Assembly: GCA_947501325.1 (NCBI GenBank)
Contig: CANMVC010000001.1
Span: forward strand, 744,001-808,000
Length of the DNA: 64,000 nt
Direction of reading: 5' to 3'
Source of the DNA: an uncultured Sphingomonadaceae bacterium
GTDB lineage: Bacteria > Pseudomonadota > Alphaproteobacteria > Sphingomonadales > Sphingomonadaceae
Made by a program: the position numbers and the translations under genes. Of this stretch, positions 1-64,000 are shown one piece after another (the stretch's first letter is position 1; the number at the start of each line of letters is the position of its first letter). A model generated the notes under the pieces. It saw nothing but the letters and a program-made list of their open reading frames with translations. It was not told the DNA's origin and did not search any database.

Positions 1-224
1 GACTGGTGCTTACGGATCTGATCCTCGACAACGGGCCCACAACCGCAAAGGGTCTGGGTATGACCTTTGAAGAGATGATCGATATGTTTGCGCAGGAAAG
101 CGCATTGAAACGCCCGAACACCGTGGAAGAGATCGCCGCGATGGCCTTGCTTCTCGCGTCTGACGCGGGGGCCGGTATCACTGGAGCTATGCTGAGCGTT
201 GACGGCGGTACTGCACAATATTGA
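1..224 (+). CDS. Short-chain dehydrogenase/reductase, C-terminal fragment
   Basis: The reading frame is open at the left edge, so the gene begins outside the window and only about 73 residues are visible. They show the usual SDR C-terminus: a substrate-binding loop region, then a helix with PNTVEEIAAMALLLASD and the terminal strand GAMLSVDGGTAQY, where the D-G-G near the end is the conserved close of the Rossmann fold. SDRs oxidise or reduce alcohol/carbonyl groups with NAD(P). The substrate cannot be told because the Tyr-x-x-x-Lys catalytic site and nucleotide motif are outside the window. The GTG at base 6 is not the true start. Confidence 0.85.
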   Translation, partial: LVLTDLILDNGPTTAKGLGMTFEEMIDMFAQESALKRPNTVEEIAAMALLLASDAGAGITGAMLSVDGGTAQY

Positions 225-328
225 CAATCCCGCCGATAGAGTGAGCCTTAAATGGCAAATTGAAATCCCAAGTAGTCATGGTGACCCATAGACAGGCGGA
301 TTGCTGATCTACCGGTCCGACTATCGGA

Positions 329-556
329 TTATGGCAGCATTTCCTGACGCTTTTTAGCGACATCTTTCATATCAGACCAGGGATCAGAGGTCTTTTTCTG
401 TCCTTCTACTGCCGTGGCAGCGCTTGTTTGAGAACCGTCTGGTGATGCAGCAGGCGGCTCAGCCGCAACGCAATAGGCCGTTACGAGCACCATGGCTGAC
501 CACCATAAGGCGCTGTTGCGACTAGCAAAGACACGCGTGAGGCGAGGTCCGAACAT
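329..556 (-). CDS. Small hypothetical protein with one membrane segment
   Basis: This is a 75-residue frame. It has a basic N-terminus, one hydrophobic segment at about residues 17-32 (ALWWSAMVLVTAYCVA), then a Pro/Ala/Ser/Thr-rich linker and a charged tail ending DVAKKRQEMLP. That layout suggests a membrane-anchored or secreted small protein. No family is recognised. No clear Shine-Dalgarno lies in front of the ATG at 556, so the start and even the reality of the gene are uncertain. It lies alone, opposite in strand to the SDR gene. Confidence 0.4.
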   Translation of the reverse strand: MFGPRLTRVFASRNSALWWSAMVLVTAYCVAAEPPAASPDGSQTSAATAVEGQKKTSDPWSDMKDVAKKRQEMLP

Positions 557-734
557 TTTTGTAGGACATAAACAGGCATTCTTAACATCAGGTGGGCGTT
601 TCTATGAGTTGCTCGTGAACATCTCCAGTTGAGAAACCAAACATTGGAATTTTTTCCTATTTATCGGTTTTATAGATAATCTTGGATCGACAGAAAATGG
701 CTTAACATACTGTTTTATTGTTATTTTAGAAAAC

Positions 735-750
735 TGGCACGCGCTATGCA
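735..750 (+). promoter_or_regulatory. Sigma-54-type promoter (-24/-12) before the microprotein array
   Basis: The sequence TGGCACGCGCTATGCA has the GG-N10-GC spacing of sigma-54 promoters, with one mismatch in the -12 element (ATGC for TTGC). It matches the flgB promoter at 47101 in all but one of 16 bases, and the flanking AAACTGGCACGCGCT is shared too. It ends 64 bases before the first microprotein ATG at 815, leaving room for a short leader. Confidence 0.6.
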
Positions 751-814
751 GTGCTATTGGCATCTTCGCTAACACAACCGCGAGGGACCAAATGCAACCA
801 AAAAGGAATTTAAA

Positions 815-937
815 ATGTCGAACGTAAATATTCAAAACCAAGTTCTCGCCGCTTTCGCCGCTCTTTTCTCTGCTGCTGTTTTGATCAGCGCTAGCGTTGG
901 CCCGGCAATCCAAAACACCGCTTCTTTCATCGCTTAA
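815..937 (+). CDS. Tandem membrane microprotein, copy 1 (40 aa)
   Basis: A 40-residue frame with a good Shine-Dalgarno (AAGGAA at 803-808) before the ATG. The core NIQNQVLAAFAALFSAA is followed by VLISASVGPA and a short polar tail, so most of the protein is one hydrophobic helix. Copy 2 (969-1088) repeats it almost residue for residue, and copy 3 (1123-1242) keeps the pattern with more change. Three tandem copies, each with its own ribosome site, and conservation of protein over spacer argue that these are real genes. The family is not recognised. Options are a small membrane subunit, a peptide that modifies a larger membrane complex, or a toxin-like peptide. The sigma-54-type promoter upstream suggests co-regulation with flagellar genes. 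Confidence 0.75.
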   Translation: MSNVNIQNQVLAAFAALFSAAVLISASVGPAIQNTASFIA

Positions 938-968
938 TCACTCGCCCAATCTCCTAAGGAAACTTATC

Positions 969-1088
969 ATGACCGCAAATATTCAAAACCAAGTTCTCGC
1001 CGCTTTTGCTGCTCTTTTCTCCGCCGCAATCATGATCAGCGCTAGCGTTGGCCCAGCTGCCCAGCATAGCGTATCGCTGATCATCTGA
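969..1088 (+). CDS. Tandem membrane microprotein, copy 2 (39 aa)
   Basis: Second copy, with Shine-Dalgarno AAGGAAA at 956-962 and ATG at 969. The protein shares NIQNQVLAAFAALFSAA exactly with copy 1 and then IMISASVGPA against VLISASVGPA. The DNA in this core is almost identical to copy 1, including third codon positions, so the duplication is recent. The C-terminal tail (QHSVSLII) has diverged. A longer frame from 897 passes through the tail of copy 1 and is not the likely start. Function unknown; one membrane-spanning helix is predicted from the hydrophobic run. Confidence 0.75.
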   Translation: MTANIQNQVLAAFAALFSAAIMISASVGPAAQHSVSLII

Positions 1089-1122
1089 TTAGCGATCCTC
1101 CCCCAAGTTAAAGGATCTTAAA

Positions 1123-1242
1123 ATGCCCCGTAATTTCTCTGCCCAAATCTCCGCCGCCATCGCCGCGTTTGTCTGCTCTGCCATTGCCATCGGTGCCAGC
1201 GTAGTCCCTGCAACACAAAATGCTGTCGCCCTTATCGTCTAA
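1123..1242 (+). CDS. Tandem membrane microprotein, copy 3 (39 aa, diverged)
   Basis: Third copy, with Shine-Dalgarno AAAGGA at 1110-1115 and ATG at 1123. It reads MPRNFSAQISAAIAAFV, then CSAIAIGASVVPA and a tail NAVALIV. Length, the small-residue helix, the A-S-V-x-P-A motif after the helix, the Q-N in the tail and the hydrophobic C-terminus all line up with copies 1 and 2, though DNA identity is much lower, so this is the older duplicate. It contains a Cys in the helix that the others lack. Function unknown. It is probably co-transcribed with the other two, since the gaps are only 31 and 34 bases. Confidence 0.7.
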   Translation: MPRNFSAQISAAIAAFVCSAIAIGASVVPATQNAVALIV

Positions 1243-1271
1243 CCGGAATCATCCGCTTTCATCCCGCTCTG

Positions 1272-1844
1272 CTACTGGCAAGCTTTCAGAAATTCGACCA
1301 GCGCATCCCCCGATCCCTTTAGATGAATGCTGAATTTATTACCGTTGAGATTTACATAGGCCCGGTTACCCTGCGCCAACGCCGGAAACAGAACATGGCT
1401 GTTAGGCAAATAGAATCTTGGCATATGATAGCCCTCCCCCTCAAGATTGACGGGCGCCATCCGGGCTAACAATCCTATAGACCGCCCATCGTCCACACGT
1501 ATGGTGAAACCAAAATAATCTTCTGCCGCCAGTTCCGGTGGTGTCGCGATAATATTATTGGCAATCCGCACGCTATCATCTTTTTGTTTGTGACAGGCCA
1601 TAGTCCACAATTGATTATCGGTTTCAGGTACCTGAAAGGCTAGAAACGGCTTTCCGTCAATATTGCGATAATGCCAGACCATGCCAAAAGCCTGCCCGGC
1701 ATCAGGATAATCCTCTCGCGAGGGAATAACAGGCTTTACGGCCGACTGATCCGCTGCGATTGGCGCCTGCGCCGAAAGCGGAGTGAAAGTAACGGCAAGG
1801 CCAGCAGCGGCCGCCAGGATGACGCGGATATTGTTTTCTATCAT
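1272..1844 (-). CDS. Secreted/periplasmic hypothetical protein
   Basis: A 190-residue protein with a clear signal peptide: basic start, hydrophobic stretch VILAAAAGLAVTFTPLSAQA, and a likely cleavage after AQA near residue 27. The mature part is mixed alpha/beta with one Cys in the middle (MACHKQ) and one at the very C-terminus (FLKACQ), which could form a disulphide in the periplasm. The ending LVEFLKACQ resembles a group of alphaproteobacterial exported proteins of unknown function, but no named family is recognised. It is convergent with the microprotein array. Confidence 0.7.
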   Translation of the reverse strand: MIENNIRVILAAAAGLAVTFTPLSAQAPIAADQSAVKPVIPSREDYPDAGQAFGMVWHYRNIDGKPFLAFQVPETDNQLWTMACHKQKDDSVRIANNIIATPPELAAEDYFGFTIRVDDGRSIGLLARMAPVNLEGEGYHMPRFYLPNSHVLFPALAQGNRAYVNLNGNKFSIHLKGSGDALVEFLKACQ

Positions 1845-1904
1845 GTACAGTGATTTAGCATCGGAACCTGCCCGTTGTTAGCCCGAGATGGACTCAAATC
1901 GGTG

Positions 1905-2567
1905 CTATCTCACCGGCTGTATCCCCAAGGCGCTCTTGCCACTTCTCTCTCTTTCATCAAGCCGCAGGGCGGCGCTGACAAACAGCGCGGCACCGAATAG
2001 TTCCAATGTTTCTTCAGCAAAGCGCGCCGCTTCCACAACATCCAGCACGACCGCCAAACCAATTACCGCCAACGCAGCCGCAATAGCCGGACGGCCGTCA
2101 TCAGCATTAAACCAAGCGAATATCCGCGACCCGTAGCCGATCCGATGAATCCACAAGACGAGAATAATGGACAGCGCCAGCAACGCCACCCCGACCAACA
2201 GCAAAGCATCGAGAGCAACCAGCGCGCGATAGGCGATCATCACCAGATCCTGTCCACCATCAAGCTCTCCGCCGCCCGCCATCGCCGGCATGGCAAAGCC
2301 CAGATGACGGGCACCAAAGCTCAACTCGCTGAGACAGGCGAGCAGCGCAAGGCTGCAGCAAGCCAAGCCCATCCCCGTCCGGTAGAGCCGCCGGTATAGC
2401 CCGATGACCAGTGCCGTCAGGAACAACAGCGCAGCCGCCATTTCCACCACGCCATCCTCCTTGAAAAACGGTCCGTGACGAAACGCCTCGGACCCTATCG
2501 CCAGCATCAAAATGCCAAGCCCAGCGGCCGTGTAAGCCATGAGTTCGTGTCGGAGCGCGATCATCAT
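1905..2567 (-). CDS. Multi-spanning membrane protein, unknown function
   Basis: About 220 residues with roughly six hydrophobic segments, beginning MMIALRHELMAYTAAGLGILMLAIG and including VVEMAAALLFLTALVIGLYRRL and AAALAVIGLAVVLDVVEAARFAEE. The frame is open back to 2645, but the first 26 residues (Cys-rich, not membrane-like) look like leader sequence, so the start at 2567 or 2564 is preferred. No Shine-Dalgarno decides it. The acidic FKEDGVVE and DVVEAARFAEE regions next to membrane segments may be functional. No family name can be given. Confidence 0.6.
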   Translation of the reverse strand: MMIALRHELMAYTAAGLGILMLAIGSEAFRHGPFFKEDGVVEMAAALLFLTALVIGLYRRLYRTGMGLACCSLALLACLSELSFGARHLGFAMPAMAGGGELDGGQDLVMIAYRALVALDALLLVGVALLALSIILVLWIHRIGYGSRIFAWFNADDGRPAIAAALAVIGLAVVLDVVEAARFAEETLELFGAALFVSAALRLDERERSGKSALGIQPVR

Positions 2568-2693
2568 GACAGTTTCATGACAGTTTTGTGAAATGTAAAC
2601 GGCCCTTGGCGTGAATTTCAGGCAGCCGCCGCAAACCAATCTCACCCCACCGGATTCAAGCGCAACGGACCAGCCGCCACAAGAGCATCACCC

Positions 2694-3746
2694 CTAGTCC
2701 TCCACCGGCTTGTTCCACCATTGCTGCCCGGTTTGCTCGGCACTCTTCCCGCGCAGCGCGTCAATTTCCGCCTGCCGTTTTTTCAGATAAAGCTCCCGCG
2801 TCGCCGCATAGGGATCGTTGGTGTCGCGCAATTCCTGCAGCTGCTCGTCCTGCTGGGCGCGGATGTCGAGCGAGGTGATGACCCCGGACGGAAGTGTATA
2901 GGCGAGCTGATTAAACGGCTTGCCCACGGCAAAGGGCAAGACCGACAGATCGACGACCCGGCCGAACATATCGCGGATCGTTGTCGGTCCGATCAGCGGC
3001 AGAAAAAGAAAGGCGCCCTGCTCCACACCATAATAGCCCAGCGTATTGGCAAAGCCGTTAATCCGCCGCGGCAAGTTAAACGGCGGTTTCTTGGCGACAT
3101 CGACAAAGCCGGCGACACCGATGGTCGAGTTGATCGCGAACCGGCCGAGTGTCTCCATCGCCTTGCCGGGCTTGAGCTGCAACAGATAGTTCAGGAAGTT
3201 GACCGGCTCGCCCAGATTGCTGAGAAAGTTGATCAATCCCGTGCGCACCGGGCTGGGCAGCGCCTTTTCATAAGCCTTGGCAACTGGGCCAACCACCGCA
3301 TCATCGACATTCTGAATGGCACCAAATGTCTCGGCATTCAGCGCCTGCAACGGATCGCTTTTGGGCGCGCGCGGCCGCGCGGTTACAACAATCTCGTTAC
3401 CGTCCGCCTGATCCAGCGCGGGATCGGCAGCATTGGGGTCCACCGGCAAAAGCGGATCATCCGCTGGCACAGGTTGCGGGTTACCCGCCGGGTCCAGGGG
3501 TACCGGCCAAGACACTGGCGGCGGCGATTCCGGCTCGGGTTGCAGCGCCGCTGCGGCGACCGCCCCGAATAATTGCTCGCTGGCCGACAGCGCGACAAGC
3601 GGTGCTGGTACCGCCGCTGACACAGCCATAGGCTGACCATCTGCCGCAGCCGGATCAAGGCCGAGAGTATCGATAGTCGGCGGGGGCGGTGCGGTTACCG
3701 GCGCATTTACCAGCGCCATTGCAATCGCAAATTCCGAAAAACTCAA
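2694..3746 (-). CDS. mlaA: MlaA/VacJ-family outer-membrane lipid-asymmetry protein
   Basis: The C-terminal two thirds match the MlaA (VacJ) family, which removes phospholipid from the outer leaflet of the outer membrane and passes it to the Mla retrograde pathway. Family landmarks are the NVDDAVVGPVAKAYEKALPSPVR, FLSNLGEPVNFLNYLLQ, GRFAINSTIGVAGFVDVA and TLGYYGVEQGAFLFLPLIGPTTIRD segments. The first 110 residues are unlike the family: very rich in Pro and Ala, with no lipobox Cys, so lipid anchoring is not evident. The upstream start is a TTG at 3746; an ATG nine codons in is an alternative. The Mla ABC-transporter genes are not next to it. Confidence 0.85.
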   Translation of the reverse strand: MSFSEFAIAMALVNAPVTAPPPPTIDTLGLDPAAADGQPMAVSAAVPAPLVALSASEQLFGAVAAAALQPEPESPPPVSWPVPLDPAGNPQPVPADDPLLPVDPNAADPALDQADGNEIVVTARPRAPKSDPLQALNAETFGAIQNVDDAVVGPVAKAYEKALPSPVRTGLINFLSNLGEPVNFLNYLLQLKPGKAMETLGRFAINSTIGVAGFVDVAKKPPFNLPRRINGFANTLGYYGVEQGAFLFLPLIGPTTIRDMFGRVVDLSVLPFAVGKPFNQLAYTLPSGVITSLDIRAQQDEQLQELRDTNDPYAATRELYLKKRQAEIDALRGKSAEQTGQQWWNKPVED

Positions 3747-3910
3747 TCCTTTGGCCTATCTTTTGTTCGTTCCGGTCGAGGAACAGGGGTCCGGGAGGGC
3801 GGCACGTCGGTCTTGGGTCTATAGAACGATGCGCGGCGGAGCAAGACAGCTTGTCCGGCCGGCGCGGCGAGCCGTGAAATCGATGCGAGCGATAGATAGC
3901 GAACGCAGGG

Positions 3911-4432
3911 TCACAGCAAAGGCCCTTTTTCTTTTCTGTGACCTTCCGCGCCATGCCCCCTGTCCGCCTCTACCGGGGCAACCCGATCGAGATGGGATAA
4001 CGCCGCCAAAAGCGCTGAATTATCAGGCTTTTTCTGCGTCCCGACATATTTGCCGCTGCGCATGACGGGGCGGTAGCTGCCCTGCCGGATGCGCTGGAAC
4101 AGCCCGTCTAGTGTGACCTTTGGCCGGGGCGTACCCGGCGCGCCCAATATGCTGTCCCAGACGGCGGCAAAGCTCTTCGCATGGGGCTTGCGGCGCAGCC
4201 GATAGGCGCTCTCCCGGCTCATCCCCACGCGCTCCGCCGCCCTTTTGACGCAGCGCGTTTCGGCGAGATAGCCCAGAAAATCCGCCTGTCGCAGCGGCGT
4301 CCAGCCATCCCGCCGCACGCGCAGCTCTGCGGGCGTAAAGGCGGGAATGCGCGAGATGCGACGGTTCTGGACCACGGCGCTGCGCGGATCGGGTTTCGGG
4401 GCGGGCGGGCTATGGGGGCGATGGTTTGTCAT
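3911..4432 (-). CDS. Helix-turn-helix domain protein
   Basis: A 173-residue basic protein. After a Pro/Arg-rich N-terminus, residues about 45-90 (WTPLRQADFLGYLAETR, then CVKRAAERVGMSRESAYRL) form a clear helix-turn-helix: the A-x-x-V-G-M-S-x-x-x-A-Y-x-L pattern is typical of DNA-binding recognition helices. The rest, with RQGSYRPVMRSGKYVG, has no known domain. It is probably a small sequence-specific DNA-binding protein of the type common in sphingomonads; its target is unknown. It stands alone on the minus strand, with 163 bases of featureless DNA to the next gene. Confidence 0.65.
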   Translation of the reverse strand: MTNHRPHSPPAPKPDPRSAVVQNRRISRIPAFTPAELRVRRDGWTPLRQADFLGYLAETRCVKRAAERVGMSRESAYRLRRKPHAKSFAAVWDSILGAPGTPRPKVTLDGLFQRIRQGSYRPVMRSGKYVGTQKKPDNSALLAALSHLDRVAPVEADRGHGAEGHRKEKGPLL

Positions 4433-4551
4433 GGAATCGATTAAGGCATAAATCGACCTGTGTAGGAAAGCGGTTTTTTTCGGGAACCGGATTATGCGGC
4501 GGCGTAGTTGCTGCGCGATATTGGATCCTGAAATTCATTCAGGCTGACGAA

Positions 4552-4576
4552 AGAGAGAGAGAGAGAGAGAGAGAGA
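4552..4576. repeat. (AG)12 dinucleotide repeat
   Basis: An uninterrupted run of about twelve AG units lies in the gap between the HTH gene and the thermonuclease gene. Runs of this length are prone to slippage. It is about 120 bases upstream of the HTH gene start and about 195 bases upstream of the thermonuclease start, so it could affect only promoter spacing, not a reading frame. Confidence 0.95.
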
Positions 4577-4656
4577 ATTGAAATGCGGAACCACATAACC
4601 ACCCTCTCCCATGCGGAGGGGCAAGGCAGACTTGGCCGACAGGCCTAGTCGCAGTC

Positions 4657-4695
4657 GGTGAGGGGCTCTGCCCTTTGTCGCGAAGAGCCCTCACC
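4657..4695. repeat. Long inverted repeat, hairpin former
   Basis: GGTGAGGGGCTCT pairs with AGAGCCCTCACC across a 14-base loop, with one bulged G. There is no T run on either side, so it is not a standard terminator. A CCTCTCCC...GAGGGG element lies just upstream (about 4604-4620), like the one at 8250. Together they look like the small palindromic repeats common between genes in this group. The remainder of 4433-4771 holds nothing else recognised. Confidence 0.6.
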
Positions 4696-4771
4696 GCGTT
4701 TCACTAAACAGACATCAGGGAGATACATGCCTTTTAGCCTTTCCTAAATTTCTTTCCGGTAAATTTTCCCG

Positions 4772-5290
4772 ATGAGCAGGAACACCGTCACACCCTTTCG
4801 CCCGCTGCCCAAGGATATCGGCCGTTCGACCATGGGCTGGCCCGCTTTTGCGATTATCACGCTGGCGGCCTGTTCCGCCCTGTTTGCCGCCATCTGGTTC
4901 AGCGGCGGGCCGCCCGCCTCGCACAGCGCCGCGATTGATCCGCATCGCGCCAGCTTTGGCATTTGCTTTGGCGCGGTCCGCACCAATTGCGTGGTCGATG
5001 GCGATACATTCTGGTTTGAAGGGCGCAAGATCCGCATCGCCGATATCAACACGCCGGAAATTTCGAGCCCCGGCTGCGCGGCGGAAAAACGTCTGGGCGA
5101 GCGCGCCAAGATGCGGCTGCTCCGCTTGCTCAATGCAGATGGATTTGACCTTGAGTCAATCGACCGCGATCAGGACCAATATGGCCGCGACCTGCGCATC
5201 GTGACACGCGGCGGCCAAAGTCTGGGCACGCAGCTGGTCGACGAAGGGTTGGCGGAAGAGTGGCAGGGTTTTCGGCGGGATTGGTGTTAG
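4772..5290 (+). CDS. Membrane-anchored thermonuclease-like (SNase) protein
   Basis: 172 residues with one N-terminal membrane segment (about 22-43) followed by a staphylococcal-nuclease fold. The motif VDGDT at 75-79 and IRIADINTPE at 87-96 supply the calcium-binding Asp residues and the catalytic Arg/Glu pair of the family, and YGRDLRIV supplies the third active-site Arg. Such proteins cut DNA or RNA outside the cytoplasm; the anchor would place this one in the inner membrane facing the periplasm. Two Cys pairs may form disulphides. It is convergent with the nrd operon and has GC-rich codon use, unlike the deaminase that follows. Confidence 0.85.
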   Translation: MSRNTVTPFRPLPKDIGRSTMGWPAFAIITLAACSALFAAIWFSGGPPASHSAAIDPHRASFGICFGAVRTNCVVDGDTFWFEGRKIRIADINTPEISSPGCAAEKRLGERAKMRLLRLLNADGFDLESIDRDQDQYGRDLRIVTRGGQSLGTQLVDEGLAEEWQGFRRDWC

Positions 5291-5329
5291 GTCGGGTGAA
5301 CAAACGGCTCGGTATATTTAGGAAACTGT

Positions 5330-5351
5330 CACCGTAATTCCACCGTAATTC
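5330..5351. repeat. Perfect tandem 11-base direct repeat
   Basis: CACCGTAATTC occurs twice back to back, at 5330-5340 and 5341-5351. It lies between the thermonuclease stop and the AT-rich deaminase island, where base composition changes, and so may mark the edge of an insertion. Confidence 0.8.
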
Positions 5352-5372
5352 GAGGTGGTTGTAGGTAGTGAT

Positions 5373-5451
5373 GGCTGTTTGAAGAATTTTTACAGGACCA
5401 AGAAAGCATTTTAATTACTTGAATTATAGCGCTAGTTTTTTGAGAACAGCC
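5373..5451. other. AT-rich gap with a 7-base inverted repeat
   Basis: GGCTGTT at 5373-5379 pairs with AACAGCC at 5445-5451, and the flanking A/T tracts could extend the pairing imperfectly. The 180-base gap 5291-5473 has no convincing reading frame. It is the only untranslated stretch adjoining the deaminase cassette, so it is where a structured RNA, if there is one, would lie. That is speculation. Confidence 0.3.
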
Positions 5452-5473
5452 TAAACTTCAAAATAATCAAGAG

Positions 5474-5638
5474 CTATCTGAAATTTACTTTCTTTGAATT
5501 GGAACTAGAAAAGTATGAAAGCCCTCGGTCTGCAGATGACCTAAGTTCGGTAACATAGGTTTTCACCCGCTCTTTTGGTAATTTGTCGACAGCCTCTTTG
5601 TCACTTGCCATTTGCAACTTGATTAGCTTTTTCGACAT
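5474..5638 (-). CDS. Small basic protein downstream of the deaminase (54 aa)
   Basis: A 54-residue frame with a strong ribosome site (AGGGG at 5650-5646, 7-base spacer) and ATG at 5638, only 18 bases after the deaminase stop and on the same strand. It starts MSKKLIKLQMASDKEAVDKL, continues PKERVKTYVTEL and ends SSNSKKVNFR. It is rich in Lys/Arg, has no membrane segment or Cys, and its first 35 residues could form a helix. No family is recognised. Its position suggests a partner of the deaminase: an adaptor, an inhibitor, or a nucleic-acid-binding accessory. The AT-rich codon use matches the deaminase and not nrdB, so the two probably arrived together. Confidence 0.65.
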   Translation of the reverse strand: MSKKLIKLQMASDKEAVDKLPKERVKTYVTELRSSADRGLSYFSSSNSKKVNFR

Positions 5639-5656
5639 TAGTTATCCCCTGTTTTA

Positions 5657-7156
5657 TCAACCTATCGAATCTTTAGCCAATTTAACTACTTTATCAAGTT
5701 GGTTTGCGACGACCAGTTCAAATTCAAGACGAGCTACACCAAATGCGGCTCCAACAGGTATTGCTTCTGTCGGCAACCATTCAGCTATAGCGCCATAAGA
5801 ATCTTTACGTTTTCTGTAATTAAAAACTCTTTGATATAACGTCGGTGAAATACCTTTAAATGCTCTAAAAGAAACTCTGTGATCTTTGTCAGATAAATCG
5901 GATCGGTCATCGCTTTCTGAAACTATCTCGCGGTGATATAAGCTTGCCGTTAAGCTTTTGGGATATGGTTCGATATACACAACCTCTTTTATTCCAGAAG
6001 AGATGATATGCCTTGCGCATATATGACATGGATATGTCGTACAGTACAAAGTCGTATCTTTAAGCGGCCTACCAACCATAGCTGCTTGGGTTATTGCGTG
6101 CATTTCAGCATGTACCACTCGACCGAATTCAATAAGGTTTCGTATTCGGGCGTCAGACATGATTTCTTTGTAATTACCGTGCAACAGCATTTCCGATAAT
6201 TCGTCTGTTGTTCGATCACCATTAATGATCTCGCTACTTTTCATAACTTCAATTAGTTCGCTTATCGACCTCTTGATCTCATGAAAGTTTGGATCATGTT
6301 GTTCAACTTTATCGCGATTATCTTCAATGCTATCTCCGCGACCCTCAAAAAAGAAACCTCCTTTAGGCATAGGCACTTCATTGCATCCAGTTGCAACAAG
6401 AGTTCCATTTTGATCAACGATTACAGCGCCAACTTGTCGAGATAAATCACATGACCGTAATGCTGTGGCCTTAGCGACAAACATCATATATTCATCAAGG
6501 CTAGGTGTTACAAACGGCTCGCCGAAAACCAATTCTATGAAGCGCTTCACCTGCTCAGAAATATCTTTCTTGGTATCGATGAAAAAATCCGCTTTTGGAA
6601 AAGTATCACGTACACTTTGACCCGTATCACCAGAACCTTTTTGATCCTTGTCTATTAGCTCGAGTGCATCATTGTGATGGCTATCTCCAATTGCTTGATG
6701 GCGCGTTCGCGCAATTTTATTCGCTAAGTTTGATTTGCGATCATCCAATGGAGAATAGACAGCTACGGTGTAATAGTTTCTGGCATAGATTTGATCGAGG
6801 ACCTCAACCTCTTTTGGATTTTTGAGAGAATCCAAAATGAAAGCAGTTGAAGAAGGAGTTTCATCGGAACTACGACCCGCTCTGATTGATGTCACTATAA
6901 GTGAAGCTACCCCTGCACCGTTATCTGAATTTTCACGCAAAAGGTCGCCAGCAGACATCAAATCGAGCGTACGCGTGTAAGAGTCTTCCGATTCCTTGAT
7001 ATCCAACACTTCCGCAATGGCGGAACTGACCTTTATTTCCTTATATTTGTAGCGAACTACTGTGAGTTGTGCAGCAATTTGTCGCTTCACCTCTGTAAGG
7101 TCAGTTCCAGTGGCACACACCAATCCTACGTAAAGATCGGGACGCTCAACTTCCAC
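5657..7156 (-). CDS. Anti-phage-type dCTP/dCMP deaminase (AvcD/DCD-like)
   Basis: 499 residues from a GTG at 7156. The frame is open to 7351 inside nrdB, but GGAG at 7167-7164 with a 7-base spacer supports the GTG, 4 bases after the nrdB stop. Domains: an N-terminal nucleoside-kinase-like domain with the variant P-loop GLVCATGTDL (about 11-20), then a cytidine/deoxycytidylate deaminase domain from about residue 230. The zinc site is H349-A-E351 plus P376-C377-H-I-C380, so the catalytic residues are intact. This two-domain layout matches defence proteins that deaminate dCTP or dCMP on phage infection and starve replication of nucleotides. Codon use is AT-rich against GC-rich neighbours, suggesting transfer. 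Described AvcD systems carry an upstream inhibitory RNA; here nrdB occupies that place. Confidence 0.88.
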   Translation of the reverse strand: MEVERPDLYVGLVCATGTDLTEVKRQIAAQLTVVRYKYKEIKVSSAIAEVLDIKESEDSYTRTLDLMSAGDLLRENSDNGAGVASLIVTSIRAGRSSDETPSSTAFILDSLKNPKEVEVLDQIYARNYYTVAVYSPLDDRKSNLANKIARTRHQAIGDSHHNDALELIDKDQKGSGDTGQSVRDTFPKADFFIDTKKDISEQVKRFIELVFGEPFVTPSLDEYMMFVAKATALRSCDLSRQVGAVIVDQNGTLVATGCNEVPMPKGGFFFEGRGDSIEDNRDKVEQHDPNFHEIKRSISELIEVMKSSEIINGDRTTDELSEMLLHGNYKEIMSDARIRNLIEFGRVVHAEMHAITQAAMVGRPLKDTTLYCTTYPCHICARHIISSGIKEVVYIEPYPKSLTASLYHREIVSESDDRSDLSDKDHRVSFRAFKGISPTLYQRVFNYRKRKDSYGAIAEWLPTEAIPVGAAFGVARLEFELVVANQLDKVVKLAKDSIG

Positions 7157-7160
7157 CCCC

Positions 7161-8219
7161 CTACTCCGCAGCAACCCCCGCCTGCTCAAACATATCTTCG
7201 CCGTCATCATCATTGTCGGTCGCTTCGATGCCGATAATCTTATTGCCTTTGCGCTGGTCAAAGCTGTCCCAGACTTCGTTCCAATTGCCTTTGGTCGCGC
7301 CTTTGGAATATTCGGTCGCGCGGGTTTCGAAGAAGTTGGCGTGCTCGACACCGTTGAGCAATGGCGCGAGCCATGGCAGCGGGTGGTCTTCGATCATGTA
7401 GATCGGTTGGAAACCCAGCTGCGCCAGACGCCAGTCGGCGATGTAGCGGATATAGCGCTTAATCTCTTTCGCGGTCATGCCGGTCACCGGACCGTCGCTA
7501 AACGCCAGATCGATAAACGCATCTTCCAGCCGCACGGTTTTCTGGCAGCAGTCGATAATTTCTTCTTTAACATTCTTGGTCAGGCAATCGCGTTCCTGCA
7601 CAAATGTGTGGAACATTTTGACAATGCCTTCGCAGTGCAGGCTTTCATCGCGCACGGACCAGGACACGATCTGCCCCATGCCCTTCATCTTGTTGAAGCG
7701 CGGGAAGTTCATCAGCATCGCGAATGACGCAAACAGCTGCAGCCCTTCGGTAAAGCCGCCGAACATCGCCAGCGTCTTGGCAATATCTTCGTCCGTATCG
7801 ACACCGAATGTACCCATATAGTCATGCTTGTCCTTCATCGCCTCATATTCGAGGAACATGGAGTACTCGCTCTCCGGCATGCCGATCGTATCGAGCAGGT
7901 GCGAATAAGCTGCGATGTGGACGGTTTCCATGTTGGAAAAGGCGGTCAGCATCATCTTGATTTCGGTCGGTTTGAACACGCGGCCATATTTGTCGTGATA
8001 GCAATCCTGAACCTCGACATCGGCTTGCGTGAAGAAACGGAAGATTTGCGTGAGCAGGTTGCGCTCATGCTCGGTCAGCTTCTGCGCCCAATCGCGGCAA
8101 TCCTCGCCCAACGGCACTTCTTCCGGCATCCAGTGAATCTGCTGCTGCCGCTTCCAGAAGTCATAGGCCCATGGATATTCAAAGGGCTTGTAGGTTTTCC
8201 GTGCTTCCAAAAGTGACAT
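7161..8219 (-). CDS. nrdB: Class Ia ribonucleotide reductase, beta subunit
   Basis: 352 residues. It holds the di-iron tyrosyl-radical cofactor that starts ribonucleotide reduction in NrdA. All ligands are visible: D67, E98, H101, E158, E192 and H195, with the radical Tyr at Y105 (motif METVHIAAY), so this is a Tyr-radical enzyme and not a Mn/Fe or Tyr-less variant. The acidic C-terminus (DNDDDGEDMFEQAGVAAE) is the part that docks to NrdA. It lies 134 bases after nrdA with two hairpins between, and is followed after 4 bases by the deaminase gene. Base composition is GC-rich, like the rest of the chromosome and unlike that next gene. Confidence 0.97.
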   Translation of the reverse strand: MSLLEARKTYKPFEYPWAYDFWKRQQQIHWMPEEVPLGEDCRDWAQKLTEHERNLLTQIFRFFTQADVEVQDCYHDKYGRVFKPTEIKMMLTAFSNMETVHIAAYSHLLDTIGMPESEYSMFLEYEAMKDKHDYMGTFGVDTDEDIAKTLAMFGGFTEGLQLFASFAMLMNFPRFNKMKGMGQIVSWSVRDESLHCEGIVKMFHTFVQERDCLTKNVKEEIIDCCQKTVRLEDAFIDLAFSDGPVTGMTAKEIKRYIRYIADWRLAQLGFQPIYMIEDHPLPWLAPLLNGVEHANFFETRATEYSKGATKGNWNEVWDSFDQRKGNKIIGIEATDNDDDGEDMFEQAGVAAE

Positions 8220-8249
8220 TTTTTCCGATACTCCGCTCTATTTCCAAAC

Positions 8250-8272
8250 CCTCTCCCGCTTTAGGGGAGAGG
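8250..8272 (-). repeat. Hairpin in the nrdA-nrdB gap, proximal to nrdB
   Basis: CCTCTCCC pairs with GGGAGAGG over a 7-base loop, 31 bases in front of the nrdB start. There is no T run on the nrdB side. In the messenger it could protect or define the 5' end of a processed nrdB transcript. Confidence 0.5.
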
Positions 8273-8307
8273 ATTATGATTGCACCTTTAACTTACTGAA
8301 GAAAACG

Positions 8308-8339
8308 GCCTCCTCCCAAAAGGAGCAAAGGGAGGAGGC
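8308..8339 (-). terminator. Strong hairpin after nrdA, partial terminator or attenuator
   Basis: On the minus strand GCCTCCTCCC pairs perfectly with GGGAGGAGGC (10 pairs, 12-base loop), followed by CGTTTTCTTC. The short interrupted T run suggests incomplete termination, which would let NrdA and NrdB levels differ. It starts 14 bases past the nrdA stop codon. Confidence 0.5.
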
Positions 8340-8353
8340 AGTGGGCAAAGGCT

Positions 8354-10414
8354 TTACTGACAGGCCAGACACTCGTCATAGTCGGTGGTGCCCTGCGTGG
8401 TCATCAGCTCGACCTTTTTCGGATCGAGCGTATTGTCCGCCTCGACGCCACTGTTCACCGCTTCTTCGTTATTGGCGAAGCCGGCGCGCTGGATCGATTT
8501 CGAACGCAGATAATAGAGCGACTTGATGCCCAGCTCCCATGCGCGGAAGTGCAGCATCAGCAGGTCCCATTTGTCGACATCGGCCGGAATGAACAGGTTC
8601 AGCGACTGCGCCTGATCAATATATGGGGTGCGGTCAGCGGCGAGTTCAAGCAGCCAGCGCTGGTCAATCTCGAAGCTGGTTTTATACGTGTCTTTCTCGT
8701 CTGCACTCAGGAAGTCGAGATGCTGGACACTGCCGCCCTGTTCCAGGATGCTGTTCCAGACATTATTGCTGTCCTTCGATTTTTCCTGCAGCAATTTTTC
8801 CAGATGCGGGTTCTTGACGACAAAGCTGCCCGAGAGCGTCTTGTGCGTATAGATATTCGCCGGGATCGGTTCGATGCAAGCGGATGCCCCGCCGCAGATG
8901 ATCGAAATCGACGCGGTTGGCGCAATTGCCATTTTGCAGGAAAAGCGCTCCATCACGCCCTGGTCTGCGGCATCGGGACACGGTCCGCGTTCCTTGGCGA
9001 GCATCATGCTGGCTTCTGAAGCCTTGGCTGAAATATGCTTGAAGATTTTCATATTCCAGGATTTTGCCAGCGCGCTTTCAAAGCCGAGGCCACGGGCCTG
9101 CAGGAAGCTGTGATAGCCCATGACGCCCAGACCAACACTGCGTTCGCGGCTGGCGCTATATTTGGCGCGCGCCATTTCGTCCGGTGCGCGGTCGATATAA
9201 TCCTGAAGCACATTGTCGAGGAAACGCATGATGTCCTCGATAAAGTCCTTGTCTCCGCTCCACTGATCCCAGGTTTCCAGGTTCAGCGAGGACAGGCAAC
9301 ACACTGCCGTCCTGTCCTCGCCCAAGTGATCGCGACCCGTTGGCAGAGTGATCTCGGAACACAGATTGGATGTCGAAACTTTCAGACCCAGATCGCGGTG
9401 ATGCTTGGGCATCATCCGGTTCACCGTGTCGTTGAAGATGATATAAGGCTCACCGGTGGCGAGACGCGTCTCGACCAGTTTCTGGAACAGCGAGCGCGCA
9501 TCAACCGTGCCGCGCACTTCACCGGTCTTGGGTGATTTCAGATCCATCTCCCGGCCATCACGCACCGCTTCCATAAACGCGTCGGTCAGCAATACGCCGT
9601 GGTGCAGGTTGAGCGCTTTCCGGTTAAAGTCACCGGACGGCTTTCTGATTTCCAGAAATTCTTCAATTTCCGGATGATCGATATCGAGATAGCAAGCCGC
9701 CGAACCACGTCGCAGCGAGCCCTGAGAGATTGCCAGCGTCAGGCTGTCCATCACACGGACGAACGGAATGATGCCCGATGTCTTGCCGTTCAGGCCAACC
9801 GGCTCGCCAATGCCGCGCACAGCACCCCAATAGGTGCCGATGCCGCCGCCCTTGGAGGCCAGCCAGACATTCTCGTTCCAGGTGTTGACGATGCCGCCGA
9901 GGCTATCGTCAACGCTGTTGAGATAGCAAGAGATCGGCAAACCACGACCGGTGCCGCCATTGGACAGCACAGGCGTTGCCGGCATGAACCAGAGCTTGGA
10001 GATATAATCATAAAGCCGCTGGGCATGCTCCTGATCATCCGCATAGGCATCGGCCACACGCGAAAACAGGTCCTGAAAACTCTCGTCAGGAAGCAAATAG
10101 CGGTCTTTCAGCGTTTCCTTGCCAAAATCGGTCAGCAAATCATCGCGCCCTTCATCCTGCACAATTTTGAACCGGCGCTTCTCGACGCTATGGCTGTCGC
10201 GTTCCGCTTTCAGCTCTTTCTCGTCATTCTGCTTTTCCGCAGCCGCTTCAGATTCAGCTTTCTTGCTGACCTCCGGCTCTTTTACCGGCGCTTTGTTTGC
10301 TGCGCCTTCGGATTTATCTTTTGGCGTCTCCAACACTTCAGCGCCCATGTCACTCTCACTCATATCTCTATCACTATTCCCGGTATCTTCCCGGCTATCT
10401 CTAAAATCCATCAA
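8354..10414 (-). CDS. nrdA: Class I ribonucleotide reductase, alpha subunit, without ATP-cone
   Basis: 686 residues; the catalytic subunit that reduces ribonucleotides to deoxyribonucleotides. Visible active-site residues are the redox pair C163 and C372/C373, the N350-L-C352-S-E354 catalytic triad region with the thiyl-radical Cys, the loop PTASISIICGGASACIEPIPAN, and the C-terminal CLACQ that passes electrons from thioredoxin or glutaredoxin. The first 75 residues are acidic, Lys/Glu/Ala-rich and apparently disordered, and no ATP-cone is present, so overall activity is probably not switched off by dATP through that domain. The start at 10414 is one of several possible (another ATG lies at codon 18). 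A LexA-type box lies 84 bases upstream. Confidence 0.96.
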   Translation of the reverse strand: MMDFRDSREDTGNSDRDMSESDMGAEVLETPKDKSEGAANKAPVKEPEVSKKAESEAAAEKQNDEKELKAERDSHSVEKRRFKIVQDEGRDDLLTDFGKETLKDRYLLPDESFQDLFSRVADAYADDQEHAQRLYDYISKLWFMPATPVLSNGGTGRGLPISCYLNSVDDSLGGIVNTWNENVWLASKGGGIGTYWGAVRGIGEPVGLNGKTSGIIPFVRVMDSLTLAISQGSLRRGSAACYLDIDHPEIEEFLEIRKPSGDFNRKALNLHHGVLLTDAFMEAVRDGREMDLKSPKTGEVRGTVDARSLFQKLVETRLATGEPYIIFNDTVNRMMPKHHRDLGLKVSTSNLCSEITLPTGRDHLGEDRTAVCCLSSLNLETWDQWSGDKDFIEDIMRFLDNVLQDYIDRAPDEMARAKYSASRERSVGLGVMGYHSFLQARGLGFESALAKSWNMKIFKHISAKASEASMMLAKERGPCPDAADQGVMERFSCKMAIAPTASISIICGGASACIEPIPANIYTHKTLSGSFVVKNPHLEKLLQEKSKDSNNVWNSILEQGGSVQHLDFLSADEKDTYKTSFEIDQRWLLELAADRTPYIDQAQSLNLFIPADVDKWDLLMLHFRAWELGIKSLYYLRSKSIQRAGFANNEEAVNSGVEADNTLDPKKVELMTTQGTTDYDECLACQ

Positions 10415-10497
10415 AGCCCCCTAATCAAACTACCAAACCATTTCTATTCACCAGCCATGAAAGCCAGCCGTGTTTTGGGTTTAATACCGGGCCATTT

Positions 10498-10512
10498 GTT
10501 CTTGTAATGTTC
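10498..10512 (-). promoter_or_regulatory. LexA-type SOS box before nrdA
   Basis: GTTCTTGTAATGTTC (GAAC-N7-GAAC on the coding strand) is an exact match to the alphaproteobacterial LexA operator GTTC-N7-GTTC. It is 84 bases upstream of the nrdA start in a non-coding region, a normal operator position. It would make the nrdA-nrdB-deaminase-small ORF unit damage-inducible. Chance matches to eight fixed bases do occur, so position is the main support. Confidence 0.6.
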
Positions 10513-10873
10513 GACTCGGACAATCTCTTGCGGCCGAGCCGTTGAACATAACATTTTTATAGCCAGGGTGGGCATTTATTTTTGCCCAAAAACCCGAAAA
10601 AATTCCTTGCGGTTTAAGCCAAAGGGAGCCGTCCACCGAGTCGGTGTTATCGGCGTGCGATACTATACGTTGGTGTGCCCCCTTGGCCTAACCACAACCT
10701 ATAGTGGCTGAAACAGAATTATATGCAAGAGGGTAAATGACATTTTAACGACTCTGTTCGTCGTATAAATGAATCGCTTCATCGACAGCCGATTCATGCT
10801 GCAGTGCAGCGACGCGTGGACCTGCTAAGAGCGCAGCATAAGGCAATAGCAGCGGTCAAATTTTACAAATAAT

Positions 10874-10904
10874 TTATCCACAATTCATGCACAGGTGTGG
10901 ATGA
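10874..10904. promoter_or_regulatory. Pair of DnaA-box-like sites upstream of nrdA
   Basis: TTATCCACA at 10874-10882 is a perfect consensus DnaA box. TGTGGATGA at 10896-10904 is an inverted copy with one mismatch. In some bacteria DnaA controls nrdA, which would fit, but these sites are 460 bases from nrdA and could also belong to the divergent side. No cluster large enough for a replication origin was seen. The rest of 10415-11325 has no confident gene. Confidence 0.45.
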
Positions 10905-11211
10905 CCCTTTTATGACACCAGATGTAGTGTTTGAATGATTCAAAGCCGTGAAATTTAATTTCAGCTCCAAACACGAGAATCCGCTTCACCACGGTTTCCA
11001 TTGGCTGTGCGGCCTTTATTTTTCCACCATCCCCATAGCCCGCCGTTTCAACCATAAAATAAAAGGTTTGACCATTGCAATAATGACCCGTTGATATTCT
11101 CGATAAAATGCCGGTCTGGCGACATGGAACCAGTACCTGTGAGCCGTGATGATAGCTACACGCGTTGTCGACAAAACACGGCTGGGCATGGCTGCGCAAC
11201 TCCACTGCCAC
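10885..11211 (-). CDS. Possible small protein in the nrdA-mreB gap
   Basis: A 108-residue frame from GTG at 11211 with no Shine-Dalgarno. Its composition is protein-like (for instance NGQTFYFMVETAGYGDGGKIKAAQP) but includes many Cys and His, and no family is recognised. It overlaps the second DnaA-like site. It could be a decayed gene fragment or a chance frame. Recorded because the 900-base gap otherwise has no gene. Confidence 0.22.
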   Translation of the reverse strand: MAVELRSHAQPCFVDNACSYHHGSQVLVPCRQTGILSRISTGHYCNGQTFYFMVETAGYGDGGKIKAAQPMETVVKRILVFGAEIKFHGFESFKHYIWCHKRVIHTCA

Positions 11212-11313
11212 GACCCAATCGGCAAATCACCGGAGCCAGACCCATTTTAAGCACAACCTGACTAGACAGTGTATGTTCATCCATGCTGGCCCACTATCGC
11301 TGCACGAATATGA

Positions 11314-12393
<1,080 letters not shown>

Positions 12394-12499
12394 GACTAAG
12401 CGGGTGAACATTCGTCCGCAATCACAAAAACTTGCCCGTTGGATACATATCAGCCAAAAGGCTTTCGGATCGCATCCTAACTGATTTTCCGGAGCCATG

Positions 12500-14023
12500 A
12501 TGACCGTCACGATAAAAACCGCCGACCTGATTGAAAGCGTCGCCGACGCGTTGCAATTTATCTCTTACTATCATCCGATGGATTATATCCGGGCGCTGGG
12601 CGAAGCCTATGAGGCGGAAAAATCGCCTGCGGCCAAGGATGCCATCGCGCAGATATTGACCAACAGCCGGATGTGCGCCGAGGGACACCGGCCGATTTGT
12701 CAGGATACGGGCATTGTGAACGTTTTCGTCAAATGGGGTATGGATTGCCGGCTCGACGAGACCTCGCAATCGATGCAGGAAATTGTCGACGAAGGCGTGC
12801 GCCGCGCCTATCTTCATCCGGAAAACAAGTTGCGCGCCTCCATCCTCACCGATCCGGCTTTCACCCGGCGCAACACCAAAGATAACACACCGTCTGTGCT
12901 CCATGTTGAGATGGTGCCGGGCGACAAAGTCAGTGTTGATGTTGCAGCCAAGGGCGGCGGGTCAGAGAATAAATCGAAATTCAAGATGATGAACCCGAGC
13001 GACAATATCGTCGATTGGGTGCTCGACATGGTCCCGCAAATGGGTGCGGGCTGGTGCCCGCCGGGCATGCTCGGTATCGGCATTGGCGGCACGGCGGAGC
13101 GCGCGGTGCTGCTTGCTAAGCAGTCGCTTATGGATCCGATTGATATGGGGCAGTTGAAAAAACATGGCCCGCGCAGCGATATAGAAGAATTGCGCATCGA
13201 AATTTTTAACAAGGTCAATGCGCTCGGCATCGGTGCGCAGGGATTGGGCGGATTGTCGACCATTCTCGACGTGAAGATCAACGACTGGCCGTGCCACGCG
13301 GCCGGCAAGCCGGTGGCAATGATCCCCAATTGCGCCGCCACGCGCCATGCCCATTTCACGCTGGACGGCAGCGGTCCCGCCTATCTCGAACAACCGAAAC
13401 TGGACGAGTGGCCCGATGTGAACTGGACGCCATCCGCAGAAGCCAAGCGGGTTCATCTCGACAAGCTCGACGCCGCCGAAGTCGCAACATGGAAACATGG
13501 CGACCGGCTGCTGCTTAACGGAAAAATGCTGACCGGCCGCGATGCAGCGCATAAACGGATCAAGGATATGCTTGACAAGGGCGAGCGGCTGCCGGTCGAA
13601 TTCAAGGGACGCGTTATCTATTATGTCGGTCCCGTTGATCCGGTCGGCGAGGAAGTGGTCGGCCCCGCTGGCCCCACCACCGCCACACGGATGGACAAGT
13701 TTACCGACATGATGCTGGAACAGGGCCTGCTGGCGATGGTCGGCAAGGCCGAACGCGGGCTCGATACGGTCGGCTCGATCAAGAAACACAAAAGCGCCTA
13801 TCTGATGGCCGTGGGCGGCAGCGCCTATCTGGTGAGCCGCGCGATCAAGGGGTCCAAGGTCGTCGGCTTTGAAGATCTCGGCATGGAGGCGATTTACGAG
13901 TTTGAGGTACAGGACATGCCGGTGACGGTTGCCGTCGATGCCGAAGGGCAAAGCGTCCACCATCTCGCGCCGCTGGTCTGGCAGGAGAAGATCAAGCGCG
14001 AGAAACTGCTGGAGGGCGTTTGA
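12500..14023 (+). CDS. fumA: Class I fumarate hydratase (4Fe-4S)
   Basis: About 507 residues. Interconverts fumarate and malate in the TCA cycle using an oxygen-sensitive 4Fe-4S cluster. It joins the class I alpha part (CQDTGIVNVFVKWG, GWCPPGMLGIGIGGT, NCAATRHAHF) and beta part (RDAAHKRI, YYVGPVDPV, GPTTATRMDKF, VGGSAYLVSRAI) in one chain, as in FumA/FumB. The Cys of CQDTG and NCAATRH are expected cluster ligands. Two ATGs are adjacent; GGAG at 12491 gives a 5-base spacer to the second (12500), which is therefore preferred. It leads an operon with the next two membrane proteins, whose starts overlap preceding stops. Confidence 0.95.
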   Translation: MTVTIKTADLIESVADALQFISYYHPMDYIRALGEAYEAEKSPAAKDAIAQILTNSRMCAEGHRPICQDTGIVNVFVKWGMDCRLDETSQSMQEIVDEGVRRAYLHPENKLRASILTDPAFTRRNTKDNTPSVLHVEMVPGDKVSVDVAAKGGGSENKSKFKMMNPSDNIVDWVLDMVPQMGAGWCPPGMLGIGIGGTAERAVLLAKQSLMDPIDMGQLKKHGPRSDIEELRIEIFNKVNALGIGAQGLGGLSTILDVKINDWPCHAAGKPVAMIPNCAATRHAHFTLDGSGPAYLEQPKLDEWPDVNWTPSAEAKRVHLDKLDAAEVATWKHGDRLLLNGKMLTGRDAAHKRIKDMLDKGERLPVEFKGRVIYYVGPVDPVGEEVVGPAGPTTATRMDKFTDMMLEQGLLAMVGKAERGLDTVGSIKKHKSAYLMAVGGSAYLVSRAIKGSKVVGFEDLGMEAIYEFEVQDMPVTVAVDAEGQSVHHLAPLVWQEKIKREKLLEGV

Positions 14024-14592
14024 AACATTGGCGCCAGCTGTTCGAAGCGGAGACATATCGGCGCGAAATTTTAGAGCAGGATGTCTGCCTGTTTTCACCG
14101 CTGGACCCGATAACCCTTGCCAACCGGCTCAAGAACGAAATGGAATTGTCGAAGACACGGACCGGCAGGCAAGTTTATGGCTTCGGGACCGAGAAGAAAA
14201 TGAACCTTGTTTATGCCAAACGCAAGGGATCGCGAGGTTTCGCAGCACAGCTGGCAGCCACCATGGAAGAGCATGAGGGCGGCACTTTAATGACGGGCCG
14301 GACCAAGCAGATTTTAAAAGATATTCCTTTTGTCATTCTCTGGTGCGCCTTCACCGGCATTTTTTTCGCGGGTTCGCTCGTATTTTGGTTCCATGATTTT
14401 GACTGGCTGGCCCGCCTGATATTTTCGGGCATTCCTGCCGTGATGTTCATCATGGTGCTGGCGCTCGAATGGGGCCGGCCGGAACGCAGGCCGCCTGAGG
14501 ATATTGGCAGTGCCCAGGATATTATCGACTGGCTCGCGAAAACCGTAAGCGCGCATCCGGTCGAGCAGAACCCGGGGGTGCAGATCAAATGA
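14020..14592 (+). CDS. Two-TM membrane protein, paralog A
   Basis: 190 residues starting at a TTG that overlaps the fumarase stop (TTGA), with GGAGG four bases before it. Residues 24-34 read LFSPLDPITLA, the signature shared with the next protein. A soluble N-terminal half of about 95 residues is followed by two membrane helices (FVILWCAFTGIFFAGSLVFW and IFSGIPAVMFIMVLALEW) and a short C-terminal tail with EDIGSAQDIIDWLAKTV. It looks like a tandem duplicate with paralog B. No known family. Overlap with fumarase and the following gene suggests translation as one operon, though a link to fumarate metabolism is not shown. Confidence 0.7.
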   Translation: MKHWRQLFEAETYRREILEQDVCLFSPLDPITLANRLKNEMELSKTRTGRQVYGFGTEKKMNLVYAKRKGSRGFAAQLAATMEEHEGGTLMTGRTKQILKDIPFVILWCAFTGIFFAGSLVFWFHDFDWLARLIFSGIPAVMFIMVLALEWGRPERRPPEDIGSAQDIIDWLAKTVSAHPVEQNPGVQIK

Positions 14593-15098
14593 ATACAGAC
14601 CGAAAAGTCAAACTCTTCTCCCCGCTAGATCCGATTACGCTGGCGACCAAGCTCAAGATGGAGATGGAAAAGCGCGAAGACAACAAGGACTTTCATGTCT
14701 TTGGCGGCGGCACCGAGGAAGAAATCACATTGCTATATGGCCGCCCGCATATCTTGACCGGGATTGAACCCAAACTCAGAGGCACGATGCGCGCGCATGA
14801 TGGCGGGACCTTGATCGAGGCGAAGACCACGAAGCGGGGCAATCCGAAGAAATTCTTTGTCATCTGGTTTACATTTCTGATCCCATTTGTGGCCATTGGC
14901 ATCGGCTCATGGTTTTTCGACGGACCACCGCTGATGTTCAAAATCATGTTTACCGGGATACCAGCCATCATGATGGGCGCTGGCATTTTGATGTTTCGCC
15001 AGTCGCTCAAGAAAAAGCCGGAAGACTTTGGCACAATCTATCATATCCTCGACTTTCTCGAAGAAACCGTCGATGCGCGGCCATTGAGCCGCTATTAA
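14589..15098 (+). CDS. Two-TM membrane protein, paralog B
   Basis: 169 residues, ATG overlapping the previous stop (ATGA). It repeats the plan of paralog A: LFSPLDPITLA at residues 9-19, a Lys/Glu-rich helix, a glycine-rich VFGGGTEEEITLLYG turn, an H-D-G-G-T-L motif (HEGGTL in A), two membrane helices (FFVIWFTFLIPFVAIGIGSW and FTGIPAIMMGAGILMF) and the tail PEDFGTIYHILDFLEETV. Sequence identity with A is limited outside these motifs, so the duplication is old. Function unknown; the conserved N-terminal motif may bind a common partner. Confidence 0.72.
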   Translation: MNTDRKVKLFSPLDPITLATKLKMEMEKREDNKDFHVFGGGTEEEITLLYGRPHILTGIEPKLRGTMRAHDGGTLIEAKTTKRGNPKKFFVIWFTFLIPFVAIGIGSWFFDGPPLMFKIMFTGIPAIMMGAGILMFRQSLKKKPEDFGTIYHILDFLEETVDARPLSRY

Positions 15099-15113
15099 TC
15101 GATTGCGGCCTCT

Positions 15114-16031
15114 TTGACTTTCCCCATCTGGATACCTGCCGCTCTGCTCGCCGCGCTGTTCCTCGCCTGGCGCATGGCGGTGCAGCAACGGATTCGCGCG
15201 GAGATGTCGGTCAATGCAGCCGCGCTGTCGCGCTTTTTCTTTGGCTGGCCGATCGCCTGCGCGATGCTTGCCAGCTATATGGCGGCGACGGGACGATTTG
15301 CCCTACCCCCGCTTGATGCCTCCTTCTGGTGGTTCGCATGGGCCGCCGGATTTGCGCAGATGCTGGCGACGAACCTGATCATCATGTCCTTCGGATTTCG
15401 TAACTTGGTCAGCGGTACGGCCTATATGAAGGTCGAGACTTTGATCGTCGCGTTTCTCGGCTGGCTGATACTTGGCGAAACTCTGGCGCCGCTGGCATGG
15501 CTGGGCATCGGGATCGCGTTTCTCGGCATATTGTCGGTGTCGGTCGAAGGCGGCGCGAGAGGATTGTTGCAATGGCTGCGCGGCCTCAAACAGCCAGCCG
15601 CATTGACGGGTCTCAGCGCCGGTTTCCTGTTCGCGCTGACCGCAATATTCATCAAGCAATCAGCCAATGCCGTCACCGATGTCGAGCGCACCTATGCTGG
15701 ATTGATTGTCCTGACCGCGGTGCTTGGATTTCAGGCGCTGATGCAGGGCAGCTACGTCATTATCCGCGAACCGGACCAGTTTGGCGCGATGCTCAAGCGC
15801 TGGCGAGTCACGGCACAAGTGGGTGTGCTCGCCGCAACAGCCTCCGCGGGCTGGTTCATTGCCTATGCCCATGCACCGGTTGCCCTGGTCGGGATCGTTG
15901 GACAGACGCAGATTTTATATACGCTGGGCTTTGGACGGTTCTATCTGAAGGAACCCCTGAGCCAACGGGAGTTGACCGGAATTTTGCTCGTCGGCATCGG
16001 CGTCATCATGGCGCTGGCCTCCACGCTCTAA
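15114..16031 (+). CDS. EamA/DMT-family transporter
   Basis: 305 residues with about ten hydrophobic helices arranged as two EamA-type repeats. The first repeat ends with GTAYMKVETLIVAFLGWLILGETLAPLAWLGIGIAFLGILSV, and the second with LYTLGFGRFYLKEPLSQRELTGILLVGIGVIMAL, where the E-x-L/P helix pair is the family hallmark. Members export small metabolites or amino acids; the substrate here is unknown. The start is a TTG at 15114, with no good Shine-Dalgarno, 15 bases after paralog B. It is probably the last gene of the fumarase-led run. Confidence 0.82.
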   Translation: MTFPIWIPAALLAALFLAWRMAVQQRIRAEMSVNAAALSRFFFGWPIACAMLASYMAATGRFALPPLDASFWWFAWAAGFAQMLATNLIIMSFGFRNLVSGTAYMKVETLIVAFLGWLILGETLAPLAWLGIGIAFLGILSVSVEGGARGLLQWLRGLKQPAALTGLSAGFLFALTAIFIKQSANAVTDVERTYAGLIVLTAVLGFQALMQGSYVIIREPDQFGAMLKRWRVTAQVGVLAATASAGWFIAYAHAPVALVGIVGQTQILYTLGFGRFYLKEPLSQRELTGILLVGIGVIMALASTL

Positions 16032-16044
16032 AAGCGGCGGCTGC

Positions 16045-16644
16045 TTATTGCGGTTCCCGCCACATGGCCTCCAAAGGCGGACCGCCCTCTCCGCAAGCAA
16101 AAATCTCTTTCCGCTCGAATCCGTGATGCGCATAGAAGCCATGATTGTCCGGGTTGCTGTTCTCCAGATAGCAGGGAACAGCATGCGCATCGCAGGCCTG
16201 CAGAACAGGTGCCAGCAATGTCTTGCCTAGGCCCTTCCCGCGGGCAGATTGCCGCGTGCCAATGGTAAACAGATAGCAATGCGGTTCGCGCGGATGATGG
16301 TCTGCCATGATCTCACCTGCGTGCATCGCCCGCTTGAGGCCGCCAATGCTGCCGTGGATCAGCTGCGCAAGTGCGAACCGGGCCGTGGCGATGGCACCCA
16401 TGTCGCCGCTTTGGCCGGGGCCGAGCCACATGGTCGCGCCGTCGTCGCCAGCGAGATGGCAAAAGCCTTCGCGTATATAGATGTCCCTTGCTAGCGCCCG
16501 AAAGGAAGCGCGGATGGCCGCCTGGCTGCCGAACAGCCAGTTGTTAACCGGGTCTTCGGCAAAGGCTTCGGCGGTGATATCGGCAAGTTTTCTCCAATCG
16601 CCGGGATCCGCTCGCCTGATAGGATCGGGAAGCTCAATATCCAT
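16045..16644 (-). CDS. GNAT-family N-acetyltransferase
   Basis: 199 residues. Acetyl-CoA-dependent acyl transfer is inferred from the GNAT core: TIGTRQSARGKGLGKTLLAPVLQACDAHAVP, containing the R/Q-x-x-G-x-G/A acetyl-CoA loop, and LENSNPDNHGFYAHHGFERKEIF, the C-terminal strand and splayed-Tyr region. The target is unknown. Its ATG overlaps the stop of the SDR gene upstream (TGATG), so the two are translated together on the minus strand. Confidence 0.85.
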   Translation of the reverse strand: MDIELPDPIRRADPGDWRKLADITAEAFAEDPVNNWLFGSQAAIRASFRALARDIYIREGFCHLAGDDGATMWLGPGQSGDMGAIATARFALAQLIHGSIGGLKRAMHAGEIMADHHPREPHCYLFTIGTRQSARGKGLGKTLLAPVLQACDAHAVPCYLENSNPDNHGFYAHHGFERKEIFACGEGGPPLEAMWREPQ

Positions 16645-17456
16645 CAGCTCTGCATCTTCGCGACAAATTTTTGTACATCATATTGGTCATCGCCCTCTTC
16701 GCGCGGGGCATATTCTGCAAACGCGGCTTTCATCTCGTCATAGCGCTCGTCGAACCGAACAACATTATAGCCATGGCTGACGACATAATATTCGCCTGCC
16801 TCGATCTGCGGCGCGATGATGGCGGCATATTCATCAACATCCATGGCCGCTGATGCTGTGCGATTGAAATCCGACAGTTCCGATTGCACCCAGCCGGGAA
16901 TGATGACTCCGGTGGTAAGCCACTCTGGCGCTTCCCGGCGGAGCACGTCCATCAGGCCGAAAATGGCGTGTTTGCTGGCGACATAGGCCCCGCCGCCAAA
17001 TGGGAAGGCATTGAACAGGGAATTTTCCGATGCCACCGAATAGATGGCGGATGGCTTCTCCTCCGCAAGAAACCGCCGACCAAATTCCGAAATGCCGTTC
17101 CACATGCCCCAGAAATTGACCTCGAATATCCGCCGCGCCTCTTCGGGATCAGTCTTGATCACCGATTTCATCGAGCCGCCAATCCCGGCATTGTTGATCA
17201 ACATGTCAGCCCGGCCATTTTCGGCCCAGGCAAAATCGGCGAGCGCGGCCATGGCAGACGGATCCGTGACGTCGCCAACAAAATTTTTTACCTCAATATT
17301 GTCTGCGGAAAGGCTGTCCGCAGCCTCGGTCAGACGCTCTTGCCGGGGCTCCATCAACACGAGGCGCGCGCCGCGATGGCCCAGCTCACGCGCAAGAGCC
17401 AATCCGATACCGGTAGCGCCGCCGGTGATCACCACTGTCTTGTCTGCGAAATCCAT
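16644..17456 (-). CDS. Classical short-chain dehydrogenase/reductase
   Basis: 270 residues. NAD(P)-binding motif TGGATGIG near residue 11-18, NNAG at about 88-91, and the Ser...Tyr-x-x-x-Lys site (YSVASENS, then YVASKHAIFG) are all present, so it should be active. The acidic residue after the second strand (LVLMEPRQE) suggests NAD preference, which is uncertain. The substrate is unknown. A C-terminal extension ending QYDVQKFVAKMQS is longer than in minimal SDRs. It is translationally coupled to the GNAT gene, which may modify the product or be unrelated. Confidence 0.88.
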   Translation of the reverse strand: MDFADKTVVITGGATGIGLALARELGHRGARLVLMEPRQERLTEAADSLSADNIEVKNFVGDVTDPSAMAALADFAWAENGRADMLINNAGIGGSMKSVIKTDPEEARRIFEVNFWGMWNGISEFGRRFLAEEKPSAIYSVASENSLFNAFPFGGGAYVASKHAIFGLMDVLRREAPEWLTTGVIIPGWVQSELSDFNRTASAAMDVDEYAAIIAPQIEAGEYYVVSHGYNVVRFDERYDEMKAAFAEYAPREEGDDQYDVQKFVAKMQS

Positions 17457-17517
17457 TTGTTCCTCCCCAGTTGCCTGTCACTGTCACATGAAAGCCACCA
17501 CCGCGAATATATCACCT

Positions 17518-17829
17518 ATGGTCCCTGACAACCGCGACAAGACTTCCTATATTCGCATCATGTACGTTTTTATCATCTTTGTCTGCGGAGTCGGTAACTT
17601 TGCCATGCACAAGGCGATGATGGAGAGTGATCATCCGATGATCACCGAGGCGCGCGGCAGTTTTTCGAAATTTCTCGGCCCCTATGGCAGCTATATTCTC
17701 GAATTTTTCATGCTCGCGGCAGCGCTGATATTTGCCAATATGGGCATGTTAAGCGCAGTTTTCTTTTATGGCATATACACTTTAGCCAATGGCGCGGGCG
17801 CTTACGTCCTATTTTCAAACAAGCGTTAA
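17518..17829 (+). CDS. Small two-TM membrane protein
   Basis: About 103 residues with two strong hydrophobic segments (IMYVFIIFVCGVGNFAMHKAM and GSYILEFFMLAAALIFANMGM, continuing through LSAVFFYGIYTLANG). Possible starts are ATG 17488, 17518 and 17560; none has a Shine-Dalgarno. The frame is open back to 17044, but that part only mirrors the SDR gene on the other strand. No family is recognised. It lies between the divergent SDR gene and the TonB-dependent receptor gene. Confidence 0.6.
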   Translation: MVPDNRDKTSYIRIMYVFIIFVCGVGNFAMHKAMMESDHPMITEARGSFSKFLGPYGSYILEFFMLAAALIFANMGMLSAVFFYGIYTLANGAGAYVLFSNKR

Positions 17830-17885
17830 GATAGAATAGTTTATATAACCGTATCACGGATTCGGAGTGTAAAGTTGTTGATCCG

Positions 17886-17899
17886 ACTACAGATGTAGT
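17886..17899. promoter_or_regulatory. Palindrome upstream of the TonB-dependent receptor
   Basis: ACTACAGATGTAGT is a 6-2-6 inverted repeat about 100 bases before the receptor start. It is a candidate operator for a dimeric regulator. There is no Fur-like A/T pattern, so iron control is not indicated. Confidence 0.35.
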
Positions 17900-17998
17900 T
17901 TGTCGAAAGCCGGTATCTCCTGTAACCAACCGGTCATAGCAGGCGGGCAAGAACCGAACCAAACAAACATAAATTTAGTTCCGCTAGGGGGGATTATC

Positions 17999-20107
17999 TT
18001 GATCAAAGCCAACTGGTTACGCGTTAGCGCTGCTATTTCTGCGCTAACCGCATCAATTGCCATCTCATCTCCGATATCTGCGCAAACCGAAACGACCGCC
18101 CCAACCGCGACCAGTAATAATCTGCAACCACGGATAGAAAATGGGCGTCAGGTTTACGATGCGTCGCAATTTTCCCGCTTCAATCCTCGCACCGCCTTGG
18201 ACATCGTCTCGCAAGTACCGGGGTTCATTATCGATACCGGCGATGATGACGCACGCGGGCTGGGTCAGGCCGATGAGAATGTGCTGATCAATGGCGCGCG
18301 GATTGCCGGCAAAAATAATGATGCTTTCACAGTCTTGGGCCGTATCTCGGCCTCCACCGTCTTGCGGGTTGAAATTGTCGATGGCGCGACACTCAGTATT
18401 TCCGGCCTGTCCGGTCAGGTGGTGAATGTCGTCACCAATAGTGACGAAGCATCGGGGATTTCCGGCAATTTCAAATGGCGCCCGCAATGGCGCCGCGCTG
18501 GTAACAACTGGTTTGCCGGTGAAGCATCCATCAACGGCAAGCTATTTAACGGTGATTTCACCATCGCGGTCGAAAATGATGCTTTTCGCAATGGCTCACA
18601 GGGGCCAGAGCGGATTACCAACGGATCCGGTAATTTATTGTTCATGCGTGACGAAATAGCCCGCACGCGCGGAGACCGTCCTTCGATCAACGCCTCTTAC
18701 AGCCGCACCAATTCAGCCGGCGCGATATTCAACATTACCGGTGAATATGGGCTCAACCATTTTTCGCAACGCGTTGATACCCTGCGTACGGAAACGGGCG
18801 AAGCGGATATTGTCGAGCTGTTCACCGGCCGCGAACGGGAATGGAATGCAGAGTTCAGCGCGGATTATGAATTTACTCTTGGCGGCGGCCGCCTAAAGCT
18901 GATCGGGCTGCAACGGCTAGAGCATAGTCCGACCGATGATTTTTTCAGTCGCACATTCACTGATCGTAGCCCACCTTTCACCAGTGGATTTGACCGCACC
19001 GTTGATGAAGGGGAATCCGTACTCCGCGCCGAATATGGCTGGAAAACAGCTGGTGGGACAGATTGGGGTTTCAGCCTCGAAGGCGCCTATAATTTTCTGG
19101 AAAGCGAAGCCGAATTATCCGATGGTGATCTCAACAACTCCAATACGAAGGTAGAAGAAAAGCGGGGTGAGTTTATCACAACCTATGGCCGCCCCTTATC
19201 CGATAAACTGACGGTACAGGCCGCCCTTGGCGGCGAATATAGCGAAATCAGCCAAGGGGAGCAGAGCCGTTCTTTCGTTCGTCCAAAAGGGTCGGTGGCG
19301 CTGGCTTGGAAACCCACCGACGATTTTGACCTCAGTTTCAAATTGTCCCGAGAAGTCGATCAGCTCAATTTTTTCGATTTCATCGCCTCGGTTGAGGTGT
19401 CGAATGATGTTGTCGATGTCGGAAACCCCAATCTGGTGCCGCCACAAAAATGGCGCGCAGAGCTGGAAGCCACCAAGAAACTCGGCGCATTTGGTTCAGC
19501 CACTGTGACCCTGTTCGGAGAAAAAATCAGCGACATAGTCGACACGGTTCCGACAAGCCCAACGGAAGAGGCGCGCGGCAATCTCGACAGCGCGGACCGT
19601 TACGGACTTGCACTGGTATCAACGCTGTTGCTCGATCCTATTGGCTGGCGGGGTGCGAAAATCGATATCGAAGCTGAGGCCGTCAAAAGCAGCGTGCGCG
19701 ATCCGCTTACCGGGTTTAACAGACGGATCGGGCAGGATGACATCTACAGCTATGAAATCAGTCTGCGTCACGATATTCCCAACTCAAACTGGGCTTGGGG
19801 CGCTGGCATCGAGGATTTTGACGATGTCGGTAATATCCGCCTTGATCAAATAGCGGATTTCGACACCCGTGCGCCCTATTCCTGGATTTTCGTCGAGCAC
19901 AAGGATGTTCTTGGCCTGACAGTCAATGCCAATCTCGGTAATCTTTTTGACCGCGGCGAACGTTTTGTGCGCACCGCCTATGGCACGTTGGATCCCGTTA
20001 CCCGGGAGTTTACCCGCGGGCGCCGCAATGGTCCTGTCGGGTTTGTTGAAAATCGGACACGGAAATTTGGCCTCATTTACCGATTGACCATCAGCGGCAG
20101 TTTCTAA
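17999..20107 (+). CDS. TonB-dependent outer-membrane receptor
   Basis: About 702 residues from a TTG at 17999, chosen because GGGGGGAT at 17987-17993 is a good ribosome site and the protein then begins with a signal peptide (LRVSAAISALTASIAISSPISAQ). The longer frame from 17900 buries that signal. A plug domain follows (NPRTALDIVSQVPGFII, then ADENVLINGARI and VEIVDGATLSISGLSGQVVNVV), then a long region of alternating strands typical of a beta-barrel, ending in the aromatic-type terminus RLTISGSF. Such receptors import scarce nutrients using TonB energy. The substrate is unknown; no N-terminal FecA-like signalling domain or adjoining sigma/anti-sigma pair is present. Confidence 0.9.
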   Translation: MIKANWLRVSAAISALTASIAISSPISAQTETTAPTATSNNLQPRIENGRQVYDASQFSRFNPRTALDIVSQVPGFIIDTGDDDARGLGQADENVLINGARIAGKNNDAFTVLGRISASTVLRVEIVDGATLSISGLSGQVVNVVTNSDEASGISGNFKWRPQWRRAGNNWFAGEASINGKLFNGDFTIAVENDAFRNGSQGPERITNGSGNLLFMRDEIARTRGDRPSINASYSRTNSAGAIFNITGEYGLNHFSQRVDTLRTETGEADIVELFTGREREWNAEFSADYEFTLGGGRLKLIGLQRLEHSPTDDFFSRTFTDRSPPFTSGFDRTVDEGESVLRAEYGWKTAGGTDWGFSLEGAYNFLESEAELSDGDLNNSNTKVEEKRGEFITTYGRPLSDKLTVQAALGGEYSEISQGEQSRSFVRPKGSVALAWKPTDDFDLSFKLSREVDQLNFFDFIASVEVSNDVVDVGNPNLVPPQKWRAELEATKKLGAFGSATVTLFGEKISDIVDTVPTSPTEEARGNLDSADRYGLALVSTLLLDPIGWRGAKIDIEAEAVKSSVRDPLTGFNRRIGQDDIYSYEISLRHDIPNSNWAWGAGIEDFDDVGNIRLDQIADFDTRAPYSWIFVEHKDVLGLTVNANLGNLFDRGERFVRTAYGTLDPVTREFTRGRRNGPVGFVENRTRKFGLIYRLTISGSF

Positions 20108-20161
20108 AGCCGCAGAGCACCGCGCATAGACAATTGCCCGTAGCATCCTTACATCCAAGGA

Positions 20162-21970
20162 ATGCCACCAGATTACAGCACCAAGGGTCAGATCGACCCA
20201 CCGATGATCCCGACGCTGAAGCGCTTCTTGCCCTATTTATGGCCCAAGGATGAGCCGATGCTGCGCTTGCGGATTGTCATTGCTGGCATTCTGGTGCTCT
20301 GCGCCAAGGCGGCGGTGCTCTCCATGCCCTTCGCTTATAAGGCGGTGGTCGATGGTATGACCGCAGGCACCGAGGCGGTGTTGACTGTGTTGTTCGCCCT
20401 GGTTGCCGCCTATGGCCTGGCGCGCTTTGGTCAGGTGATGTTCGACAATTTGCGGAACATCGTTTTCGAGAAAGTCGGGCAGGAAGCCGCGCGGCGGCTC
20501 GCCAGCAATGTTTTCACCCACCTCCACAGCCTCTCGTTGCGCTTTCACTTGGGTCGGCGCACCGGGGAAATTACGAAAGTCATCGAACGCGGGACCAAGA
20601 GCATCGACATCATGCTCTATTTCCTGCTGTTCAATATCGCCCCGACGCTGATCGAGCTCATCGCCGTGCTGATCATCTTTCAAGTCAAGTTCGGCTTTGG
20701 TCTGGTGGCTGCGACCGTGGCGATGGTGGCAATCTACATATTGTTCACCCGCAAGGTCACCGATTGGCGCAACGCGTTACGCGCCGAAATGAACGATATG
20801 GATACGCGCGCGATCGGCCGGTCGGTTGATGCGCTGCTCAATTACGAGACGGTCAAATATTTCACCGCCGAAGGCCGCGAAGCCGCGCGTTATAATCGCG
20901 CGATGCAGGATTGGGCCAACGCAGCGGTGAAATCGGAAAACTCGCTCGGGATGCTCAATATCGGCCAATCGCTGATTACCAATCTGACGATGTTTGGCGC
21001 AATGAGTTACAGCGTTTATGGCTGGAGCCAGGGCCAGTTGACCGTCGGTGATCTGGTACTGGTCAATGCGCTGCTGATGCAATTGTTCCGCCCGCTCGAT
21101 TTGCTCGGCATGGTTTATCGCACGATCAGGCAGGGTCTGGTGGATATGGACGCGATGTTCAGGTTGATCGACACCGATCCTGAAATCAAGGACAAGCCGG
21201 GTGCCGCAACACTGAATGTCAGCGCCGGTCAAGTGGCGTTTGAAGATGTCGCTTTTTCCTATGATGAAGATCGCGCAATACTCAACGGCCTGAGCTTTGC
21301 CGTGCCGCCGGATGGCACGCTGGCGATAGTCGGGCCCTCTGGCGCCGGGAAATCGACGCTCGCAAGGCTCTTGTTTCGTTTTTACGACCCGCAAGCCGGA
21401 CGTATTCTGATCGATGGGCAGGATATCGCTGATGTTACCCAGAATAGCCTGCGCGGCGCCATTGGTATCGTACCGCAGGACAGTGTCCTGTTTAACGATA
21501 CGATCGGCTATAATATTGGCTATGGCCGTGAAGGCGCGACACAGGCGGAGATTGAGGCAGCTGCCCAGGGCGCGGCGCTTGATGGCTTTATCGCCAAACT
21601 GCCCGATGGCTACGACACGCAAGTCGGCGAGCGCGGCCTGAAACTATCTGGCGGAGAAAAGCAGCGCGTGGCCATTGCACGGACCTTGCTCAAGAACCCG
21701 CCAATTCTGATACTGGATGAAGCAACGTCAGCGCTGGACAGCCGCACGGAAGATGAAATCCAGGCGACCCTTGCCAAAATTTCGGAACGCCGCACCACAT
21801 TGATCATCGCGCACCGCTTATCCACCATTACCCATGCAGACGAGATTATCGTTTTGAACGATGGATCTATTGCGGAACGCGGCAGTCATCGGACCTTGCT
21901 CGCCAAGAAAGGACTTTATGCTGACATGTGGCGGCGGCAAGCCGAAGACCGCCAGTTAGAAGCGGTTTGA
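20162..21970 (+). CDS. ATM1-type ABC exporter (fused permease-ATPase)
   Basis: 602 residues. An N-terminal six-helix ABC exporter domain is followed by an ATPase with Walker A GPSGAGKST (about 390-398), signature LSGGEKQ (about 495-501), Walker B ILILDEATSALD (about 514) and the switch His in IIAHRLST. The sequence SLRFHLGRRTGEITKVIERGTKSIDIML and YFTAEGREAARYNRAM are typical of the ATM1/HMT subfamily that exports glutathione-linked compounds or metals and supports Fe-S biogenesis. Whether this one has that role is inferred from similarity. It follows the TonB receptor by 54 bases on the same strand. Confidence 0.9.
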   Translation: MPPDYSTKGQIDPPMIPTLKRFLPYLWPKDEPMLRLRIVIAGILVLCAKAAVLSMPFAYKAVVDGMTAGTEAVLTVLFALVAAYGLARFGQVMFDNLRNIVFEKVGQEAARRLASNVFTHLHSLSLRFHLGRRTGEITKVIERGTKSIDIMLYFLLFNIAPTLIELIAVLIIFQVKFGFGLVAATVAMVAIYILFTRKVTDWRNALRAEMNDMDTRAIGRSVDALLNYETVKYFTAEGREAARYNRAMQDWANAAVKSENSLGMLNIGQSLITNLTMFGAMSYSVYGWSQGQLTVGDLVLVNALLMQLFRPLDLLGMVYRTIRQGLVDMDAMFRLIDTDPEIKDKPGAATLNVSAGQVAFEDVAFSYDEDRAILNGLSFAVPPDGTLAIVGPSGAGKSTLARLLFRFYDPQAGRILIDGQDIADVTQNSLRGAIGIVPQDSVLFNDTIGYNIGYGREGATQAEIEAAAQGAALDGFIAKLPDGYDTQVGERGLKLSGGEKQRVAIARTLLKNPPILILDEATSALDSRTEDEIQATLAKISERRTTLIIAHRLSTITHADEIIVLNDGSIAERGSHRTLLAKKGLYADMWRRQAEDRQLEAV

Positions 21971-22143
21971 ACGCTCTGGTCATGATCGATATTTTCCTCC
22001 TGCCGTCGCCTCAAATTTACACAAGCGGGAAATATATTTGAAAAACGACTTGGGATTTTACATAATATTACAAATTCCCGGGCGTTGTTTTCTTTGAAAA
22101 GCAAGGCTGAATAGGTTTACGTGACCATGTAATAGTGTAAATA

Positions 22144-22680
22144 GTGGTCTCGGTATCACTTTTTCTCCGACGTCATGATGGGGTATTGCGGGCAAATATG
22201 GACGAAGTCAGTGCCGAGATTGCTGCAATCAAGAATGCCATGGCTTTGGCCACCGAAAAGGTGAACACGCTGAGTGCATTGATCACTGTTTCCGACAAAC
22301 CGGTTTTTGCCGACAATATGACGGCCTCTGACGAAATGAATAGCGCCGGGCTGATTGATCGGGCGGAGAAGATGCTGCGATGGAGCCGGTTGAAGGCCAG
22401 CATGCTCAATCTGGGGGCCGGACTATTCACGGATTCCTGCTGGAATATGTGCCTTGATATCTACATTTGCGATCTCAAGGACGAGAAGATCACGGTTTCC
22501 TCGATTGCCCATAGCTCCGGCATACCGATGACAACGGCGATGCGTTATATCAACGTGATGGCTGAGGAAGGGCTTCTGGAAAAGTCCCCTAATCCGTCAG
22601 ACAACCGAATGATATTTATCTCGACCTCCACCTTCTGTAAGGACAAAATCTCGCTTATCCTCCAAAGCATGAGCAAATAA
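22144..22680 (+). CDS. Winged-helix transcriptional regulator (MarR-like, small)
   Basis: 178 residues from GTG 22144; an ATG at 22198 gives a shorter form. Residues 19-60 are a helical segment, and the C-terminal half has the winged helix: CLDIYICDLKDEKITVSSIAHSSGIPMTTAMRYINVMAEEGLLEK, then the wing SPNPSDNRMIFISTS. The same family is represented at 61439. It is common in sphingomonads, where roles are largely unassigned. It lies directly before the flagellar activator gene and may belong to its control. Confidence 0.75.
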   Translation: MVSVSLFLRRHDGVLRANMDEVSAEIAAIKNAMALATEKVNTLSALITVSDKPVFADNMTASDEMNSAGLIDRAEKMLRWSRLKASMLNLGAGLFTDSCWNMCLDIYICDLKDEKITVSSIAHSSGIPMTTAMRYINVMAEEGLLEKSPNPSDNRMIFISTSTFCKDKISLILQSMSK

Positions 22681-22774
22681 AGCCGCTAAATTCCTTCGGG
22701 AAAAGACCATATCAACGAGCTTTCCAGACGCCACCCAACATCGTTAACTCGAACTTAACCATCTTTGTTCATTT

Positions 22775-24007
22775 ATGAATTTACCAGGTGACGGTTCGGG
22801 GATTGCGGGATCTCCGAACCACCTTTCCCCGGCAGTGCCGGACAATGTGGTTAGTCATCTGGGTAGTTTAATGAACGACGCAAATATTGAAACGCTACTT
22901 GCTGCAAAGCTGATCGGCGATAGTCCGAAAATGCAGCAACTGCGGATGCTGGTGAAATTCGCTGGCCGGTGCAATTCCTCGATCATGATTTCTGGTCCTT
23001 CCGGTAGCGGTAAGGAAGTCGTTGCAGACGCCATCCATACAATTTCACAGCGGTCCGACGCCCCTAACATCACGGTCAACTGTGGTGCATTGCCCGAACA
23101 ATTGATTGAATCAGAACTATTCGGCCACGAAAAAGGAAGTTTCACAGGCGCTTTCAAGCAGCATGTTGGCCTGTTCGAGCAATCTAACAACGGCACCATC
23201 TTCCTCGATGAAATCGGCGACATGCCGCTCAATATGCAAGTCAAATTGCTCCGGGTATTGGAATCGCGCATCGTTAACCGGGTCGGCGGCAACCAGAATA
23301 TTCCGATCAATGTCCGGGTTGTCGCAGCATCTCATAAAAATCTGGGCGAGGCGATCCAGCGCGGATCTTTTCGTGAAGATCTTTTCTACCGGCTGTGTGT
23401 TGTTCCCATCGAAGTCCCTGCCCTTAATGAGCGGGCTGAGGATATCCCGGCGTTGGTCGAACATTTCCTGAAGCATCAAGCGGACGATGTCCCCTCACCC
23501 ATTTTCACGCCAGAGGCTTATGCGGCGCTTCAGAGCTATGACTGGCCGGGAAATGTGCGTGAACTGCGTAACGTAGTGGAGCGGGCCACGGTGTTTTTTG
23601 CTGGCCAGCTTGTGCAAGCGCGCGACATTGCTGCGTTGGTAAAATCCGACATTGTTCCGGCCGCGCCCATTGCCGATGCGCCGCCATCGCGGTTATTCGG
23701 CACTCAAGCGAGCGATGGCCACGGCGCGTCATCGGACAATCTTCCAGGAAACACGCAAGCGGTCCCTTTTGCAGGCATGCTCTCCTCAGCTCTGGGGCAA
23801 CAAACGAGCGAAATCGTCGATCTCAACGCCCATCTTCAGAGTGAAGAACGCCGGATCATTATGCACGCTCTCGATACATCGCATGGCGTGGTTTCAAAGG
23901 CGGCCCGCTCGATCAATATCAAACGGACGACATTTATCGATAAGATGCGCAAACATAAGATCGACAAGCAATTTGAAAACAACGTGGCTCTGGCGGCTGG
24001 CTTTTAG
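22775..24007 (+). CDS. Sigma-54-dependent activator, flagellar (FleQ/FlbD-like) 1
   Basis: 410 residues. An AAA+ activator domain remodels sigma-54 polymerase: Walker A GPSGSGKE (about 75-82), the sigma-54 contact loop GSFTGAF (about 122-128; the usual GAFTGA has Ser in place of Ala), Walker B GTIFLDEIGD, and the arginine-finger region. There is no receiver domain, only about 45 N-terminal residues, so it is not a standard response regulator. The C-terminus has a Fis-type helix-turn-helix (VVSKAARSINIKRTTFIDKMRKHKI). It is convergent with fliS (stops overlap by 4 bases) and closes the flagellar locus on this side. A likely target is the sigma-54 promoters at 39472, 44321 and 47101. Confidence 0.87.
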   Translation: MNLPGDGSGIAGSPNHLSPAVPDNVVSHLGSLMNDANIETLLAAKLIGDSPKMQQLRMLVKFAGRCNSSIMISGPSGSGKEVVADAIHTISQRSDAPNITVNCGALPEQLIESELFGHEKGSFTGAFKQHVGLFEQSNNGTIFLDEIGDMPLNMQVKLLRVLESRIVNRVGGNQNIPINVRVVAASHKNLGEAIQRGSFREDLFYRLCVVPIEVPALNERAEDIPALVEHFLKHQADDVPSPIFTPEAYAALQSYDWPGNVRELRNVVERATVFFAGQLVQARDIAALVKSDIVPAAPIADAPPSRLFGTQASDGHGASSDNLPGNTQAVPFAGMLSSALGQQTSEIVDLNAHLQSEERRIIMHALDTSHGVVSKAARSINIKRTTFIDKMRKHKIDKQFENNVALAAGF

Positions 24008-24429
24008 CTTGCTCGACGAAGGGCGCCCGCCTGCTGCGCTTCTGGCGCAATCGCCATCCAGGCTTTCTCAATTTCATAAAGCATCTCTCGGGCGGACTCT
24101 ACGCGCTCGATAAAGGACGCGCCAATTTCTGCCTGAATGCGTCGCGCTGCTTCGGTGTAGATAGTATGCAGCGTCTGAGCCAAATCGCCGGCTGCGTCAA
24201 AATCAAGAGACTCATCCAGCCCGTTTAGAATGGAGAGCGCTTTCGCTCTGCATTCAAACACCCTGCCCCTGTCGTTCCGGCGCGCGCTCTCGATCATGAG
24301 ATCTAGGCTATCGCGCAGTTCAGAAAAAAGTACCGCTACCAGATCATACGGGTTTGCTGACAAAACGCGGCTGTCCTTCTGAACAGACTTATAGCTGGAT
24401 GCGCGGCGGATGTTGGATTGGAATGTCAT
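24004..24429 (-). CDS. fliS: Flagellin export chaperone FliS
   Basis: 141 residues, helical, with the FliS pattern NPYDLVAVLFSELRDSLDLMIESA followed by RAKALSILNGLDESLDFDAAGDLAQTLHTIYTEAARRI. FliS binds the flagellin C-terminus in the cytoplasm, stops premature assembly and delivers it to FlhA. It is the last gene of the long minus-strand fli operon, 19 bases after fliD, and its stop overlaps the stop of the convergent activator gene. Confidence 0.88.
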   Translation of the reverse strand: MTFQSNIRRASSYKSVQKDSRVLSANPYDLVAVLFSELRDSLDLMIESARRNDRGRVFECRAKALSILNGLDESLDFDAAGDLAQTLHTIYTEAARRIQAEIGASFIERVESAREMLYEIEKAWMAIAPEAQQAGALRRAS

Positions 24430-24448
24430 TCTCTATGGCTTTCTAACG

Positions 24449-25819
24449 TTAGCTATTGTCGTTAAAGGAGGCGAATTGCTGTTCGACATAGGATTGGGTT
24501 GCGCGCAGGACAGAAAGTTGCCGCTCTAAACCAGCAAATGTGCCCTCCAACTGTTCTCGCAAACGATCGCCTTCGTCAGTAATCTTCACACGACGCTCTT
24601 CGATCGATTCCCTGATACTGTCCAGCCGCTCCTGTGCTTGGGACAGCGCGCCGTTTTCATCCTGCAATCTATCGGAAATCTTATCGAGAGCACCGGACAG
24701 GCCAATATTCGTCTCTGTTGCGATGGCCGGTTCCAGCATCAATTTGATCGCGCCGCTGTCCAGCTCAAGAGCGGCATCCAAGCGCGCATCATCAATGGTG
24801 AGAGTACCATCAGTTTGCGTTCTGACACCAATATCAGCCAACGTATTGAAATCACCGGTGTCAGACAGCGGCGTCGATGTCAGCTGACTCAATTGCCGGA
24901 TCACCTCACGCGCGCCCCGATCACCTGCCAGCGGGCCACCACTTGAACCGGCCAGCCCAGGAGCCGTGGCGTCGTTCAAAGACGACCTGAGTTCATTATA
25001 GGCGGCAACAAATTCGGTAACCAGACTGCGAACATCCAGCGGTTCAGAATCGCCGGTTATCGTCAGATTTGTACCCGGTTCTGCTGCCAATAGCGAAAGC
25101 TCGACACCCGGTATTGCGCCCGACACAGTGTTGCTGCTGTTGGTCAATTCAATATCATCTACCCGGATAATACTGTCATCTGCCTGGTCAATATTCGTAA
25201 TAATTAGCGGTACGCCAAGAATAGGGCCACCAGCCGGACTGTCGGCCAGGGTAAATGCATTGTCGATACCTTCCTGGGATTCCATGACCAGTCGCGAGCC
25301 CGCCTTGTCGGTTATGATAGATGCCGTGACGCCGCTATTACTGGCATTAATGGCATCTCTTAAACCGGTGAGACTATCGTTCGAGCCGTCAATCACGATA
25401 TCGAAACTGCCGCCGCTGTTGTTGATGGTCAGCGTACGCTCACCTACCGGATCAGATGCGCTCGCATAGACATCGGTCATTTCGCGCTGCGCAGAGGCCA
25501 GCTGTACAACTTCAACCGAAGCCGGCAAGCCTTGGGGCCGCCCACCCTCAACCACCGTAGCATTGGCCAAATCTGTTCTGGTCGATATGAGTTCACCAAC
25601 AAAGCCTTGACCGTTCAAGGTTTCCTTTACCGCTGCAGCAAAGGTACTTAACGCCGAAGCAGTGGCGGCCATTGTCGATATGCGCGTGCTGTTCAACTGA
25701 TCGCGCTGGTTTAGCTGTCCCAGTTTCGCACCGGTCGATGCAGCTACCAGATCGGCCACCAACTGCGCGCTGTTCAATCCTGAACCGGCGCCTATGCTAT
25801 TTATGACATTCGAGAACAT
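24449..25819 (-). CDS. fliD: Filament cap protein FliD (HAP2)
   Basis: 456 residues. The N-terminal IGAGSGLNSAQLVADLVAASTGAKLGQL and the C-terminal LGSG-like coiled region (SQAQERLDSIRESIEERRVKITDEGDRLREQLEGTFAGLERQLSVLRATQSYVEQQF) are standard FliD ends. The middle has the variable cap domains. FliD caps the growing filament and folds flagellin at its tip. The C-terminal heptad region should form the leg domain of the oligomer. It follows flhB after 66 bases in the same operon. Confidence 0.93.
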   Translation of the reverse strand: MFSNVINSIGAGSGLNSAQLVADLVAASTGAKLGQLNQRDQLNSTRISTMAATASALSTFAAAVKETLNGQGFVGELISTRTDLANATVVEGGRPQGLPASVEVVQLASAQREMTDVYASASDPVGERTLTINNSGGSFDIVIDGSNDSLTGLRDAINASNSGVTASIITDKAGSRLVMESQEGIDNAFTLADSPAGGPILGVPLIITNIDQADDSIIRVDDIELTNSSNTVSGAIPGVELSLLAAEPGTNLTITGDSEPLDVRSLVTEFVAAYNELRSSLNDATAPGLAGSSGGPLAGDRGAREVIRQLSQLTSTPLSDTGDFNTLADIGVRTQTDGTLTIDDARLDAALELDSGAIKLMLEPAIATETNIGLSGALDKISDRLQDENGALSQAQERLDSIRESIEERRVKITDEGDRLREQLEGTFAGLERQLSVLRATQSYVEQQFASFNDNS

Positions 25820-25885
25820 AGTTATTTCACCTTTGAAAGGGTGGACGGCAATTTTCAGGACGGATTAAGAGGGTTGTCTTTTTTA

Positions 25886-27028
25886 TCATGCCAATCGGCT
25901 ACCATCGGCGGAAAATTGCATATCTGCGGGCGGATGCAGTCTTGGTTTGCTCAATGGACTGACCATTTTTGCGTCCAGTTGAATGAGAAAGCTTAGCAAT
26001 GCCGCGATGGCGCCATAGAGACGATCATCAATCGCCTCTCCTACTTTGGAAGTGAAATAGATCGACCGGGTAAGCTCTGGATATTCCATGACCGGTTTTC
26101 CCATTTCTGCAGCCATATCGCGCATCGCCAAAGCGATGGAATCACAGCCTTTACCCAAAACGACTGGTGCGTAATCCTGATCCCGATCATATCGCAAAGC
26201 GACGGCGAAGTGGGTCGGGTTGACCAATATGACGGTTGCCTCGGCAACTGCCTTGCGTGAGGAGTCACTCAGCATTTCGCTGCGACGCTGACGCTGAACA
26301 GCGCGCGTATCGGGGGACCCCTCGGTCTGTTTATACTCGTCTTTGACTTCCTGCTTCGACATTTTCAATCGTTTGCCGCGCTGGAATAACTGTATCGGCA
26401 CATCAATCATGGCGATCAGCATCAGGCTGATGGTTATCCCGACCAGCAATTGCAGAAAAAGAGTGGCGTAGCTCGTCACTGCAATATTCAAATCCTGTGC
26501 GCCAAGTTGTGCCAGATCACCCAGGTGGATAAACATGATCACGCCTCCAACCGTCCCTATCAACAGCACTTTCATGATTGATTTGCCCAATTCCATCAGA
26601 CCATTGGTGCCGAATATTTTCCCCATGCCCTTGATTGGATCCATTTTGGACGGCTTCGGCTTCATCGCTGACCAGCGGAAACCCAATGAGCCGAGCATGG
26701 CGGGGACAGCGATGGCTGCGGCCAGCAAGATCGCGAACAGGCTCAAAAATTCGGGCATAAGACCGGACACGAGCGAAGAACTACGTCCGCCAATATCAAA
26801 TATTTCGACGTCCCGGCTGTTGAAAACCAACGCGCTGGTCAGCATATCTGCCAGGGCCTGAAACAAAGTTCCGCCAAATGTGAACATGGCGGCGGTACCG
26901 ACAAATATGATCATCGCGCCACCAAGATCCTGAGACTTTAGAACGTCGCCTTTTTCGGCACTGTCTTTCAGTTTCTTGGGGGTTGGTGCTTCGGTCTTTT
27001 CGCCGCCACCGGGGGTTTCTTCCGCCAC
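25886..27028 (-). CDS. flhB: Flagellar export gate protein FlhB
   Basis: 380 residues from GTG 27028, chosen because AGGAGGG lies five bases before it and the family start AEETPGGGEKTEAPTPKKLKDSAEKG follows. A longer frame to 27298 only mirrors fliR. Four membrane helices are followed by the cytoplasmic domain with the self-cleavage site N270-P271-T272-H273, whose cleavage switches export from rod/hook to filament substrates, together with FliK. The fliR stop TAG overlaps the GTG (TAGTG). Confidence 0.95.
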   Translation of the reverse strand: MAEETPGGGEKTEAPTPKKLKDSAEKGDVLKSQDLGGAMIIFVGTAAMFTFGGTLFQALADMLTSALVFNSRDVEIFDIGGRSSSLVSGLMPEFLSLFAILLAAAIAVPAMLGSLGFRWSAMKPKPSKMDPIKGMGKIFGTNGLMELGKSIMKVLLIGTVGGVIMFIHLGDLAQLGAQDLNIAVTSYATLFLQLLVGITISLMLIAMIDVPIQLFQRGKRLKMSKQEVKDEYKQTEGSPDTRAVQRQRRSEMLSDSSRKAVAEATVILVNPTHFAVALRYDRDQDYAPVVLGKGCDSIALAMRDMAAEMGKPVMEYPELTRSIYFTSKVGEAIDDRLYGAIAALLSFLIQLDAKMVSPLSKPRLHPPADMQFSADGSRLA

Positions 27029-27810
27029 TATAACCCTCCTGCAATGAGGGTTGCTTGTTCCAGGCCCAGAGTGAGGGAACGGATGACCGTGTCCGCCATG
27101 ATCGGCGCGGTAATGGCGAGCAACACCAAGCCAGCGGAAATTGTGACCGGAATACCGACCGCGAAGAGGTTCATCGCGGGCGCCGTCCGGGCCAGAAAGC
27201 CCATGATAAGCTGAATAAGAATGAGCGCGCCGCCGACAGGAAGGGCGATGAGCAAGCCCATGGAAAACAGGGTCCCGCCAAATTGCACAATGCCCCAAGC
27301 CAGTTCCGCGCCAAGAAAAGCATATCCTGGCGGCAGTGCGGAATAGCTTTTCACTATGACCGCTATCAGCATCAAATGCCCATCAATGGCCAAGAGCAGC
27401 AGCGTCGCCAAAATGGTCAAAAACTGCCCTATTACCGGGGTAGATTGACCCGTCTGTGGGTCCGACATGCTGGCGAAACCAAGGCCCATGGCATTGCTTA
27501 TTGTTTCACCGGCTATGACAACGCTGGAATATCCAAGCTGTAACGAGAAGCCGATGGCGACACCGACCAATACTTCGCCCAAGACAAAAATCATATTGCC
27601 CAGACTAATGGCCGTATCGGCTGGCAAGTCGAAGCTGGCGTTATTCGTTGCCACCAAGCCGATCATGAACGCCAAGATGATGCGAATCTGAATGGGCACG
27701 TTGGCTGCGCCGAATACGGGCGTGACCACCATGGCCGCACCGGGGCGGATCATCGCCATCATCCACATCCAGAGTTGCGCCTCTACCTCAGCAAAGCCCG
27801 GCGCAATCAC
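27028..27810 (-). CDS. fliR: Flagellar export gate protein FliR
   Basis: 260 residues, strongly hydrophobic, starting with GTG that overlaps the fliQ stop (GTGA). Family features are RPGAAMVVTPVFGAANVPIQIRIILAFMIG and ALPVGGALILIQLIMGFLARTAPAMNLF. With FliP and FliQ it builds the export channel at the centre of the MS ring. Its length and order after fliQ are standard. Confidence 0.95.
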   Translation of the reverse strand: MIAPGFAEVEAQLWMWMMAMIRPGAAMVVTPVFGAANVPIQIRIILAFMIGLVATNNASFDLPADTAISLGNMIFVLGEVLVGVAIGFSLQLGYSSVVIAGETISNAMGLGFASMSDPQTGQSTPVIGQFLTILATLLLLAIDGHLMLIAVIVKSYSALPPGYAFLGAELAWGIVQFGGTLFSMGLLIALPVGGALILIQLIMGFLARTAPAMNLFAVGIPVTISAGLVLLAITAPIMADTVIRSLTLGLEQATLIAGGL

Positions 27811-28082
27811 AGGAGCAAATCCGGGATGCGGTCAAAAATCTCTCTGGTAAAATCAACGATCAAGACCAGGATCGATCCACCGAATACCGCAGCAACCGCA
27901 GCGACGATGACCAGTTTTGGTACAAAGCTCAATGTTTGTTCATTAATCGATGTCGCCGCTTGCACCATGCCAAGCAAAAGGCCGACAAGAAGCGCGGGAA
28001 TGAGCAAAGGGGCGGCCGCAAGGGCGGTGATCCACAATGCTTGTTGCGCAATGCCTACAAAGAAATCTGTATTGTCAGTCAT
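27807..28082 (-). CDS. fliQ: Flagellar export gate protein FliQ
   Basis: 91 residues from ATG 28082, which lies four bases after the fliP stop; the TTG at 28097 is too early. Two membrane helices (ITALAAAPLLIPALLVGLLLGMVQAAT and LVIVAAVAAVFGGSILVLIVDFTREIF) with the family TSINEQTLSFVPK loop between. It joins FliP and FliR in the export channel. Confidence 0.94.
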   Translation of the reverse strand: MTDNTDFFVGIAQQALWITALAAAPLLIPALLVGLLLGMVQAATSINEQTLSFVPKLVIVAAVAAVFGGSILVLIVDFTREIFDRIPDLLL

Positions 28083-28086
28083 GGGT

Positions 28087-28872
28087 CTAGGTCGCAAACG
28101 AGGCCGCTAGTGACCCCATGGTTAAGGCCCACCCGTCAACCAGCACGAATAGCAGCAGTTTGAATGGCATCGATATAATGACCGGTGACAACATCATCAT
28201 ACCCAGAGCCATCAGTACCGCTGCAACCACTAGATCGATAATCAAAAACGGCAGGAAAATAAGAAAGCCGATCTGGAACGCTGTCTTGAGTTCGCTGGTA
28301 ACAAACGCGGGCAACATGATCGAGAATGGGATGTCTTCTGCAGTATCGAAACCGTCCTCATTGGCGAGATCCATAAACAGTCTAAGATCACTCTGACGGG
28401 TTTGCTTCGCCATGAAGCTGTGCATCACCTTGCTAGATACATCTATCGCTTCGGTTAATGTGATTTCATCTGCTGAATAGGGCTCAATCGCCTGTTGATT
28501 GATCTGCTCAATGCTTGGCGCCATGACAAACATGGACAGGAAAAGCGACAGGCCGATCAGCACCTGATTAGGCGGTGTTTGTTGCAAACCCAGGGCGTGA
28601 CGCAATATCGACAACACGATAATGATCCGGGTGAAGCTGGTCATCATCAGGACAATGGACGGCAATACCGTCAACAGCCCCATCACGATCAATATCTGCA
28701 ACGTGACGCTTAGTGGCTGCCCGTCGCCCGATACATCATCCAGAGCGCGTTCGAGAGCGGCTGAAGCACCTGGCGGGGTGGCTGCCGAGGCTTGGGCCAA
28801 CGCCGGGTCCGCAGCAAATGCAGAAGCCACTATCGCGAGGACAAGCCAGATATATTTGAAATTAATCGGCAT
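28087..28872 (-). CDS. fliP: Flagellar export gate protein FliP
   Basis: About 261 residues with a cleavable signal peptide ([23 protein letters not shown]), then [56 protein letters not shown] and the C-terminal gate helices including [25 protein letters not shown]. All are hallmarks of FliP, which makes the core pentamer of the export channel. Starts at 28872, 28881 and 28896 are possible; each overlaps the end of fliO. Confidence 0.96.
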
Positions 28873-29116
28873 TTTTAGCATCAATCTTTGCAACACCGCT
28901 GCGCGTTACGGAGAGGAGGATTTTACGTCCCTCAAAATCAACTACGGCCAATTTGTTGTTTACGCCTATCGGCAGAACTTCGACGATATTCAGGCTGTTC
29001 GAATTTTGGCGCATCATCGATTGCGGCTGATATTTGCGATAAAGCCAGAGTGATCCGTATATCAGCAAGCCGATAAGCGGCAGCATGATGAGCAGTTTGA
29101 CGATATAAAAAGTCAT
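28862..29116 (-). CDS. fliO: Flagellar export assembly protein FliO
   Basis: 84 residues, short for the family: one N-terminal membrane helix ([23 protein letters not shown]), then a small cytoplasmic domain [34 protein letters not shown], which is the conserved FliO core. FliO helps stabilise FliP during assembly. Its ATG overlaps the fliN stop (TGATG). Confidence 0.85.
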
Positions 29117-29457
29117 CAGCTGCGCCTTTCCACACGCGCTCGCGCCATGCCGTTCGAGACAATTTCTGCGATACGCACACCGAATTTATTCTTCACTGGA
29201 ACCACTTCACCGCGGGCAACCAGCGTTCCATTGACATTGATATCAATCAGCTGATCGACTTGACGGTCCAACTCGACTATGGAGCCCTCTTTCAGGTCCA
29301 TTATCTCCGAAACGGTCATCGATACGCTGCCGACCTCTACCGATAGGCGCACTTTGATGTCGGCCAGAAATGCATAATGATCCTGAGGCTGGCTGATGTT
29401 AACGCCAGCTGGCTCTGCGGCTCCCAGAGCCTCGCTGTCATGAGTCATATCGTTCAT
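29116..29457 (-). CDS. fliN: Flagellar switch protein FliN
   Basis: 113 residues ending in the SpoA/surface-presentation domain: VRLSVEVGSVSMTVSEIMDLKEGSIVELDRQVDQLIDINVNGTLVARGEVVPVKNKFGVRIAEIV. FliN forms the outer C-ring with FliM and helps engage export cargo. About 30 N-terminal residues are variable. It lies nine bases after fliM. Confidence 0.94.
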   Translation of the reverse strand: MNDMTHDSEALGAAEPAGVNISQPQDHYAFLADIKVRLSVEVGSVSMTVSEIMDLKEGSIVELDRQVDQLIDINVNGTLVARGEVVPVKNKFGVRIAEIVSNGMARARVERRS

Positions 29458-29466
29458 TGTCCGGTC

Positions 29467-30390
29467 CTATAAAAAATATTTGATTTTGAAGGCGACACCG
29501 CCATTTTGTTCGCCAATGCAGCCATGCGCAAAGACGCGGTCACCGATGATCAGCGGCACATTGTCGGTTGGCGATACGGGCAAAATATCGCCGACGGCCA
29601 TCCGCGATAATTGCGACAATTCCATCGTCGGCCGCGCCAGTACCGAGCGGACCGGCATGTAGACCTGATCGAGAGAGTCCTTCATTGAGGATTGCCAAAC
29701 AGGGTCAACAACATCGGTTTCGCGGCTTTGGGGACGGTTGAGCTGCGGTTCGATCTCGGCCAATCCATCTATGGATTGCACGAAGTCAATCGCCTCGATA
29801 GCATGGCCCGACAAAGCCACTCTGGCCGATCCGACCAGAATATTGGGGTCATCCAGTTCAATCTCGATGTCGCCCTTGTCGTGCACAAAGCCCGCGTAGC
29901 GAATCTTGGTTTCCAAGACGGCCGACCAGCCGTCTGTCAAATTTTCACAAATCGCGCCGGCCAAACGGTCGATCATCGCCTTTTCAGACCGGGTCAGATT
30001 GCCTTTTGTGCAAGTTTGTCCATCAAAATTTCCACCGAAAAAACAGTCGACACAGGCGGTCAGAAATAACCGGGAGATACGGACCCAGATGGGCTTCTTG
30101 GAGACCCCGAAAAGATATTGCAGATAAACAGCATCCGCTTCCTGGGCTGCATGCCAATCCAGATACGGGGATGTATCGCTACTGGCCATTTCCACAGCCA
30201 GTTCACACCCGACAATGTTCATCAACCGGTTCTTCAACTGGCTCGCAAGCTTTTTTTCAACTTTACGGTAAGCCGTCAAAAGGGTGTCATCCGGGCCACT
30301 TTTTTTCAGCAAACTATGCTCGACTGGAGCTTTCGCAGCTGGAGTGTCAGCGCCGGTGGGCTGGATAACGTCAGGGGATGGATTGGACAT
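29467..30390 (-). CDS. fliM: Flagellar switch protein FliM
   Basis: 307 residues. The middle CheC-like domain and the C-terminal SpoA domain (YMPVRSVLARPTMELSQLSRMAVGDILPVSPTDNVPLIIGDRVFAHGCIGEQNGGVAFKI) are present. The N-terminal LSQxEIDxLL-type CheY-binding motif of enteric FliM is not visible; instead residues 1-30 are Pro/Ser/Ala-rich. This fits a window without chemotaxis genes but does not prove loss of CheY binding. Confidence 0.9.
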   Translation of the reverse strand: MSNPSPDVIQPTGADTPAAKAPVEHSLLKKSGPDDTLLTAYRKVEKKLASQLKNRLMNIVGCELAVEMASSDTSPYLDWHAAQEADAVYLQYLFGVSKKPIWVRISRLFLTACVDCFFGGNFDGQTCTKGNLTRSEKAMIDRLAGAICENLTDGWSAVLETKIRYAGFVHDKGDIEIELDDPNILVGSARVALSGHAIEAIDFVQSIDGLAEIEPQLNRPQSRETDVVDPVWQSSMKDSLDQVYMPVRSVLARPTMELSQLSRMAVGDILPVSPTDNVPLIIGDRVFAHGCIGEQNGGVAFKIKYFL

Positions 30391-30411
30391 GGCCTTAGCC
30401 TTTTCTATTAT

Positions 30412-30984
30412 CTACTGAACGACGAGGCTGGTGAAATAGACGTCCTCGATACCGCCAAATCCGCTTTTCTCTCTCAAGGTCGAATTGATGACGTCCCGCA
30501 ATTTTTTCTTGAGCAACATCTTACCTTCCGGTGTTTCCAACTCGACCGGGTTCTGTTGTCCCAGTTCCATCAGCACAGCAGAACGAATGGCGATTTCATG
30601 CGCGGTAACGTTCTCGAAAACGCGTTCATCATAGTAGGTGGAAATAGCGAGCGACAATTGCGCGAAGCTTGAAGAATCATAGAGATTAGATGTGAATGGC
30701 TGTTCTATCTGGTGATAGGAGATCGTGAACTTGCTGGCATCTTCGCCCGGCATCGTGCTTTTTGCTTCATTTTCGCTAACGGCTGTGCCGTCTTTCAAAA
30801 TGATCTTCGGCTTATTCGGATCTTCCGGCTCATCGCCTTCTGCCTCCATGGTGCCGGCCACATAGAAACCGCCAGCAGCACCGCCACCGCCGAGCACGGC
30901 AATCGCGACAAGACCCACGATGATGCCCTTCATCTTACCCTTTTTCTTCTTGGGTTTTTCTTCTTCTGGATTGGTATCTGACAT
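30412..30984 (-). CDS. fliL: Flagellar basal-body protein FliL
   Basis: 190 residues: Lys-rich cytoplasmic start, one membrane helix (GIIVGLVAIAVLGGGGAAGGFYVAG), then a periplasmic domain with LSLAISTYYDERVFENVTAHEIAIRSAVLMELG and a C-terminal KKLRDVINSTLREKSGFGGIEDVYFTSLVVQ, the usual FliL ending. FliL surrounds the stator and helps torque. Order fliK-fliL-fliM is standard. Confidence 0.92.
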   Translation of the reverse strand: MSDTNPEEEKPKKKKGKMKGIIVGLVAIAVLGGGGAAGGFYVAGTMEAEGDEPEDPNKPKIILKDGTAVSENEAKSTMPGEDASKFTISYHQIEQPFTSNLYDSSSFAQLSLAISTYYDERVFENVTAHEIAIRSAVLMELGQQNPVELETPEGKMLLKKKLRDVINSTLREKSGFGGIEDVYFTSLVVQ

Positions 30985-31029
30985 ATTGACCTCTGAAATT
31001 TTTAATGTTTTCGATTAACGAATATTGGC

Positions 31030-32499
31030 TCAGGCGTAGCGCCCGTTGTCCCCGGTATTCTGAGGACCATCCTCTTCTCCCGGTGACAGGGAGGAGCCCA
31101 GATTCGGCGACGATGTGGTATCATCCTGCCGCGCATGGGCGCTGTCTTGCTGTTCAAAATTCATGTCCTGGTTGGCGGAGGAGGAAAACATATTCTCCTT
31201 CACATCGACCCGAAGGACCAGATCCGAACGTCCCTGACCTTTCAGCATTTCCTGAATGGCCTGACTGTGCTGGGCGATGACATCGCGCGCAGCGTCACTC
31301 TCGGCTCTTATCTGGAGAATTTCGTTTGCGCCTTGCGCTATCAAAGAGATTTCCAGGCGTCCCATATTTCTGGGATTTATTTCGAACCGTTTGAGATCGC
31401 CGTTGATCCTTAGATCGCTGACTTCAGAAGCAAATCGCTCTGCAAATTGCGGCGCATTCCAGTCAAAGCTTACCGTCTTTTGTGTGACGCTCTGCCCGCC
31501 AATGACGGCTGCGGATTGGCTCGCTGGCACCGTCTCCAAATTTTCATCAAGCAGAGCTGAAACGGCGAGGTTTTCAATTTCCAAATGGGGTGATTTGGCA
31601 TCAATCTTAAACGGTTTCTCGGATGCAATAACCGCCGCTTCTAGCGTTTCCGTTTCGGAGATCTGCCGCAATGCCGCGTTGTCCGCCTTGCTGTTGCTGT
31701 CTACCCGAAGGTCGAGGAGATTCTTTATCTTCCGCTCTGAACCGGCCGTCTGCATTGGTGATAAAGGCAATGGCGTCGCAGTGCCTGAAAGGGCCGTTGT
31801 TATGCCTTGTGCTGTCGCTTTGCCCCCTGGCTGGACGGTATCCAGAGCGGCCTCAGTAGCTTGATTTCCGGCGCGGCCATTGCCGATAGTCAACGGAATG
31901 GAGGCGACCTTGCCAACTTCACTTAAAACAAGTCTTTGTTTATCTGCATTATTTTCTGTTGCTGGCTGTTCCGCCTGACGCGGGCCGTTCGCATTGGGAT
32001 AGGCTTGGTCAGGAGCCGCTGAACCATCGGCACTGGTACCGGTCTGGGATTGTTTGATACTTGAAGGATTTGTCGTCAACGGCGCATTGTCAAGCGTGCC
32101 AGCAGACCCAGTCGTCGTCGGCAACAAATGCGAAATAAAACGATCGGTTTCGGAGATGGCCGGCGAGTTAGGGGACAAGCTCTCTGAGGCCAGTTCAGTA
32201 TCGCCGTTGCTCGGTTCAATCGGAACTTTCAGACCGATCGTCTTGGAAATATCCGGATCATCGACCTTTTCCTCGGGCTTGGCGTCCGTTCCAATAAACT
32301 GTTCCAGGAACTGTTCATCGCGTGCCTCTTTCGCCACATCAGCCATGTCGTCTTGAACAGCCAAGCGCGACCGGTCTGCGCCGGAAGGCAGAAGAGAGCT
32401 AAACTCATTATTTGCGGTACGTGTTTCCATGTCCATAGGCTTTGCAGAAAGCATGCCAATTATGGAATGAGAGGCCTCTGACATGATTTTACCGATCAT
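31030..32499 (-). CDS. fliK: Hook-length control protein FliK
   Basis: 489 residues. The first 370 are low in conserved structure and rich in Ser/Thr/Ala/Gln, as in the ruler part of FliK. Residues about 375-455 (DLRINGDLKRFEINPRNMGRLEISLIAQGANEILQIRAESDAARDVIAQHSQAIQEMLKGQG) form the C-terminal switch domain that acts on FlhB. AAGGA eight bases before ATG 32499 supports this start, which overlaps fliJ by 11 bases. FliK sets hook length and switches export specificity. Confidence 0.9.
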   Translation of the reverse strand: MIGKIMSEASHSIIGMLSAKPMDMETRTANNEFSSLLPSGADRSRLAVQDDMADVAKEARDEQFLEQFIGTDAKPEEKVDDPDISKTIGLKVPIEPSNGDTELASESLSPNSPAISETDRFISHLLPTTTGSAGTLDNAPLTTNPSSIKQSQTGTSADGSAAPDQAYPNANGPRQAEQPATENNADKQRLVLSEVGKVASIPLTIGNGRAGNQATEAALDTVQPGGKATAQGITTALSGTATPLPLSPMQTAGSERKIKNLLDLRVDSNSKADNAALRQISETETLEAAVIASEKPFKIDAKSPHLEIENLAVSALLDENLETVPASQSAAVIGGQSVTQKTVSFDWNAPQFAERFASEVSDLRINGDLKRFEINPRNMGRLEISLIAQGANEILQIRAESDAARDVIAQHSQAIQEMLKGQGRSDLVLRVDVKENMFSSSANQDMNFEQQDSAHARQDDTTSSPNLGSSLSPGEEDGPQNTGDNGRYA

Positions 32500-32935
32500 C
32501 GCGGCTATCCTTTTTCTTATTATTACCTATATTATACAATATGTTATGCTTTATATCGGTTTTGAATGTTTCCGCTTTTCGTGCTTTGCGGAGGTTCGAC
32601 TGCAAGAGCTTTTCGGTGCTCTCATAGGTCGTCCGGGCGGCAAGACTTTGCCGTTCGGCATGGGCAAATTCTTGCCTTGCCGTCTCCATTGAGGCCTCGA
32701 TCGACCGTTCCGCATCCACCAGTCGGCCCGAAAGCTCCATCCGGGCGGACAGCATATCCGCGTCGATTGCTTCAACGTCCGAAAATATTTCAGTTTGCAG
32801 GCCTCTGATCCTGTCCGCACTATCCTGCAGCATCGCACAACGGTTGCCTGCTTTTGCCAGCGCGCTTTCCTTCAATTTCTTCTGGGTATCGCGCACCTTC
32901 AAAATGCGTTGCAGCCCCTTGACCTTTCGCTTCAT
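32489..32935 (-). CDS. fliJ: Flagellar export protein FliJ-like
   Basis: 148 residues, nearly all helical and charged, with two long coiled-coil arms, beginning KRKVKGLQRILKVRDTQKKLKESALAKA. This N-terminus, the length and the place right after fliI identify it as FliJ, the stalk that links the FliI ATPase ring to FlhA. Sequence similarity of FliJ proteins is always low, so position is part of the evidence. The Lys/Asn/Asp-rich tail overlaps the fliK start. Confidence 0.8.
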   Translation of the reverse strand: MKRKVKGLQRILKVRDTQKKLKESALAKAGNRCAMLQDSADRIRGLQTEIFSDVEAIDADMLSARMELSGRLVDAERSIEASMETARQEFAHAERQSLAARTTYESTEKLLQSNLRKARKAETFKTDIKHNILYNIGNNKKKDSRDDR

Positions 32936-34290
32936 GGCTCAAACAGAGCGGACAGGTCGCTTATGCTTTGTTGGAAATTGATCAGTTCGCGCGGTTTCTG
33001 TTTGATATAATCGACCATGGCGGGCCATTGCGCTAATGCTTCGTCAATATTGGGATCGCTCCCCGCCTGATAAGCCCCCATCAGCACCAAATCCCTGTTC
33101 TCTTCGAAGATCGACCAAAGCCGACGGAAATGGGTCTGGGCCGCATGATGATGGTCATCGATAATATCAACCGCGACCCTACTGATCGATTTGCCGACAT
33201 CAATGGCGGGGAAAATGCCCTGTTCGGCCAGGGATCGCGATAAAATGATATGGCCATCGGCAATCGCGCGCGCGCTATCGACGACCGGATCGTCCAAATC
33301 ATCGCCATCGGCCAGAACAGTGTATATTGCGGTAATTGAACCGCCTGTCTCGCTGTCATTGCCTGCGCGCTCGATTAATCGCGGGATCATCGACAGTGCC
33401 GAGGGCGGATAGCCTTTCATTGTCGGGGGTTCACCAGCCGCCAAACCAATTTCGCGCTGAGCATGAGCGACCCGGGTCAGGCTGTCGATGACAAGAACAA
33501 CCGATTTCCCCAGTGAACGAAAATGCTCGGCTATAGCGGTAGCCCGATGAGCTGCCTTTAAGCGCGATGCGGGGGAATGATCCGCGGGGACCGCGACCGT
33601 TATTGTCGGTACGGCGTCTTTCTTGGCATTGCGCCGATTAACGAAATCGTTCACTTCACGGCCGCGTTCACCGATCAAGCCGACGACCACAACATCGGCA
33701 ACGACGCCGTCCAATATCTGATTAATCAGCATTGATTTCCCAACACCGGAACCGGCAATGACAGCAACCCGCTGTCCCTGTCCAAATGTCAGCAGTCCAT
33801 TGAGCGCTCGGATGCCCATATCGATCGGCTTGGTCACGCTTGCGCGGCGCATGACATTGCCTTCCAACCCCGATAGCGGCACACTTTCTGTTGCCAATAT
33901 CGGTCCCTTGCCATCTATCGGCTCACCCATTGGTCCGACAATCCGACCAAATAGGGCGTCTCCGACAGCCGCTTCATTCGATTTAAGATAGGGAAGAACG
34001 CGGCTCCCGCTGCGCAGCGGTGCATCTTGTACCATCGGGATCATGAGCGCCCGTGACCCTTTAAAACCGACCACTTCCGCGCTGATTTCCCGGCCATCGG
34101 TTGCAATAACCCGGCCGGAATAGCCCAGAGGATAGGCAAAGCCGGTCACTTCCAGCATGCCGTTATCATGTGCCGACAATTTGCCGACATATCTTGGTTC
34201 GTTGCTAATATGCTCAATCCGCGCCAACAGGCCCTGGATACCCTTGCCGCCGTTTCGATCACTGACGAAGTCCATTTTCCCGTCACTCAT
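32932..34290 (-). CDS. fliI: Flagellum-specific ATPase FliI
   Basis: 452 residues from ATG 34290, which overlaps the fliH stop by eight bases; the frame is open to 34326 but the extra residues fall in fliH. P-loop GSGVGKS, the sequence VVVGLIGERGREVNDFV, the Walker B VLVIDSLTRVAHAQREI and GEPPTMKGYPPSALSMIPRLIERAGN are diagnostic of type III export ATPases. It hydrolyses ATP to load and unfold export substrates. Confidence 0.96.
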   Translation of the reverse strand: MSDGKMDFVSDRNGGKGIQGLLARIEHISNEPRYVGKLSAHDNGMLEVTGFAYPLGYSGRVIATDGREISAEVVGFKGSRALMIPMVQDAPLRSGSRVLPYLKSNEAAVGDALFGRIVGPMGEPIDGKGPILATESVPLSGLEGNVMRRASVTKPIDMGIRALNGLLTFGQGQRVAVIAGSGVGKSMLINQILDGVVADVVVVGLIGERGREVNDFVNRRNAKKDAVPTITVAVPADHSPASRLKAAHRATAIAEHFRSLGKSVVLVIDSLTRVAHAQREIGLAAGEPPTMKGYPPSALSMIPRLIERAGNDSETGGSITAIYTVLADGDDLDDPVVDSARAIADGHIILSRSLAEQGIFPAIDVGKSISRVAVDIIDDHHHAAQTHFRRLWSIFEENRDLVLMGAYQAGSDPNIDEALAQWPAMVDYIKQKPRELINFQQSISDLSALFEP

Positions 34291-34966
34291 CGTCTTCGTC
34301 CGATTGCGAGCCACTAAATTCGTCAATCAACGCATGCAATTCATCCAGTACGACTTCCGATCCTTTTTCGATCCAGCCGCCTGCATGACTGAGCTTCAAA
34401 TTGCCCCGCAGCATCGATGGGTCGGGTTTCAGCGTCAGTTTGCATGCGTTCTGATCAATCAGTGCGACATCATCAGGGTGCAAAATCAGGCTCGCGCCTT
34501 TCTGGTCCTGATCAATTTTGTCGGCCAATTGGGTTGCCCATGCCTGAAGCAATATGGGATCAGGCACAGCGAGTTCGGAGCAGCGACGAAAGAGCGATTC
34601 AATCGCGTTGAGGATCAGCGCAAAACTGCCCGTGGAGTGGAGATCATTTAAATAGCGTATCGCGTCCGCTATATTGGCTGCCGCCTGATCCTCTTGTCCG
34701 CGTTCCGCAGCTACGGCCGCCTGGCCGTCTTCCCAGCCTTTACGATAGGCCGCCTCGAATATATCCTCTTCCGGCGTAGTAGCGGAGGAAGCATCGTTGC
34801 CCCCCTCTGTCCCGCCAAAGCTTTGAAACTGATTATCAGAGCCTGCACCGGTATCGGCGTTCAGACTGCCGGACCAGGCAGAAAATTCTTTCTGTTCGAT
34901 CGGCATCCGCCAGAGCGGAACAACATCATCACTGTGCAGGTTTTTCTCCGAATGCAGATCAGACAT
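34283..34966 (-). CDS. fliH: Flagellar export regulator FliH-like
   Basis: 227 residues from ATG 34966 (overlapping the fliG stop by eight bases). The protein is acidic, with AYRKGWEDGQAAVAAERG typical of the FliH glycine-repeat start, a helical middle, and the C-terminal LILHPDDVALIDQNACKLTLKPDPSMLRGNLKLSHAGGWIEKGSEVVLDELHALI, which binds FliI. Identity rests on this C-terminal pattern and on the fliG-fliH-fliI order. FliH holds FliI at the C-ring. Confidence 0.85.
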   Translation of the reverse strand: MSDLHSEKNLHSDDVVPLWRMPIEQKEFSAWSGSLNADTGAGSDNQFQSFGGTEGGNDASSATTPEEDIFEAAYRKGWEDGQAAVAAERGQEDQAAANIADAIRYLNDLHSTGSFALILNAIESLFRRCSELAVPDPILLQAWATQLADKIDQDQKGASLILHPDDVALIDQNACKLTLKPDPSMLRGNLKLSHAGGWIEKGSEVVLDELHALIDEFSGSQSDEDDE

Positions 34967-36011
34967 AATCAGCGCCGCCAGCCGACATGGTAATTTCGCC
35001 ATTATCCAGCATCAGTTTTGCTACGGCAATAACGCCTCTCTGTGCGTCGATAGCAGCCTCCATTGGCATGGGAGGCGCTTCCTCCATCTCGTCTTGAATG
35101 GTTTCAGCAGCGCGCTGCGACATGGATTCAAAGATTTTCGCTTTGAGCTCTGCAGATGCACCACGCAACGCCGGAACCAATATGCTTGAATCCACTTTGC
35201 GTGCGACCGTGCCGATATCCTTTTTCGACAGATTGATCAGATCCTCGAACACGAACATTTCGTCTTCGATCTGTTTTGCAATTTTCTTGTCGCGGCGGTT
35301 AACGCCTTTCAACACGGCCTGGCCGATTTGCTTGGGAAGGTTATTGACGATCGATGCGCTGTCCATAACACCGCCAATTTCCATGGGTGGCGCCAGCTCT
35401 TCCGCCGAAGGTGTGTTATTCTCGAGCAAGCCATGTATTTGAGCCAAAGCATGGGCGCTAACTGGCCCCAAGGTCGCTACGCGATATACCAGTTCTTCCA
35501 ACAATTCGGGGGGTACTAGCTGCAGCATCTCCGCGGCTGCCTCTGGCGTCAGGAATGAAATTAATACGGCTGCGATCTGCGGCGGCTCACTTGACACCAG
35601 TTCTGCCAGATCCTTCACCGGAACCCATTTCAGCAATTCGGCTATATTGCTTGGCCGTTTTGGAGCAAAACGATTCATCATTGTCTCTGCCCGCGACGTC
35701 CCGAGCGCTTGCCGGAAGACCCGGCTGACTTTCTCGTCGGATTTATAGGCCACCATCGTCTGATTTTGAGTCAGCTCCAGAAACTTATCCAACGACCCGT
35801 CAATTTGCATGGCATCGACATCGGCGACACTGAACATCGCCTCGCCAAGACGTTCGGCTTCCTCCGGCTCCAGCCGCTCTAGAATCTTGGCGGCTTCTTC
35901 GTCGTCAAACAACAACATCAGGATCGCAGCGGTCTGGCGACCGGTTATCAATTCAAGCTGTGAACCATCTTTACCGGATTCTTTGTCTTTTTGAGTTGCG
36001 GCATCAGCCAT
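34959..36011 (-). CDS. fliG: Flagellar switch protein FliG
   Basis: 350 residues with the three FliG domains: N-terminal (LITGRQTAAILMLLFDDEEAAKILERLEPEEAERLG) that grips FliF, middle (SSEPPQIAAVLISFLTPEAAAEMLQLVPPELLEELVYRVATLGPVS), and C-terminal with the charged torque helix (DIGTVARKVDSSILVPALRGASAELKAKIFESMSQRAAETIQDEME). It transmits stator torque to the rotor. Its end overlaps fliH and its start overlaps fliF, so the genes are translationally coupled. Confidence 0.96.
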   Translation of the reverse strand: MADAATQKDKESGKDGSQLELITGRQTAAILMLLFDDEEAAKILERLEPEEAERLGEAMFSVADVDAMQIDGSLDKFLELTQNQTMVAYKSDEKVSRVFRQALGTSRAETMMNRFAPKRPSNIAELLKWVPVKDLAELVSSEPPQIAAVLISFLTPEAAAEMLQLVPPELLEELVYRVATLGPVSAHALAQIHGLLENNTPSAEELAPPMEIGGVMDSASIVNNLPKQIGQAVLKGVNRRDKKIAKQIEDEMFVFEDLINLSKKDIGTVARKVDSSILVPALRGASAELKAKIFESMSQRAAETIQDEMEEAPPMPMEAAIDAQRGVIAVAKLMLDNGEITMSAGGADYV

Positions 36012-37761
36012 CAGCGTCCTCCAGCTCGTTCTTTTCTTTCAAGAGTTCTTTCACCACCAGCGCAGCATGATCAGGATTTTGGCGAACAAAATTCTGGGTG
36101 AGCAAGGCGCGTTCCTGATAGCTAGGAGCGGCCTGAATCATGTCGATCGTCACTGGCCTACCGTCTTGCTGGACCGCCGAGCCACCGCCATTTGCTGACG
36201 CCGGATTAGGTAAACTGCGATTTTGCATCATCAGATCGGCTGGAACATTAGTTCCGGCAGCGATGGCAGCTTTGCGTTCTTTCTCGGCATTCAGCCAGCG
36301 TTTCAAAATGGGGCGAGCGATAAAGAAGAGGATGAGCAAGGCGACAACAAGCGCCGTAACGTTGCGACTAACGATCCCGAACCAAGGCGATTCATACCAT
36401 GGCGTTTCGGCTTCATTCTCGGTGACTGGCCGGAACTGGCTTGCAGAAACTGCGATCTGGTCACCGCGTTCGGCGTTGAAACCGATGGAACCCTTGACCA
36501 GCTTTTCGATGTCCTGAATTTCTTTGGGTGACTTGGCATCTTTCAAAGCCTTGTCGTCAATTGCAACCGCGACGGAAAGCCGGGACACTTGGCCAGTCGC
36601 CTGATTGGTCACCGCAATTTCCCGTGCAAGCTCGAAATTCCGATTATATTCTTCGCTAGTACGGAGCGGTAGCGTTTCGGTTGCAACTTGCTCGTCTGCG
36701 CCTTCAGGTTGATCTTCCAGTTCGGCTGCAGCAGGTGGTCGATTAGCCAGAGCCCCGGGGATGCCGCCGACCTGTGAAGCTCCGGCAATGGGTTCTTCCG
36801 AACGCATTCCCTTTTCTGATCGCAATACAGATCCATCCGTGGGATAGATTTCGCTGGTGGCCTGCTTTTCGTCGAAATTCACATCCGCTGTCACTTCAGC
36901 CACAAAATTCCCGGGACCGACAATCGGTGTCAAAAGGCTCGCGAGCGATTGGCGATATCTGTCTTCAATCGCCGCTTTGATTTTCAGTTGGGTGTCATTT
37001 TGATCGGATTCAGCGCCCTCGCGACGGGACAGCAACCGGCCATTCTGGTCGATCACCGAAACGTTTGAGGCGTTCAATCCCGGCACGGAACTGGCCACTA
37101 GGTTCAAAATGGCCTGCGTTTGTTTCTCGTCTAATTTGGTCGAGCCCGCCAACTGCAAGATAACCGAAGCGCCGGGTTCATTTCTTTCGCGCAAAAAGAT
37201 ACTTGGCTGTTCAACAGCCAAGTGCACCCGGGCGGATATAACATTATCAAGCGCCTCGATCGACCGTGCCAGGTCCATTTCCCTGGCGGAGCGCAGTTTT
37301 TCCGACTCAACCGCCCGGCTCGCACCCATCGGCATGCTCGACATGATTGTATCGCCACTCGGAGCCGTGCGCGGCAGTCCTTGACCGGCCAATTCGATCT
37401 TCGCGGTATGGTAATCTTCGTTGCTGACGGTAAGCGTGCCGGATGTATCATCGACCTGATAAGCAATATTCGCGCTTTGCAGCGCTTGCATCATGGCCGA
37501 TTTGTCATTGTCCGGCAAACCGCGGAATAAATCGCGCTGCGGCGGCTCTTTCAAAACCAACCAAGCGGATAGCGCAGCGACCAAAACAGCTGATAATATG
37601 ATCAGCGGCATGGCACGGGCAATGGCAGGCTGCTTGACGAAATTTTGGATGGGGCCAAATAGTCCACCAGCGCCGACGCCGTTGCTATTCCCGGAAAATG
37701 CTTGTCCTCCCGATGGAGCTACAGGCGCCAGGTTCTGACCAAGGGATGTTTCTTCAGCCAT
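36004..37761 (-). CDS. fliF: MS-ring protein FliF
   Basis: 585 residues. Two membrane helices near residues 50-70 and 460-480 enclose the ring-building periplasmic part with YTVSNEDYHTAKIELAGQGLP-type and RVHLAVEQPSIFLRERNEPGASVILQL segments. The cytoplasmic C-terminus (NFVRQNPDHAALVVKELL) binds FliG. This is the first structure laid down in assembly. It is three bases from fliE on the same strand. Confidence 0.95.
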   Translation of the reverse strand: MAEETSLGQNLAPVAPSGGQAFSGNSNGVGAGGLFGPIQNFVKQPAIARAMPLIILSAVLVAALSAWLVLKEPPQRDLFRGLPDNDKSAMMQALQSANIAYQVDDTSGTLTVSNEDYHTAKIELAGQGLPRTAPSGDTIMSSMPMGASRAVESEKLRSAREMDLARSIEALDNVISARVHLAVEQPSIFLRERNEPGASVILQLAGSTKLDEKQTQAILNLVASSVPGLNASNVSVIDQNGRLLSRREGAESDQNDTQLKIKAAIEDRYRQSLASLLTPIVGPGNFVAEVTADVNFDEKQATSEIYPTDGSVLRSEKGMRSEEPIAGASQVGGIPGALANRPPAAAELEDQPEGADEQVATETLPLRTSEEYNRNFELAREIAVTNQATGQVSRLSVAVAIDDKALKDAKSPKEIQDIEKLVKGSIGFNAERGDQIAVSASQFRPVTENEAETPWYESPWFGIVSRNVTALVVALLILFFIARPILKRWLNAEKERKAAIAAGTNVPADLMMQNRSLPNPASANGGGSAVQQDGRPVTIDMIQAAPSYQERALLTQNFVRQNPDHAALVVKELLKEKNELEDADG

Positions 37762-37764
37762 CTA

Positions 37765-38127
37765 TCACACCGACATGTTCATGATGTCTTTGTAAGCAGA
37801 CAAAAGTTTGTTGCGAACTTGCAAGGTGGATTCAAAGCCTAGAGACGCTTTATGTTTGGACAGCATCACCGCAGCAACATCGTTGGTTTCGCCCATTTGA
37901 TAGGCGGTGGTGTTTGCTTTTGCTGTTGCTTGCAGCTTGTTCACTTCCTGAATGGCATCGGTCAGCTGATCGGCAAAGCCGGTCGGCCCGGATGTTTTCT
38001 CTGGTTGTTGTGTTTGACCTGGTCCGCCCAGATTGGATGTTTTGCTGGCAATATCCTGCAACGCGTTGTTGCGGTTTAGGATAGCATTGCGCGCCGCCAT
38101 CAGGCTATTCATGTTGACGGAAGACAT
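37765..38127 (-). CDS. fliE: Basal-body adaptor protein FliE
   Basis: 120 residues, with the FliE C-terminal pattern FADQLTDAIQEVNKLQATAKANTTAYQMGETNDVAAVMLSKHKASLGFESTLQVRNKLLSAYKDIMNMSV. FliE links the MS ring to the rod. The N-terminal 45 residues are Asn/Gln/Gly-rich. It lies 14 bases after the activator gene, so activator and structural genes share one transcript. Confidence 0.93.
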   Translation of the reverse strand: MSSVNMNSLMAARNAILNRNNALQDIASKTSNLGGPGQTQQPEKTSGPTGFADQLTDAIQEVNKLQATAKANTTAYQMGETNDVAAVMLSKHKASLGFESTLQVRNKLLSAYKDIMNMSV

Positions 38128-38141
38128 AATCTATCTCCTGC

Positions 38142-39413
38142 TCACGCCGCGAGCGCACGCATATCGGCCATCCGATAGCGCAGCGTCCGCTCTGAAATGC
38201 CAAGTTCTTTGGCAGCTTCGCGGCGGTTGCCGTTGGTTTGTTCGAGCGTTTTGTTGATCGCGTCATATTCGACGCTTTTTGAAATCGAATGCAGGTCTCT
38301 GCCGCGAACGAAGCGCGCTGAACTGCCAGGCTGCACAGCGTCCTGCTTAGGTTGCGCAGACAAGCTCTCACCGGAAAACATCAAGTCACTGGCTTCGAGA
38401 CGATCGCCGTCACACATGACCAGAGCGCGCTGAAGGACATTGGCAAGTTCGCGAACATTGCCGGGCCAATGATGCGCTTTCAGCCGCTCAAGGCAACATT
38501 GCGACAGCGATATGAATTTCTGGTGACCTTTTTGGAAGTCCATCATCATGAACGTTGCGATGGCGACAATATCAGCGGGACGAGCCGTGAGCGGCTCCAA
38601 TTCTACGGGCATGACATTCAAGCGCCAATAGAGATCTTCGCGGAACTTTCCGGCTTTCACTTCTTCCGCAAAATTGCGGTTGGCGGCACAGATAACGCGG
38701 ACATCAATTTTTTCGTGGCGCGTTGCACCGACAGGAAGAATTTCGCCTTCTTGCAACACACGGAGCAGTTTTGACTGACTCTCGAGTGGCATCTCGGTAA
38801 TCTCGTCGAGGAAGATGGTCCCGCCATCGGCTTCCTTAAAAAGGCCGATAGCGCTGGCATAGGCACCTGTGAAGGAGCCTTTCTTATGTCCGAACAATAT
38901 GGACTCGATCATCGTTTCGGTGATCGCCGCGCAATTGATGGTAACGAGTTGCTTGTCAGCGCGGGTGCTATTCTCGTGAATATAGCGAGCGACACCTTCT
39001 TTGCCGGTGCCAGTTTCGCCAGTGATCATGACATTGGCATCGCTGCGCGCTACGCGGGCGGCATATTTATATAAAGCAATAGATTTGGGATCGGCAAAGG
39101 CAGGCCCTTTGCCCCCACGCATGGATTCGATGATGCAGGACAAACCAAATAGTTTGTCTGCTTCACCAAATTCAATGCGTGGGGATTGGCTGAGGGTAGC
39201 CGGAACGAAACGGAATGGGCCATCGCGATAAATTACGACGGGATCTTTTGCGCCACCATTAGCACCTGTTCTTGCTGCGCCATCAATGTGGGGTAGTTGC
39301 GTAGCACCAGGTGACAATATGTGGTCGGAGTGGAAAGATTCGACACTCCCGAGCATATCAACAAGTTCTGGAAACCTAGAGACCAGGCTAGATTTATTTG
39401 CATTGTTGATCAT
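38142..39413 (-). CDS. Sigma-54-dependent activator, flagellar (FlbD/FleQ-like) 2
   Basis: 423 residues, the first gene of the fli operon. A region of about 105 residues without a receiver-domain pattern is followed by the AAA+ domain: Walker A GETGTGKE (132-139), sigma-54 loop GSFTGAY (179-185), Walker B GTIFLDEITE, and the C-terminal Fis-type helix-turn-helix NRREAAKELGISERTLRYRMADM. It should activate sigma-54 promoters of the flagellar locus, including its own at 39472. Three palindromes at 39532-39596 are candidate binding sites. It differs from the 22775 activator in both the N-terminal region and the recognition helix, so the two may bind different sites or form mixed complexes. Confidence 0.88.
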   Translation of the reverse strand: MINNANKSSLVSRFPELVDMLGSVESFHSDHILSPGATQLPHIDGAARTGANGGAKDPVVIYRDGPFRFVPATLSQSPRIEFGEADKLFGLSCIIESMRGGKGPAFADPKSIALYKYAARVARSDANVMITGETGTGKEGVARYIHENSTRADKQLVTINCAAITETMIESILFGHKKGSFTGAYASAIGLFKEADGGTIFLDEITEMPLESQSKLLRVLQEGEILPVGATRHEKIDVRVICAANRNFAEEVKAGKFREDLYWRLNVMPVELEPLTARPADIVAIATFMMMDFQKGHQKFISLSQCCLERLKAHHWPGNVRELANVLQRALVMCDGDRLEASDLMFSGESLSAQPKQDAVQPGSSARFVRGRDLHSISKSVEYDAINKTLEQTNGNRREAAKELGISERTLRYRMADMRALAA

Positions 39414-39471
39414 CTCATTCCCTCACGTTTTACTCTGAGCACGGGATCCTTGTTGTGCTCATCCGACACCT

Positions 39472-39487
39472 CGCAATGTGCGTGCCA
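39472..39487 (-). promoter_or_regulatory. Sigma-54 promoter of the fli operon
   Basis: On the minus strand TGGCACGCACATTGCG matches the -24/-12 consensus (GG-N10-GC) closely. Its -12 end lies 58 bases before the activator start at 39413, so it would drive the activator and fliE through fliS. Confidence 0.75.
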
Positions 39488-39531
39488 GTTTTAGGGAATG
39501 GCTGAAAATATCGATTTTTTAGCATGATACC

Positions 39532-39596
39532 GTCGGTTTTCCGACAATATTGTCGGAAACCAGACAGGCATAAATGGGGGTTGTCGGAGAACCGAC
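39532..39596. promoter_or_regulatory. Three GTCGG-N4-CCGAC elements between fli operon and flagellin
   Basis: Copies are GTCGGTTTTCCGAC (39532-39545), GTCGGAAACCAGAC (39552-39565, one mismatch) and GTCGGAGAACCGAC (39583-39596). Start-to-start distances are 20 and 31 bases, close to two and three helical turns, so all three face one side of the DNA. They lie 45-110 bases upstream of the fli sigma-54 promoter, the normal distance for an activator site. The first two also flank a perfect palindrome centred on CAATATTG. Confidence 0.7.
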
Positions 39597-39609
39597 AGAA
39601 AATATTTTA

Positions 39610-39635
39610 TTAATTTATCGGGGACCCGCCGTTAA
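39610..39635 (+). promoter_or_regulatory. Sigma-28-like promoter of flagellin
   Basis: TTAA, 14 bases, then GCCGTTAA. The -10 differs by one base from the classical GCCGATAA, and the spacer and element order are the same as those found before flgM (45147-45172). It would give a leader of about 70 bases before the flagellin ATG. Confidence 0.55.
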
Positions 39636-39712
39636 CTCCAATGAGGCCGCTTCAGATGACGAGGTGACCCGCAGTATCAATCGAGTAAGTAAATTGTGAA
39701 AAGGAAGTCACC

Positions 39713-40528
39713 ATGACTGTAATAGGAACTAACGTAACAGCGATGCGCACCAGCTATGCTTCAAACCAAGCTGAAATGGGCCTCGCAAAATCTATCGAAC
39801 GCCTCTCGACAGGTCAACGTATTAATTCTGCAGCAGATGATGCTGCCGGTAACGCAATCGCAACCCGCATGACCTCTGAGATTCGCGGCCTGAATATGGC
39901 GATCCGTAACTCCAATGACGGTATTTCTTTGGCTCAGACCGCTGAGGGTGGCATGAACGAAATCACGAGTATGCTGCAGCGTATGCGTGAACTATCCGTT
40001 CAATCTGCCAACGGCACGCTTTCTGCTGGTGACCGTACCAACCTGCAGACCGAGGTTACCGCGATGATCGCACAGATCGGCGATGTTGCGACACGGACTA
40101 CGTTCAACGATGTTTCGTTGCTTGATGGCACGAACGCAACCATCAACATTCAGACCGGCAGCGATGCCAGTCAAACAGTGGCAATCACTCTGGCAGACGT
40201 TACCGCAGCAACTCTGGCTGTCGACGCACTGGATATCAGCACCGAAGCCGGCGCTACCGCAGCTTTGACCGCTCTGGACACCGCTCTGGACACCGTCACG
40301 TCCGCTCAGGCTTCTTTGGGTGCCGACCAGAACCGTCTGCAGACCACAGTCGCCAACCTTTCCGATCGCGTTTCCAATATTTCAGAATCACGGTCGCGTA
40401 TCATGGATGTTGATTTCTCCGCTGAAACCACCGAACTGGCCAAGAACCAGATTTTGAGCCAGGCGTCTTCTGCCATGCTCGCTCAGGCTAACCAGTCTCA
40501 GCAGTCTGTATTGAGCCTCCTCCGGTAA
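39713..40528 (+). CDS. fliC: Flagellin
   Basis: 271 residues, with Shine-Dalgarno AAGGAAG before the ATG. The N-terminal D0/D1 ([55 protein letters not shown]) and C-terminal D1/D0 ([44 protein letters not shown]) are canonical. The centre is only about 80 residues, so the outer D2/D3 domains are absent. This is the only flagellin gene in the window. It is monocistronic, with its own promoter and terminator. Confidence 0.97.
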
Positions 40529-40550
40529 TTAGAAATACCGATTATCCGAG

Positions 40551-40582
40551 AAAGCCTCTTCCCGAAAGGGAGGGGGCTTTTT
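40551..40582 (+). terminator. Rho-independent terminator after flagellin
   Basis: AAAGCCTCTTCCC pairs with GGGAGGGGGCTTT around a GAAA loop, then TTTTT. It ends 24 bases before the convergent fliA stop and could also slow transcripts coming from fliA, though that side lacks a T run. Confidence 0.9.
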
Positions 40583-40606
40583 CTATTTTAGTAGTCAAAT
40601 GATCTT

Positions 40607-41326
40607 TTAATCTGACGTCATCGCCGCTTGCAGCTTTTCCAGCGCGCGCTTTTTAATCTGGCACACCCGCACCGATGAGACATCCAGCAAAGCGCCAATC
40701 TCGTCCAGTTGCATCTCCTCTATGAAATAGGAATTGAGAACCATCTGCTCCCGCTCGTTCAATTTCTTCAGATTTGCCGACAAGAGATCGATCATTTGGC
40801 TTTTTTCCAACGTCTCGTGCTGATCATCGTCATCGTTAGTAAACCAGCTGCTGGAATCGGAATATACCTCATCCAGCGAGTCCACATGGATGTCGATCGC
40901 CCGGTCAGCATTTTTGCGAAACTCAGTTTGGTCCATTCCCATCGCTTCAGCCAATTCGACCTCATTGGGTTCCCGGCCATTTTCTTGTGCGAGCCGCTCA
41001 CCAACCCGCCGCAGCTTTTTATTCCATTCAACCGCGCTTCGCCGCAAGCTGCAGCTGGTTCGCAAATAATCAATCATTGCGCCGCGAACGCGCACATATA
41101 AATAAGTGCTGAAACTGTGTCCCTGATCCTCATATTTTCCGGCCGCTTCGACCATCGCGACGAGGCCAATCTGGATCAAATCCTCCAGCTCTATTTGGTC
41201 TGGTGAGAATGATTTAATCTGCCAGGCGATCTTGTTCACCAGACTTTGATTTTCTCTGATCAAGCTAGCTTCGTCAATCTGCATGGCACCATAGGCCTGA
41301 GACGCTTTGTTTTTCGATTGCAACAT
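40607..41326 (-). CDS. fliA: Flagellar sigma-28 factor FliA
   Basis: 239 residues. Region 2 (LIRENQSLVNKIAWQIKSF, ELEDLIQIGLVAMVEAAGKYEDQGHSFSTYLYVRVRGAMIDYLR), region 3 and region 4 (LNEREQMVLNSYFIEEMQLDEIGALLDVSSVRVCQIKKRALEKL) are complete. FliA reads late flagellar promoters once FlgM has been exported. It is co-transcribed with flhA, 17 bases upstream, so control of early and late genes is tied together. Confidence 0.95.
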   Translation of the reverse strand: MLQSKNKASQAYGAMQIDEASLIRENQSLVNKIAWQIKSFSPDQIELEDLIQIGLVAMVEAAGKYEDQGHSFSTYLYVRVRGAMIDYLRTSCSLRRSAVEWNKKLRRVGERLAQENGREPNEVELAEAMGMDQTEFRKNADRAIDIHVDSLDEVYSDSSSWFTNDDDDQHETLEKSQMIDLLSANLKKLNEREQMVLNSYFIEEMQLDEIGALLDVSSVRVCQIKKRALEKLQAAMTSD

Positions 41327-41343
41327 ATGTTCATTCCACTCGA

Positions 41344-43455
41344 TTATAATGTCTGGTTTGCTTCGACGCGGGGCGGCTGGGGAGAGGCTTGCGGAACGCC
41401 AATTTTCGCCAGAACCTCAATGGATTTGTCTTCAGGGAGTTCCTGATAGGAAAGTACCGTCAAATCCGGGAACCTGTTCTTGAGCAATGCGCCGAGTGGT
41501 CGCCGGACAATGGGTGAGGTAATCAACGCGATGTTGCGCGCTTCCATAGGTAAGGTCCGCGCTGTCTGGTCAACGGCTTCAACCAGTTGCTGCGCCAATT
41601 GCGGTTCAATTGGGTGGCTCGCGTCTTCCCCAATTGTGAGGGCTTTCACGAGCAAGCCTTCGAGTTCCGCATCCAAAGTCACGACAGGCAGCGGTAAATT
41701 CATCGGTACCATCGTCTGGATTATAAGGTTGCCGATATTTTGCCGAATGGCATCCACAATCTGATCGGTTTCGCTATGCTTGCTGGCCGCATCCATCATC
41801 GCCAGACAGATTTTCTGGAAATCCTTAACCGGCACTTTTTCTGCCAGAAGCTCCCGGCAAATTGCCGTTATGGCGAATAAAGACAGGGGCTGCGGCGTAA
41901 GACTGTCGACCAGTTGCGGCGACGACTCCCTGAGTAGGTCGAGCAGTTTTTGGGCTTCGTCCATGCTGAACAGCTGTGCTGCATTCCGGCGGACGACATC
42001 GTTCAGGTGCGTGGCTACAACCGTAGGCGCATCGACGACGGTATAGCCTTCTGCAATGGCTTGCGACTTTTTGTCGGCTCCAATCCAGATGGCGTCCATC
42101 CCGAAGGTCGGATCTTTACACGGCCGCCCTTCGATAACGGCATCGACGTGCCCATCATCAAGTGCCAGAAAATCATTCGGCCAAACAGTGTCTTCCCCAA
42201 GGACAACACCGCCCATCATGATACGATAGCTATTGGGCTCCAGTTCCAGATCATCCTTGATCCGGACAAGCGGAACAACAAAACCCAGTTCCTTGGAAAT
42301 CTGGCGCCGGATCCCGGTAATCCGCTTCATCAATGGCGCGCCCTTGCGGTCTTCGACCATTGTCACAAGGCCATAGCCTATTTCGATTCCCAGGCGGGCT
42401 TTCTCCGAAACATCATCCCAGTCAATCTGTTCAGGCTGTTTCTCCGGCTCGGGATCGGCAACTATCGCAACAGCCTTCGGCTTGCGGATCAGGTAAAATG
42501 CCATGCCTCCGGCTACCGCAGCGGCTGATAACACAACCATATGCGGCATACCGGGCAAGATGCCCAATATCGTCAATATCACTGCCACCGGTACCCAGGC
42601 CGCACCCGACCCAAATTGCGACGTAATCTGATCGGGCAAATTCTTGCTGGAAGAAACGCGCGTAACGATAGCCGCCGCAGCGATCGAGAGGATCAACGCA
42701 GGAACCTGAGCCACCAGTGCATCACCAATGGCAAGCATCGAATAGGTGCTGGCCGCGTCGGCAAAGGACAGGCCGTGGACAGTAGAGCCCAAAACGATCC
42801 CGCCGATAATGTTAACGGCCAGGATCAATATGCCCGCAACCGCATCACCTTTCACAAATTTCGAGGCACCATCCATCGACCCGTAAAAATCGGCTTCCGT
42901 CGCAACTTCAACGCGGCGCTCCTTGGCTTCTTCCGGCGCTATCAGGCCCGCGTTTAAATCGGCGTCAATCGCCATTTGCTTGCCCGGTAGCGCATCCAAG
43001 GTGAAACGTGCCGAAACCTCCGACACCCTTCCGGCACCTTTGGTAATGACGATCAGGTTGATGATCATCAGGATGGAGAAGACGAATATTCCGACAATAT
43101 AGTTGCCGCCGAGTAGCAGACTACCAAAAGCCTCAATTATCTGGCCAGCAGAATCGCCTCCTTCATGGCCCTGCACCAGAACCACGCGGGTTGATGCCAC
43201 ATTCAAACCCAGGCGCATGAGAGTGGCGAACAGCAAGACGGTTGGAAAACTTGAAAAATCGAGCGGCTTGTTCGCGTTCAATGCGACCATCAAGATCGCA
43301 AGCGAGATCATAATATTCGTTATGAAACCGATATCCAGCAAAATGGTCGGCAGGGGCAACACCATGAAAATTACCAGCAGCAAGGTCGCCATCGGTAACA
43401 GCCCGGATTTCAAATTATTGGCGATTTGGCCCATGGAGAAAAATTGTCGGTTCAT
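41344..43455 (-). CDS. flhA: Flagellar export gate protein FlhA
   Basis: 703 residues. About eight N-terminal membrane helices with the conserved FHIPEP-type cytoplasmic loop (RFTLDALPGKQMAIDADLNAGLI), then a large C-terminal domain that docks export chaperones (TPQPLSLFAITAICRELLAEKVPVKDFQKICLAMMD). FlhA couples proton flow to export. The upstream gene ends six bases before it. Confidence 0.96.
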   Translation of the reverse strand: MNRQFFSMGQIANNLKSGLLPMATLLLVIFMVLPLPTILLDIGFITNIMISLAILMVALNANKPLDFSSFPTVLLFATLMRLGLNVASTRVVLVQGHEGGDSAGQIIEAFGSLLLGGNYIVGIFVFSILMIINLIVITKGAGRVSEVSARFTLDALPGKQMAIDADLNAGLIAPEEAKERRVEVATEADFYGSMDGASKFVKGDAVAGILILAVNIIGGIVLGSTVHGLSFADAASTYSMLAIGDALVAQVPALILSIAAAAIVTRVSSSKNLPDQITSQFGSGAAWVPVAVILTILGILPGMPHMVVLSAAAVAGGMAFYLIRKPKAVAIVADPEPEKQPEQIDWDDVSEKARLGIEIGYGLVTMVEDRKGAPLMKRITGIRRQISKELGFVVPLVRIKDDLELEPNSYRIMMGGVVLGEDTVWPNDFLALDDGHVDAVIEGRPCKDPTFGMDAIWIGADKKSQAIAEGYTVVDAPTVVATHLNDVVRRNAAQLFSMDEAQKLLDLLRESSPQLVDSLTPQPLSLFAITAICRELLAEKVPVKDFQKICLAMMDAASKHSETDQIVDAIRQNIGNLIIQTMVPMNLPLPVVTLDAELEGLLVKALTIGEDASHPIEPQLAQQLVEAVDQTARTLPMEARNIALITSPIVRRPLGALLKNRFPDLTVLSYQELPEDKSIEVLAKIGVPQASPQPPRVEANQTL

Positions 43456-43461
43456 TTTGAG

Positions 43462-44289
43462 TTACATCCCCAGTGTGGCGAGCATCAGGTAGGCAGCACG
43501 GGCTGGCTCACTAAATGGCTTCGATATGTTCAAACTATCTTCGGTGTTGGCGTGGGCTTTGGCGATGCGCAGATAATCTTCCGGCTGCACCATCTTCACT
43601 GTGCTGCCGGACTGCGGCAAAATATTTCCTTGGGCCGGCAAACCATTGCCTAAGCCAATCCGGTCAACGGCATCAGAAAGCTTTTGCTCAAATCGCCCTC
43701 TTATCGATTCAAAGCTCCGCGCTTCTCCGGCGCGATCAAAAAAGACATTGCGATTGGCTCGCGCCGCCTGTGGAAAGCTGGCGGCTGCGGGTGCGCTGGG
43801 ATTGCTTTCCATGGTGTTCAGGAATTTCGCGGCTCCGGCGGGTCCCAGAAAGTGCGCCAGATAGAGATCGACAGACTCTGGCTTGCGACCGGTTTTCTGT
43901 TCAAGATAGGCGCCATTGTCCCGCGCAAACTCGCCGGCCAAGTCCGCCGACAGCGCCGGGATGTTTCGAAGCGCCAATATGCTGGATTTCTGGGCGTTAT
44001 CGGTAACAGTCAATTTACCGTTTGCATTTTTTGAAATGGCATCCTGCGCCCAGCCGATACCATATTTGTCACCATTTTCCTTGACCAATCCAAGCCAGGT
44101 TTGATCGATAAACTGATATAGTCCGGTCGCCGAAGACGTTTGCGCCTTTGCATCAGGGCGCATTCCGCTTTCAAGCTCTGCTTGTGCGATCAAATACTGA
44201 AAATCAACGCCGGTCCGCTGTGCCGATTGCGCAATAACGCTTGGCAGATCGCGTGGACCGATGGCGTTCGTGATTGAAATGTTGGACAT
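43462..44289 (-). CDS. SLT-type lytic transglycosylase, flagellar
   Basis: About 275 residues from ATG 44289. The TTG frame start at 44325 lies in the -12 element of the promoter and cannot be used. Residues about 28-60 carry the SLT motifs: Glu in LIAQAELESGM as the catalytic acid, then SSATGLYQFIDQTWLGLV and ESVDLYLAHFLGPAGAAKFL. It cleaves peptidoglycan glycan strands. There is no signal peptide, so it is probably exported by the flagellar apparatus. Since FlgJ here has only the rod-binding part, this is the likely enzyme that opens the wall for the rod. Confidence 0.87.
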   Translation of the reverse strand: MSNISITNAIGPRDLPSVIAQSAQRTGVDFQYLIAQAELESGMRPDAKAQTSSATGLYQFIDQTWLGLVKENGDKYGIGWAQDAISKNANGKLTVTDNAQKSSILALRNIPALSADLAGEFARDNGAYLEQKTGRKPESVDLYLAHFLGPAGAAKFLNTMESNPSAPAAASFPQAARANRNVFFDRAGEARSFESIRGRFEQKLSDAVDRIGLGNGLPAQGNILPQSGSTVKMVQPEDYLRIAKAHANTEDSLNISKPFSEPARAAYLMLATLGM

Positions 44290-44320
44290 GCTGGTTTCAA
44301 AATCTCCTACAAGGGAGATA

Positions 44321-44336
44321 AGCAAGGGTCATGCCA
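44321..44336 (-). promoter_or_regulatory. Sigma-54 promoter of the transglycosylase-flhA-fliA operon
   Basis: On the minus strand TGGCATGACCCTTGCT keeps GG-N10-GC with one change in the -24 element. Transcription would begin about 20 bases before the ATG at 44289. Confidence 0.65.
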
Positions 44337-44369
44337 AGTGATTGATATTGTTCGTCAGGGCCTTATTCA

Positions 44370-44382
44370 TTGGCAGTGCCAA
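44370..44382. promoter_or_regulatory. Palindrome upstream of the flhA-operon promoter
   Basis: TTGGCAGTGCCAA is a perfect 6-1-6 palindrome about 35 bases upstream of the sigma-54 promoter. It is a possible activator site, unlike the GTCGG elements in sequence. Confidence 0.35.
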
Positions 44383-44466
44383 CGGGCCCCTGCAAATGCA
44401 CGAAAACACCCCTTGGTCTCCCAACAAGTGTTCATCCGTTTATAAGTTTGGGCGGTCTAGGGAGCG

Positions 44467-44778
44467 TTAGCGACTGCTAGCGGCTCCTGAATAGGTATTG
44501 GCCTGGCTTTCACGCCAACCGGCCAGTAGCTGCAAACGCGTCGAACTGTGATCCCGCAAAAAACGCAGGCGATAGATAGAAGCCTGCATTAATTCGTCGG
44601 CCTCGGACAGAAGCGGACGAAGGTTTGGCTCGAGTTCTGACTTGTCGATGGTGCCAAGCTGTGCAGCTGCATTGCTGAGCTTCTGGCTCGCCTCGAAAAT
44701 CGCATCGCTATCATGCCCGTCCAAAGCGGAAAACAACATATCCTGCGAATGGCGAAAGGCCTCGACTATCTGATTCAT
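44467..44778 (-). CDS. FlgN-like flagellar chaperone
   Basis: 103 residues, entirely helical, following flgM with a four-base overlap (ATGA). The flgM-flgN pair is the usual arrangement, and size and helical pattern fit FlgN, the export chaperone for FlgK and FlgL. Sequence alone is not decisive, as FlgN proteins vary greatly. Confidence 0.65.
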   Translation of the reverse strand: MNQIVEAFRHSQDMLFSALDGHDSDAIFEASQKLSNAAAQLGTIDKSELEPNLRPLLSEADELMQASIYRLRFLRDHSSTRLQLLAGWRESQANTYSGAASSR

Positions 44779-45059
44779 TTCTTTGTTTCCACGCCAAAGA
44801 CCCCGGTTTCAATCATCTTTTTCGCCAGCGCATCTGTGTCCACGCGATAATCACCGGCCATGATCTTTGCACGCACCTCGGATACCTTTTGCTCATCAAA
44901 GGGCGCTTTTTCGGTCGCCAGTAGAGAGGCCGTAGTGTTGATGGCTGGTGCTTCTTTCGCCTTAGCAGCACCGGCATCTGTTTTGTTCGCCACGCCTTCT
45001 TGTAATACTGGGCGGTCCAGACGCGTGTTAATCGCTGAGTAGCTTTCTACAGGTTTCAT
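44775..45059 (-). CDS. flgM: Anti-sigma-28 factor FlgM
   Basis: 94 residues. The C-terminal VSEVRAKIMAGDYRVDTDALAKKMIETGVF is the conserved sigma-binding helix of FlgM. It holds FliA inactive until exported through the finished hook. Its own sigma-28-like promoter lies 88 bases upstream, which gives feedback on FliA activity. Confidence 0.92.
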   Translation of the reverse strand: MKPVESYSAINTRLDRPVLQEGVANKTDAGAAKAKEAPAINTTASLLATEKAPFDEQKVSEVRAKIMAGDYRVDTDALAKKMIETGVFGVETKK

Positions 45060-45146
45060 ATCATTCTATCCTTAATCGGTTCAACGTCGCATCTAGAATG
45101 ATTTTCTCACTCTCAGTTGAAACGAATATAATCTCTTTCATAACAA

Positions 45147-45172
45147 TTTACGGCGCGTTCGGAAAAAATTAA
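45147..45172 (-). promoter_or_regulatory. Sigma-28-like promoter of flgM
   Basis: On the minus strand TTAA, 14 bases, GCCGTAAA. Spacing and sequence are the same design as the flagellin promoter (TTAA-N14-GCCGTTAA), differing from the enteric TAAA-N15-GCCGATAA. Confidence 0.55.
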
Positions 45173-45190
45173 TATATTAACCGAAAAAAA

Positions 45191-45700
45191 TTATTCAGCC
45201 AGTTCAACGGATCCGGAACCCGACACACGGGCCATCAGCATTTTCGACTTCCGACTGGCGCGAACCGGGATATAGTCCCCTATCCTGCCGTTTTTTTGAG
45301 CCACAACGTTATAACTAATGCTGAAACTGGGGCGCTTCACGATTAGCGTCAGCGGCTGGTTTCGAAAAACTACAAACTCATCTTTACGCGTGGCCTGGCC
45401 CTGTTGGCGCGATTGGCCGCCTTGAATGGGCACGAATATCCGCCAGCCCAAATTCGGACAACTCACCAAGACCGCACCATTATTCGTGTTCGACAGCTGA
45501 ACAGCGCTTGGGCACCGTTTCAGCTTCAGCTTTGTATCGATAGCCGCCCGCGCGCCGCCAACATTGCCGATTGCGGCGTTTAGATGAACGGCCACCTGTT
45601 GATCAAGACGAGCGGTATCTTCAAACGAAGAAGTGGCGGCAATGGAAAAAGCCGACAATATCGGTACGACGATGCGAAAATAAGGACGAGGTTGGGGCAT
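45191..45700 (-). CDS. flgA: P-ring assembly chaperone FlgA
   Basis: 169 residues from ATG 45700, supported by AGGA with a 7-base spacer; the frame is open to 45772 but the extra part overlaps the preceding gene. It has a signal-peptide-like start (YFRIVVPILSAFSIAAT) and a C-terminal SAF-type domain (GRIGDYIPVRASRKSKMLMARVSGSGSVEL), which marks FlgA. It works in the periplasm to help FlgI form the P ring. Confidence 0.87.
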   Translation of the reverse strand: MPQPRPYFRIVVPILSAFSIAATSSFEDTARLDQQVAVHLNAAIGNVGGARAAIDTKLKLKRCPSAVQLSNTNNGAVLVSCPNLGWRIFVPIQGGQSRQQGQATRKDEFVVFRNQPLTLIVKRPSFSISYNVVAQKNGRIGDYIPVRASRKSKMLMARVSGSGSVELAE

Positions 45701-45768
45701 ATATGATTCCTGTGCACATTGGTTTCGGATAACCAAGCAGGTTTCATGCCAAATACGAACGCCGATCA

Positions 45769-46257
45769 TCAATTTTTTAAAAGAGCTTCGTCGGGCTCTG
45801 CAAAAGTCAGTTTGATATCGTCTGATTGTTTGACGGCCGAAACCAGTTTTTCTGGCATGTCGAGCACAATCAAATTACCGTTTTGCCCTGCGCTCTCAAA
45901 GGCATCGGCTATGGCCGCAGAGCGGGCAGCCACTTTTTCCCATTGCCTCAGCCTCTCGCCATTCTCCGCTTCTGCCGCGGCGGGCACAGATATGGTGAGC
46001 TCTTGATCCCGCTGAACCTTAGCTATTTCAGCAATTTCGGACCGGGCGAATTCGGTCAACATCGCGTTACTCAGACCGAAGAAATCGGCCGCCTTATAGT
46101 TATAGGAACCCAGCACGGGCGAAGCAACGACTGCTTCGGCAGATGGTTTTTCTCGCGTTTCGGCATCAGCCAAATTCACAAAATGCGCATAAGCAAAGGC
46201 GCTGAGCAACATCAGCGCCAAATCCAGAAACGATAAAGTGGATCGCCCGGCGTTCAT
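45769..46257 (-). CDS. MotB/ExbD-like single-TM protein without OmpA domain
   Basis: 162 residues. The N-terminus STLSFLDLALMLLSAFAYAHFV is a membrane helix with an Asp (D12) at its start, as in the proton-carrying helix of ExbD and MotB. The rest has EAENGERLRQWEKVAARSAAIADAFESAGQNGNLIVLDMPEKLVSAV, loosely like the start of an OmpA/ExbD fold, but there is no peptidoglycan-binding OmpA domain. It is three bases after a MotA-like gene and before flgA. It may form an accessory ion channel with its neighbour. No exact family is recognised. Confidence 0.6.
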   Translation of the reverse strand: MNAGRSTLSFLDLALMLLSAFAYAHFVNLADAETREKPSAEAVVASPVLGSYNYKAADFFGLSNAMLTEFARSEIAEIAKVQRDQELTISVPAAAEAENGERLRQWEKVAARSAAIADAFESAGQNGNLIVLDMPEKLVSAVKQSDDIKLTFAEPDEALLKN

Positions 46258-46260
46258 GGC

Positions 46261-46956
46261 CTAGCCCGCAGCCCGCAAGGGCTGGGCCGGAGAAAAATGA
46301 ACCGGACCGATGGTAATAAGTTCCCGTTTGGCTATCGCTATACTGTGCTGAACCACAGCAGCGCGATAGGCGTTTAATATCTCGGCTCTAGCCTTCAAGC
46401 GCACATGGATGGGAAACGCGATGATGTGGGAGACAAATAGTCCATAAAGACTGGTCAGCAAAGTGAAGCTCATCGCTGGGCCCATTTTGAGCGGATCAAT
46501 ACCCGTCGCAAAGAGCTGGATCAGCCCCATAATCGTGCCGATCAGTCCGATTGCGGGGGCAATGTCGGACGCTGAGCTCCAATATCTTGCCGGGATATTC
46601 TGTTTTTTTTGAACTTTATTCTCTTCCAGCCTGGCCCATTCTTCAAATGTCTTGGCATCCTTCGCATTGAGCAGCTGCGCAATGACGCGCCGAACGAAAG
46701 CATCTTCGCTCCGCACCCGCTCCAACCCCACAAGGCCATCCTCTCGGAGAACAAAATCAATCCGCCGGCACGTGAACGTAGCATTCTCACCGCTGTCAGC
46801 AAACGGATCCCTGCCACAATGCAAGAGAGCCATGAAGGATATCCCGAATGAGGTTCGACCGTTTTGAACCCATGCCATGACGAGGACGCTACCGAGCACA
46901 ATGGCCAGTGTCAGCGGATCAAAGAATTTCCCAATATTGGCCCCAATAATATCCAT
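46261..46956 (-). CDS. MotA/TolQ/ExbB-family proton channel protein
   Basis: 231 residues from ATG 46956. The helix FFDPLTLAIVLGSVLVMAWV, then ASDIAPAIGLIGTIMGLIQLF and MGPAMSFTLLTSLYGLFVSHIIAFPIHVRLKAR, are closest to MotA/PomA helices 1, 3 and 4. The usual MotA (55601) is also present, so this is a second channel protein. It leads a unit with the single-TM protein and flgA, divergent from flgB. A role in motor function or in energising outer-ring assembly is possible. Confidence 0.78.
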   Translation of the reverse strand: MDIIGANIGKFFDPLTLAIVLGSVLVMAWVQNGRTSFGISFMALLHCGRDPFADSGENATFTCRRIDFVLREDGLVGLERVRSEDAFVRRVIAQLLNAKDAKTFEEWARLEENKVQKKQNIPARYWSSASDIAPAIGLIGTIMGLIQLFATGIDPLKMGPAMSFTLLTSLYGLFVSHIIAFPIHVRLKARAEILNAYRAAVVQHSIAIAKRELITIGPVHFSPAQPLRAAG

Positions 46957-46989
46957 CACAGCATGGCCGATCGCAAAGCGGCAAAGCTT

Positions 46990-47016
46990 TGCCGGCAACC
47001 GGCAAAAACTTGCCGG
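46990..47016. promoter_or_regulatory. Palindromic site between the channel gene and flgB
   Basis: TGCCGGCAACCGGCA (46990-47004) is a 6-3-6 palindrome, and a half copy TTGCCGG follows at 47010-47016. It lies about 85-110 bases upstream of the flgB sigma-54 promoter, where an activator would bind. Confidence 0.45.
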
Positions 47017-47100
47017 TATGGATTATCATCCCAGTTCTTTTCTACCGTCATGCGTTTAAAACCCCCGAAAACCCTCATTTTCTGATGCGCGTCAAAAAAC

Positions 47101-47116
47101 TGGCACGCGCTTTGCA
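47101..47116 (+). promoter_or_regulatory. Sigma-54 promoter of the flgB operon
   Basis: TGGCACGCGCTTTGCA is an essentially perfect -24/-12 match. Transcription would begin about 75 bases before the flgB ATG and could read through to motB. Confidence 0.8.
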
Positions 47117-47204
47117 ACGTATCGTTCGGAATTGCCAATCCCGGTTTTTCCTACGCAATAGTCACGGTCGCCAGGCCGAATAGTTAAGACAGGATGTAGT
47201 TTCG

Positions 47205-47558
47205 ATGCCCAGCTTGGACCAAGTATTTGCATTAAACGGTGGAGCCCTTCAGCTGCGCTCGCAGCGCTTGAATATGTTGGCCTCCAACATCGCCAATGCC
47301 TCGACCCCTGGATATAAAGCCAAGGACCTCGATTTTGATCGGGCAATGCAGCAGGCGCAAAAAGGTAGCACCATAGAAAATTCTATGAGTGATCACACAG
47401 GCTACCGCGTTCCGCTGCAGCCTTCTCTGGATGGCAACACCGTGGAGTTGTCCGTCGAACAGGCGTTGTTTGCCGAGAATGCAATCCAGTACCGCACGAC
47501 CCTCTCGTTCCTGCAGGGGCAGGTCTCGTCCATGAAACGTGCCTTAAAAGGAGAATGA
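47205..47558 (+). CDS. flgB: Proximal rod protein FlgB
   Basis: 117 residues, with the rod-family N-terminus LQLRSQRLNMLASNIANASTPGYKAKDLDF and a C-terminal helix (ENAIQYRTTLSFLQGQVSSMKRAL). FlgB forms part of the rod next to the MS ring. First gene of the flg operon. Confidence 0.95.
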   Translation: MPSLDQVFALNGGALQLRSQRLNMLASNIANASTPGYKAKDLDFDRAMQQAQKGSTIENSMSDHTGYRVPLQPSLDGNTVELSVEQALFAENAIQYRTTLSFLQGQVSSMKRALKGE

Positions 47559-47560
47559 CA

Positions 47561-47959
47561 GTGAGTGGTAGTATGAACGTTTTCGATGTCGCCGGGCGCG
47601 CCATGTCAGCCCAGATGGTGCGGCTTAATACAACCGCGTCCAATCTTGCCAACGCGCGCACCGATTATGCCAGCAAGGACGAAGCCTATCGTGCCATGCG
47701 TCCGGTATTTCGGTCAGTTATGGAAGATAATATGGCAACGGTGGATGTCGAGCGCGTCGTGCAGTCGGATCTGGAACCCCAAAAACGCTACGATCCATCC
47801 AATCCTATCGCAGATGAAGAAGGTTTTGTCTGGGAGGCGGCCGTGGATGAAACAGCAGAGCTGATCGACATGCTCGAAACCGCTCGAAATTATAAAAACA
47901 ACGTACAGGTTTTGCAGACCGCAAAATCACTCATTCTTGAAACAGTAAGGAACCAGTAA
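47561..47959 (+). CDS. flgC: Proximal rod protein FlgC
   Basis: 132 residues. The ATG at 47555 overlaps the flgB stop but is only two bases from the AAGGAG site; the in-frame GTG at 47561 has a 7-base spacer and is preferred. Residues FDVAGRAMSAQMVRLNTTASNLANARTDYASKDEAYRAMRPVF and the C-terminal ELIDMLETARNYKNNVQVLQTAKSLILETVR are standard FlgC. Confidence 0.94.
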   Translation: MSGSMNVFDVAGRAMSAQMVRLNTTASNLANARTDYASKDEAYRAMRPVFRSVMEDNMATVDVERVVQSDLEPQKRYDPSNPIADEEGFVWEAAVDETAELIDMLETARNYKNNVQVLQTAKSLILETVRNQ

Positions 47960-48627
47960 TGGAAATCTCACCACAAGTTTTTGAAAACCCTAAGTCAAAT
48001 ATTGCAGGTCTGGGATCCGCCCAACCAGCAGATGCGATCGGTGATAGCACCCTGGATCAGGATTCCTTCTTGCGCCTGATGACAACACAGTTGAAGTTTC
48101 AAGATCCGTTCGATCCACTGGATAATCAGGCAATGGTTGCCCAGCTGGCCCAATTTTCAAGTGTTGCCGGCATTTCAGAGATGAATCAGTCGCTCACCGA
48201 CATCGCGGCCACTTTGGGTAATAGTCGACTGTCCGATGCCAAAGAATGGATTGGCCATTCCTTGTTGGTGCCCGGCAACTTTGCCGTTGTCGACAAAAAA
48301 GGAGAATATTCCGGCGAGTTTGAGCTGGATCAGGCAACCGATAACCTGTCGATCGACCTGCTCAATGACGCTGGTGAAATTGTTATGTTTGCCGAGCTTG
48401 GTCGCCAGGAAGCCGGCCCCATCCAATTTAACTTTGATAGTAAGAATGCCGCCGGAGAGCCACAAGATCTCGGCCGACTGCGGGTTCGGGTAAATGGCGG
48501 TTCGGCTTCCAATCTGGCAACCTGGGTTCCCGTGGCATCGGTACAAACCTCGGAAGCTAATGGCCCACCCATATTGGTGACGCCGATTGGGAATGTCCTG
48601 CCATCCGAAGCTTTACGCATCGGATGA
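47959..48627 (+). CDS. flgD: Hook scaffold protein FlgD
   Basis: 222 residues. DQDSFLRLMTTQLKFQDPFDPLDNQAMVAQLAQFSSVAGISEMN is the conserved FlgD N-terminal motif; the rest is the Tudor/Fn3-like cap region, with LGNVLPSEALRIG-like end. FlgD caps the growing hook. Its ATG overlaps the flgC stop by one base. Confidence 0.93.
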   Translation: MEISPQVFENPKSNIAGLGSAQPADAIGDSTLDQDSFLRLMTTQLKFQDPFDPLDNQAMVAQLAQFSSVAGISEMNQSLTDIAATLGNSRLSDAKEWIGHSLLVPGNFAVVDKKGEYSGEFELDQATDNLSIDLLNDAGEIVMFAELGRQEAGPIQFNFDSKNAAGEPQDLGRLRVRVNGGSASNLATWVPVASVQTSEANGPPILVTPIGNVLPSEALRIG

Positions 48628-48670
48628 GCGCCATCGCCATTACAATGAATAACAACCAGGAGAAGAAATA

Positions 48671-49501
48671 ATGTCTTTCTTTACGTCCCTTAGTGGCCTG
48701 AAAGCCGCGCAAACCGATTTGAATGTCATTTCAAACAATGTCGCGAATACAAACTCGACCGGCTTTAAGAAAAGTCGCGCGTTATTTGGCGATCTGTTTG
48801 CTGCTGCGCCCACGCAATCGGCAAAAACAGTTGCCGGTCAGGGCGTCCGGTTAAGCGGTATCAACCAGCAATTTACCCAAGGTACCTTGCAGGCAACCGA
48901 CAAGACTTTGGATCTGGCCATTGCCGGTGACGGATTTTTCTCCGTCCGCGGCCAACCTCCTCGTCAGGACCTTTCCTTCACCCGAAATGGCTCTTTTGCG
49001 GTCAATATTGATCGCGAAGTGGTCGATACAACGGGCGCAAAAGCACAGCTGTTGCCGGTTGATGCCAATGGTGTGGCCACGTCCACCAATGTCGCCGATA
49101 TGTTTGACTTCATTCTGCCGGATACTGATCCTGCCGATCCGGCAGCGATATTGGCCAATATCTCGATCAATGGCGAGGGTGTTGTAAGCGCGACATTTTC
49201 CAACGGCAACCAGATCAACATTGGCGCGCTTGCCATGGCAAGTTTCACAGCCATCGAGGGCCTGCGTCCCATTGGTGACGCACATTGGCAGGCCACCGGC
49301 GATTCCGGTGCTGCGCAAATCAACCAGGCAGCCAACGGACCGTTGGGTCAGGTCCGCTCCGGTTCTCTGGAGCTCGCCAACGTGGATATTACCGAAGAGT
49401 TGGTCTCTTTGATTTCCGCCCAACGGAATTTCCAAGCCAACGCGCAGGCCATTGAGACCGCCAATACCCTTAGCCAGACGATTATCAACCTTCAGGTCTA
49501 A
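48671..49501 (+). CDS. flgE: Hook protein FlgE, short form
   Basis: 276 residues against about 400 in enteric hook proteins. N-terminal SGLKAAQTDLNVISNNVANTNSTGFKKSRALFGDLF and C-terminal GSLELANVDITEELVSLISAQRNFQANAQAIETANTLSQTIINL are typical FlgE, and the place between flgD and flgF fits. The middle holds one compact beta domain only, so the outer hook domain appears missing. No frameshift is visible; the shortness looks natural. Confidence 0.92.
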   Translation: MSFFTSLSGLKAAQTDLNVISNNVANTNSTGFKKSRALFGDLFAAAPTQSAKTVAGQGVRLSGINQQFTQGTLQATDKTLDLAIAGDGFFSVRGQPPRQDLSFTRNGSFAVNIDREVVDTTGAKAQLLPVDANGVATSTNVADMFDFILPDTDPADPAAILANISINGEGVVSATFSNGNQINIGALAMASFTAIEGLRPIGDAHWQATGDSGAAQINQAANGPLGQVRSGSLELANVDITEELVSLISAQRNFQANAQAIETANTLSQTIINLQV

Positions 49502-49534
49502 TATCTGACCACCCTATCAACCCGGGAATAGCTC

Positions 49535-50281
49535 ATGGATAAAATTGCATATACCAGCGCCAACGCAATGCAAACGCTGATGAAGCGCCAAACGACTATT
49601 GCCAATAACATGGCCAACGCAAATACGGTTGGTTTCAAGGCTGACATGATTTCAGCAGAAGCCAAATATTTGAATGGCCCGGGTCATGATAGTCGAGCGA
49701 TGGCGGTGGAACGGGATATGCAGGCCGACATGAATGCCGGCAGCGTAACCCAAACCGGTCGGCCGCTGGATATTGCCCTGGAAGGCGATTCGATGATCGC
49801 GGTGCAGGCAGCCGATGGCAAGGAAGCCTATTCTCGGCGCGGTGATTTACGGATCGCGGCTTCCGGCGCAATGGTTACTGGCGACGGCTTTCCCGTGCTC
49901 GGCGAAAGCGGCCCAGTTACTATGCCGCCAGCGGACCGGGTTGATATTGGCGCCGATGGAACGGTGTTTTTTGTTCCTCAAGGCGGCGATCCAACACAGC
50001 CTCAGGAACTTGGCAGACTAAAGCTGGTCAGCGTGACCGGCAGTGCCATCTCGAAGGGTGCTGACACCCTATTTCACGTCCCCGACGACGGGCAATTGCC
50101 AGTCGACGAAAATGCGCGCCTCATCCCGGGTGCTTTGGAGGAATCCAACGTCAATATGACGGCCGCGCTGGTAGACATGATCGAAACCAGCAGGGCCTGG
50201 GAAACACAGGCAAAATTGCTGAGATCGGCGGAAGAACTGGATGAGAGCAGTGCTAGCATAATGAGTCTGCCACAAGGATGA
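49535..50281 (+). CDS. flgF: Rod protein FlgF
   Basis: 248 residues: MQTLMKRQTTIANNMANANTVGFKADMISAEA at the N-terminus and ALEESNVNMTAALVDMIETSRAWETQAKLLRSAEELDESSASIM at the C-terminus, the paired helices of the rod/hook family. It forms the distal part of the proximal rod and has the usual length. Confidence 0.94.
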   Translation: MDKIAYTSANAMQTLMKRQTTIANNMANANTVGFKADMISAEAKYLNGPGHDSRAMAVERDMQADMNAGSVTQTGRPLDIALEGDSMIAVQAADGKEAYSRRGDLRIAASGAMVTGDGFPVLGESGPVTMPPADRVDIGADGTVFFVPQGGDPTQPQELGRLKLVSVTGSAISKGADTLFHVPDDGQLPVDENARLIPGALEESNVNMTAALVDMIETSRAWETQAKLLRSAEELDESSASIMSLPQG

Positions 50282-50312
50282 TCTGGGCTGAGCCCAAGAA
50301 GGAGTTTATGAA

Positions 50313-51101
50313 ATGACCAATGCTGCCTTACAAGTCGCGCGCACCGGTCTCGATGCGCAAAATACCAAGATGCGGGTGATCGCCAACAATCTGGCGAACG
50401 TCAACACGACAGGATTTAAAAGGGATCGCGCTGATTTCGCGACATTATCCTATCAAAATATCGTTACCCCGGGCGCGCCGTCCGATGCGCAAAACCGATT
50501 TGCCAGCGGCCTGCAATTAGGCACCGGCGTCAGATTGTCTGGCATCGGTAAGATCGATACCCAGGGCACATTGCAAAATACCGAAAATGCTTTTGACATG
50601 GCTATTGAAGGCGGCGGTTTTTTCCAAGTGGAAAGGCCGGATGGCTCCACCGGATATACCCGCGCAGGAAATTTCAATCTCACAGCCGAGGGCAATCTCG
50701 TAACAAGCGACGGTTTGCCGGTTATTCCCGCGATTCAGATTCCGCAGGGCGCAACCGCCGTGACCATCGGTAACAATGGAACCGTGAGCGCATCGCTGGC
50801 CGGACAATCGGAAATCAGTGAGCTGGGACAGATAGAGCTAGCCAATTTCACGAACCCCGCAGGGTTGCTATCGGTCGGCAATAACATTCTGACCGAAACG
50901 GCTGCCAGCGGCGCTCCCCAGGTGGGTGAGGCTGGCACGGCAGGACTCGGCAACATCCGTCAGGGCGCGCTCGAGCAATCCAATGTGAATATCGTCGAAG
51001 AGCTGGTCAACATGATCGAAACGCAGCGCGCTTATGAGGTCAATTCCAAAATGATCTCGGCCACCGACGAAATGCTGCAATTTGTGAACCAGCAAATCTA
51101 A
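50313..51101 (+). CDS. flgG: Distal rod protein FlgG
   Basis: 262 residues. LQVARTGLDAQNTKMRVIANNLANVNTTGFKRDRADFATLSYQ and QGALEQSNVNIVEELVNMIETQRAYEVNSKMISATDEMLQFVNQQ are textbook FlgG ends. It builds the drive shaft that passes through the P and L rings. AAGGAG lies before the ATG. Confidence 0.96.
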   Translation: MTNAALQVARTGLDAQNTKMRVIANNLANVNTTGFKRDRADFATLSYQNIVTPGAPSDAQNRFASGLQLGTGVRLSGIGKIDTQGTLQNTENAFDMAIEGGGFFQVERPDGSTGYTRAGNFNLTAEGNLVTSDGLPVIPAIQIPQGATAVTIGNNGTVSASLAGQSEISELGQIELANFTNPAGLLSVGNNILTETAASGAPQVGEAGTAGLGNIRQGALEQSNVNIVEELVNMIETQRAYEVNSKMISATDEMLQFVNQQI

Positions 51102-51130
51102 CCATAATTTGACCGAGAGGCATTAACATC

Positions 51131-51817
51131 ATGCGCCTATCATCTAACATACACACGGTTCTGGCGATCAGCGCTGCTCCCTTGTTGCTCATCAGTTGCA
51201 TGGGCTCGGACGGCATGAGACCGGAGCCCGGTTTTGCCGGTGTCGTCGCGCCAACGTTGGCATCTCCATCGCCTGCCGTCGCCAATGGTGCCATTTTTCA
51301 GCAAGCGTCGGGATATGCCGCGCTCACCAGCGGCATGCGTGCCAGCATGAAAGGTGATATCATTACAATATTACTGGTTGAGAATACCAGAGCTGCCAAA
51401 TCCAACAGCGCGTCCAAAGACCGCGCTGGCAGCGTTTCTTTAACGCCACCGACGACCGGTCTACTGTCTCTATTTTCGCCGAGCGATGTTGCAACCAGCG
51501 GCTCGCAGAATTTCTCGGGTAGTGGCAATGCCTCGCAATCCAATTCCCTGCAGGGCCAAGTCAGCGTGACCGTCGCCGAAAGCTATGCCAATGGAACAAT
51601 GCTGGTACGTGGACAGAAAATGACCTCGCTCAACCGCGGCGATGAACACGTCCAGTTTAGCGGCCTTATCCGCGCCATTGATGTTTCCTCCGACAACACG
51701 ATTCCCTCGAACAAAGTCGCCAATGCACGGATTATCTATGGCGGCTCCGGTGAGATTGCATCTGCTAGCAAGCAAGGTTGGCTACAAAATTTCTTCGCGA
51801 AAATTTCGCCCTTTTAG
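51131..51817 (+). CDS. flgH: L-ring protein FlgH
   Basis: 228 residues with a lipoprotein signal (AISAAPLLLISCMG; lipobox Cys near residue 24). SMKGDIITILLVENTRAAKSNSASKDR, VSVTVAESYANGTMLVRGQKMTSLNRGDEHVQFSGLIRAIDVSSDNTIPSNKVANARIIYGGSGEI are conserved FlgH parts. It forms the outer-membrane bushing. Confidence 0.95.
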   Translation: MRLSSNIHTVLAISAAPLLLISCMGSDGMRPEPGFAGVVAPTLASPSPAVANGAIFQQASGYAALTSGMRASMKGDIITILLVENTRAAKSNSASKDRAGSVSLTPPTTGLLSLFSPSDVATSGSQNFSGSGNASQSNSLQGQVSVTVAESYANGTMLVRGQKMTSLNRGDEHVQFSGLIRAIDVSSDNTIPSNKVANARIIYGGSGEIASASKQGWLQNFFAKISPF

Positions 51818-51838
51818 CTCTCGATCAGGCAAAACCAT

Positions 51839-52963
51839 ATGACCCTATCACCAACATTATCCCGTTTCATTCATCTGATTGCCGCATTGGCCATCACGCT
51901 GCTCATTGCGCTCCAGCCTGCGCAGGCGGAGCGGATTAAAGATCTCGGCCATTTCGCCGGCATCAGGACCAACCAACTGGTCGGCTATGGCGTGGTTGTC
52001 GGGCTTGCCGGGACCGGTGATGACAGTCTGGAATATGCCACGCTGGGTGTCAAAGGCATGACCAGTCGCTTTGGATTGGCCCTGCCTCCAGGTGTCAACC
52101 CCGCAACGAAAAATGCTGCTGCGGTCATGGTGACTGCAGAAATGCCGGCCTTTGCAAAACCCGGACAGCGGATGGATGTCACTGTATCAGCGCTCGGCAA
52201 AGCCAAATCGCTACGTGGCGGCACTTTGATATTGATGCCGCTCTATGGCGCCGACCAACAGATTTACGCCATGGCGCAGGGCAATTTGGCGGTTGGTGGC
52301 TTGGGCATTTCTGCCGCGGATGGGTCCAGACTGACCGTCAACATCCCTTCGGTTGGACGCATCTCTGGTGGCGCCAGCATTGAAAGAACCGTTGCGACTG
52401 GTTTTGCAAGCCAGCCATTTCTCAGCTTCAATCTGACCGATGCCGATCTGACCACCTCTTTGCGGGTGGCCGACGCAATTAACGAAGCTGTGGGCGCTGG
52501 TATCGCCATCGCGTCCGACGCCGTGACCGTACGCATTGTTGCACCGGTGGGAGCCCAGGAGCGAGTGATACTGATGGGCAAGATCGAAAACCTCAACGTG
52601 AACCCAGCAGAGGCTCGCGCCCGGATCATTATTAATGCCAGGACAGGAACCGTTGTGATCAACGGCGCCGTTCGCTTGGGACCCGCAGCCGTCACGCACG
52701 GCAGATTGACGGTACGGGTCGAAGAAAATCCAACGGTTGTGCAACCAGCGCCATTTAGCCGTGGACGGACCGAAACCGAACCCAATAGTGACATCGCGGT
52801 GGCAGACGATGGTGCCCCAGCCTTCGAAATTGGACGCCGGGCTTCCTTATCGGAAATTGTCGAAACTATTAATTCCATCGGCGTTTCACCGTCTGACTTA
52901 ACAGCGATACTGGAAGGTTTGAAGCAAGCAGGCGCATTGAAAGCGGAGTTGATCATCATATGA
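51839..52963 (+). CDS. flgI: P-ring protein FlgI
   Basis: 374 residues with a signal peptide (LIAALAITLLIALQPAQAERIKDL). NQLVGYGVVVGLAGTGDD, FAKPGQRMDVTVSALGKAKSLRGGTLILMPLYGADQQIYAMAQG and ARIIINARTGTVVINGAVRL are diagnostic. It forms the ring in the peptidoglycan layer, assisted by FlgA. Confidence 0.96.
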   Translation: MTLSPTLSRFIHLIAALAITLLIALQPAQAERIKDLGHFAGIRTNQLVGYGVVVGLAGTGDDSLEYATLGVKGMTSRFGLALPPGVNPATKNAAAVMVTAEMPAFAKPGQRMDVTVSALGKAKSLRGGTLILMPLYGADQQIYAMAQGNLAVGGLGISAADGSRLTVNIPSVGRISGGASIERTVATGFASQPFLSFNLTDADLTTSLRVADAINEAVGAGIAIASDAVTVRIVAPVGAQERVILMGKIENLNVNPAEARARIIINARTGTVVINGAVRLGPAAVTHGRLTVRVEENPTVVQPAPFSRGRTETEPNSDIAVADDGAPAFEIGRRASLSEIVETINSIGVSPSDLTAILEGLKQAGALKAELIII

Positions 52964-53277
52964 ACATTATTCCAAACACCGGCAGCACCATCGCAAAGCC
53001 GCCGGCAAATGCCGAAAATCCGCCCGCGGACAGGTCGAAAACGGCCCTTGAAACCATGGCAGCTGATTTCGAAGCGATCTTCGTGCGTCAGATGCTGTCT
53101 ACCATGCGCACCTCTTCGTTGGGCGAAGGTCTGTTCGATGGCCAGGGGCTAGAGGAATTTCGCGATATGCAAGATTCCATGCTCGCAAAAGATATGGCCG
53201 ATAAAGGTGTCTTCGGCGTTGCCGAACTGCTGAGCCGTCACGTCCAAAATAACGGGACGGAGGAACATAATGTCTGA
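52960..53277 (+). CDS. flgJ: FlgJ, rod-binding domain only
   Basis: 105 residues, ATG overlapping the flgI stop. The LETMAADFEAIFVRQMLSTMRTSSLGEGLFDGQGLEEFRDMQDSMLAKDMADKG segment is the rod-binding half of FlgJ. The C-terminal muramidase half of enteric FlgJ is absent, as in many alphaproteobacteria; the SLT enzyme at 43462 probably supplies that activity. Confidence 0.92.
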   Translation: MNIIPNTGSTIAKPPANAENPPADRSKTALETMAADFEAIFVRQMLSTMRTSSLGEGLFDGQGLEEFRDMQDSMLAKDMADKGVFGVAELLSRHVQNNGTEEHNV

Positions 53278-54601
53278 TCTACTGGCCATCGGGCGCTCAG
53301 CGCTACAGGTTAACAGTCGCGCCTTGGAGATCGTCGGATCCAATGTCGCCAATGCCGAAAATCCGGATTATGTTCGTCGCACGCTGAATGTCGGCGATAC
53401 GACCATTTATGGTTCGACTAACCCGATATACGGTAATTATACCGGCACTGGCGGTGTCGCTATCAACGGCATCGTTCGCGCCAGCGATCAGTTCCTTGAA
53501 GCCGCCACCCGCCAAACCGGAGCCAACAGGGTCCGTACCGACGTGACGGTACAATGGCTAAACCAAGGGGAAATTGCGCTAGAGAATAACCGATCGGATG
53601 TTGGCAGCCAACTCACGCAGCTTTTTGCAAGCGCAGAGGAACTCTCAGCCGTGCCGTTCGAACCGGCACTCCGGACCAAGTTTCTGGGCGATATTGCCGA
53701 CACCGTGTCCCGCTTCAACCAAACCGCATCGAACCTGTCTGCGACGCTGACCCTCGCTGACGGAGCAGCAGCGCAGGAAGTGTCCGAGCTAAACTCTGCG
53801 CTAAGCGAGCTTGCTGCCATCAATGAAAAATTGCTTCCGACCAAACCGGGTACAGCGCAAAATACTGCACTACTCGACCAACGTGACGCCGCGCTAACAG
53901 TCATTACCGAAAAGCTGGATGTCGACATTAATTTTCAGGACAATGGCCTGGTCAATATCGACCGCAACGGCACCAGTCTGGTGGCCTTCAACACCACCAG
54001 CTCGGTCACATTTGTTGCTAATCCGGGTGCAGGCTTTGACATTGACATTGGCGGGGCGACTCAGCCACCACCAACCAATGGAACATTGGGCGGTTTACAT
54101 CGCGCACAGTCTGATACCGCTGCCGTTGCAACAAATTTCGACGCATTGGCGGTTCAATTTGCAAACGAGTTAAACGGATGGCAGGCCAATGGCCGAACGG
54201 ATGCCGGCGCCGCTGGCGCCGCTGCCGTCTCCCATGGGGGAACCGCGGCCAGTCTTTCGCTGACCGGATTAACCGCAGACGATCTCGCTTTGGCTTCTCC
54301 CGGCGGGGCGCCTAATGGCAATATTCTGGCATTTGTCGACCTGAGAACGCCTACCGGAACAGAGCAAGGGTTTGATGCTATTGTAATCGGGCAAGCACAA
54401 AATCTGCTTTCCGCTCGTAGTGAAGGCGAGGCAGCCACGGCTTTTGACCGGGCAACACGGGTATCAAGAGATCGCATATCAGTCGTTGATTTGGACCGGG
54501 AAGCGGCTGACCTGATCCGGTTGCAACAATCATATGAGGCCTCCGCGCGGATCATTCAGATCGCTCGTGAAACAGTACAATCTGTGCTGGCCATATTTTA
54601 A
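53270..54601 (+). CDS. flgK: Hook-filament junction protein FlgK (HAP1)
   Basis: 443 residues. LLAIGRSALQVNSRALEIVGSNVANAENPDYVRRTLNV at the N-terminus and RISVVDLDREAADLIRLQQSYEASARIIQIARETVQSVLAIF at the C-terminus are standard. The variable middle is shorter than in enterics (about 547 residues in total there). It joins hook to filament. Its start overlaps flgJ by eight bases. Confidence 0.94.
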   Translation: MSDLLAIGRSALQVNSRALEIVGSNVANAENPDYVRRTLNVGDTTIYGSTNPIYGNYTGTGGVAINGIVRASDQFLEAATRQTGANRVRTDVTVQWLNQGEIALENNRSDVGSQLTQLFASAEELSAVPFEPALRTKFLGDIADTVSRFNQTASNLSATLTLADGAAAQEVSELNSALSELAAINEKLLPTKPGTAQNTALLDQRDAALTVITEKLDVDINFQDNGLVNIDRNGTSLVAFNTTSSVTFVANPGAGFDIDIGGATQPPPTNGTLGGLHRAQSDTAAVATNFDALAVQFANELNGWQANGRTDAGAAGAAAVSHGGTAASLSLTGLTADDLALASPGGAPNGNILAFVDLRTPTGTEQGFDAIVIGQAQNLLSARSEGEAATAFDRATRVSRDRISVVDLDREAADLIRLQQSYEASARIIQIARETVQSVLAIF

Positions 54602-54627
54602 TCGCGCCACGCTTGAGGGAGTGAATA

Positions 54628-55476
54628 ATGGAATCGATCAATAGAACGAGACCCGCTGATGCTATTCAAAAACAAAGCGAGCTCAATGATCTCATCGGTA
54701 GAACGCAAGAATCGATTGCGACCGGAATCAAGCTGAACCGGCCGTCAGATGCTCCATCCAGCTGGCTCGAAATATCCAGTATCGGCAGGCAGAGCGCCAT
54801 TGAAAATTCATGGACCAACAATATCGGTCGTGCCCGCATTTTGGCGCAGCAAGCGGAGTCGACTTTTGATACGATATCCAATGGCGTCGTTCGAGCGCGA
54901 GAGTTGATAGTCCTCGCCAATAACGAAACATTGGCGCCGCAGGACCGCGATATCATCGCGCAGGAACTGGAAAGTCTGCAGGAACAGTTTAATCAGCTGA
55001 CGCAGGCCAAAGACAGCTATGGCGGCCAGTTATTCTATACTGGTGACCCCATTCAGATGCGCATTGATGCAGACATACTCGTGACTCCTGCGCCGACGCA
55101 GCAAGCGGTTTCCCAGGATATTGATATCGGAGGCGGTGCGACTGAAAGTCTCGATCTTATTATGACCAATATGATCTCAGCCGTTCGCACAGGTACGCCT
55201 GCAGAACGCGCTGAACAATTGGAGCGGGCTGAAAGTCTCACGGATCATTTTTCAGCTTTGCTCGCAAGCCAAGGCCTGATGGCTAACCGGCTTGATGAAC
55301 AAGAGGACCGACTGGTTTTATCGCAACTCAGCTCCCTAGAAAGACGCTCTAGCCTCGAAAATACGGATGTTGCCGAAGCCATTTCCCGTTTCCAATCCCT
55401 ATTGGTAAATTTGGAAGCAGCGCAAAGGCTTTACGCCCAATCAGAACGGACGTCGCTGATCAGCCTTATCGGCTAA
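54628..55476 (+). CDS. flgL: Hook-filament junction protein FlgL (HAP3)
   Basis: 282 residues, flagellin-like at both ends: LNDLIGRTQESIATGIKLNRPSDAPSSWLEIS near the start and NTDVAEAISRFQSLLVNLEAAQRLYAQSERTSLISLIG at the end. It sits between FlgK and the filament. GAGGGAG before the ATG serves as ribosome site. Confidence 0.93.
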   Translation: MESINRTRPADAIQKQSELNDLIGRTQESIATGIKLNRPSDAPSSWLEISSIGRQSAIENSWTNNIGRARILAQQAESTFDTISNGVVRARELIVLANNETLAPQDRDIIAQELESLQEQFNQLTQAKDSYGGQLFYTGDPIQMRIDADILVTPAPTQQAVSQDIDIGGGATESLDLIMTNMISAVRTGTPAERAEQLERAESLTDHFSALLASQGLMANRLDEQEDRLVLSQLSSLERRSSLENTDVAEAISRFQSLLVNLEAAQRLYAQSERTSLISLIG

Positions 55477-55600
55477 ATTCATAATTATCCGACCCTTAAC
55501 CATCCGGGGCTTCTTCCGTTCATTAATGTGATGCTTGTTTGCCTCGTCCTTGGTGGCGAACTGACAAACCTAAACGGACCTGTGGATTGGAAATAACGTT

Positions 55601-56464
55601 ATGTTCGCTGGAATTGGAATTGTTGTCTTGCTCGTCATGGTCTTTGGCGTGTTCATGGTTTCCGGCGGCGACATGGGCGTTGTTTTGGCCGCCCTGCCCG
55701 TCGAAATGGGCATTATCGGCGGATCTGCTATTGCCGGGCTCATCATCGGCAACAGCAGCGCGCAATTGAAAGCGTTGATGGGAGGCTTCGGGAAAGTCTT
55801 TAAAGGTCCAACCTACATCAAACAGGACTACATGGACTGCATATTGCTGGTGTCCAAACTGACAAAAATCCTGAAAAGCGAGGGTCCGGTGGCACTGGAA
55901 CCACATATCGAAGATCCGAAAGCATCTCCCATATTCAGCGAATATCCCAAGCTGTTGAAGGACGATACGCTAATCCATCTCATTGCTGATAGTCTGAGAC
56001 TGGTGGTCGTTTCTTCCGGCACGCTCGATCCGCATGCCGTCGAAGATGTGATGGACCAATCCATCAAAACACATCATCACGAAGCCATCGCGCCAGCCGA
56101 CAACCTTCAAGGCCTGGCCGACGCCCTGCCCGCATTGGGCATTGTCGCTGCTGTTTTGGGCATCATCAAAGTCATGGGCTCAATCGATCAGCCTCCTGTC
56201 ATTTTGGGGGGCATGATCGGCTCCGCGCTCGTGGGAACGTTCCTCGGTGTTTTGCTAGCCTATGGCCTTGTTGGCCCAATGGCCAATCGCGCGCGCTCGG
56301 TTATCGAAAGCGATGCCAGCATTTATCATGTCGCCAAACAATTGATCATCGCCAACCTCCATGGCCATCCGCAGCCGCTGATCATCGAAGCCGCCCGCAC
56401 CAGCCTGCAGCATGCAAACCAGCCAAGCTTCTCCGATGTATTTGATGCCATAAGGGCGAAATAA
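55601..56464 (+). CDS. motA: Flagellar stator protein MotA
   Basis: 287 residues with four membrane helices. MFAGIGIVVLLVMVFGVFMVSGGDMG is helix 1; the cytoplasmic loop with charged residues that contact FliG follows; ADALPALGIVAAVLGIIKVMGSIDQPPVILGGMIGSALVGTFLGVLLAYGLVGPMANR are helices 3 and 4 with the Pro residues needed for proton flow. It forms the proton channel with MotB. It lies 124 bases after flgL, with no clear promoter found in the gap. Confidence 0.95.
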   Translation: MFAGIGIVVLLVMVFGVFMVSGGDMGVVLAALPVEMGIIGGSAIAGLIIGNSSAQLKALMGGFGKVFKGPTYIKQDYMDCILLVSKLTKILKSEGPVALEPHIEDPKASPIFSEYPKLLKDDTLIHLIADSLRLVVVSSGTLDPHAVEDVMDQSIKTHHHEAIAPADNLQGLADALPALGIVAAVLGIIKVMGSIDQPPVILGGMIGSALVGTFLGVLLAYGLVGPMANRARSVIESDASIYHVAKQLIIANLHGHPQPLIIEAARTSLQHANQPSFSDVFDAIRAK

Positions 56465-56466
56465 AC

Positions 56467-57333
56467 ATGGCCAAGAAAGCAGCTCCTGAGCCGGTTCGTC
56501 CGATCATCGTCAAAAAGATCATTATGGAAGAGCATGGCGGCCATCATGGCGGTGCATGGAAAGTTGCCTATGCGGACTTCGTGACCGCCATGATGGCGTT
56601 TTTTCTGTTAATGTGGCTGCTCGGCGCGACCGATGAAAAACAGCGCAAGGGCATTGCCGACTATTTCGCGCCAACATTGGCGCAAGTGAAACGCGACAGC
56701 GCCGGAGGCTCGGGAATGTTTGGGGGATCTTCGGTTACCGATCCCGATAAATATGCCCATAAAGCGAGAAATATTGGGAATGAGGCCATGTCGATGCCTC
56801 GCAATGCTGCCGATGCTGAAGGCGATAAAAAGAAAACGGATCGCAAAGGAAAGCCCAAACCCAAGTCGATCACGGCTGAGGAGTTTGAAAAACGGATTCG
56901 GGAGCAGCTGAAAAACGACCCCGGCAACCTCAAACTATTGTCTAACGTCCGGTTTACCGACACCAAAGAAGGTCTGCGGATCGACATTATTGACGAAGCG
57001 GATTTCAGCATGTTCGCATCAGCAACGGACACACTAAAATCTCAGGCCACAGAACTTATCGGCGAGGTCGCCAAAATTATTGATACAGTCGACAACGAGT
57101 TAATTATCAGAGGCCACACGGACAGCCTGCCCTATGCCAGCGGCAGGAGCATGAATAACTGGCTGCTGTCCTCTGGAAGAGCAGAGGCCACAATGCAGGA
57201 GCTGGTAAAACGAGGCGTATCGATAGACCGTATGGCTAGGATTGAAGGTGTCGCCGACACAGAGCCTTATAATCCACAAGACCGGATGGATGATAGAAAC
57301 AGACGCATATCGATCACAATGAAGACGGATTGA
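56467..57333 (+). CDS. motB: Flagellar stator protein MotB
   Basis: 288 residues. The single membrane helix WKVAYADFVTAMMAFFLLMWLLG carries the essential Asp (D37). The plug region follows, then the OmpA-like peptidoglycan-binding domain with LIIRGHTDSLPYASGRSMNNWLLSSGRAEATMQELVKRGV. It anchors the stator to the wall. Last gene of the flg operon. Confidence 0.96.
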   Translation: MAKKAAPEPVRPIIVKKIIMEEHGGHHGGAWKVAYADFVTAMMAFFLLMWLLGATDEKQRKGIADYFAPTLAQVKRDSAGGSGMFGGSSVTDPDKYAHKARNIGNEAMSMPRNAADAEGDKKKTDRKGKPKPKSITAEEFEKRIREQLKNDPGNLKLLSNVRFTDTKEGLRIDIIDEADFSMFASATDTLKSQATELIGEVAKIIDTVDNELIIRGHTDSLPYASGRSMNNWLLSSGRAEATMQELVKRGVSIDRMARIEGVADTEPYNPQDRMDDRNRRISITMKTD

Positions 57334-57961
57334 TATTCCAGCGTTGGATCAGCAAATCGGGTTATACCCAATTTGGTATTAAAACCGTCCCGTCCGCCCA
57401 AATTGGGCCGAATACCAATTGTAACTCCTCTGACTAGCCCGGATAACCGGGGATAGAAGTTTAGCTTCTGCCAAAGCCATCACAACCCCCGCAGGTTGGG
57501 TTTTGGTCTACGCAGCGCACCTGGTCTGCGTGCGAACCGATTGGGCGGGATAGTGAAAGCTATCCCGCCCAATTACTGTCCAAACATCATGATGACCGGA
57601 AAGATATGCCATCCAGGTGGCTATCTCGACAATGCGACACCATGTCGGCGGCAAACCAAGCAATATGGATTAGGCTAAGAAAGACTGAACTTACGTCCGG
57701 TATGGACGCATACAGATCGGGAAACATCCCGTCCATGTGACCTCAGCCGACGATAATCAGCTATCATAACAGGCATAGAGGGCAACCGGGTATTTAGGGT
57801 AACGAGTTGACCAACCCTTGCACGGCAGGGTTGGCCTGAAGGCACCACCGGTCACGCCTTACGATCCAGCGCTCTCGTTTATAATTTGGGCGAAGTCGGC
57901 GGATAGATTGCGCCGGCGGCAAACCCCCTGTTTTCCCAAACAGAGGTCAACCACCGTTCAG
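57334..57961. other. Hairpin-rich gap after motB, no gene seen
   Basis: No convincing reading frame. It contains a series of inverted repeats: CAATTTGGTATT (57369-57380) against AATACCAATTG (57411-57421) around CCCAAATTGGG; a 14-pair stem at 57540-57573; and CCAACCCT (57811-57818) against AGGGTTGG (57827-57834). None has a T run typical of an intrinsic terminator. It separates the flagellar locus from the convergent cyclase gene. Confidence 0.6.
57540..57573. repeat. Perfect 14-pair inverted repeat
   Basis: ATTGGGCGGGATAG at 57540-57553 pairs perfectly with CTATCCCGCCCAAT at 57560-57573 over a 6-base loop. It could stop or stabilise the motB transcript from 3' exonucleases, or be a mobile palindromic repeat of the REP kind. 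Confidence 0.75.
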
Positions 57962-59047
57962 TTATCGCTCATTGCTATATTTCAAAACAGAGTTACGGCC
58001 TTGGGATTTCGCTTCATACAGAGCGAGATCGGCTTTTCTCAGGATTGATCGCTTTGTATCCGATGGCAAGCATGTAGCAACGCCCGCGGAGAACGAGATT
58101 GATCCAAGCGGTTTCCCAGACTGCAAGTCTACCAAAGACCGATCGGACAAGGCCCGGCGACAATTATCAATCACCTTCCATACATCGTCAATATCCTGAT
58201 CTTCGAAAATAACGGCAAACTCTTCTCCACCATAACGTGATGTATGGCAGTGACTGCTTGATAGAGATGCCAGTTCGTCAGCAAACATCCGGAGAACCCG
58301 ATCGCCACATTCGTGACCAAATGTGTCATTCACTTTCTTGAAATGGTCGATATCAATAAAGACCAGAACCAGAGACATTTCAGTTTTGGCGAGTTTTTTG
58401 AGCATCTCGTCCATCGTCCGGTCAAATTTTCGCCGATTGGGCAATTTGGTCAGCTGATCAAAATCAGCTTCATTTCTCGCTTGCTCCAGCTCGTTCTGTA
58501 AGCCAGCCAGTTTTATATTGGTCTCGGACATCTGAACGCGATTTTCGCGCGTGGACTCAACCATCAGTTGCGACAGATCGAGAAGCTTCTGAATCGCAGC
58601 ATCGATATCGGCCGGCTTGGTGCGGATATTATCCGCTTGCTCGATCAGATTCTCTTCAACTTCGCTGGTCCTCTTGTTTCCTTCCTCGATAATTTTCGTG
58701 GTCGTGCGAATATGTTCAATCGCCTCCAGCATAATTTTATCAATTTGCGACCCGACGTCCGGACAGAGATATTTGTCAAAAAGCTCGCTGGCTGATGCGT
58801 TGTCCAGCCGGCCGGCAGAGGAAAGCCCCATAACCTCGCTCTTCAGCATGCTGTTACCGCCACAAATAAAGGCCCAGGCGAGTTCAAGATTGCGCGCAGA
58901 GAGCAACAGGCCATGCTGTCGAATAAAGCGTGCTATAGCGTAAAGCGGAGACTGTTTACCGTCTTCTTCGGTACAAACGGGGCATGTTTCGTCACCCCCA
59001 TTTTCACGAAAATAGCTGTCCAATATATTTTTAATGTCTAGTTTCAC
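57962..59047 (-). CDS. GGDEF diguanylate cyclase
   Basis: 361 residues from GTG 59047, one base after the sthA stop, so probably coupled to it. Residues 1-100 are a domain of unknown type with Cys pair C22-P-V-C25; 105-190 are a helical linker, probably a coiled coil; 197-361 are the GGDEF domain with the substrate residues in FIDIDHFKKVNDTFGH and active site G273-G-E-E-F277. The product would be cyclic di-GMP, which often controls motility, and the flagellar locus is next door. The inhibitory RxxD site is not seen before GGEEF. Confidence 0.9.
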   Translation of the reverse strand: MKLDIKNILDSYFRENGGDETCPVCTEEDGKQSPLYAIARFIRQHGLLLSARNLELAWAFICGGNSMLKSEVMGLSSAGRLDNASASELFDKYLCPDVGSQIDKIMLEAIEHIRTTTKIIEEGNKRTSEVEENLIEQADNIRTKPADIDAAIQKLLDLSQLMVESTRENRVQMSETNIKLAGLQNELEQARNEADFDQLTKLPNRRKFDRTMDEMLKKLAKTEMSLVLVFIDIDHFKKVNDTFGHECGDRVLRMFADELASLSSSHCHTSRYGGEEFAVIFEDQDIDDVWKVIDNCRRALSDRSLVDLQSGKPLGSISFSAGVATCLPSDTKRSILRKADLALYEAKSQGRNSVLKYSNER

Positions 59048-59048
59048 T

Positions 59049-60470
59049 TCATGCTCGCAATCTGGGCTGGGGCATGCGGTTGTAAGCGTCTAGCGCCGCG
59101 ACTTTATATGCCTCTGCTAATGTAGGAAAATTAAATACGGTGTCGGACAAATAATCGATGCCACCGTTAAGGTTGAGAACGGCCTGACCGATATGGATTA
59201 ATTCCGTTGCGCCTTCACCGACGATATGCACGCCCAGAAGCTTTCGATCGTTCAGGTCAAAGATACATTTCAGCAGGCCTTTGCAGTTACCCAAAATATG
59301 CCCGCGCGAGGTCTCCTGGAAACGCGCTACGCCAATTTCCACCTGGAACCCCTTGGCTCGTGCATCCTCTTCCGACAGGCCAATACTGGCAATTTCGGGA
59401 ATGGAATATATGCCAAGCGGAAAGCTGTGTTCGGAGCTTTGAATAGGATGATTAAAGGCATGACAAGCGGCCAACCGACCTTGCTCCATTGACGTTGATG
59501 CCAGTGACGGAAAGCCGATAATATCGCCAGCAGCATAGATATGCGATTGACTGGTCTGTAACGTTTTCGGATCTACCGCTAAGCGCCCTCGATTGTCAGG
59601 AAAGACCCCGATCTTATCCAGACCAAGCCCGTCCACAGCGCCCACTCGACCGGCCGTAAAGAGAAGCATGTCTGCACGCAGTTGACGACCGTCGTCCAAC
59701 AGAACTTGCGGGTGATCATCTTTATCCAGAGTGATCTTGGCCACCGAGCGACCCAGTCGCAGACTAATACCCCGTTCCGACAGTTGGTGGCTGAAATTGG
59801 AAACAATATCACGATCAATAAATTCCAATATATTTTCACGCGCTTCAACCACTGTCACCGGGATTTCAAGCGTCGAGAAAATTGTCGCATATTCGAGGCC
59901 AATGACCCCTCCACCGACTATGATGATGGACTTTGGCATCGGCATATTGGCTGCGATACAGTCGCTATCGAGGATCGTCGTGCCGTTAAACGGTATCTGT
60001 TTCGGCCGATAGGGCTTTGTGCCCACAGCTATCAGGAATTTCTCCGCCGTAACGCTATAGCTGATTTTTTTGCCTTGCACCGTTTGTGAGACCGCCAGTT
60101 TATTAGGGTTCGCAAATTTTGCTTTGCCTTTCAGCGTCGTGATATTGTTGCGGGACAATTGACTATCGATCACCTCGACTTCATCGCCCAGAGTCGTAGC
60201 TAGGCGAGAGGAAATGGCGTCCCGTGTCGCGTCAGCTCCGTCACGCTGTTGCCCTGATCTAAAATATTGATCGCGCCATCCGGTCACGGATAAAACCGAT
60301 TCCCTGATCGTCTTGGAAGGCAGGGTTCCGGTATGAACCGAAACACCACCAATTTTTTTCTGATCATCAACGATAGCCACCGATTTGCCCAGTTTCGATG
60401 CCTGAATTGCAGCTCTGCGTCCGGCTGGACCACCCCCGATAATTACTAAGTCATAGTCAAAATCTGACAT
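59049..60470 (-). CDS. sthA: Soluble pyridine nucleotide transhydrogenase
   Basis: 473 residues from ATG 60470, where AGGGG is five bases before the start; the ATG at 60485 lies on that site. FAD/NAD-binding motifs VIIGGGPAGRRAA near the N-terminus and IIVGGGVIGLEYA in the middle. The segment GGVSVHTGTLPSKTIRE lacks the redox Cys pair of lipoamide dehydrogenase and has the H-T-G-T-x-P-S-K form of SthA, which moves hydride between NADPH and NAD. The C-terminal dimer domain is complete. A flavoprotein in the cytoplasm. Confidence 0.9.
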   Translation of the reverse strand: MSDFDYDLVIIGGGPAGRRAAIQASKLGKSVAIVDDQKKIGGVSVHTGTLPSKTIRESVLSVTGWRDQYFRSGQQRDGADATRDAISSRLATTLGDEVEVIDSQLSRNNITTLKGKAKFANPNKLAVSQTVQGKKISYSVTAEKFLIAVGTKPYRPKQIPFNGTTILDSDCIAANMPMPKSIIIVGGGVIGLEYATIFSTLEIPVTVVEARENILEFIDRDIVSNFSHQLSERGISLRLGRSVAKITLDKDDHPQVLLDDGRQLRADMLLFTAGRVGAVDGLGLDKIGVFPDNRGRLAVDPKTLQTSQSHIYAAGDIIGFPSLASTSMEQGRLAACHAFNHPIQSSEHSFPLGIYSIPEIASIGLSEEDARAKGFQVEIGVARFQETSRGHILGNCKGLLKCIFDLNDRKLLGVHIVGEGATELIHIGQAVLNLNGGIDYLSDTVFNFPTLAEAYKVAALDAYNRMPQPRLRA

Positions 60471-60485
60471 ATCGACCCCTTTCAT

Positions 60486-60800
60486 CCATGGTTAACGGTG
60501 ATGGTCAGGAAAATTAACGGCAAAAAGGCGATATGTTTCACCGGCTGGATAGCTTCGGAAGGGCCGGCCGATTGAGCAGCCAAGTTCGCGCCAATATTCA
60601 TGCGTCAGTTTGGGACATGTGGTAAGAAATAAACCCCCAGGTGTAAATCTGGGCAATTTTTGTTGAAACTGTAACTGGTTATGACTAATGGCCGTACTGC
60701 TAATAGCAGATTGCAACTAATCTGTCATTTCTGGCGAGGCTATTTCACTGGCTTGGTTATTACCAATCCTACTACTCACCGAGAGGTCATTTCGATCATA
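60486..60800. other. Gap between sthA and a small protein gene
   Basis: No gene is seen. CCCAG at 60636-60640 pairs with CTGGG at 60649-60653 and is followed after two bases by TTTTT, so it may end a transcript on the plus strand. Promoters for both neighbours should lie here, but no clear -35/-10 pair was recognised. Confidence 0.35.
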
Positions 60801-60968
60801 ATGAAAACAGACAACCTTGGCAGGGCTGATATGATCAAAAAGCTGGAAGCAATTCTAGCCCTACTCGACGATAGTGGCCATTCAATTGCAGCTATTAAAA
60901 TTGAGGAAGCCATCAACGCCTTGAAGCGTTCAGAAAACGAGAGCAAAGCTTCCGGCACAATCCTTTGA
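60801..60968 (+). CDS. Small sphingomonad-type protein (55 aa)
   Basis: 55 residues from ATG 60801; the frame runs back to 60681 but that part is not protein-like. It reads as two helices (RADMIKKLEAILALLDD and HSIAAIKIEEAINALKRS) joined by a Ser-Gly turn, soluble and acidic. The same pattern (a leucine-rich helix, then A-I-x-I-E-E-A-I) is often met in small sphingomonad proteins without assigned role. No Shine-Dalgarno is obvious. Confidence 0.55.
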   Translation: MKTDNLGRADMIKKLEAILALLDDSGHSIAAIKIEEAINALKRSENESKASGTIL

Positions 60969-61029
60969 TATCCGAGTTGTAAAAGCCGTTTTATACTTTT
61001 GCAGATTGCAGCCCACTTGGCCTCATTGG

Positions 61030-61341
61030 TCACTGCATTTCATACACCATCATTATGCAATTCCTGATCAACTTACGCGTCTCGACATCACAATCATAAC
61101 GACTGATATTGATCGGTTGCTCGTCAGCAGAGTTGGGCACGGTCAGAAAATTTTTCGACTTGATTTTAATGCTCTTTTGAATTTTTGCTCGAGCGATAAC
61201 CGTGACTGTCGAAGCTTGATCACTCACGATTTCGGCTTCTACTTGTCTGGGGAATGACAAAAAACCGAGCGACGATAAAATAGCGAGAGTCGCATATTTT
61301 GAAACAAAAACAGATCCGGAGGTGCGGTCTTTTTGAATCAT
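61030..61341 (-). CDS. Secreted small hypothetical protein
   Basis: 103 residues with a signal peptide (YATLAILSSLGFLSFPRQVEAE, probable cleavage after VEA). The mature part has about 67 residues, beta-rich, with a Cys pair (YDCDVETRKLIRNC) near the C-terminus that could be a disulphide. The layout resembles fimbria- or spore-coat-like small exported proteins, but no family can be named. Confidence 0.55.
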   Translation of the reverse strand: MIQKDRTSGSVFVSKYATLAILSSLGFLSFPRQVEAEIVSDQASTVTVIARAKIQKSIKIKSKNFLTVPNSADEQPINISRYDCDVETRKLIRNCIMMVYEMQ

Positions 61342-61438
61342 TTCGCACCCCCTGATGATAAGCTATCAGGATGAGTAACGGACGAATTTTTGAATTGTTA
61401 AGTCAAGGGCTGACGATCGCCGAAAAAAAACGCCGTTG

Positions 61439-61780
61439 CTATTCAACCATGGAGTGCAAATAGTCAGTGCAAGCCGACCGGGCACTTTGTGTCAGCCGCA
61501 TATGATCAGTACCGTGATTCTCACACAGCTCAATATAATGCTGATCGAGAAATACCGTGAGCCAGCGAGAGGCTATTGACACCGGAACCGTCAATCCGCC
61601 GCAGATATCCTCCTTCTTCACGCAATGTTGTTCTTCGGACGCAATATATAGTTCCAGCAATAATTCCCAAGCCGGATCGCCAAAAATGCCGTCGTCAGCG
61701 AAAAACAAACCTCTTTTTCGCTGCCTATCGAGGAGTCTTCGAGCGCTCTCAACAGCGTCGGTCAAAAGATGATCCGTCAT
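61439..61780 (-). CDS. Winged-helix regulator (MarR-like, small)
   Basis: 113 residues from ATG 61780, which overlaps the RadC-family stop (ATGA). PAWELLLELYIASEEQHCVKKEDICGGLTVPVSIASRWLTVFLDQHYIELCEN is the helix-turn-helix with the same spacing as in the 22144 protein, then the wing HGTDHMRLTQSARSACTDYL. It belongs to the same sphingomonad family. Probably an operon partner of the RadC-family gene. Confidence 0.7.
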   Translation of the reverse strand: MTDHLLTDAVESARRLLDRQRKRGLFFADDGIFGDPAWELLLELYIASEEQHCVKKEDICGGLTVPVSIASRWLTVFLDQHYIELCENHGTDHMRLTQSARSACTDYLHSMVE

Positions 61781-62544
61781 AATAATTTCATCTTTCGAAA
61801 GCTTGACCATTTTTTATCGCCAATGACGATATGGTCATGCAACTTGATCTCCAGTTCCCGGCACAGGATTTTGATGAGCATCGTGAACTTTACATCCGAT
61901 TTGCTCGGCTGCACATCACCACCAGGATGGTTATGTACCAGAATAATGGCACTGGCGTTCAGCTCCAGAGCTCGTTTCAATATACTCCGTGGTTGTACAA
62001 TTACTTTACTTGGCGAACCATGTCCAAAAACCTGATCATTGATCAAATGATTGGTATTATCCAAAAACAACACACGCATTGTCTCTGTGGCCAGCGAGCC
62101 CATGCTTGCCTGTAAATATCTGATCAGCTTTTCGTCTGTCGCCGATATCAGCTTTTTGGGCAGCTCGTTTTGCAACTGTGCCAACAGGAGTTGTTCGGTT
62201 GCCATCAGCAGATTAATCACGGCGTTCTGCGACCCTAATATACGCCGTAAAGCTTCTTCTGATTCAGACAATATCCGGCCGATGGAACCGAACTCCTTGA
62301 GCAGCGCATCCGATAGCGCAGCAGCTTCATTGGGGGCGACCGATGCTATCAGCTGCGCCAGGGCGGATCGATCCCCTTGATTTGCAATCTCCGTTGATGA
62401 CAATATGTCCCTATCGCCAGCAATATTAGCACTGGAAAAGAAATGGCGTATTGCATTACGAAATAAGCTCTGGGTACGATAGTGACGTCCATGAACTTCG
62501 CCGTATGAGCGACCAGCGCTATTGTTTGAAGAGACACTAAGCAT
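61777..62544 (-). CDS. radC: RadC/JAMM-family protein
   Basis: About 255 residues from ATG 62544. The longer frame to 62802 mirrors the overlapping membrane-protein gene. The helix-hairpin part ALSDALLKEFGSIGRILSESEEALRRILG is followed by the JAMM metal site H204-N-H-P-G-G-D with a further Asp (D217) in PSKSD. RadC proteins are linked by name to repair, but their true role is not settled. The start is uncertain: it overlaps the upstream gene by 196 bases, and a shorter product starting near 62350 is possible. Confidence 0.82.
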   Translation of the reverse strand: MLSVSSNNSAGRSYGEVHGRHYRTQSLFRNAIRHFFSSANIAGDRDILSSTEIANQGDRSALAQLIASVAPNEAAALSDALLKEFGSIGRILSESEEALRRILGSQNAVINLLMATEQLLLAQLQNELPKKLISATDEKLIRYLQASMGSLATETMRVLFLDNTNHLINDQVFGHGSPSKVIVQPRSILKRALELNASAIILVHNHPGGDVQPSKSDVKFTMLIKILCRELEIKLHDHIVIGDKKWSSFRKMKLL

Positions 62545-62786
62545 AGCGGCCAGAACCTGTTTGCGCGCATGGCGACGACGAAAAATGCCATCCAAAGGAT
62601 AAAATCGATGATAAGGTGCCCTGGGTCCATTTCCGCATATTCTGCCGGAGTGATAGAATGCACAGAGCGATCCAGGATCCAAATCGCAAAATGGGAGACA
62701 GCAATCGTTCGCTCTGGAGCGCCGCCCTTCCAAAGGGCGTAAAACGTGCACAAAGCAAACAGGAAATAGTAGAGTGTAATTCGCAT
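62349..62786 (-). CDS. Membrane protein, four helices
   Basis: 145 residues with four hydrophobic segments (LYYFLFALCTFYALW, LIIDFILWMAFFVVAMRA, WPLCLVSLQTIALVAHTAKFM and YFVMQYAISFPVLILLAIGTY). HSITPAEYAEMDPGHLIID is a polar loop. Function unknown. It overlaps the 5' part of the RadC frame, so one of the two starts is probably wrong. The clean membrane pattern supports this gene. Confidence 0.6.
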   Translation of the reverse strand: MRITLYYFLFALCTFYALWKGGAPERTIAVSHFAIWILDRSVHSITPAEYAEMDPGHLIIDFILWMAFFVVAMRANRFWPLCLVSLQTIALVAHTAKFMDVTIVPRAYFVMQYAISFPVLILLAIGTYCHQRRLQIKGIDPPWRS

Positions 62787-62833
62787 TCTCTACAAGGACC
62801 ATGGCAGGGCATCTTAGTCAACATTCGGCTTGT

Positions 62834-63166
62834 TCAAGCGACGATAGAAAGATGTTTATCGTCGGTCTTCGCGGCTTGAGGGGGACATTCATGATCGCCA
62901 TAACCAGCATATTCCTTACCGATTTTCTTTAACTCACCATGCACGCGCAACACATCGCTGCTGGCATCCACAAGTGCCATTTGCGCTTTGGCAAGACGGA
63001 GGATCGCGGCCTGACCGGTTGACGCAGGAACACCGGAAGACAGACGGGCATTTACCAGCGTGGACATCAGGGTAGAGACGGAAACGAGTGCTTGATCGAT
63101 GCTATACTCAGTATGTGGCATATCCTGACCGATTTGATCTTTAGCTTTTTTAATTTCGTAAGACAT
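62834..63166 (-). CDS. Conserved-type small hypothetical protein
   Basis: 110 residues from ATG 63166, supported by AAGGGA six bases before it. Mostly helical: YSIDQALVSVSTLMSTLVNARLSSGVPASTGQAAILRLAKAQMALVDASSDVLRVHGELKKIGKEYAG, then a short CPP-containing tail. Ala/Leu spacing suggests a helical bundle or dimer. No family name is known. It lies 65 bases after the LuxR-type gene on the same strand. Confidence 0.65.
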   Translation of the reverse strand: MSYEIKKAKDQIGQDMPHTEYSIDQALVSVSTLMSTLVNARLSSGVPASTGQAAILRLAKAQMALVDASSDVLRVHGELKKIGKEYAGYGDHECPPQAAKTDDKHLSIVA

Positions 63167-63231
63167 AAGATTCCCTTTCCGCGAAGCGCGAATTTTCAAA
63201 AATTGTATTTATGATTGGGTCTGGTGTCGGC

Positions 63232-63747
63232 TTACGCAGCCAGCAGACCCGAAAGAGACTGAGAGACAGCGAGACCGATCAAAACGATTGCCAAAATGCC
63301 GACGGTCATGCCAACAATTATAGCCAGTCTTTGAACAGTACCCAGATCACCTCTCGGTTCCTTCAAGGCGTCCAGCCAGAGATCAGTTTCATGCGTTGAA
63401 GTAAAGTCGTATGGTACGGCTGCTTCTTCTAACATGAACGACTGCGGTTGTTCGCCCTGACTTGCTTTTGCGCTGAAATCGGGTTGGTTGGGAAGATAGG
63501 CTGGATCATATATGATCCGATCATAGTCTCCAGCAGCCCGGGCGAAGACGATTGCGGCCTCGTCACGCGTGGCGACATCCAGTGTGCGCCGCGCACTATC
63601 AAGGCGCTGATCGACCGCTGGCTTCGATATGTCCAATATTCGGGCAATTTCTTTTGAGGATTTTCGCTGAACGACTAGGTGCAGGCATTCGCGCTGCTTA
63701 GCAGTTAATTTTGCGACCCGCGCGGATTCTAGTTCAAACTGGTCCAA
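63232..63747 (-). CDS. LuxR-type HTH protein with C-terminal membrane anchor
   Basis: 171 residues. The N-terminal LTAKQRECLHLVVQRKSSKEIARILDISKPAVDQRLDSARRTLDVATRDEAAIVF is a LuxR/GerE helix-turn-helix. A linker of about 60 residues follows, then a single membrane helix (LAIIVGMTVGILAIVLIGLAVSQSL) at the very end. The DNA-binding part thus faces the cytoplasm while tethered to the membrane. Sphingomonads have many such proteins with unknown signals. The last 253 bases to the window end hold no gene. Confidence 0.82.
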   Translation of the reverse strand: MDQFELESARVAKLTAKQRECLHLVVQRKSSKEIARILDISKPAVDQRLDSARRTLDVATRDEAAIVFARAAGDYDRIIYDPAYLPNQPDFSAKASQGEQPQSFMLEEAAVPYDFTSTHETDLWLDALKEPRGDLGTVQRLAIIVGMTVGILAIVLIGLAVSQSLSGLLAA

Positions 63748-64000
63748 CGGTATTCCCCAAAATACAAATCTAATATAGCTTCACCGTGGGATATAGGCAA
63801 CCAACCATCAGACTAAACGCAATTTCGACCGAACAGCGACTGTATACCCCCAACATTCATCTTTGCTAATCTTTACACGATAGCACTGTCTGGTAGCCTC
63901 ACCATTATCATTTATACCCATAAACGGGCAAATATCTGGTGAAGAAGAAAATCCTTATGCTATGAGGAATTTTACATTTTGTGACAGTGTATGTTCATAA

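Follow-up and report, generated by a model that had tools for sequence, protein, structure and literature searches.

Anti-phage dCTP deaminases of the family NF041025 carry an N-terminal domain that resembles P-loop kinases. In the V. cholerae type III toxin-antitoxin system AvcID, the small RNA AvcI is encoded upstream of avcD (PMC9455884); it binds the deaminase AvcD, inhibits it and is lost upon infection or when transcription stops (PMC10511110; also PMC12409362). Chromosomal defense hotspots and islands, for which an E. coli pan-genome study is an example (PMC10121019), are places where fixed flanks hold exchangeable defense cargo. Among the matches listed by full-text literature searches, as represented by titles and the beginnings of abstracts, no nrdB-linked deaminase, no nrdB defense hotspot and no protein partner of anti-phage deaminases was described.

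The locus analyzed here lies in a window of 64,000 nucleotides from an uncultured Sphingomonadaceae bacterium (Table 1). Its deaminase resembles DCD (NF041025; PADLOC dCTPase) in matching over its full length, in joining a predicted adenylate-kinase-like N-domain to a deaminase domain and in carrying HAE and PCxxC, but differs in its placement at the tail of nrdB, in the segment GLVCATGTDL, which is without the Walker A lysine, and in a clade-specific 54-aa companion. With AvcID it shares the deaminase family and a toxin needing an inactive state; in contrast to AvcID, only 4 bases lie upstream of the deaminase, where an AvcI would be looked for, and a protein-coding ORF lies downstream. The fixed flanks and exchangeable cargo are those of a hotspot or island, except that the cargo behind nrdB often begins on the same strand and no more than 150 bases from the stop codon of a housekeeping gene; no duplicated nrdB tail was found, and we noticed no integrase in the scanned cargo. 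On these sequence comparisons, we think it probable that the deaminase and the small ORF behind it (orf54) form a two-gene anti-phage cassette in a variable defense-cargo slot that is read from nrdB. This reading builds on four observations: the family and predicted architecture of the deaminase, the counterparts of its companion in relatives, the different genes that congeners have where the window has this segment, and the preference of the cargo for one strand.

Table 1. Positions in the window of the features discussed in the text
Feature	Positions	Strand	Basis or remark
SNase-domain gene, convergent, far slot flank	4772..5290	+	Pfam SNase
Segment without counterpart in G397, present slot occupant	5341..7156	.	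blastn
54-aa companion ORF (orf54)	5474..5638	-	counterparts behind deaminases of the clade
Anti-phage dCTP deaminase (DCD/AvcD type)	5657..7156	-	499 aa, GTG start
Shine-Dalgarno core, nrdB stop and GTG start	7154..7167	-	sequence
nrdB, ribonucleotide reductase small subunit	7161..8219	-	NF007186, 588 bits; 3′ end is the fixed slot edge
Terminator-like hairpin, nrdA-nrdB gap	8299..8339	-	15/16 short gaps; covariation
nrdA	8354..10414	-	NF006577, 1030 bits
LexA-type box GAAC-N7-GAAC before nrdA	10498..10512	-	kept in 24/25 loci

An earlier note, made from the sequence alone, had called the deaminase anti-phage-type, and the profiles agree: the protein matches NF041025 with 422 bits (cut-off 400) over model positions 2-434 of 437 and the PADLOC dCTPase model with 489 bits (E 8.6e-147). 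HAE (residues 349-351) and PCHxC (376-380) are invariant across seven aligned deaminase sequences, and we take HAE...PCxxC in the window deaminase to be the zinc deaminase motif. The predicted structure (mean pLDDT 77.8, pTM 0.73) suggests an adenylate-kinase-like N-domain, for which 3h0k was the best such Foldseek match (E 5.8e-6) and the adenylate-kinase-related 3lw7 another, and a C-domain with a modeled fold like that of dCMP/dCTP deaminases (Foldseek match 2w4l, E 1.2e-8). In the alignment of seven, GLVCATGTDL belongs to the N-domain and is presumably the segment where the Walker A motif, whose canonical form has a lysine, would sit. Family and predicted architecture together place the protein among putative anti-phage enzymes of the DCD/AvcD kind. 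Although the mechanically called ORF opens farther upstream, within nrdB, the GTG at 7156-7154 was picked as the start because aligned relatives fit it.

The deaminase is sparsely distributed. It occurs in 23 of 397 genomes of the family, the window's own included, and is absent from nine other congener genomes that were searched whole. Deaminases occur at 22 further sphingomonad loci. Within flanks that reached at most 1.5 kb, ten of these loci lie beside uvrA, nine of them convergent and one (L020) behind uvrA on the same strand, and two lie behind nrdB (G329, which is S. wooponensis, and G369, where the frame is broken). With a Novosphingobium MAG (L157) and the window itself, this makes four sphingomonad genomes in which nrdB and the deaminase adjoin. 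When the best 80 of 161 relatives were considered, nrd genes were near the deaminase at L156 (the G329 locus), L157 and L229, with a very weak nrdA-like match at L225; since so few of these wider loci lie near nrd genes, the link to nrdB is recurrent in the clade and not general. L229, a Rubritalea MAG from another phylum, carries nrdB, nrdA and the deaminase on one strand (901-9312), followed on the same strand by a gene that, on inspection by eye, resembles one for restriction-modification. The uvrA-side deaminases (L003-L010, L013 and L020) sit at the uvrA 3′ end, which is perhaps a second defense slot at an SOS-type gene. Klebsiella plasmids of about 4.6 kb also carry the deaminase.

If the deaminase is only occasionally found behind nrdB, what lies there in related genomes? 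The 22 congeners fetched of the 26 with an nrdB match (G394, G403, G405 and G406 were left out) all lack a deaminase near nrdB (tblastn at 1e-5 over about 3.5 kb downstream, shortened in L056 by the end of the contig). In 21 of them other genes stand directly behind the nrdB stop, mostly on the same strand. Of 21 loci compared with the window by blastn, 19 matched at this place and two, L099 and L103, did not; in all 19, nucleotide homology breaks off at the nrdB stop, at a distance of -2 to +10 bases. In the close relative G397, homology stops at window position 7157 and resumes at 5340, and the slot holds a 158-aa protein together with an HD protein that weakly matches the PADLOC dGTPase model (8.8e-08). 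The SNase-domain gene on the far side of the slot is also present in G397 and in L100-L105. Conserved flanks around differing cargo in related genomes, the mark of a defense hotspot, are found at nrdB. The GC content of the slot segment is 41.1%, compared with 53.6% for nrdB; this difference and its absence behind nrdB in the 22 congeners make the deaminase look like recent cargo. The survey covered nrdB 3′ flanks, and variable here means variable between relatives at nrdB.

The cargo tends to be oriented with nrdB. Within the genus (n = 22, window included), the first ORF to start in the 150 bases behind the stop shares the strand of nrdB in 20 cases, is on the opposite strand in one and is missing in one (binomial p 2e-5), and in other genera (n = 67; 27 of the best nrdB matches and 40 from further down the same list, a non-random choice) the corresponding counts are 38, 17 and 12 (binomial p 0.006), both p values being indicative because the ORF calls are mechanical and the genomes related. 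We rejected the idea that cargo integrates site-specifically at the 3′ end of nrdB, since the 21-base nrdB tail had no second copy at up to five mismatches in 22 stretches of 4.5-19 kb. In G329 the deaminase is preceded by a stretch resembling the nrdB tail (IDMLEHARVAAV), which looked like a duplicate but gained no further support.

Part of this cargo is recognizably defense-like. Among 29 distinct cargo proteins of the genus, Pfam cut-offs were reached for C5 methylase, NaeI endonuclease, HD, HNH, PIN, DUF5343 with Swt1-like HEPN, DUF3800, TraB-like, HTH and DUF7946/7947, with SIR2-like (L089, just below) and AAA (L104) matches falling below them. As 13 of the 29 match nothing in Pfam at E 0.01 and another four have matches below the curated cut-off only, the term defense is justified for some of the cargo and not for all. 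Scanning 31 cargo proteins of the genus with PADLOC gave matches to 78 families, and the 25 listed, each matching two members, are nearly all methyltransferase models. Ten cargo proteins from other genera, chosen for their defense-like look and so indicating occurrence and not frequency, gave AbiTii (two), TIR, AAA/OLD-like (two), SIR2, DarT, HD, DUF6119 and one blank in Pfam. In PADLOC, a set of ten that overlapped in part with these gave Aga/SIR2, DarT, AbiTii and OLD/Gaj/AriA-like models, and the TIR protein matched ThsB1 (332 bits). Some clusters occupy the slot in more than one genus: NaeI endonuclease in 5 genomes, a methylase that by eye is MT-A70-like in 4, and AbiTii, SIR2, HD with a partner, and TIR in 2 each. 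One cluster of 5 genomes and one of 4 are without names and could represent flank genes or spurious ORFs. At L087 and L256, which belong to two genera, the nrdB slot contains an HD protein (weak dGTPase match) and a partner of 150-158 aa, a possible second dNTP-targeting defense at this position.

How would a cassette in this position be expressed? The nrdB stop codon (TAG, 7163-7161) is followed by four G's and then the deaminase GTG. This reading of the sequence upholds the 4-base spacing and the tight nrdB-deaminase coupling claimed in the earlier note, whereas its "perfect" Shine-Dalgarno sequence is a GGAG core at 7167-7164, which is good but not perfect. Since 4 bases leave no room, a promoter cannot lie between the two genes; one inside nrdB is possible. 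Sigma-70 and terminator scans gave results that were overall at chance level. Judging from the junction, translation of the deaminase would be expected to be coupled to that of nrdB. Cramped upstream space is not unique to the window, as a mechanical survey of 76 deaminase loci (median upstream gap 154.5 bases, but 33 in six loci of the clade) found a same-strand ORF within 100 bases upstream in 11 of the 76. An Rfam search of window positions 5000-11000 gave no match up to E 1.

The earlier note had proposed that a LexA-type box precedes nrdA and that one transcript runs from there through the deaminase. The box is well supported. On the nrdA strand it reads GAACATTACAAGAAC, a perfect GTTC-N7-GTTC, and because the bare pattern occurs genome-wide at chance level (83 matches, and 80 for the reversed control), it was judged by conservation. 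It lies 96-124 bases upstream of the extrapolated nrdA start, with a varying N7 spacer, in 24 of 25 loci (the window, 22 congeners, G329 and G369, the last being the one without it). The same form stands upstream of lexA (L138), recA (L149) and uvrA (L141) in the window's genome, the ORFs having been named by eye. These are among 20 of the 83 places that were picked by eye for inspection, mostly for their AT-rich spacers; some of the 20 fall within ORFs and are probably chance matches. In addition, a palindrome at 10915-10930, which we take to be NrdR-box-like, has 2-3 mismatches to the consensus and recurs at about -501 to -518 from nrdA in 13 of the 23 loci whose upstream sequence is long enough (900 bases scanned). 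Given this palindrome and the SOS-type box, nrdA may have more than one regulator.

Between nrdA and nrdB is a hairpin that the earlier reading overlooked, as it did the variable slot behind nrdB. The arms GCCTCCTCCC (8339-8330) and GGGAGGAGGC (8317-8308) enclose a loop and are followed by CGTTTTCTT. Of the 16 nrdA-nrdB gaps below 320 bases, the set considered here, 15 contain a GC-rich stem of 9-10 bp with GTTTT and more T's after it. A script that required a perfect stem detected 14 of them, and the one in L085, which has a G-U pair, was recognized by eye; the hairpin is absent in G329, and nine other loci have gaps of over 320 bases. Across 13 distinct sequences (L058 and L060, which have the hairpin, and L072, which does not, were left out), 130 of 130 cells are paired. 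Both sides change in three of the pairs, which 2 of 500 shuffles reach, and the covariation score was reached by 0 of 500; the number of further pair types was equaled or exceeded in 350 of 500 shuffles. Its sequence pattern looks like an intrinsic terminator or attenuator, which may be leaky. The loop carries GCTCCTTT in 13 of 13 aligned sequences and is partly complementary to an AAAGGA-type sequence some 20-30 bases downstream, so that a pseudoknot or attenuator is possible. At L053, L063, L064, L065 and L067-L069 the nrdA-nrdB gap is 470-1644 bases and contains other ORFs, for example acyltransferase-like and membrane proteins (named by eye).

A single SOS-induced transcript of nrdA, nrdB, the deaminase and the small ORF, through which damage or infection would raise dNTP synthesis and a dCTP-destroying enzyme together, would draw on the kept box, on its likeness to those before lexA, recA and uvrA and on the tight nrdB-deaminase junction. 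Against it, the conserved and covarying terminator-like hairpin stands between nrdA and nrdB, which makes SOS control of the deaminase doubtful, no exact GTTC-N7-GTTC box lies near nrdB among the 83 genome matches, and most relatives of the deaminase are without nrd linkage. We therefore consider such a transcript unlikely, and SOS-type control can be assigned firmly to nrdA alone. Less likely again is an enzymatic partnership, in which the deaminase is kept beside ribonucleotide reductase because its amount has to match that of NrdB if dCTP is to be balanced or depleted. The four sphingomonad adjacencies, the one-strand arrangement in the Rubritalea MAG and the HD protein with a weak dGTPase match in the slot of two other genomes would fit this idea. 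However, unrelated cargo fills the same slot elsewhere, deaminases of other sphingomonads are beside uvrA far more often (10 of 22) than beside nrdB (2 of 22), and in the wider set of 80 nrd genes are nearby at only the few loci named above. The pairing thus looks positional.

That the enzyme is instead a housekeeping dCMP/dCTP deaminase feeding dTMP synthesis, with no part in defense, seems to us very improbable. Its modeled C-terminal fold is that of a dCMP deaminase, but a housekeeping enzyme would hardly be missing from the nrdB region of 22 congeners and from nine whole congener genomes, be present in so few genomes of the family, score above the cut-off of an anti-phage equivalog and have a low GC content.

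The small ORF may explain how the deaminase is kept in check. It starts 18 bases past the deaminase stop, as the sequence reads directly and as the earlier note had stated, but it is not unique to this genome. Seven deaminase relatives have at least 49% identity (L156-L161 and G205); six of them carry a 52-71-aa ORF in the same place, and G205 has no clear copy. With a profile built from five relatives and 7,099 small ORFs as the search set (which contains some genomes twice), the L157 copy (E 1.7e-6) and, with a weak score, orf54 (E 0.027) were the two best unseen sequences.

Farther afield, a small ORF with the motif W[PS]x[WY][KMVILR], which was picked after the ORFs had been viewed, starts between -40 and +80 bases from the deaminase stop in 33 of 78 loci (those of the 80 with enough sequence, some being close relatives), compared with 1 of 1,560 mononucleotide-shuffled controls. 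A profile of this WPxWK form added L198 at the right place (4.3e-8), and a restricted search added L177. The E. coli member is WP_000021256.1, a 57-aa "hypothetical protein" that begins one base past the deaminase, and the two genes are near an integrase and tRNA-Sec. Fourteen WPxWK members matched no NCBIfam family and gave one weak villin-headpiece match in Pfam. Membership of orf54 in the WPxWK form was rejected, as it is missing from the profile hits and scores E 4.2 in the restricted set, with an hhalign probability of 0.4 on a scale of 0-100. Because the profiles do not link them, we treat the clade form and the WPxWK form as positional counterparts. As there is no upstream room for an AvcI-type RNA, orf54 is the best candidate regulator of the deaminase.

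Our favored reading, a cassette in a slot read from nrdB, suggests the following sequence of events. The cassette would arrive by recombination between conserved flanks, with nrdB on one side and SNase, HTH or MlaA genes on the other. Without a promoter of its own, it would depend on the nrdB mRNA, where start-stop coupling would permit its translation, and nrdB would supply steady expression, since it appears to serve the sole ribonucleotide reductase found (a whole-genome search with the NrdJ family profile matched only the place of nrdA, below the cut-off; class III was outside this search). The deaminase would be held inactive, most likely by the orf54 companion, until infection releases it to deaminate dCTP/dCMP. 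SOS control from the nrdA box would reach the deaminase only if transcription continues through the hairpin behind nrdA.

More tentatively, in what we regard as somewhat short of an even call, the tail of nrdB, an essential gene of dNTP synthesis, could serve in Sphingomonadaceae as an expression slot for defense genes, through read-through and translational coupling, and small proteins of the WPxWK form and the divergent sphingomonad form could control anti-phage dCTP deaminases alongside or instead of AvcI RNA. If so, the gene behind nrdB in sphingomonads would offer a direct route to new defense genes, the more so as those 13 of 29 cargo proteins match no Pfam family. The small ORF would likewise be a testable protein partner of anti-phage deaminases in many phyla, including in E. 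coli, and would bear on how toxic deaminases are kept off.
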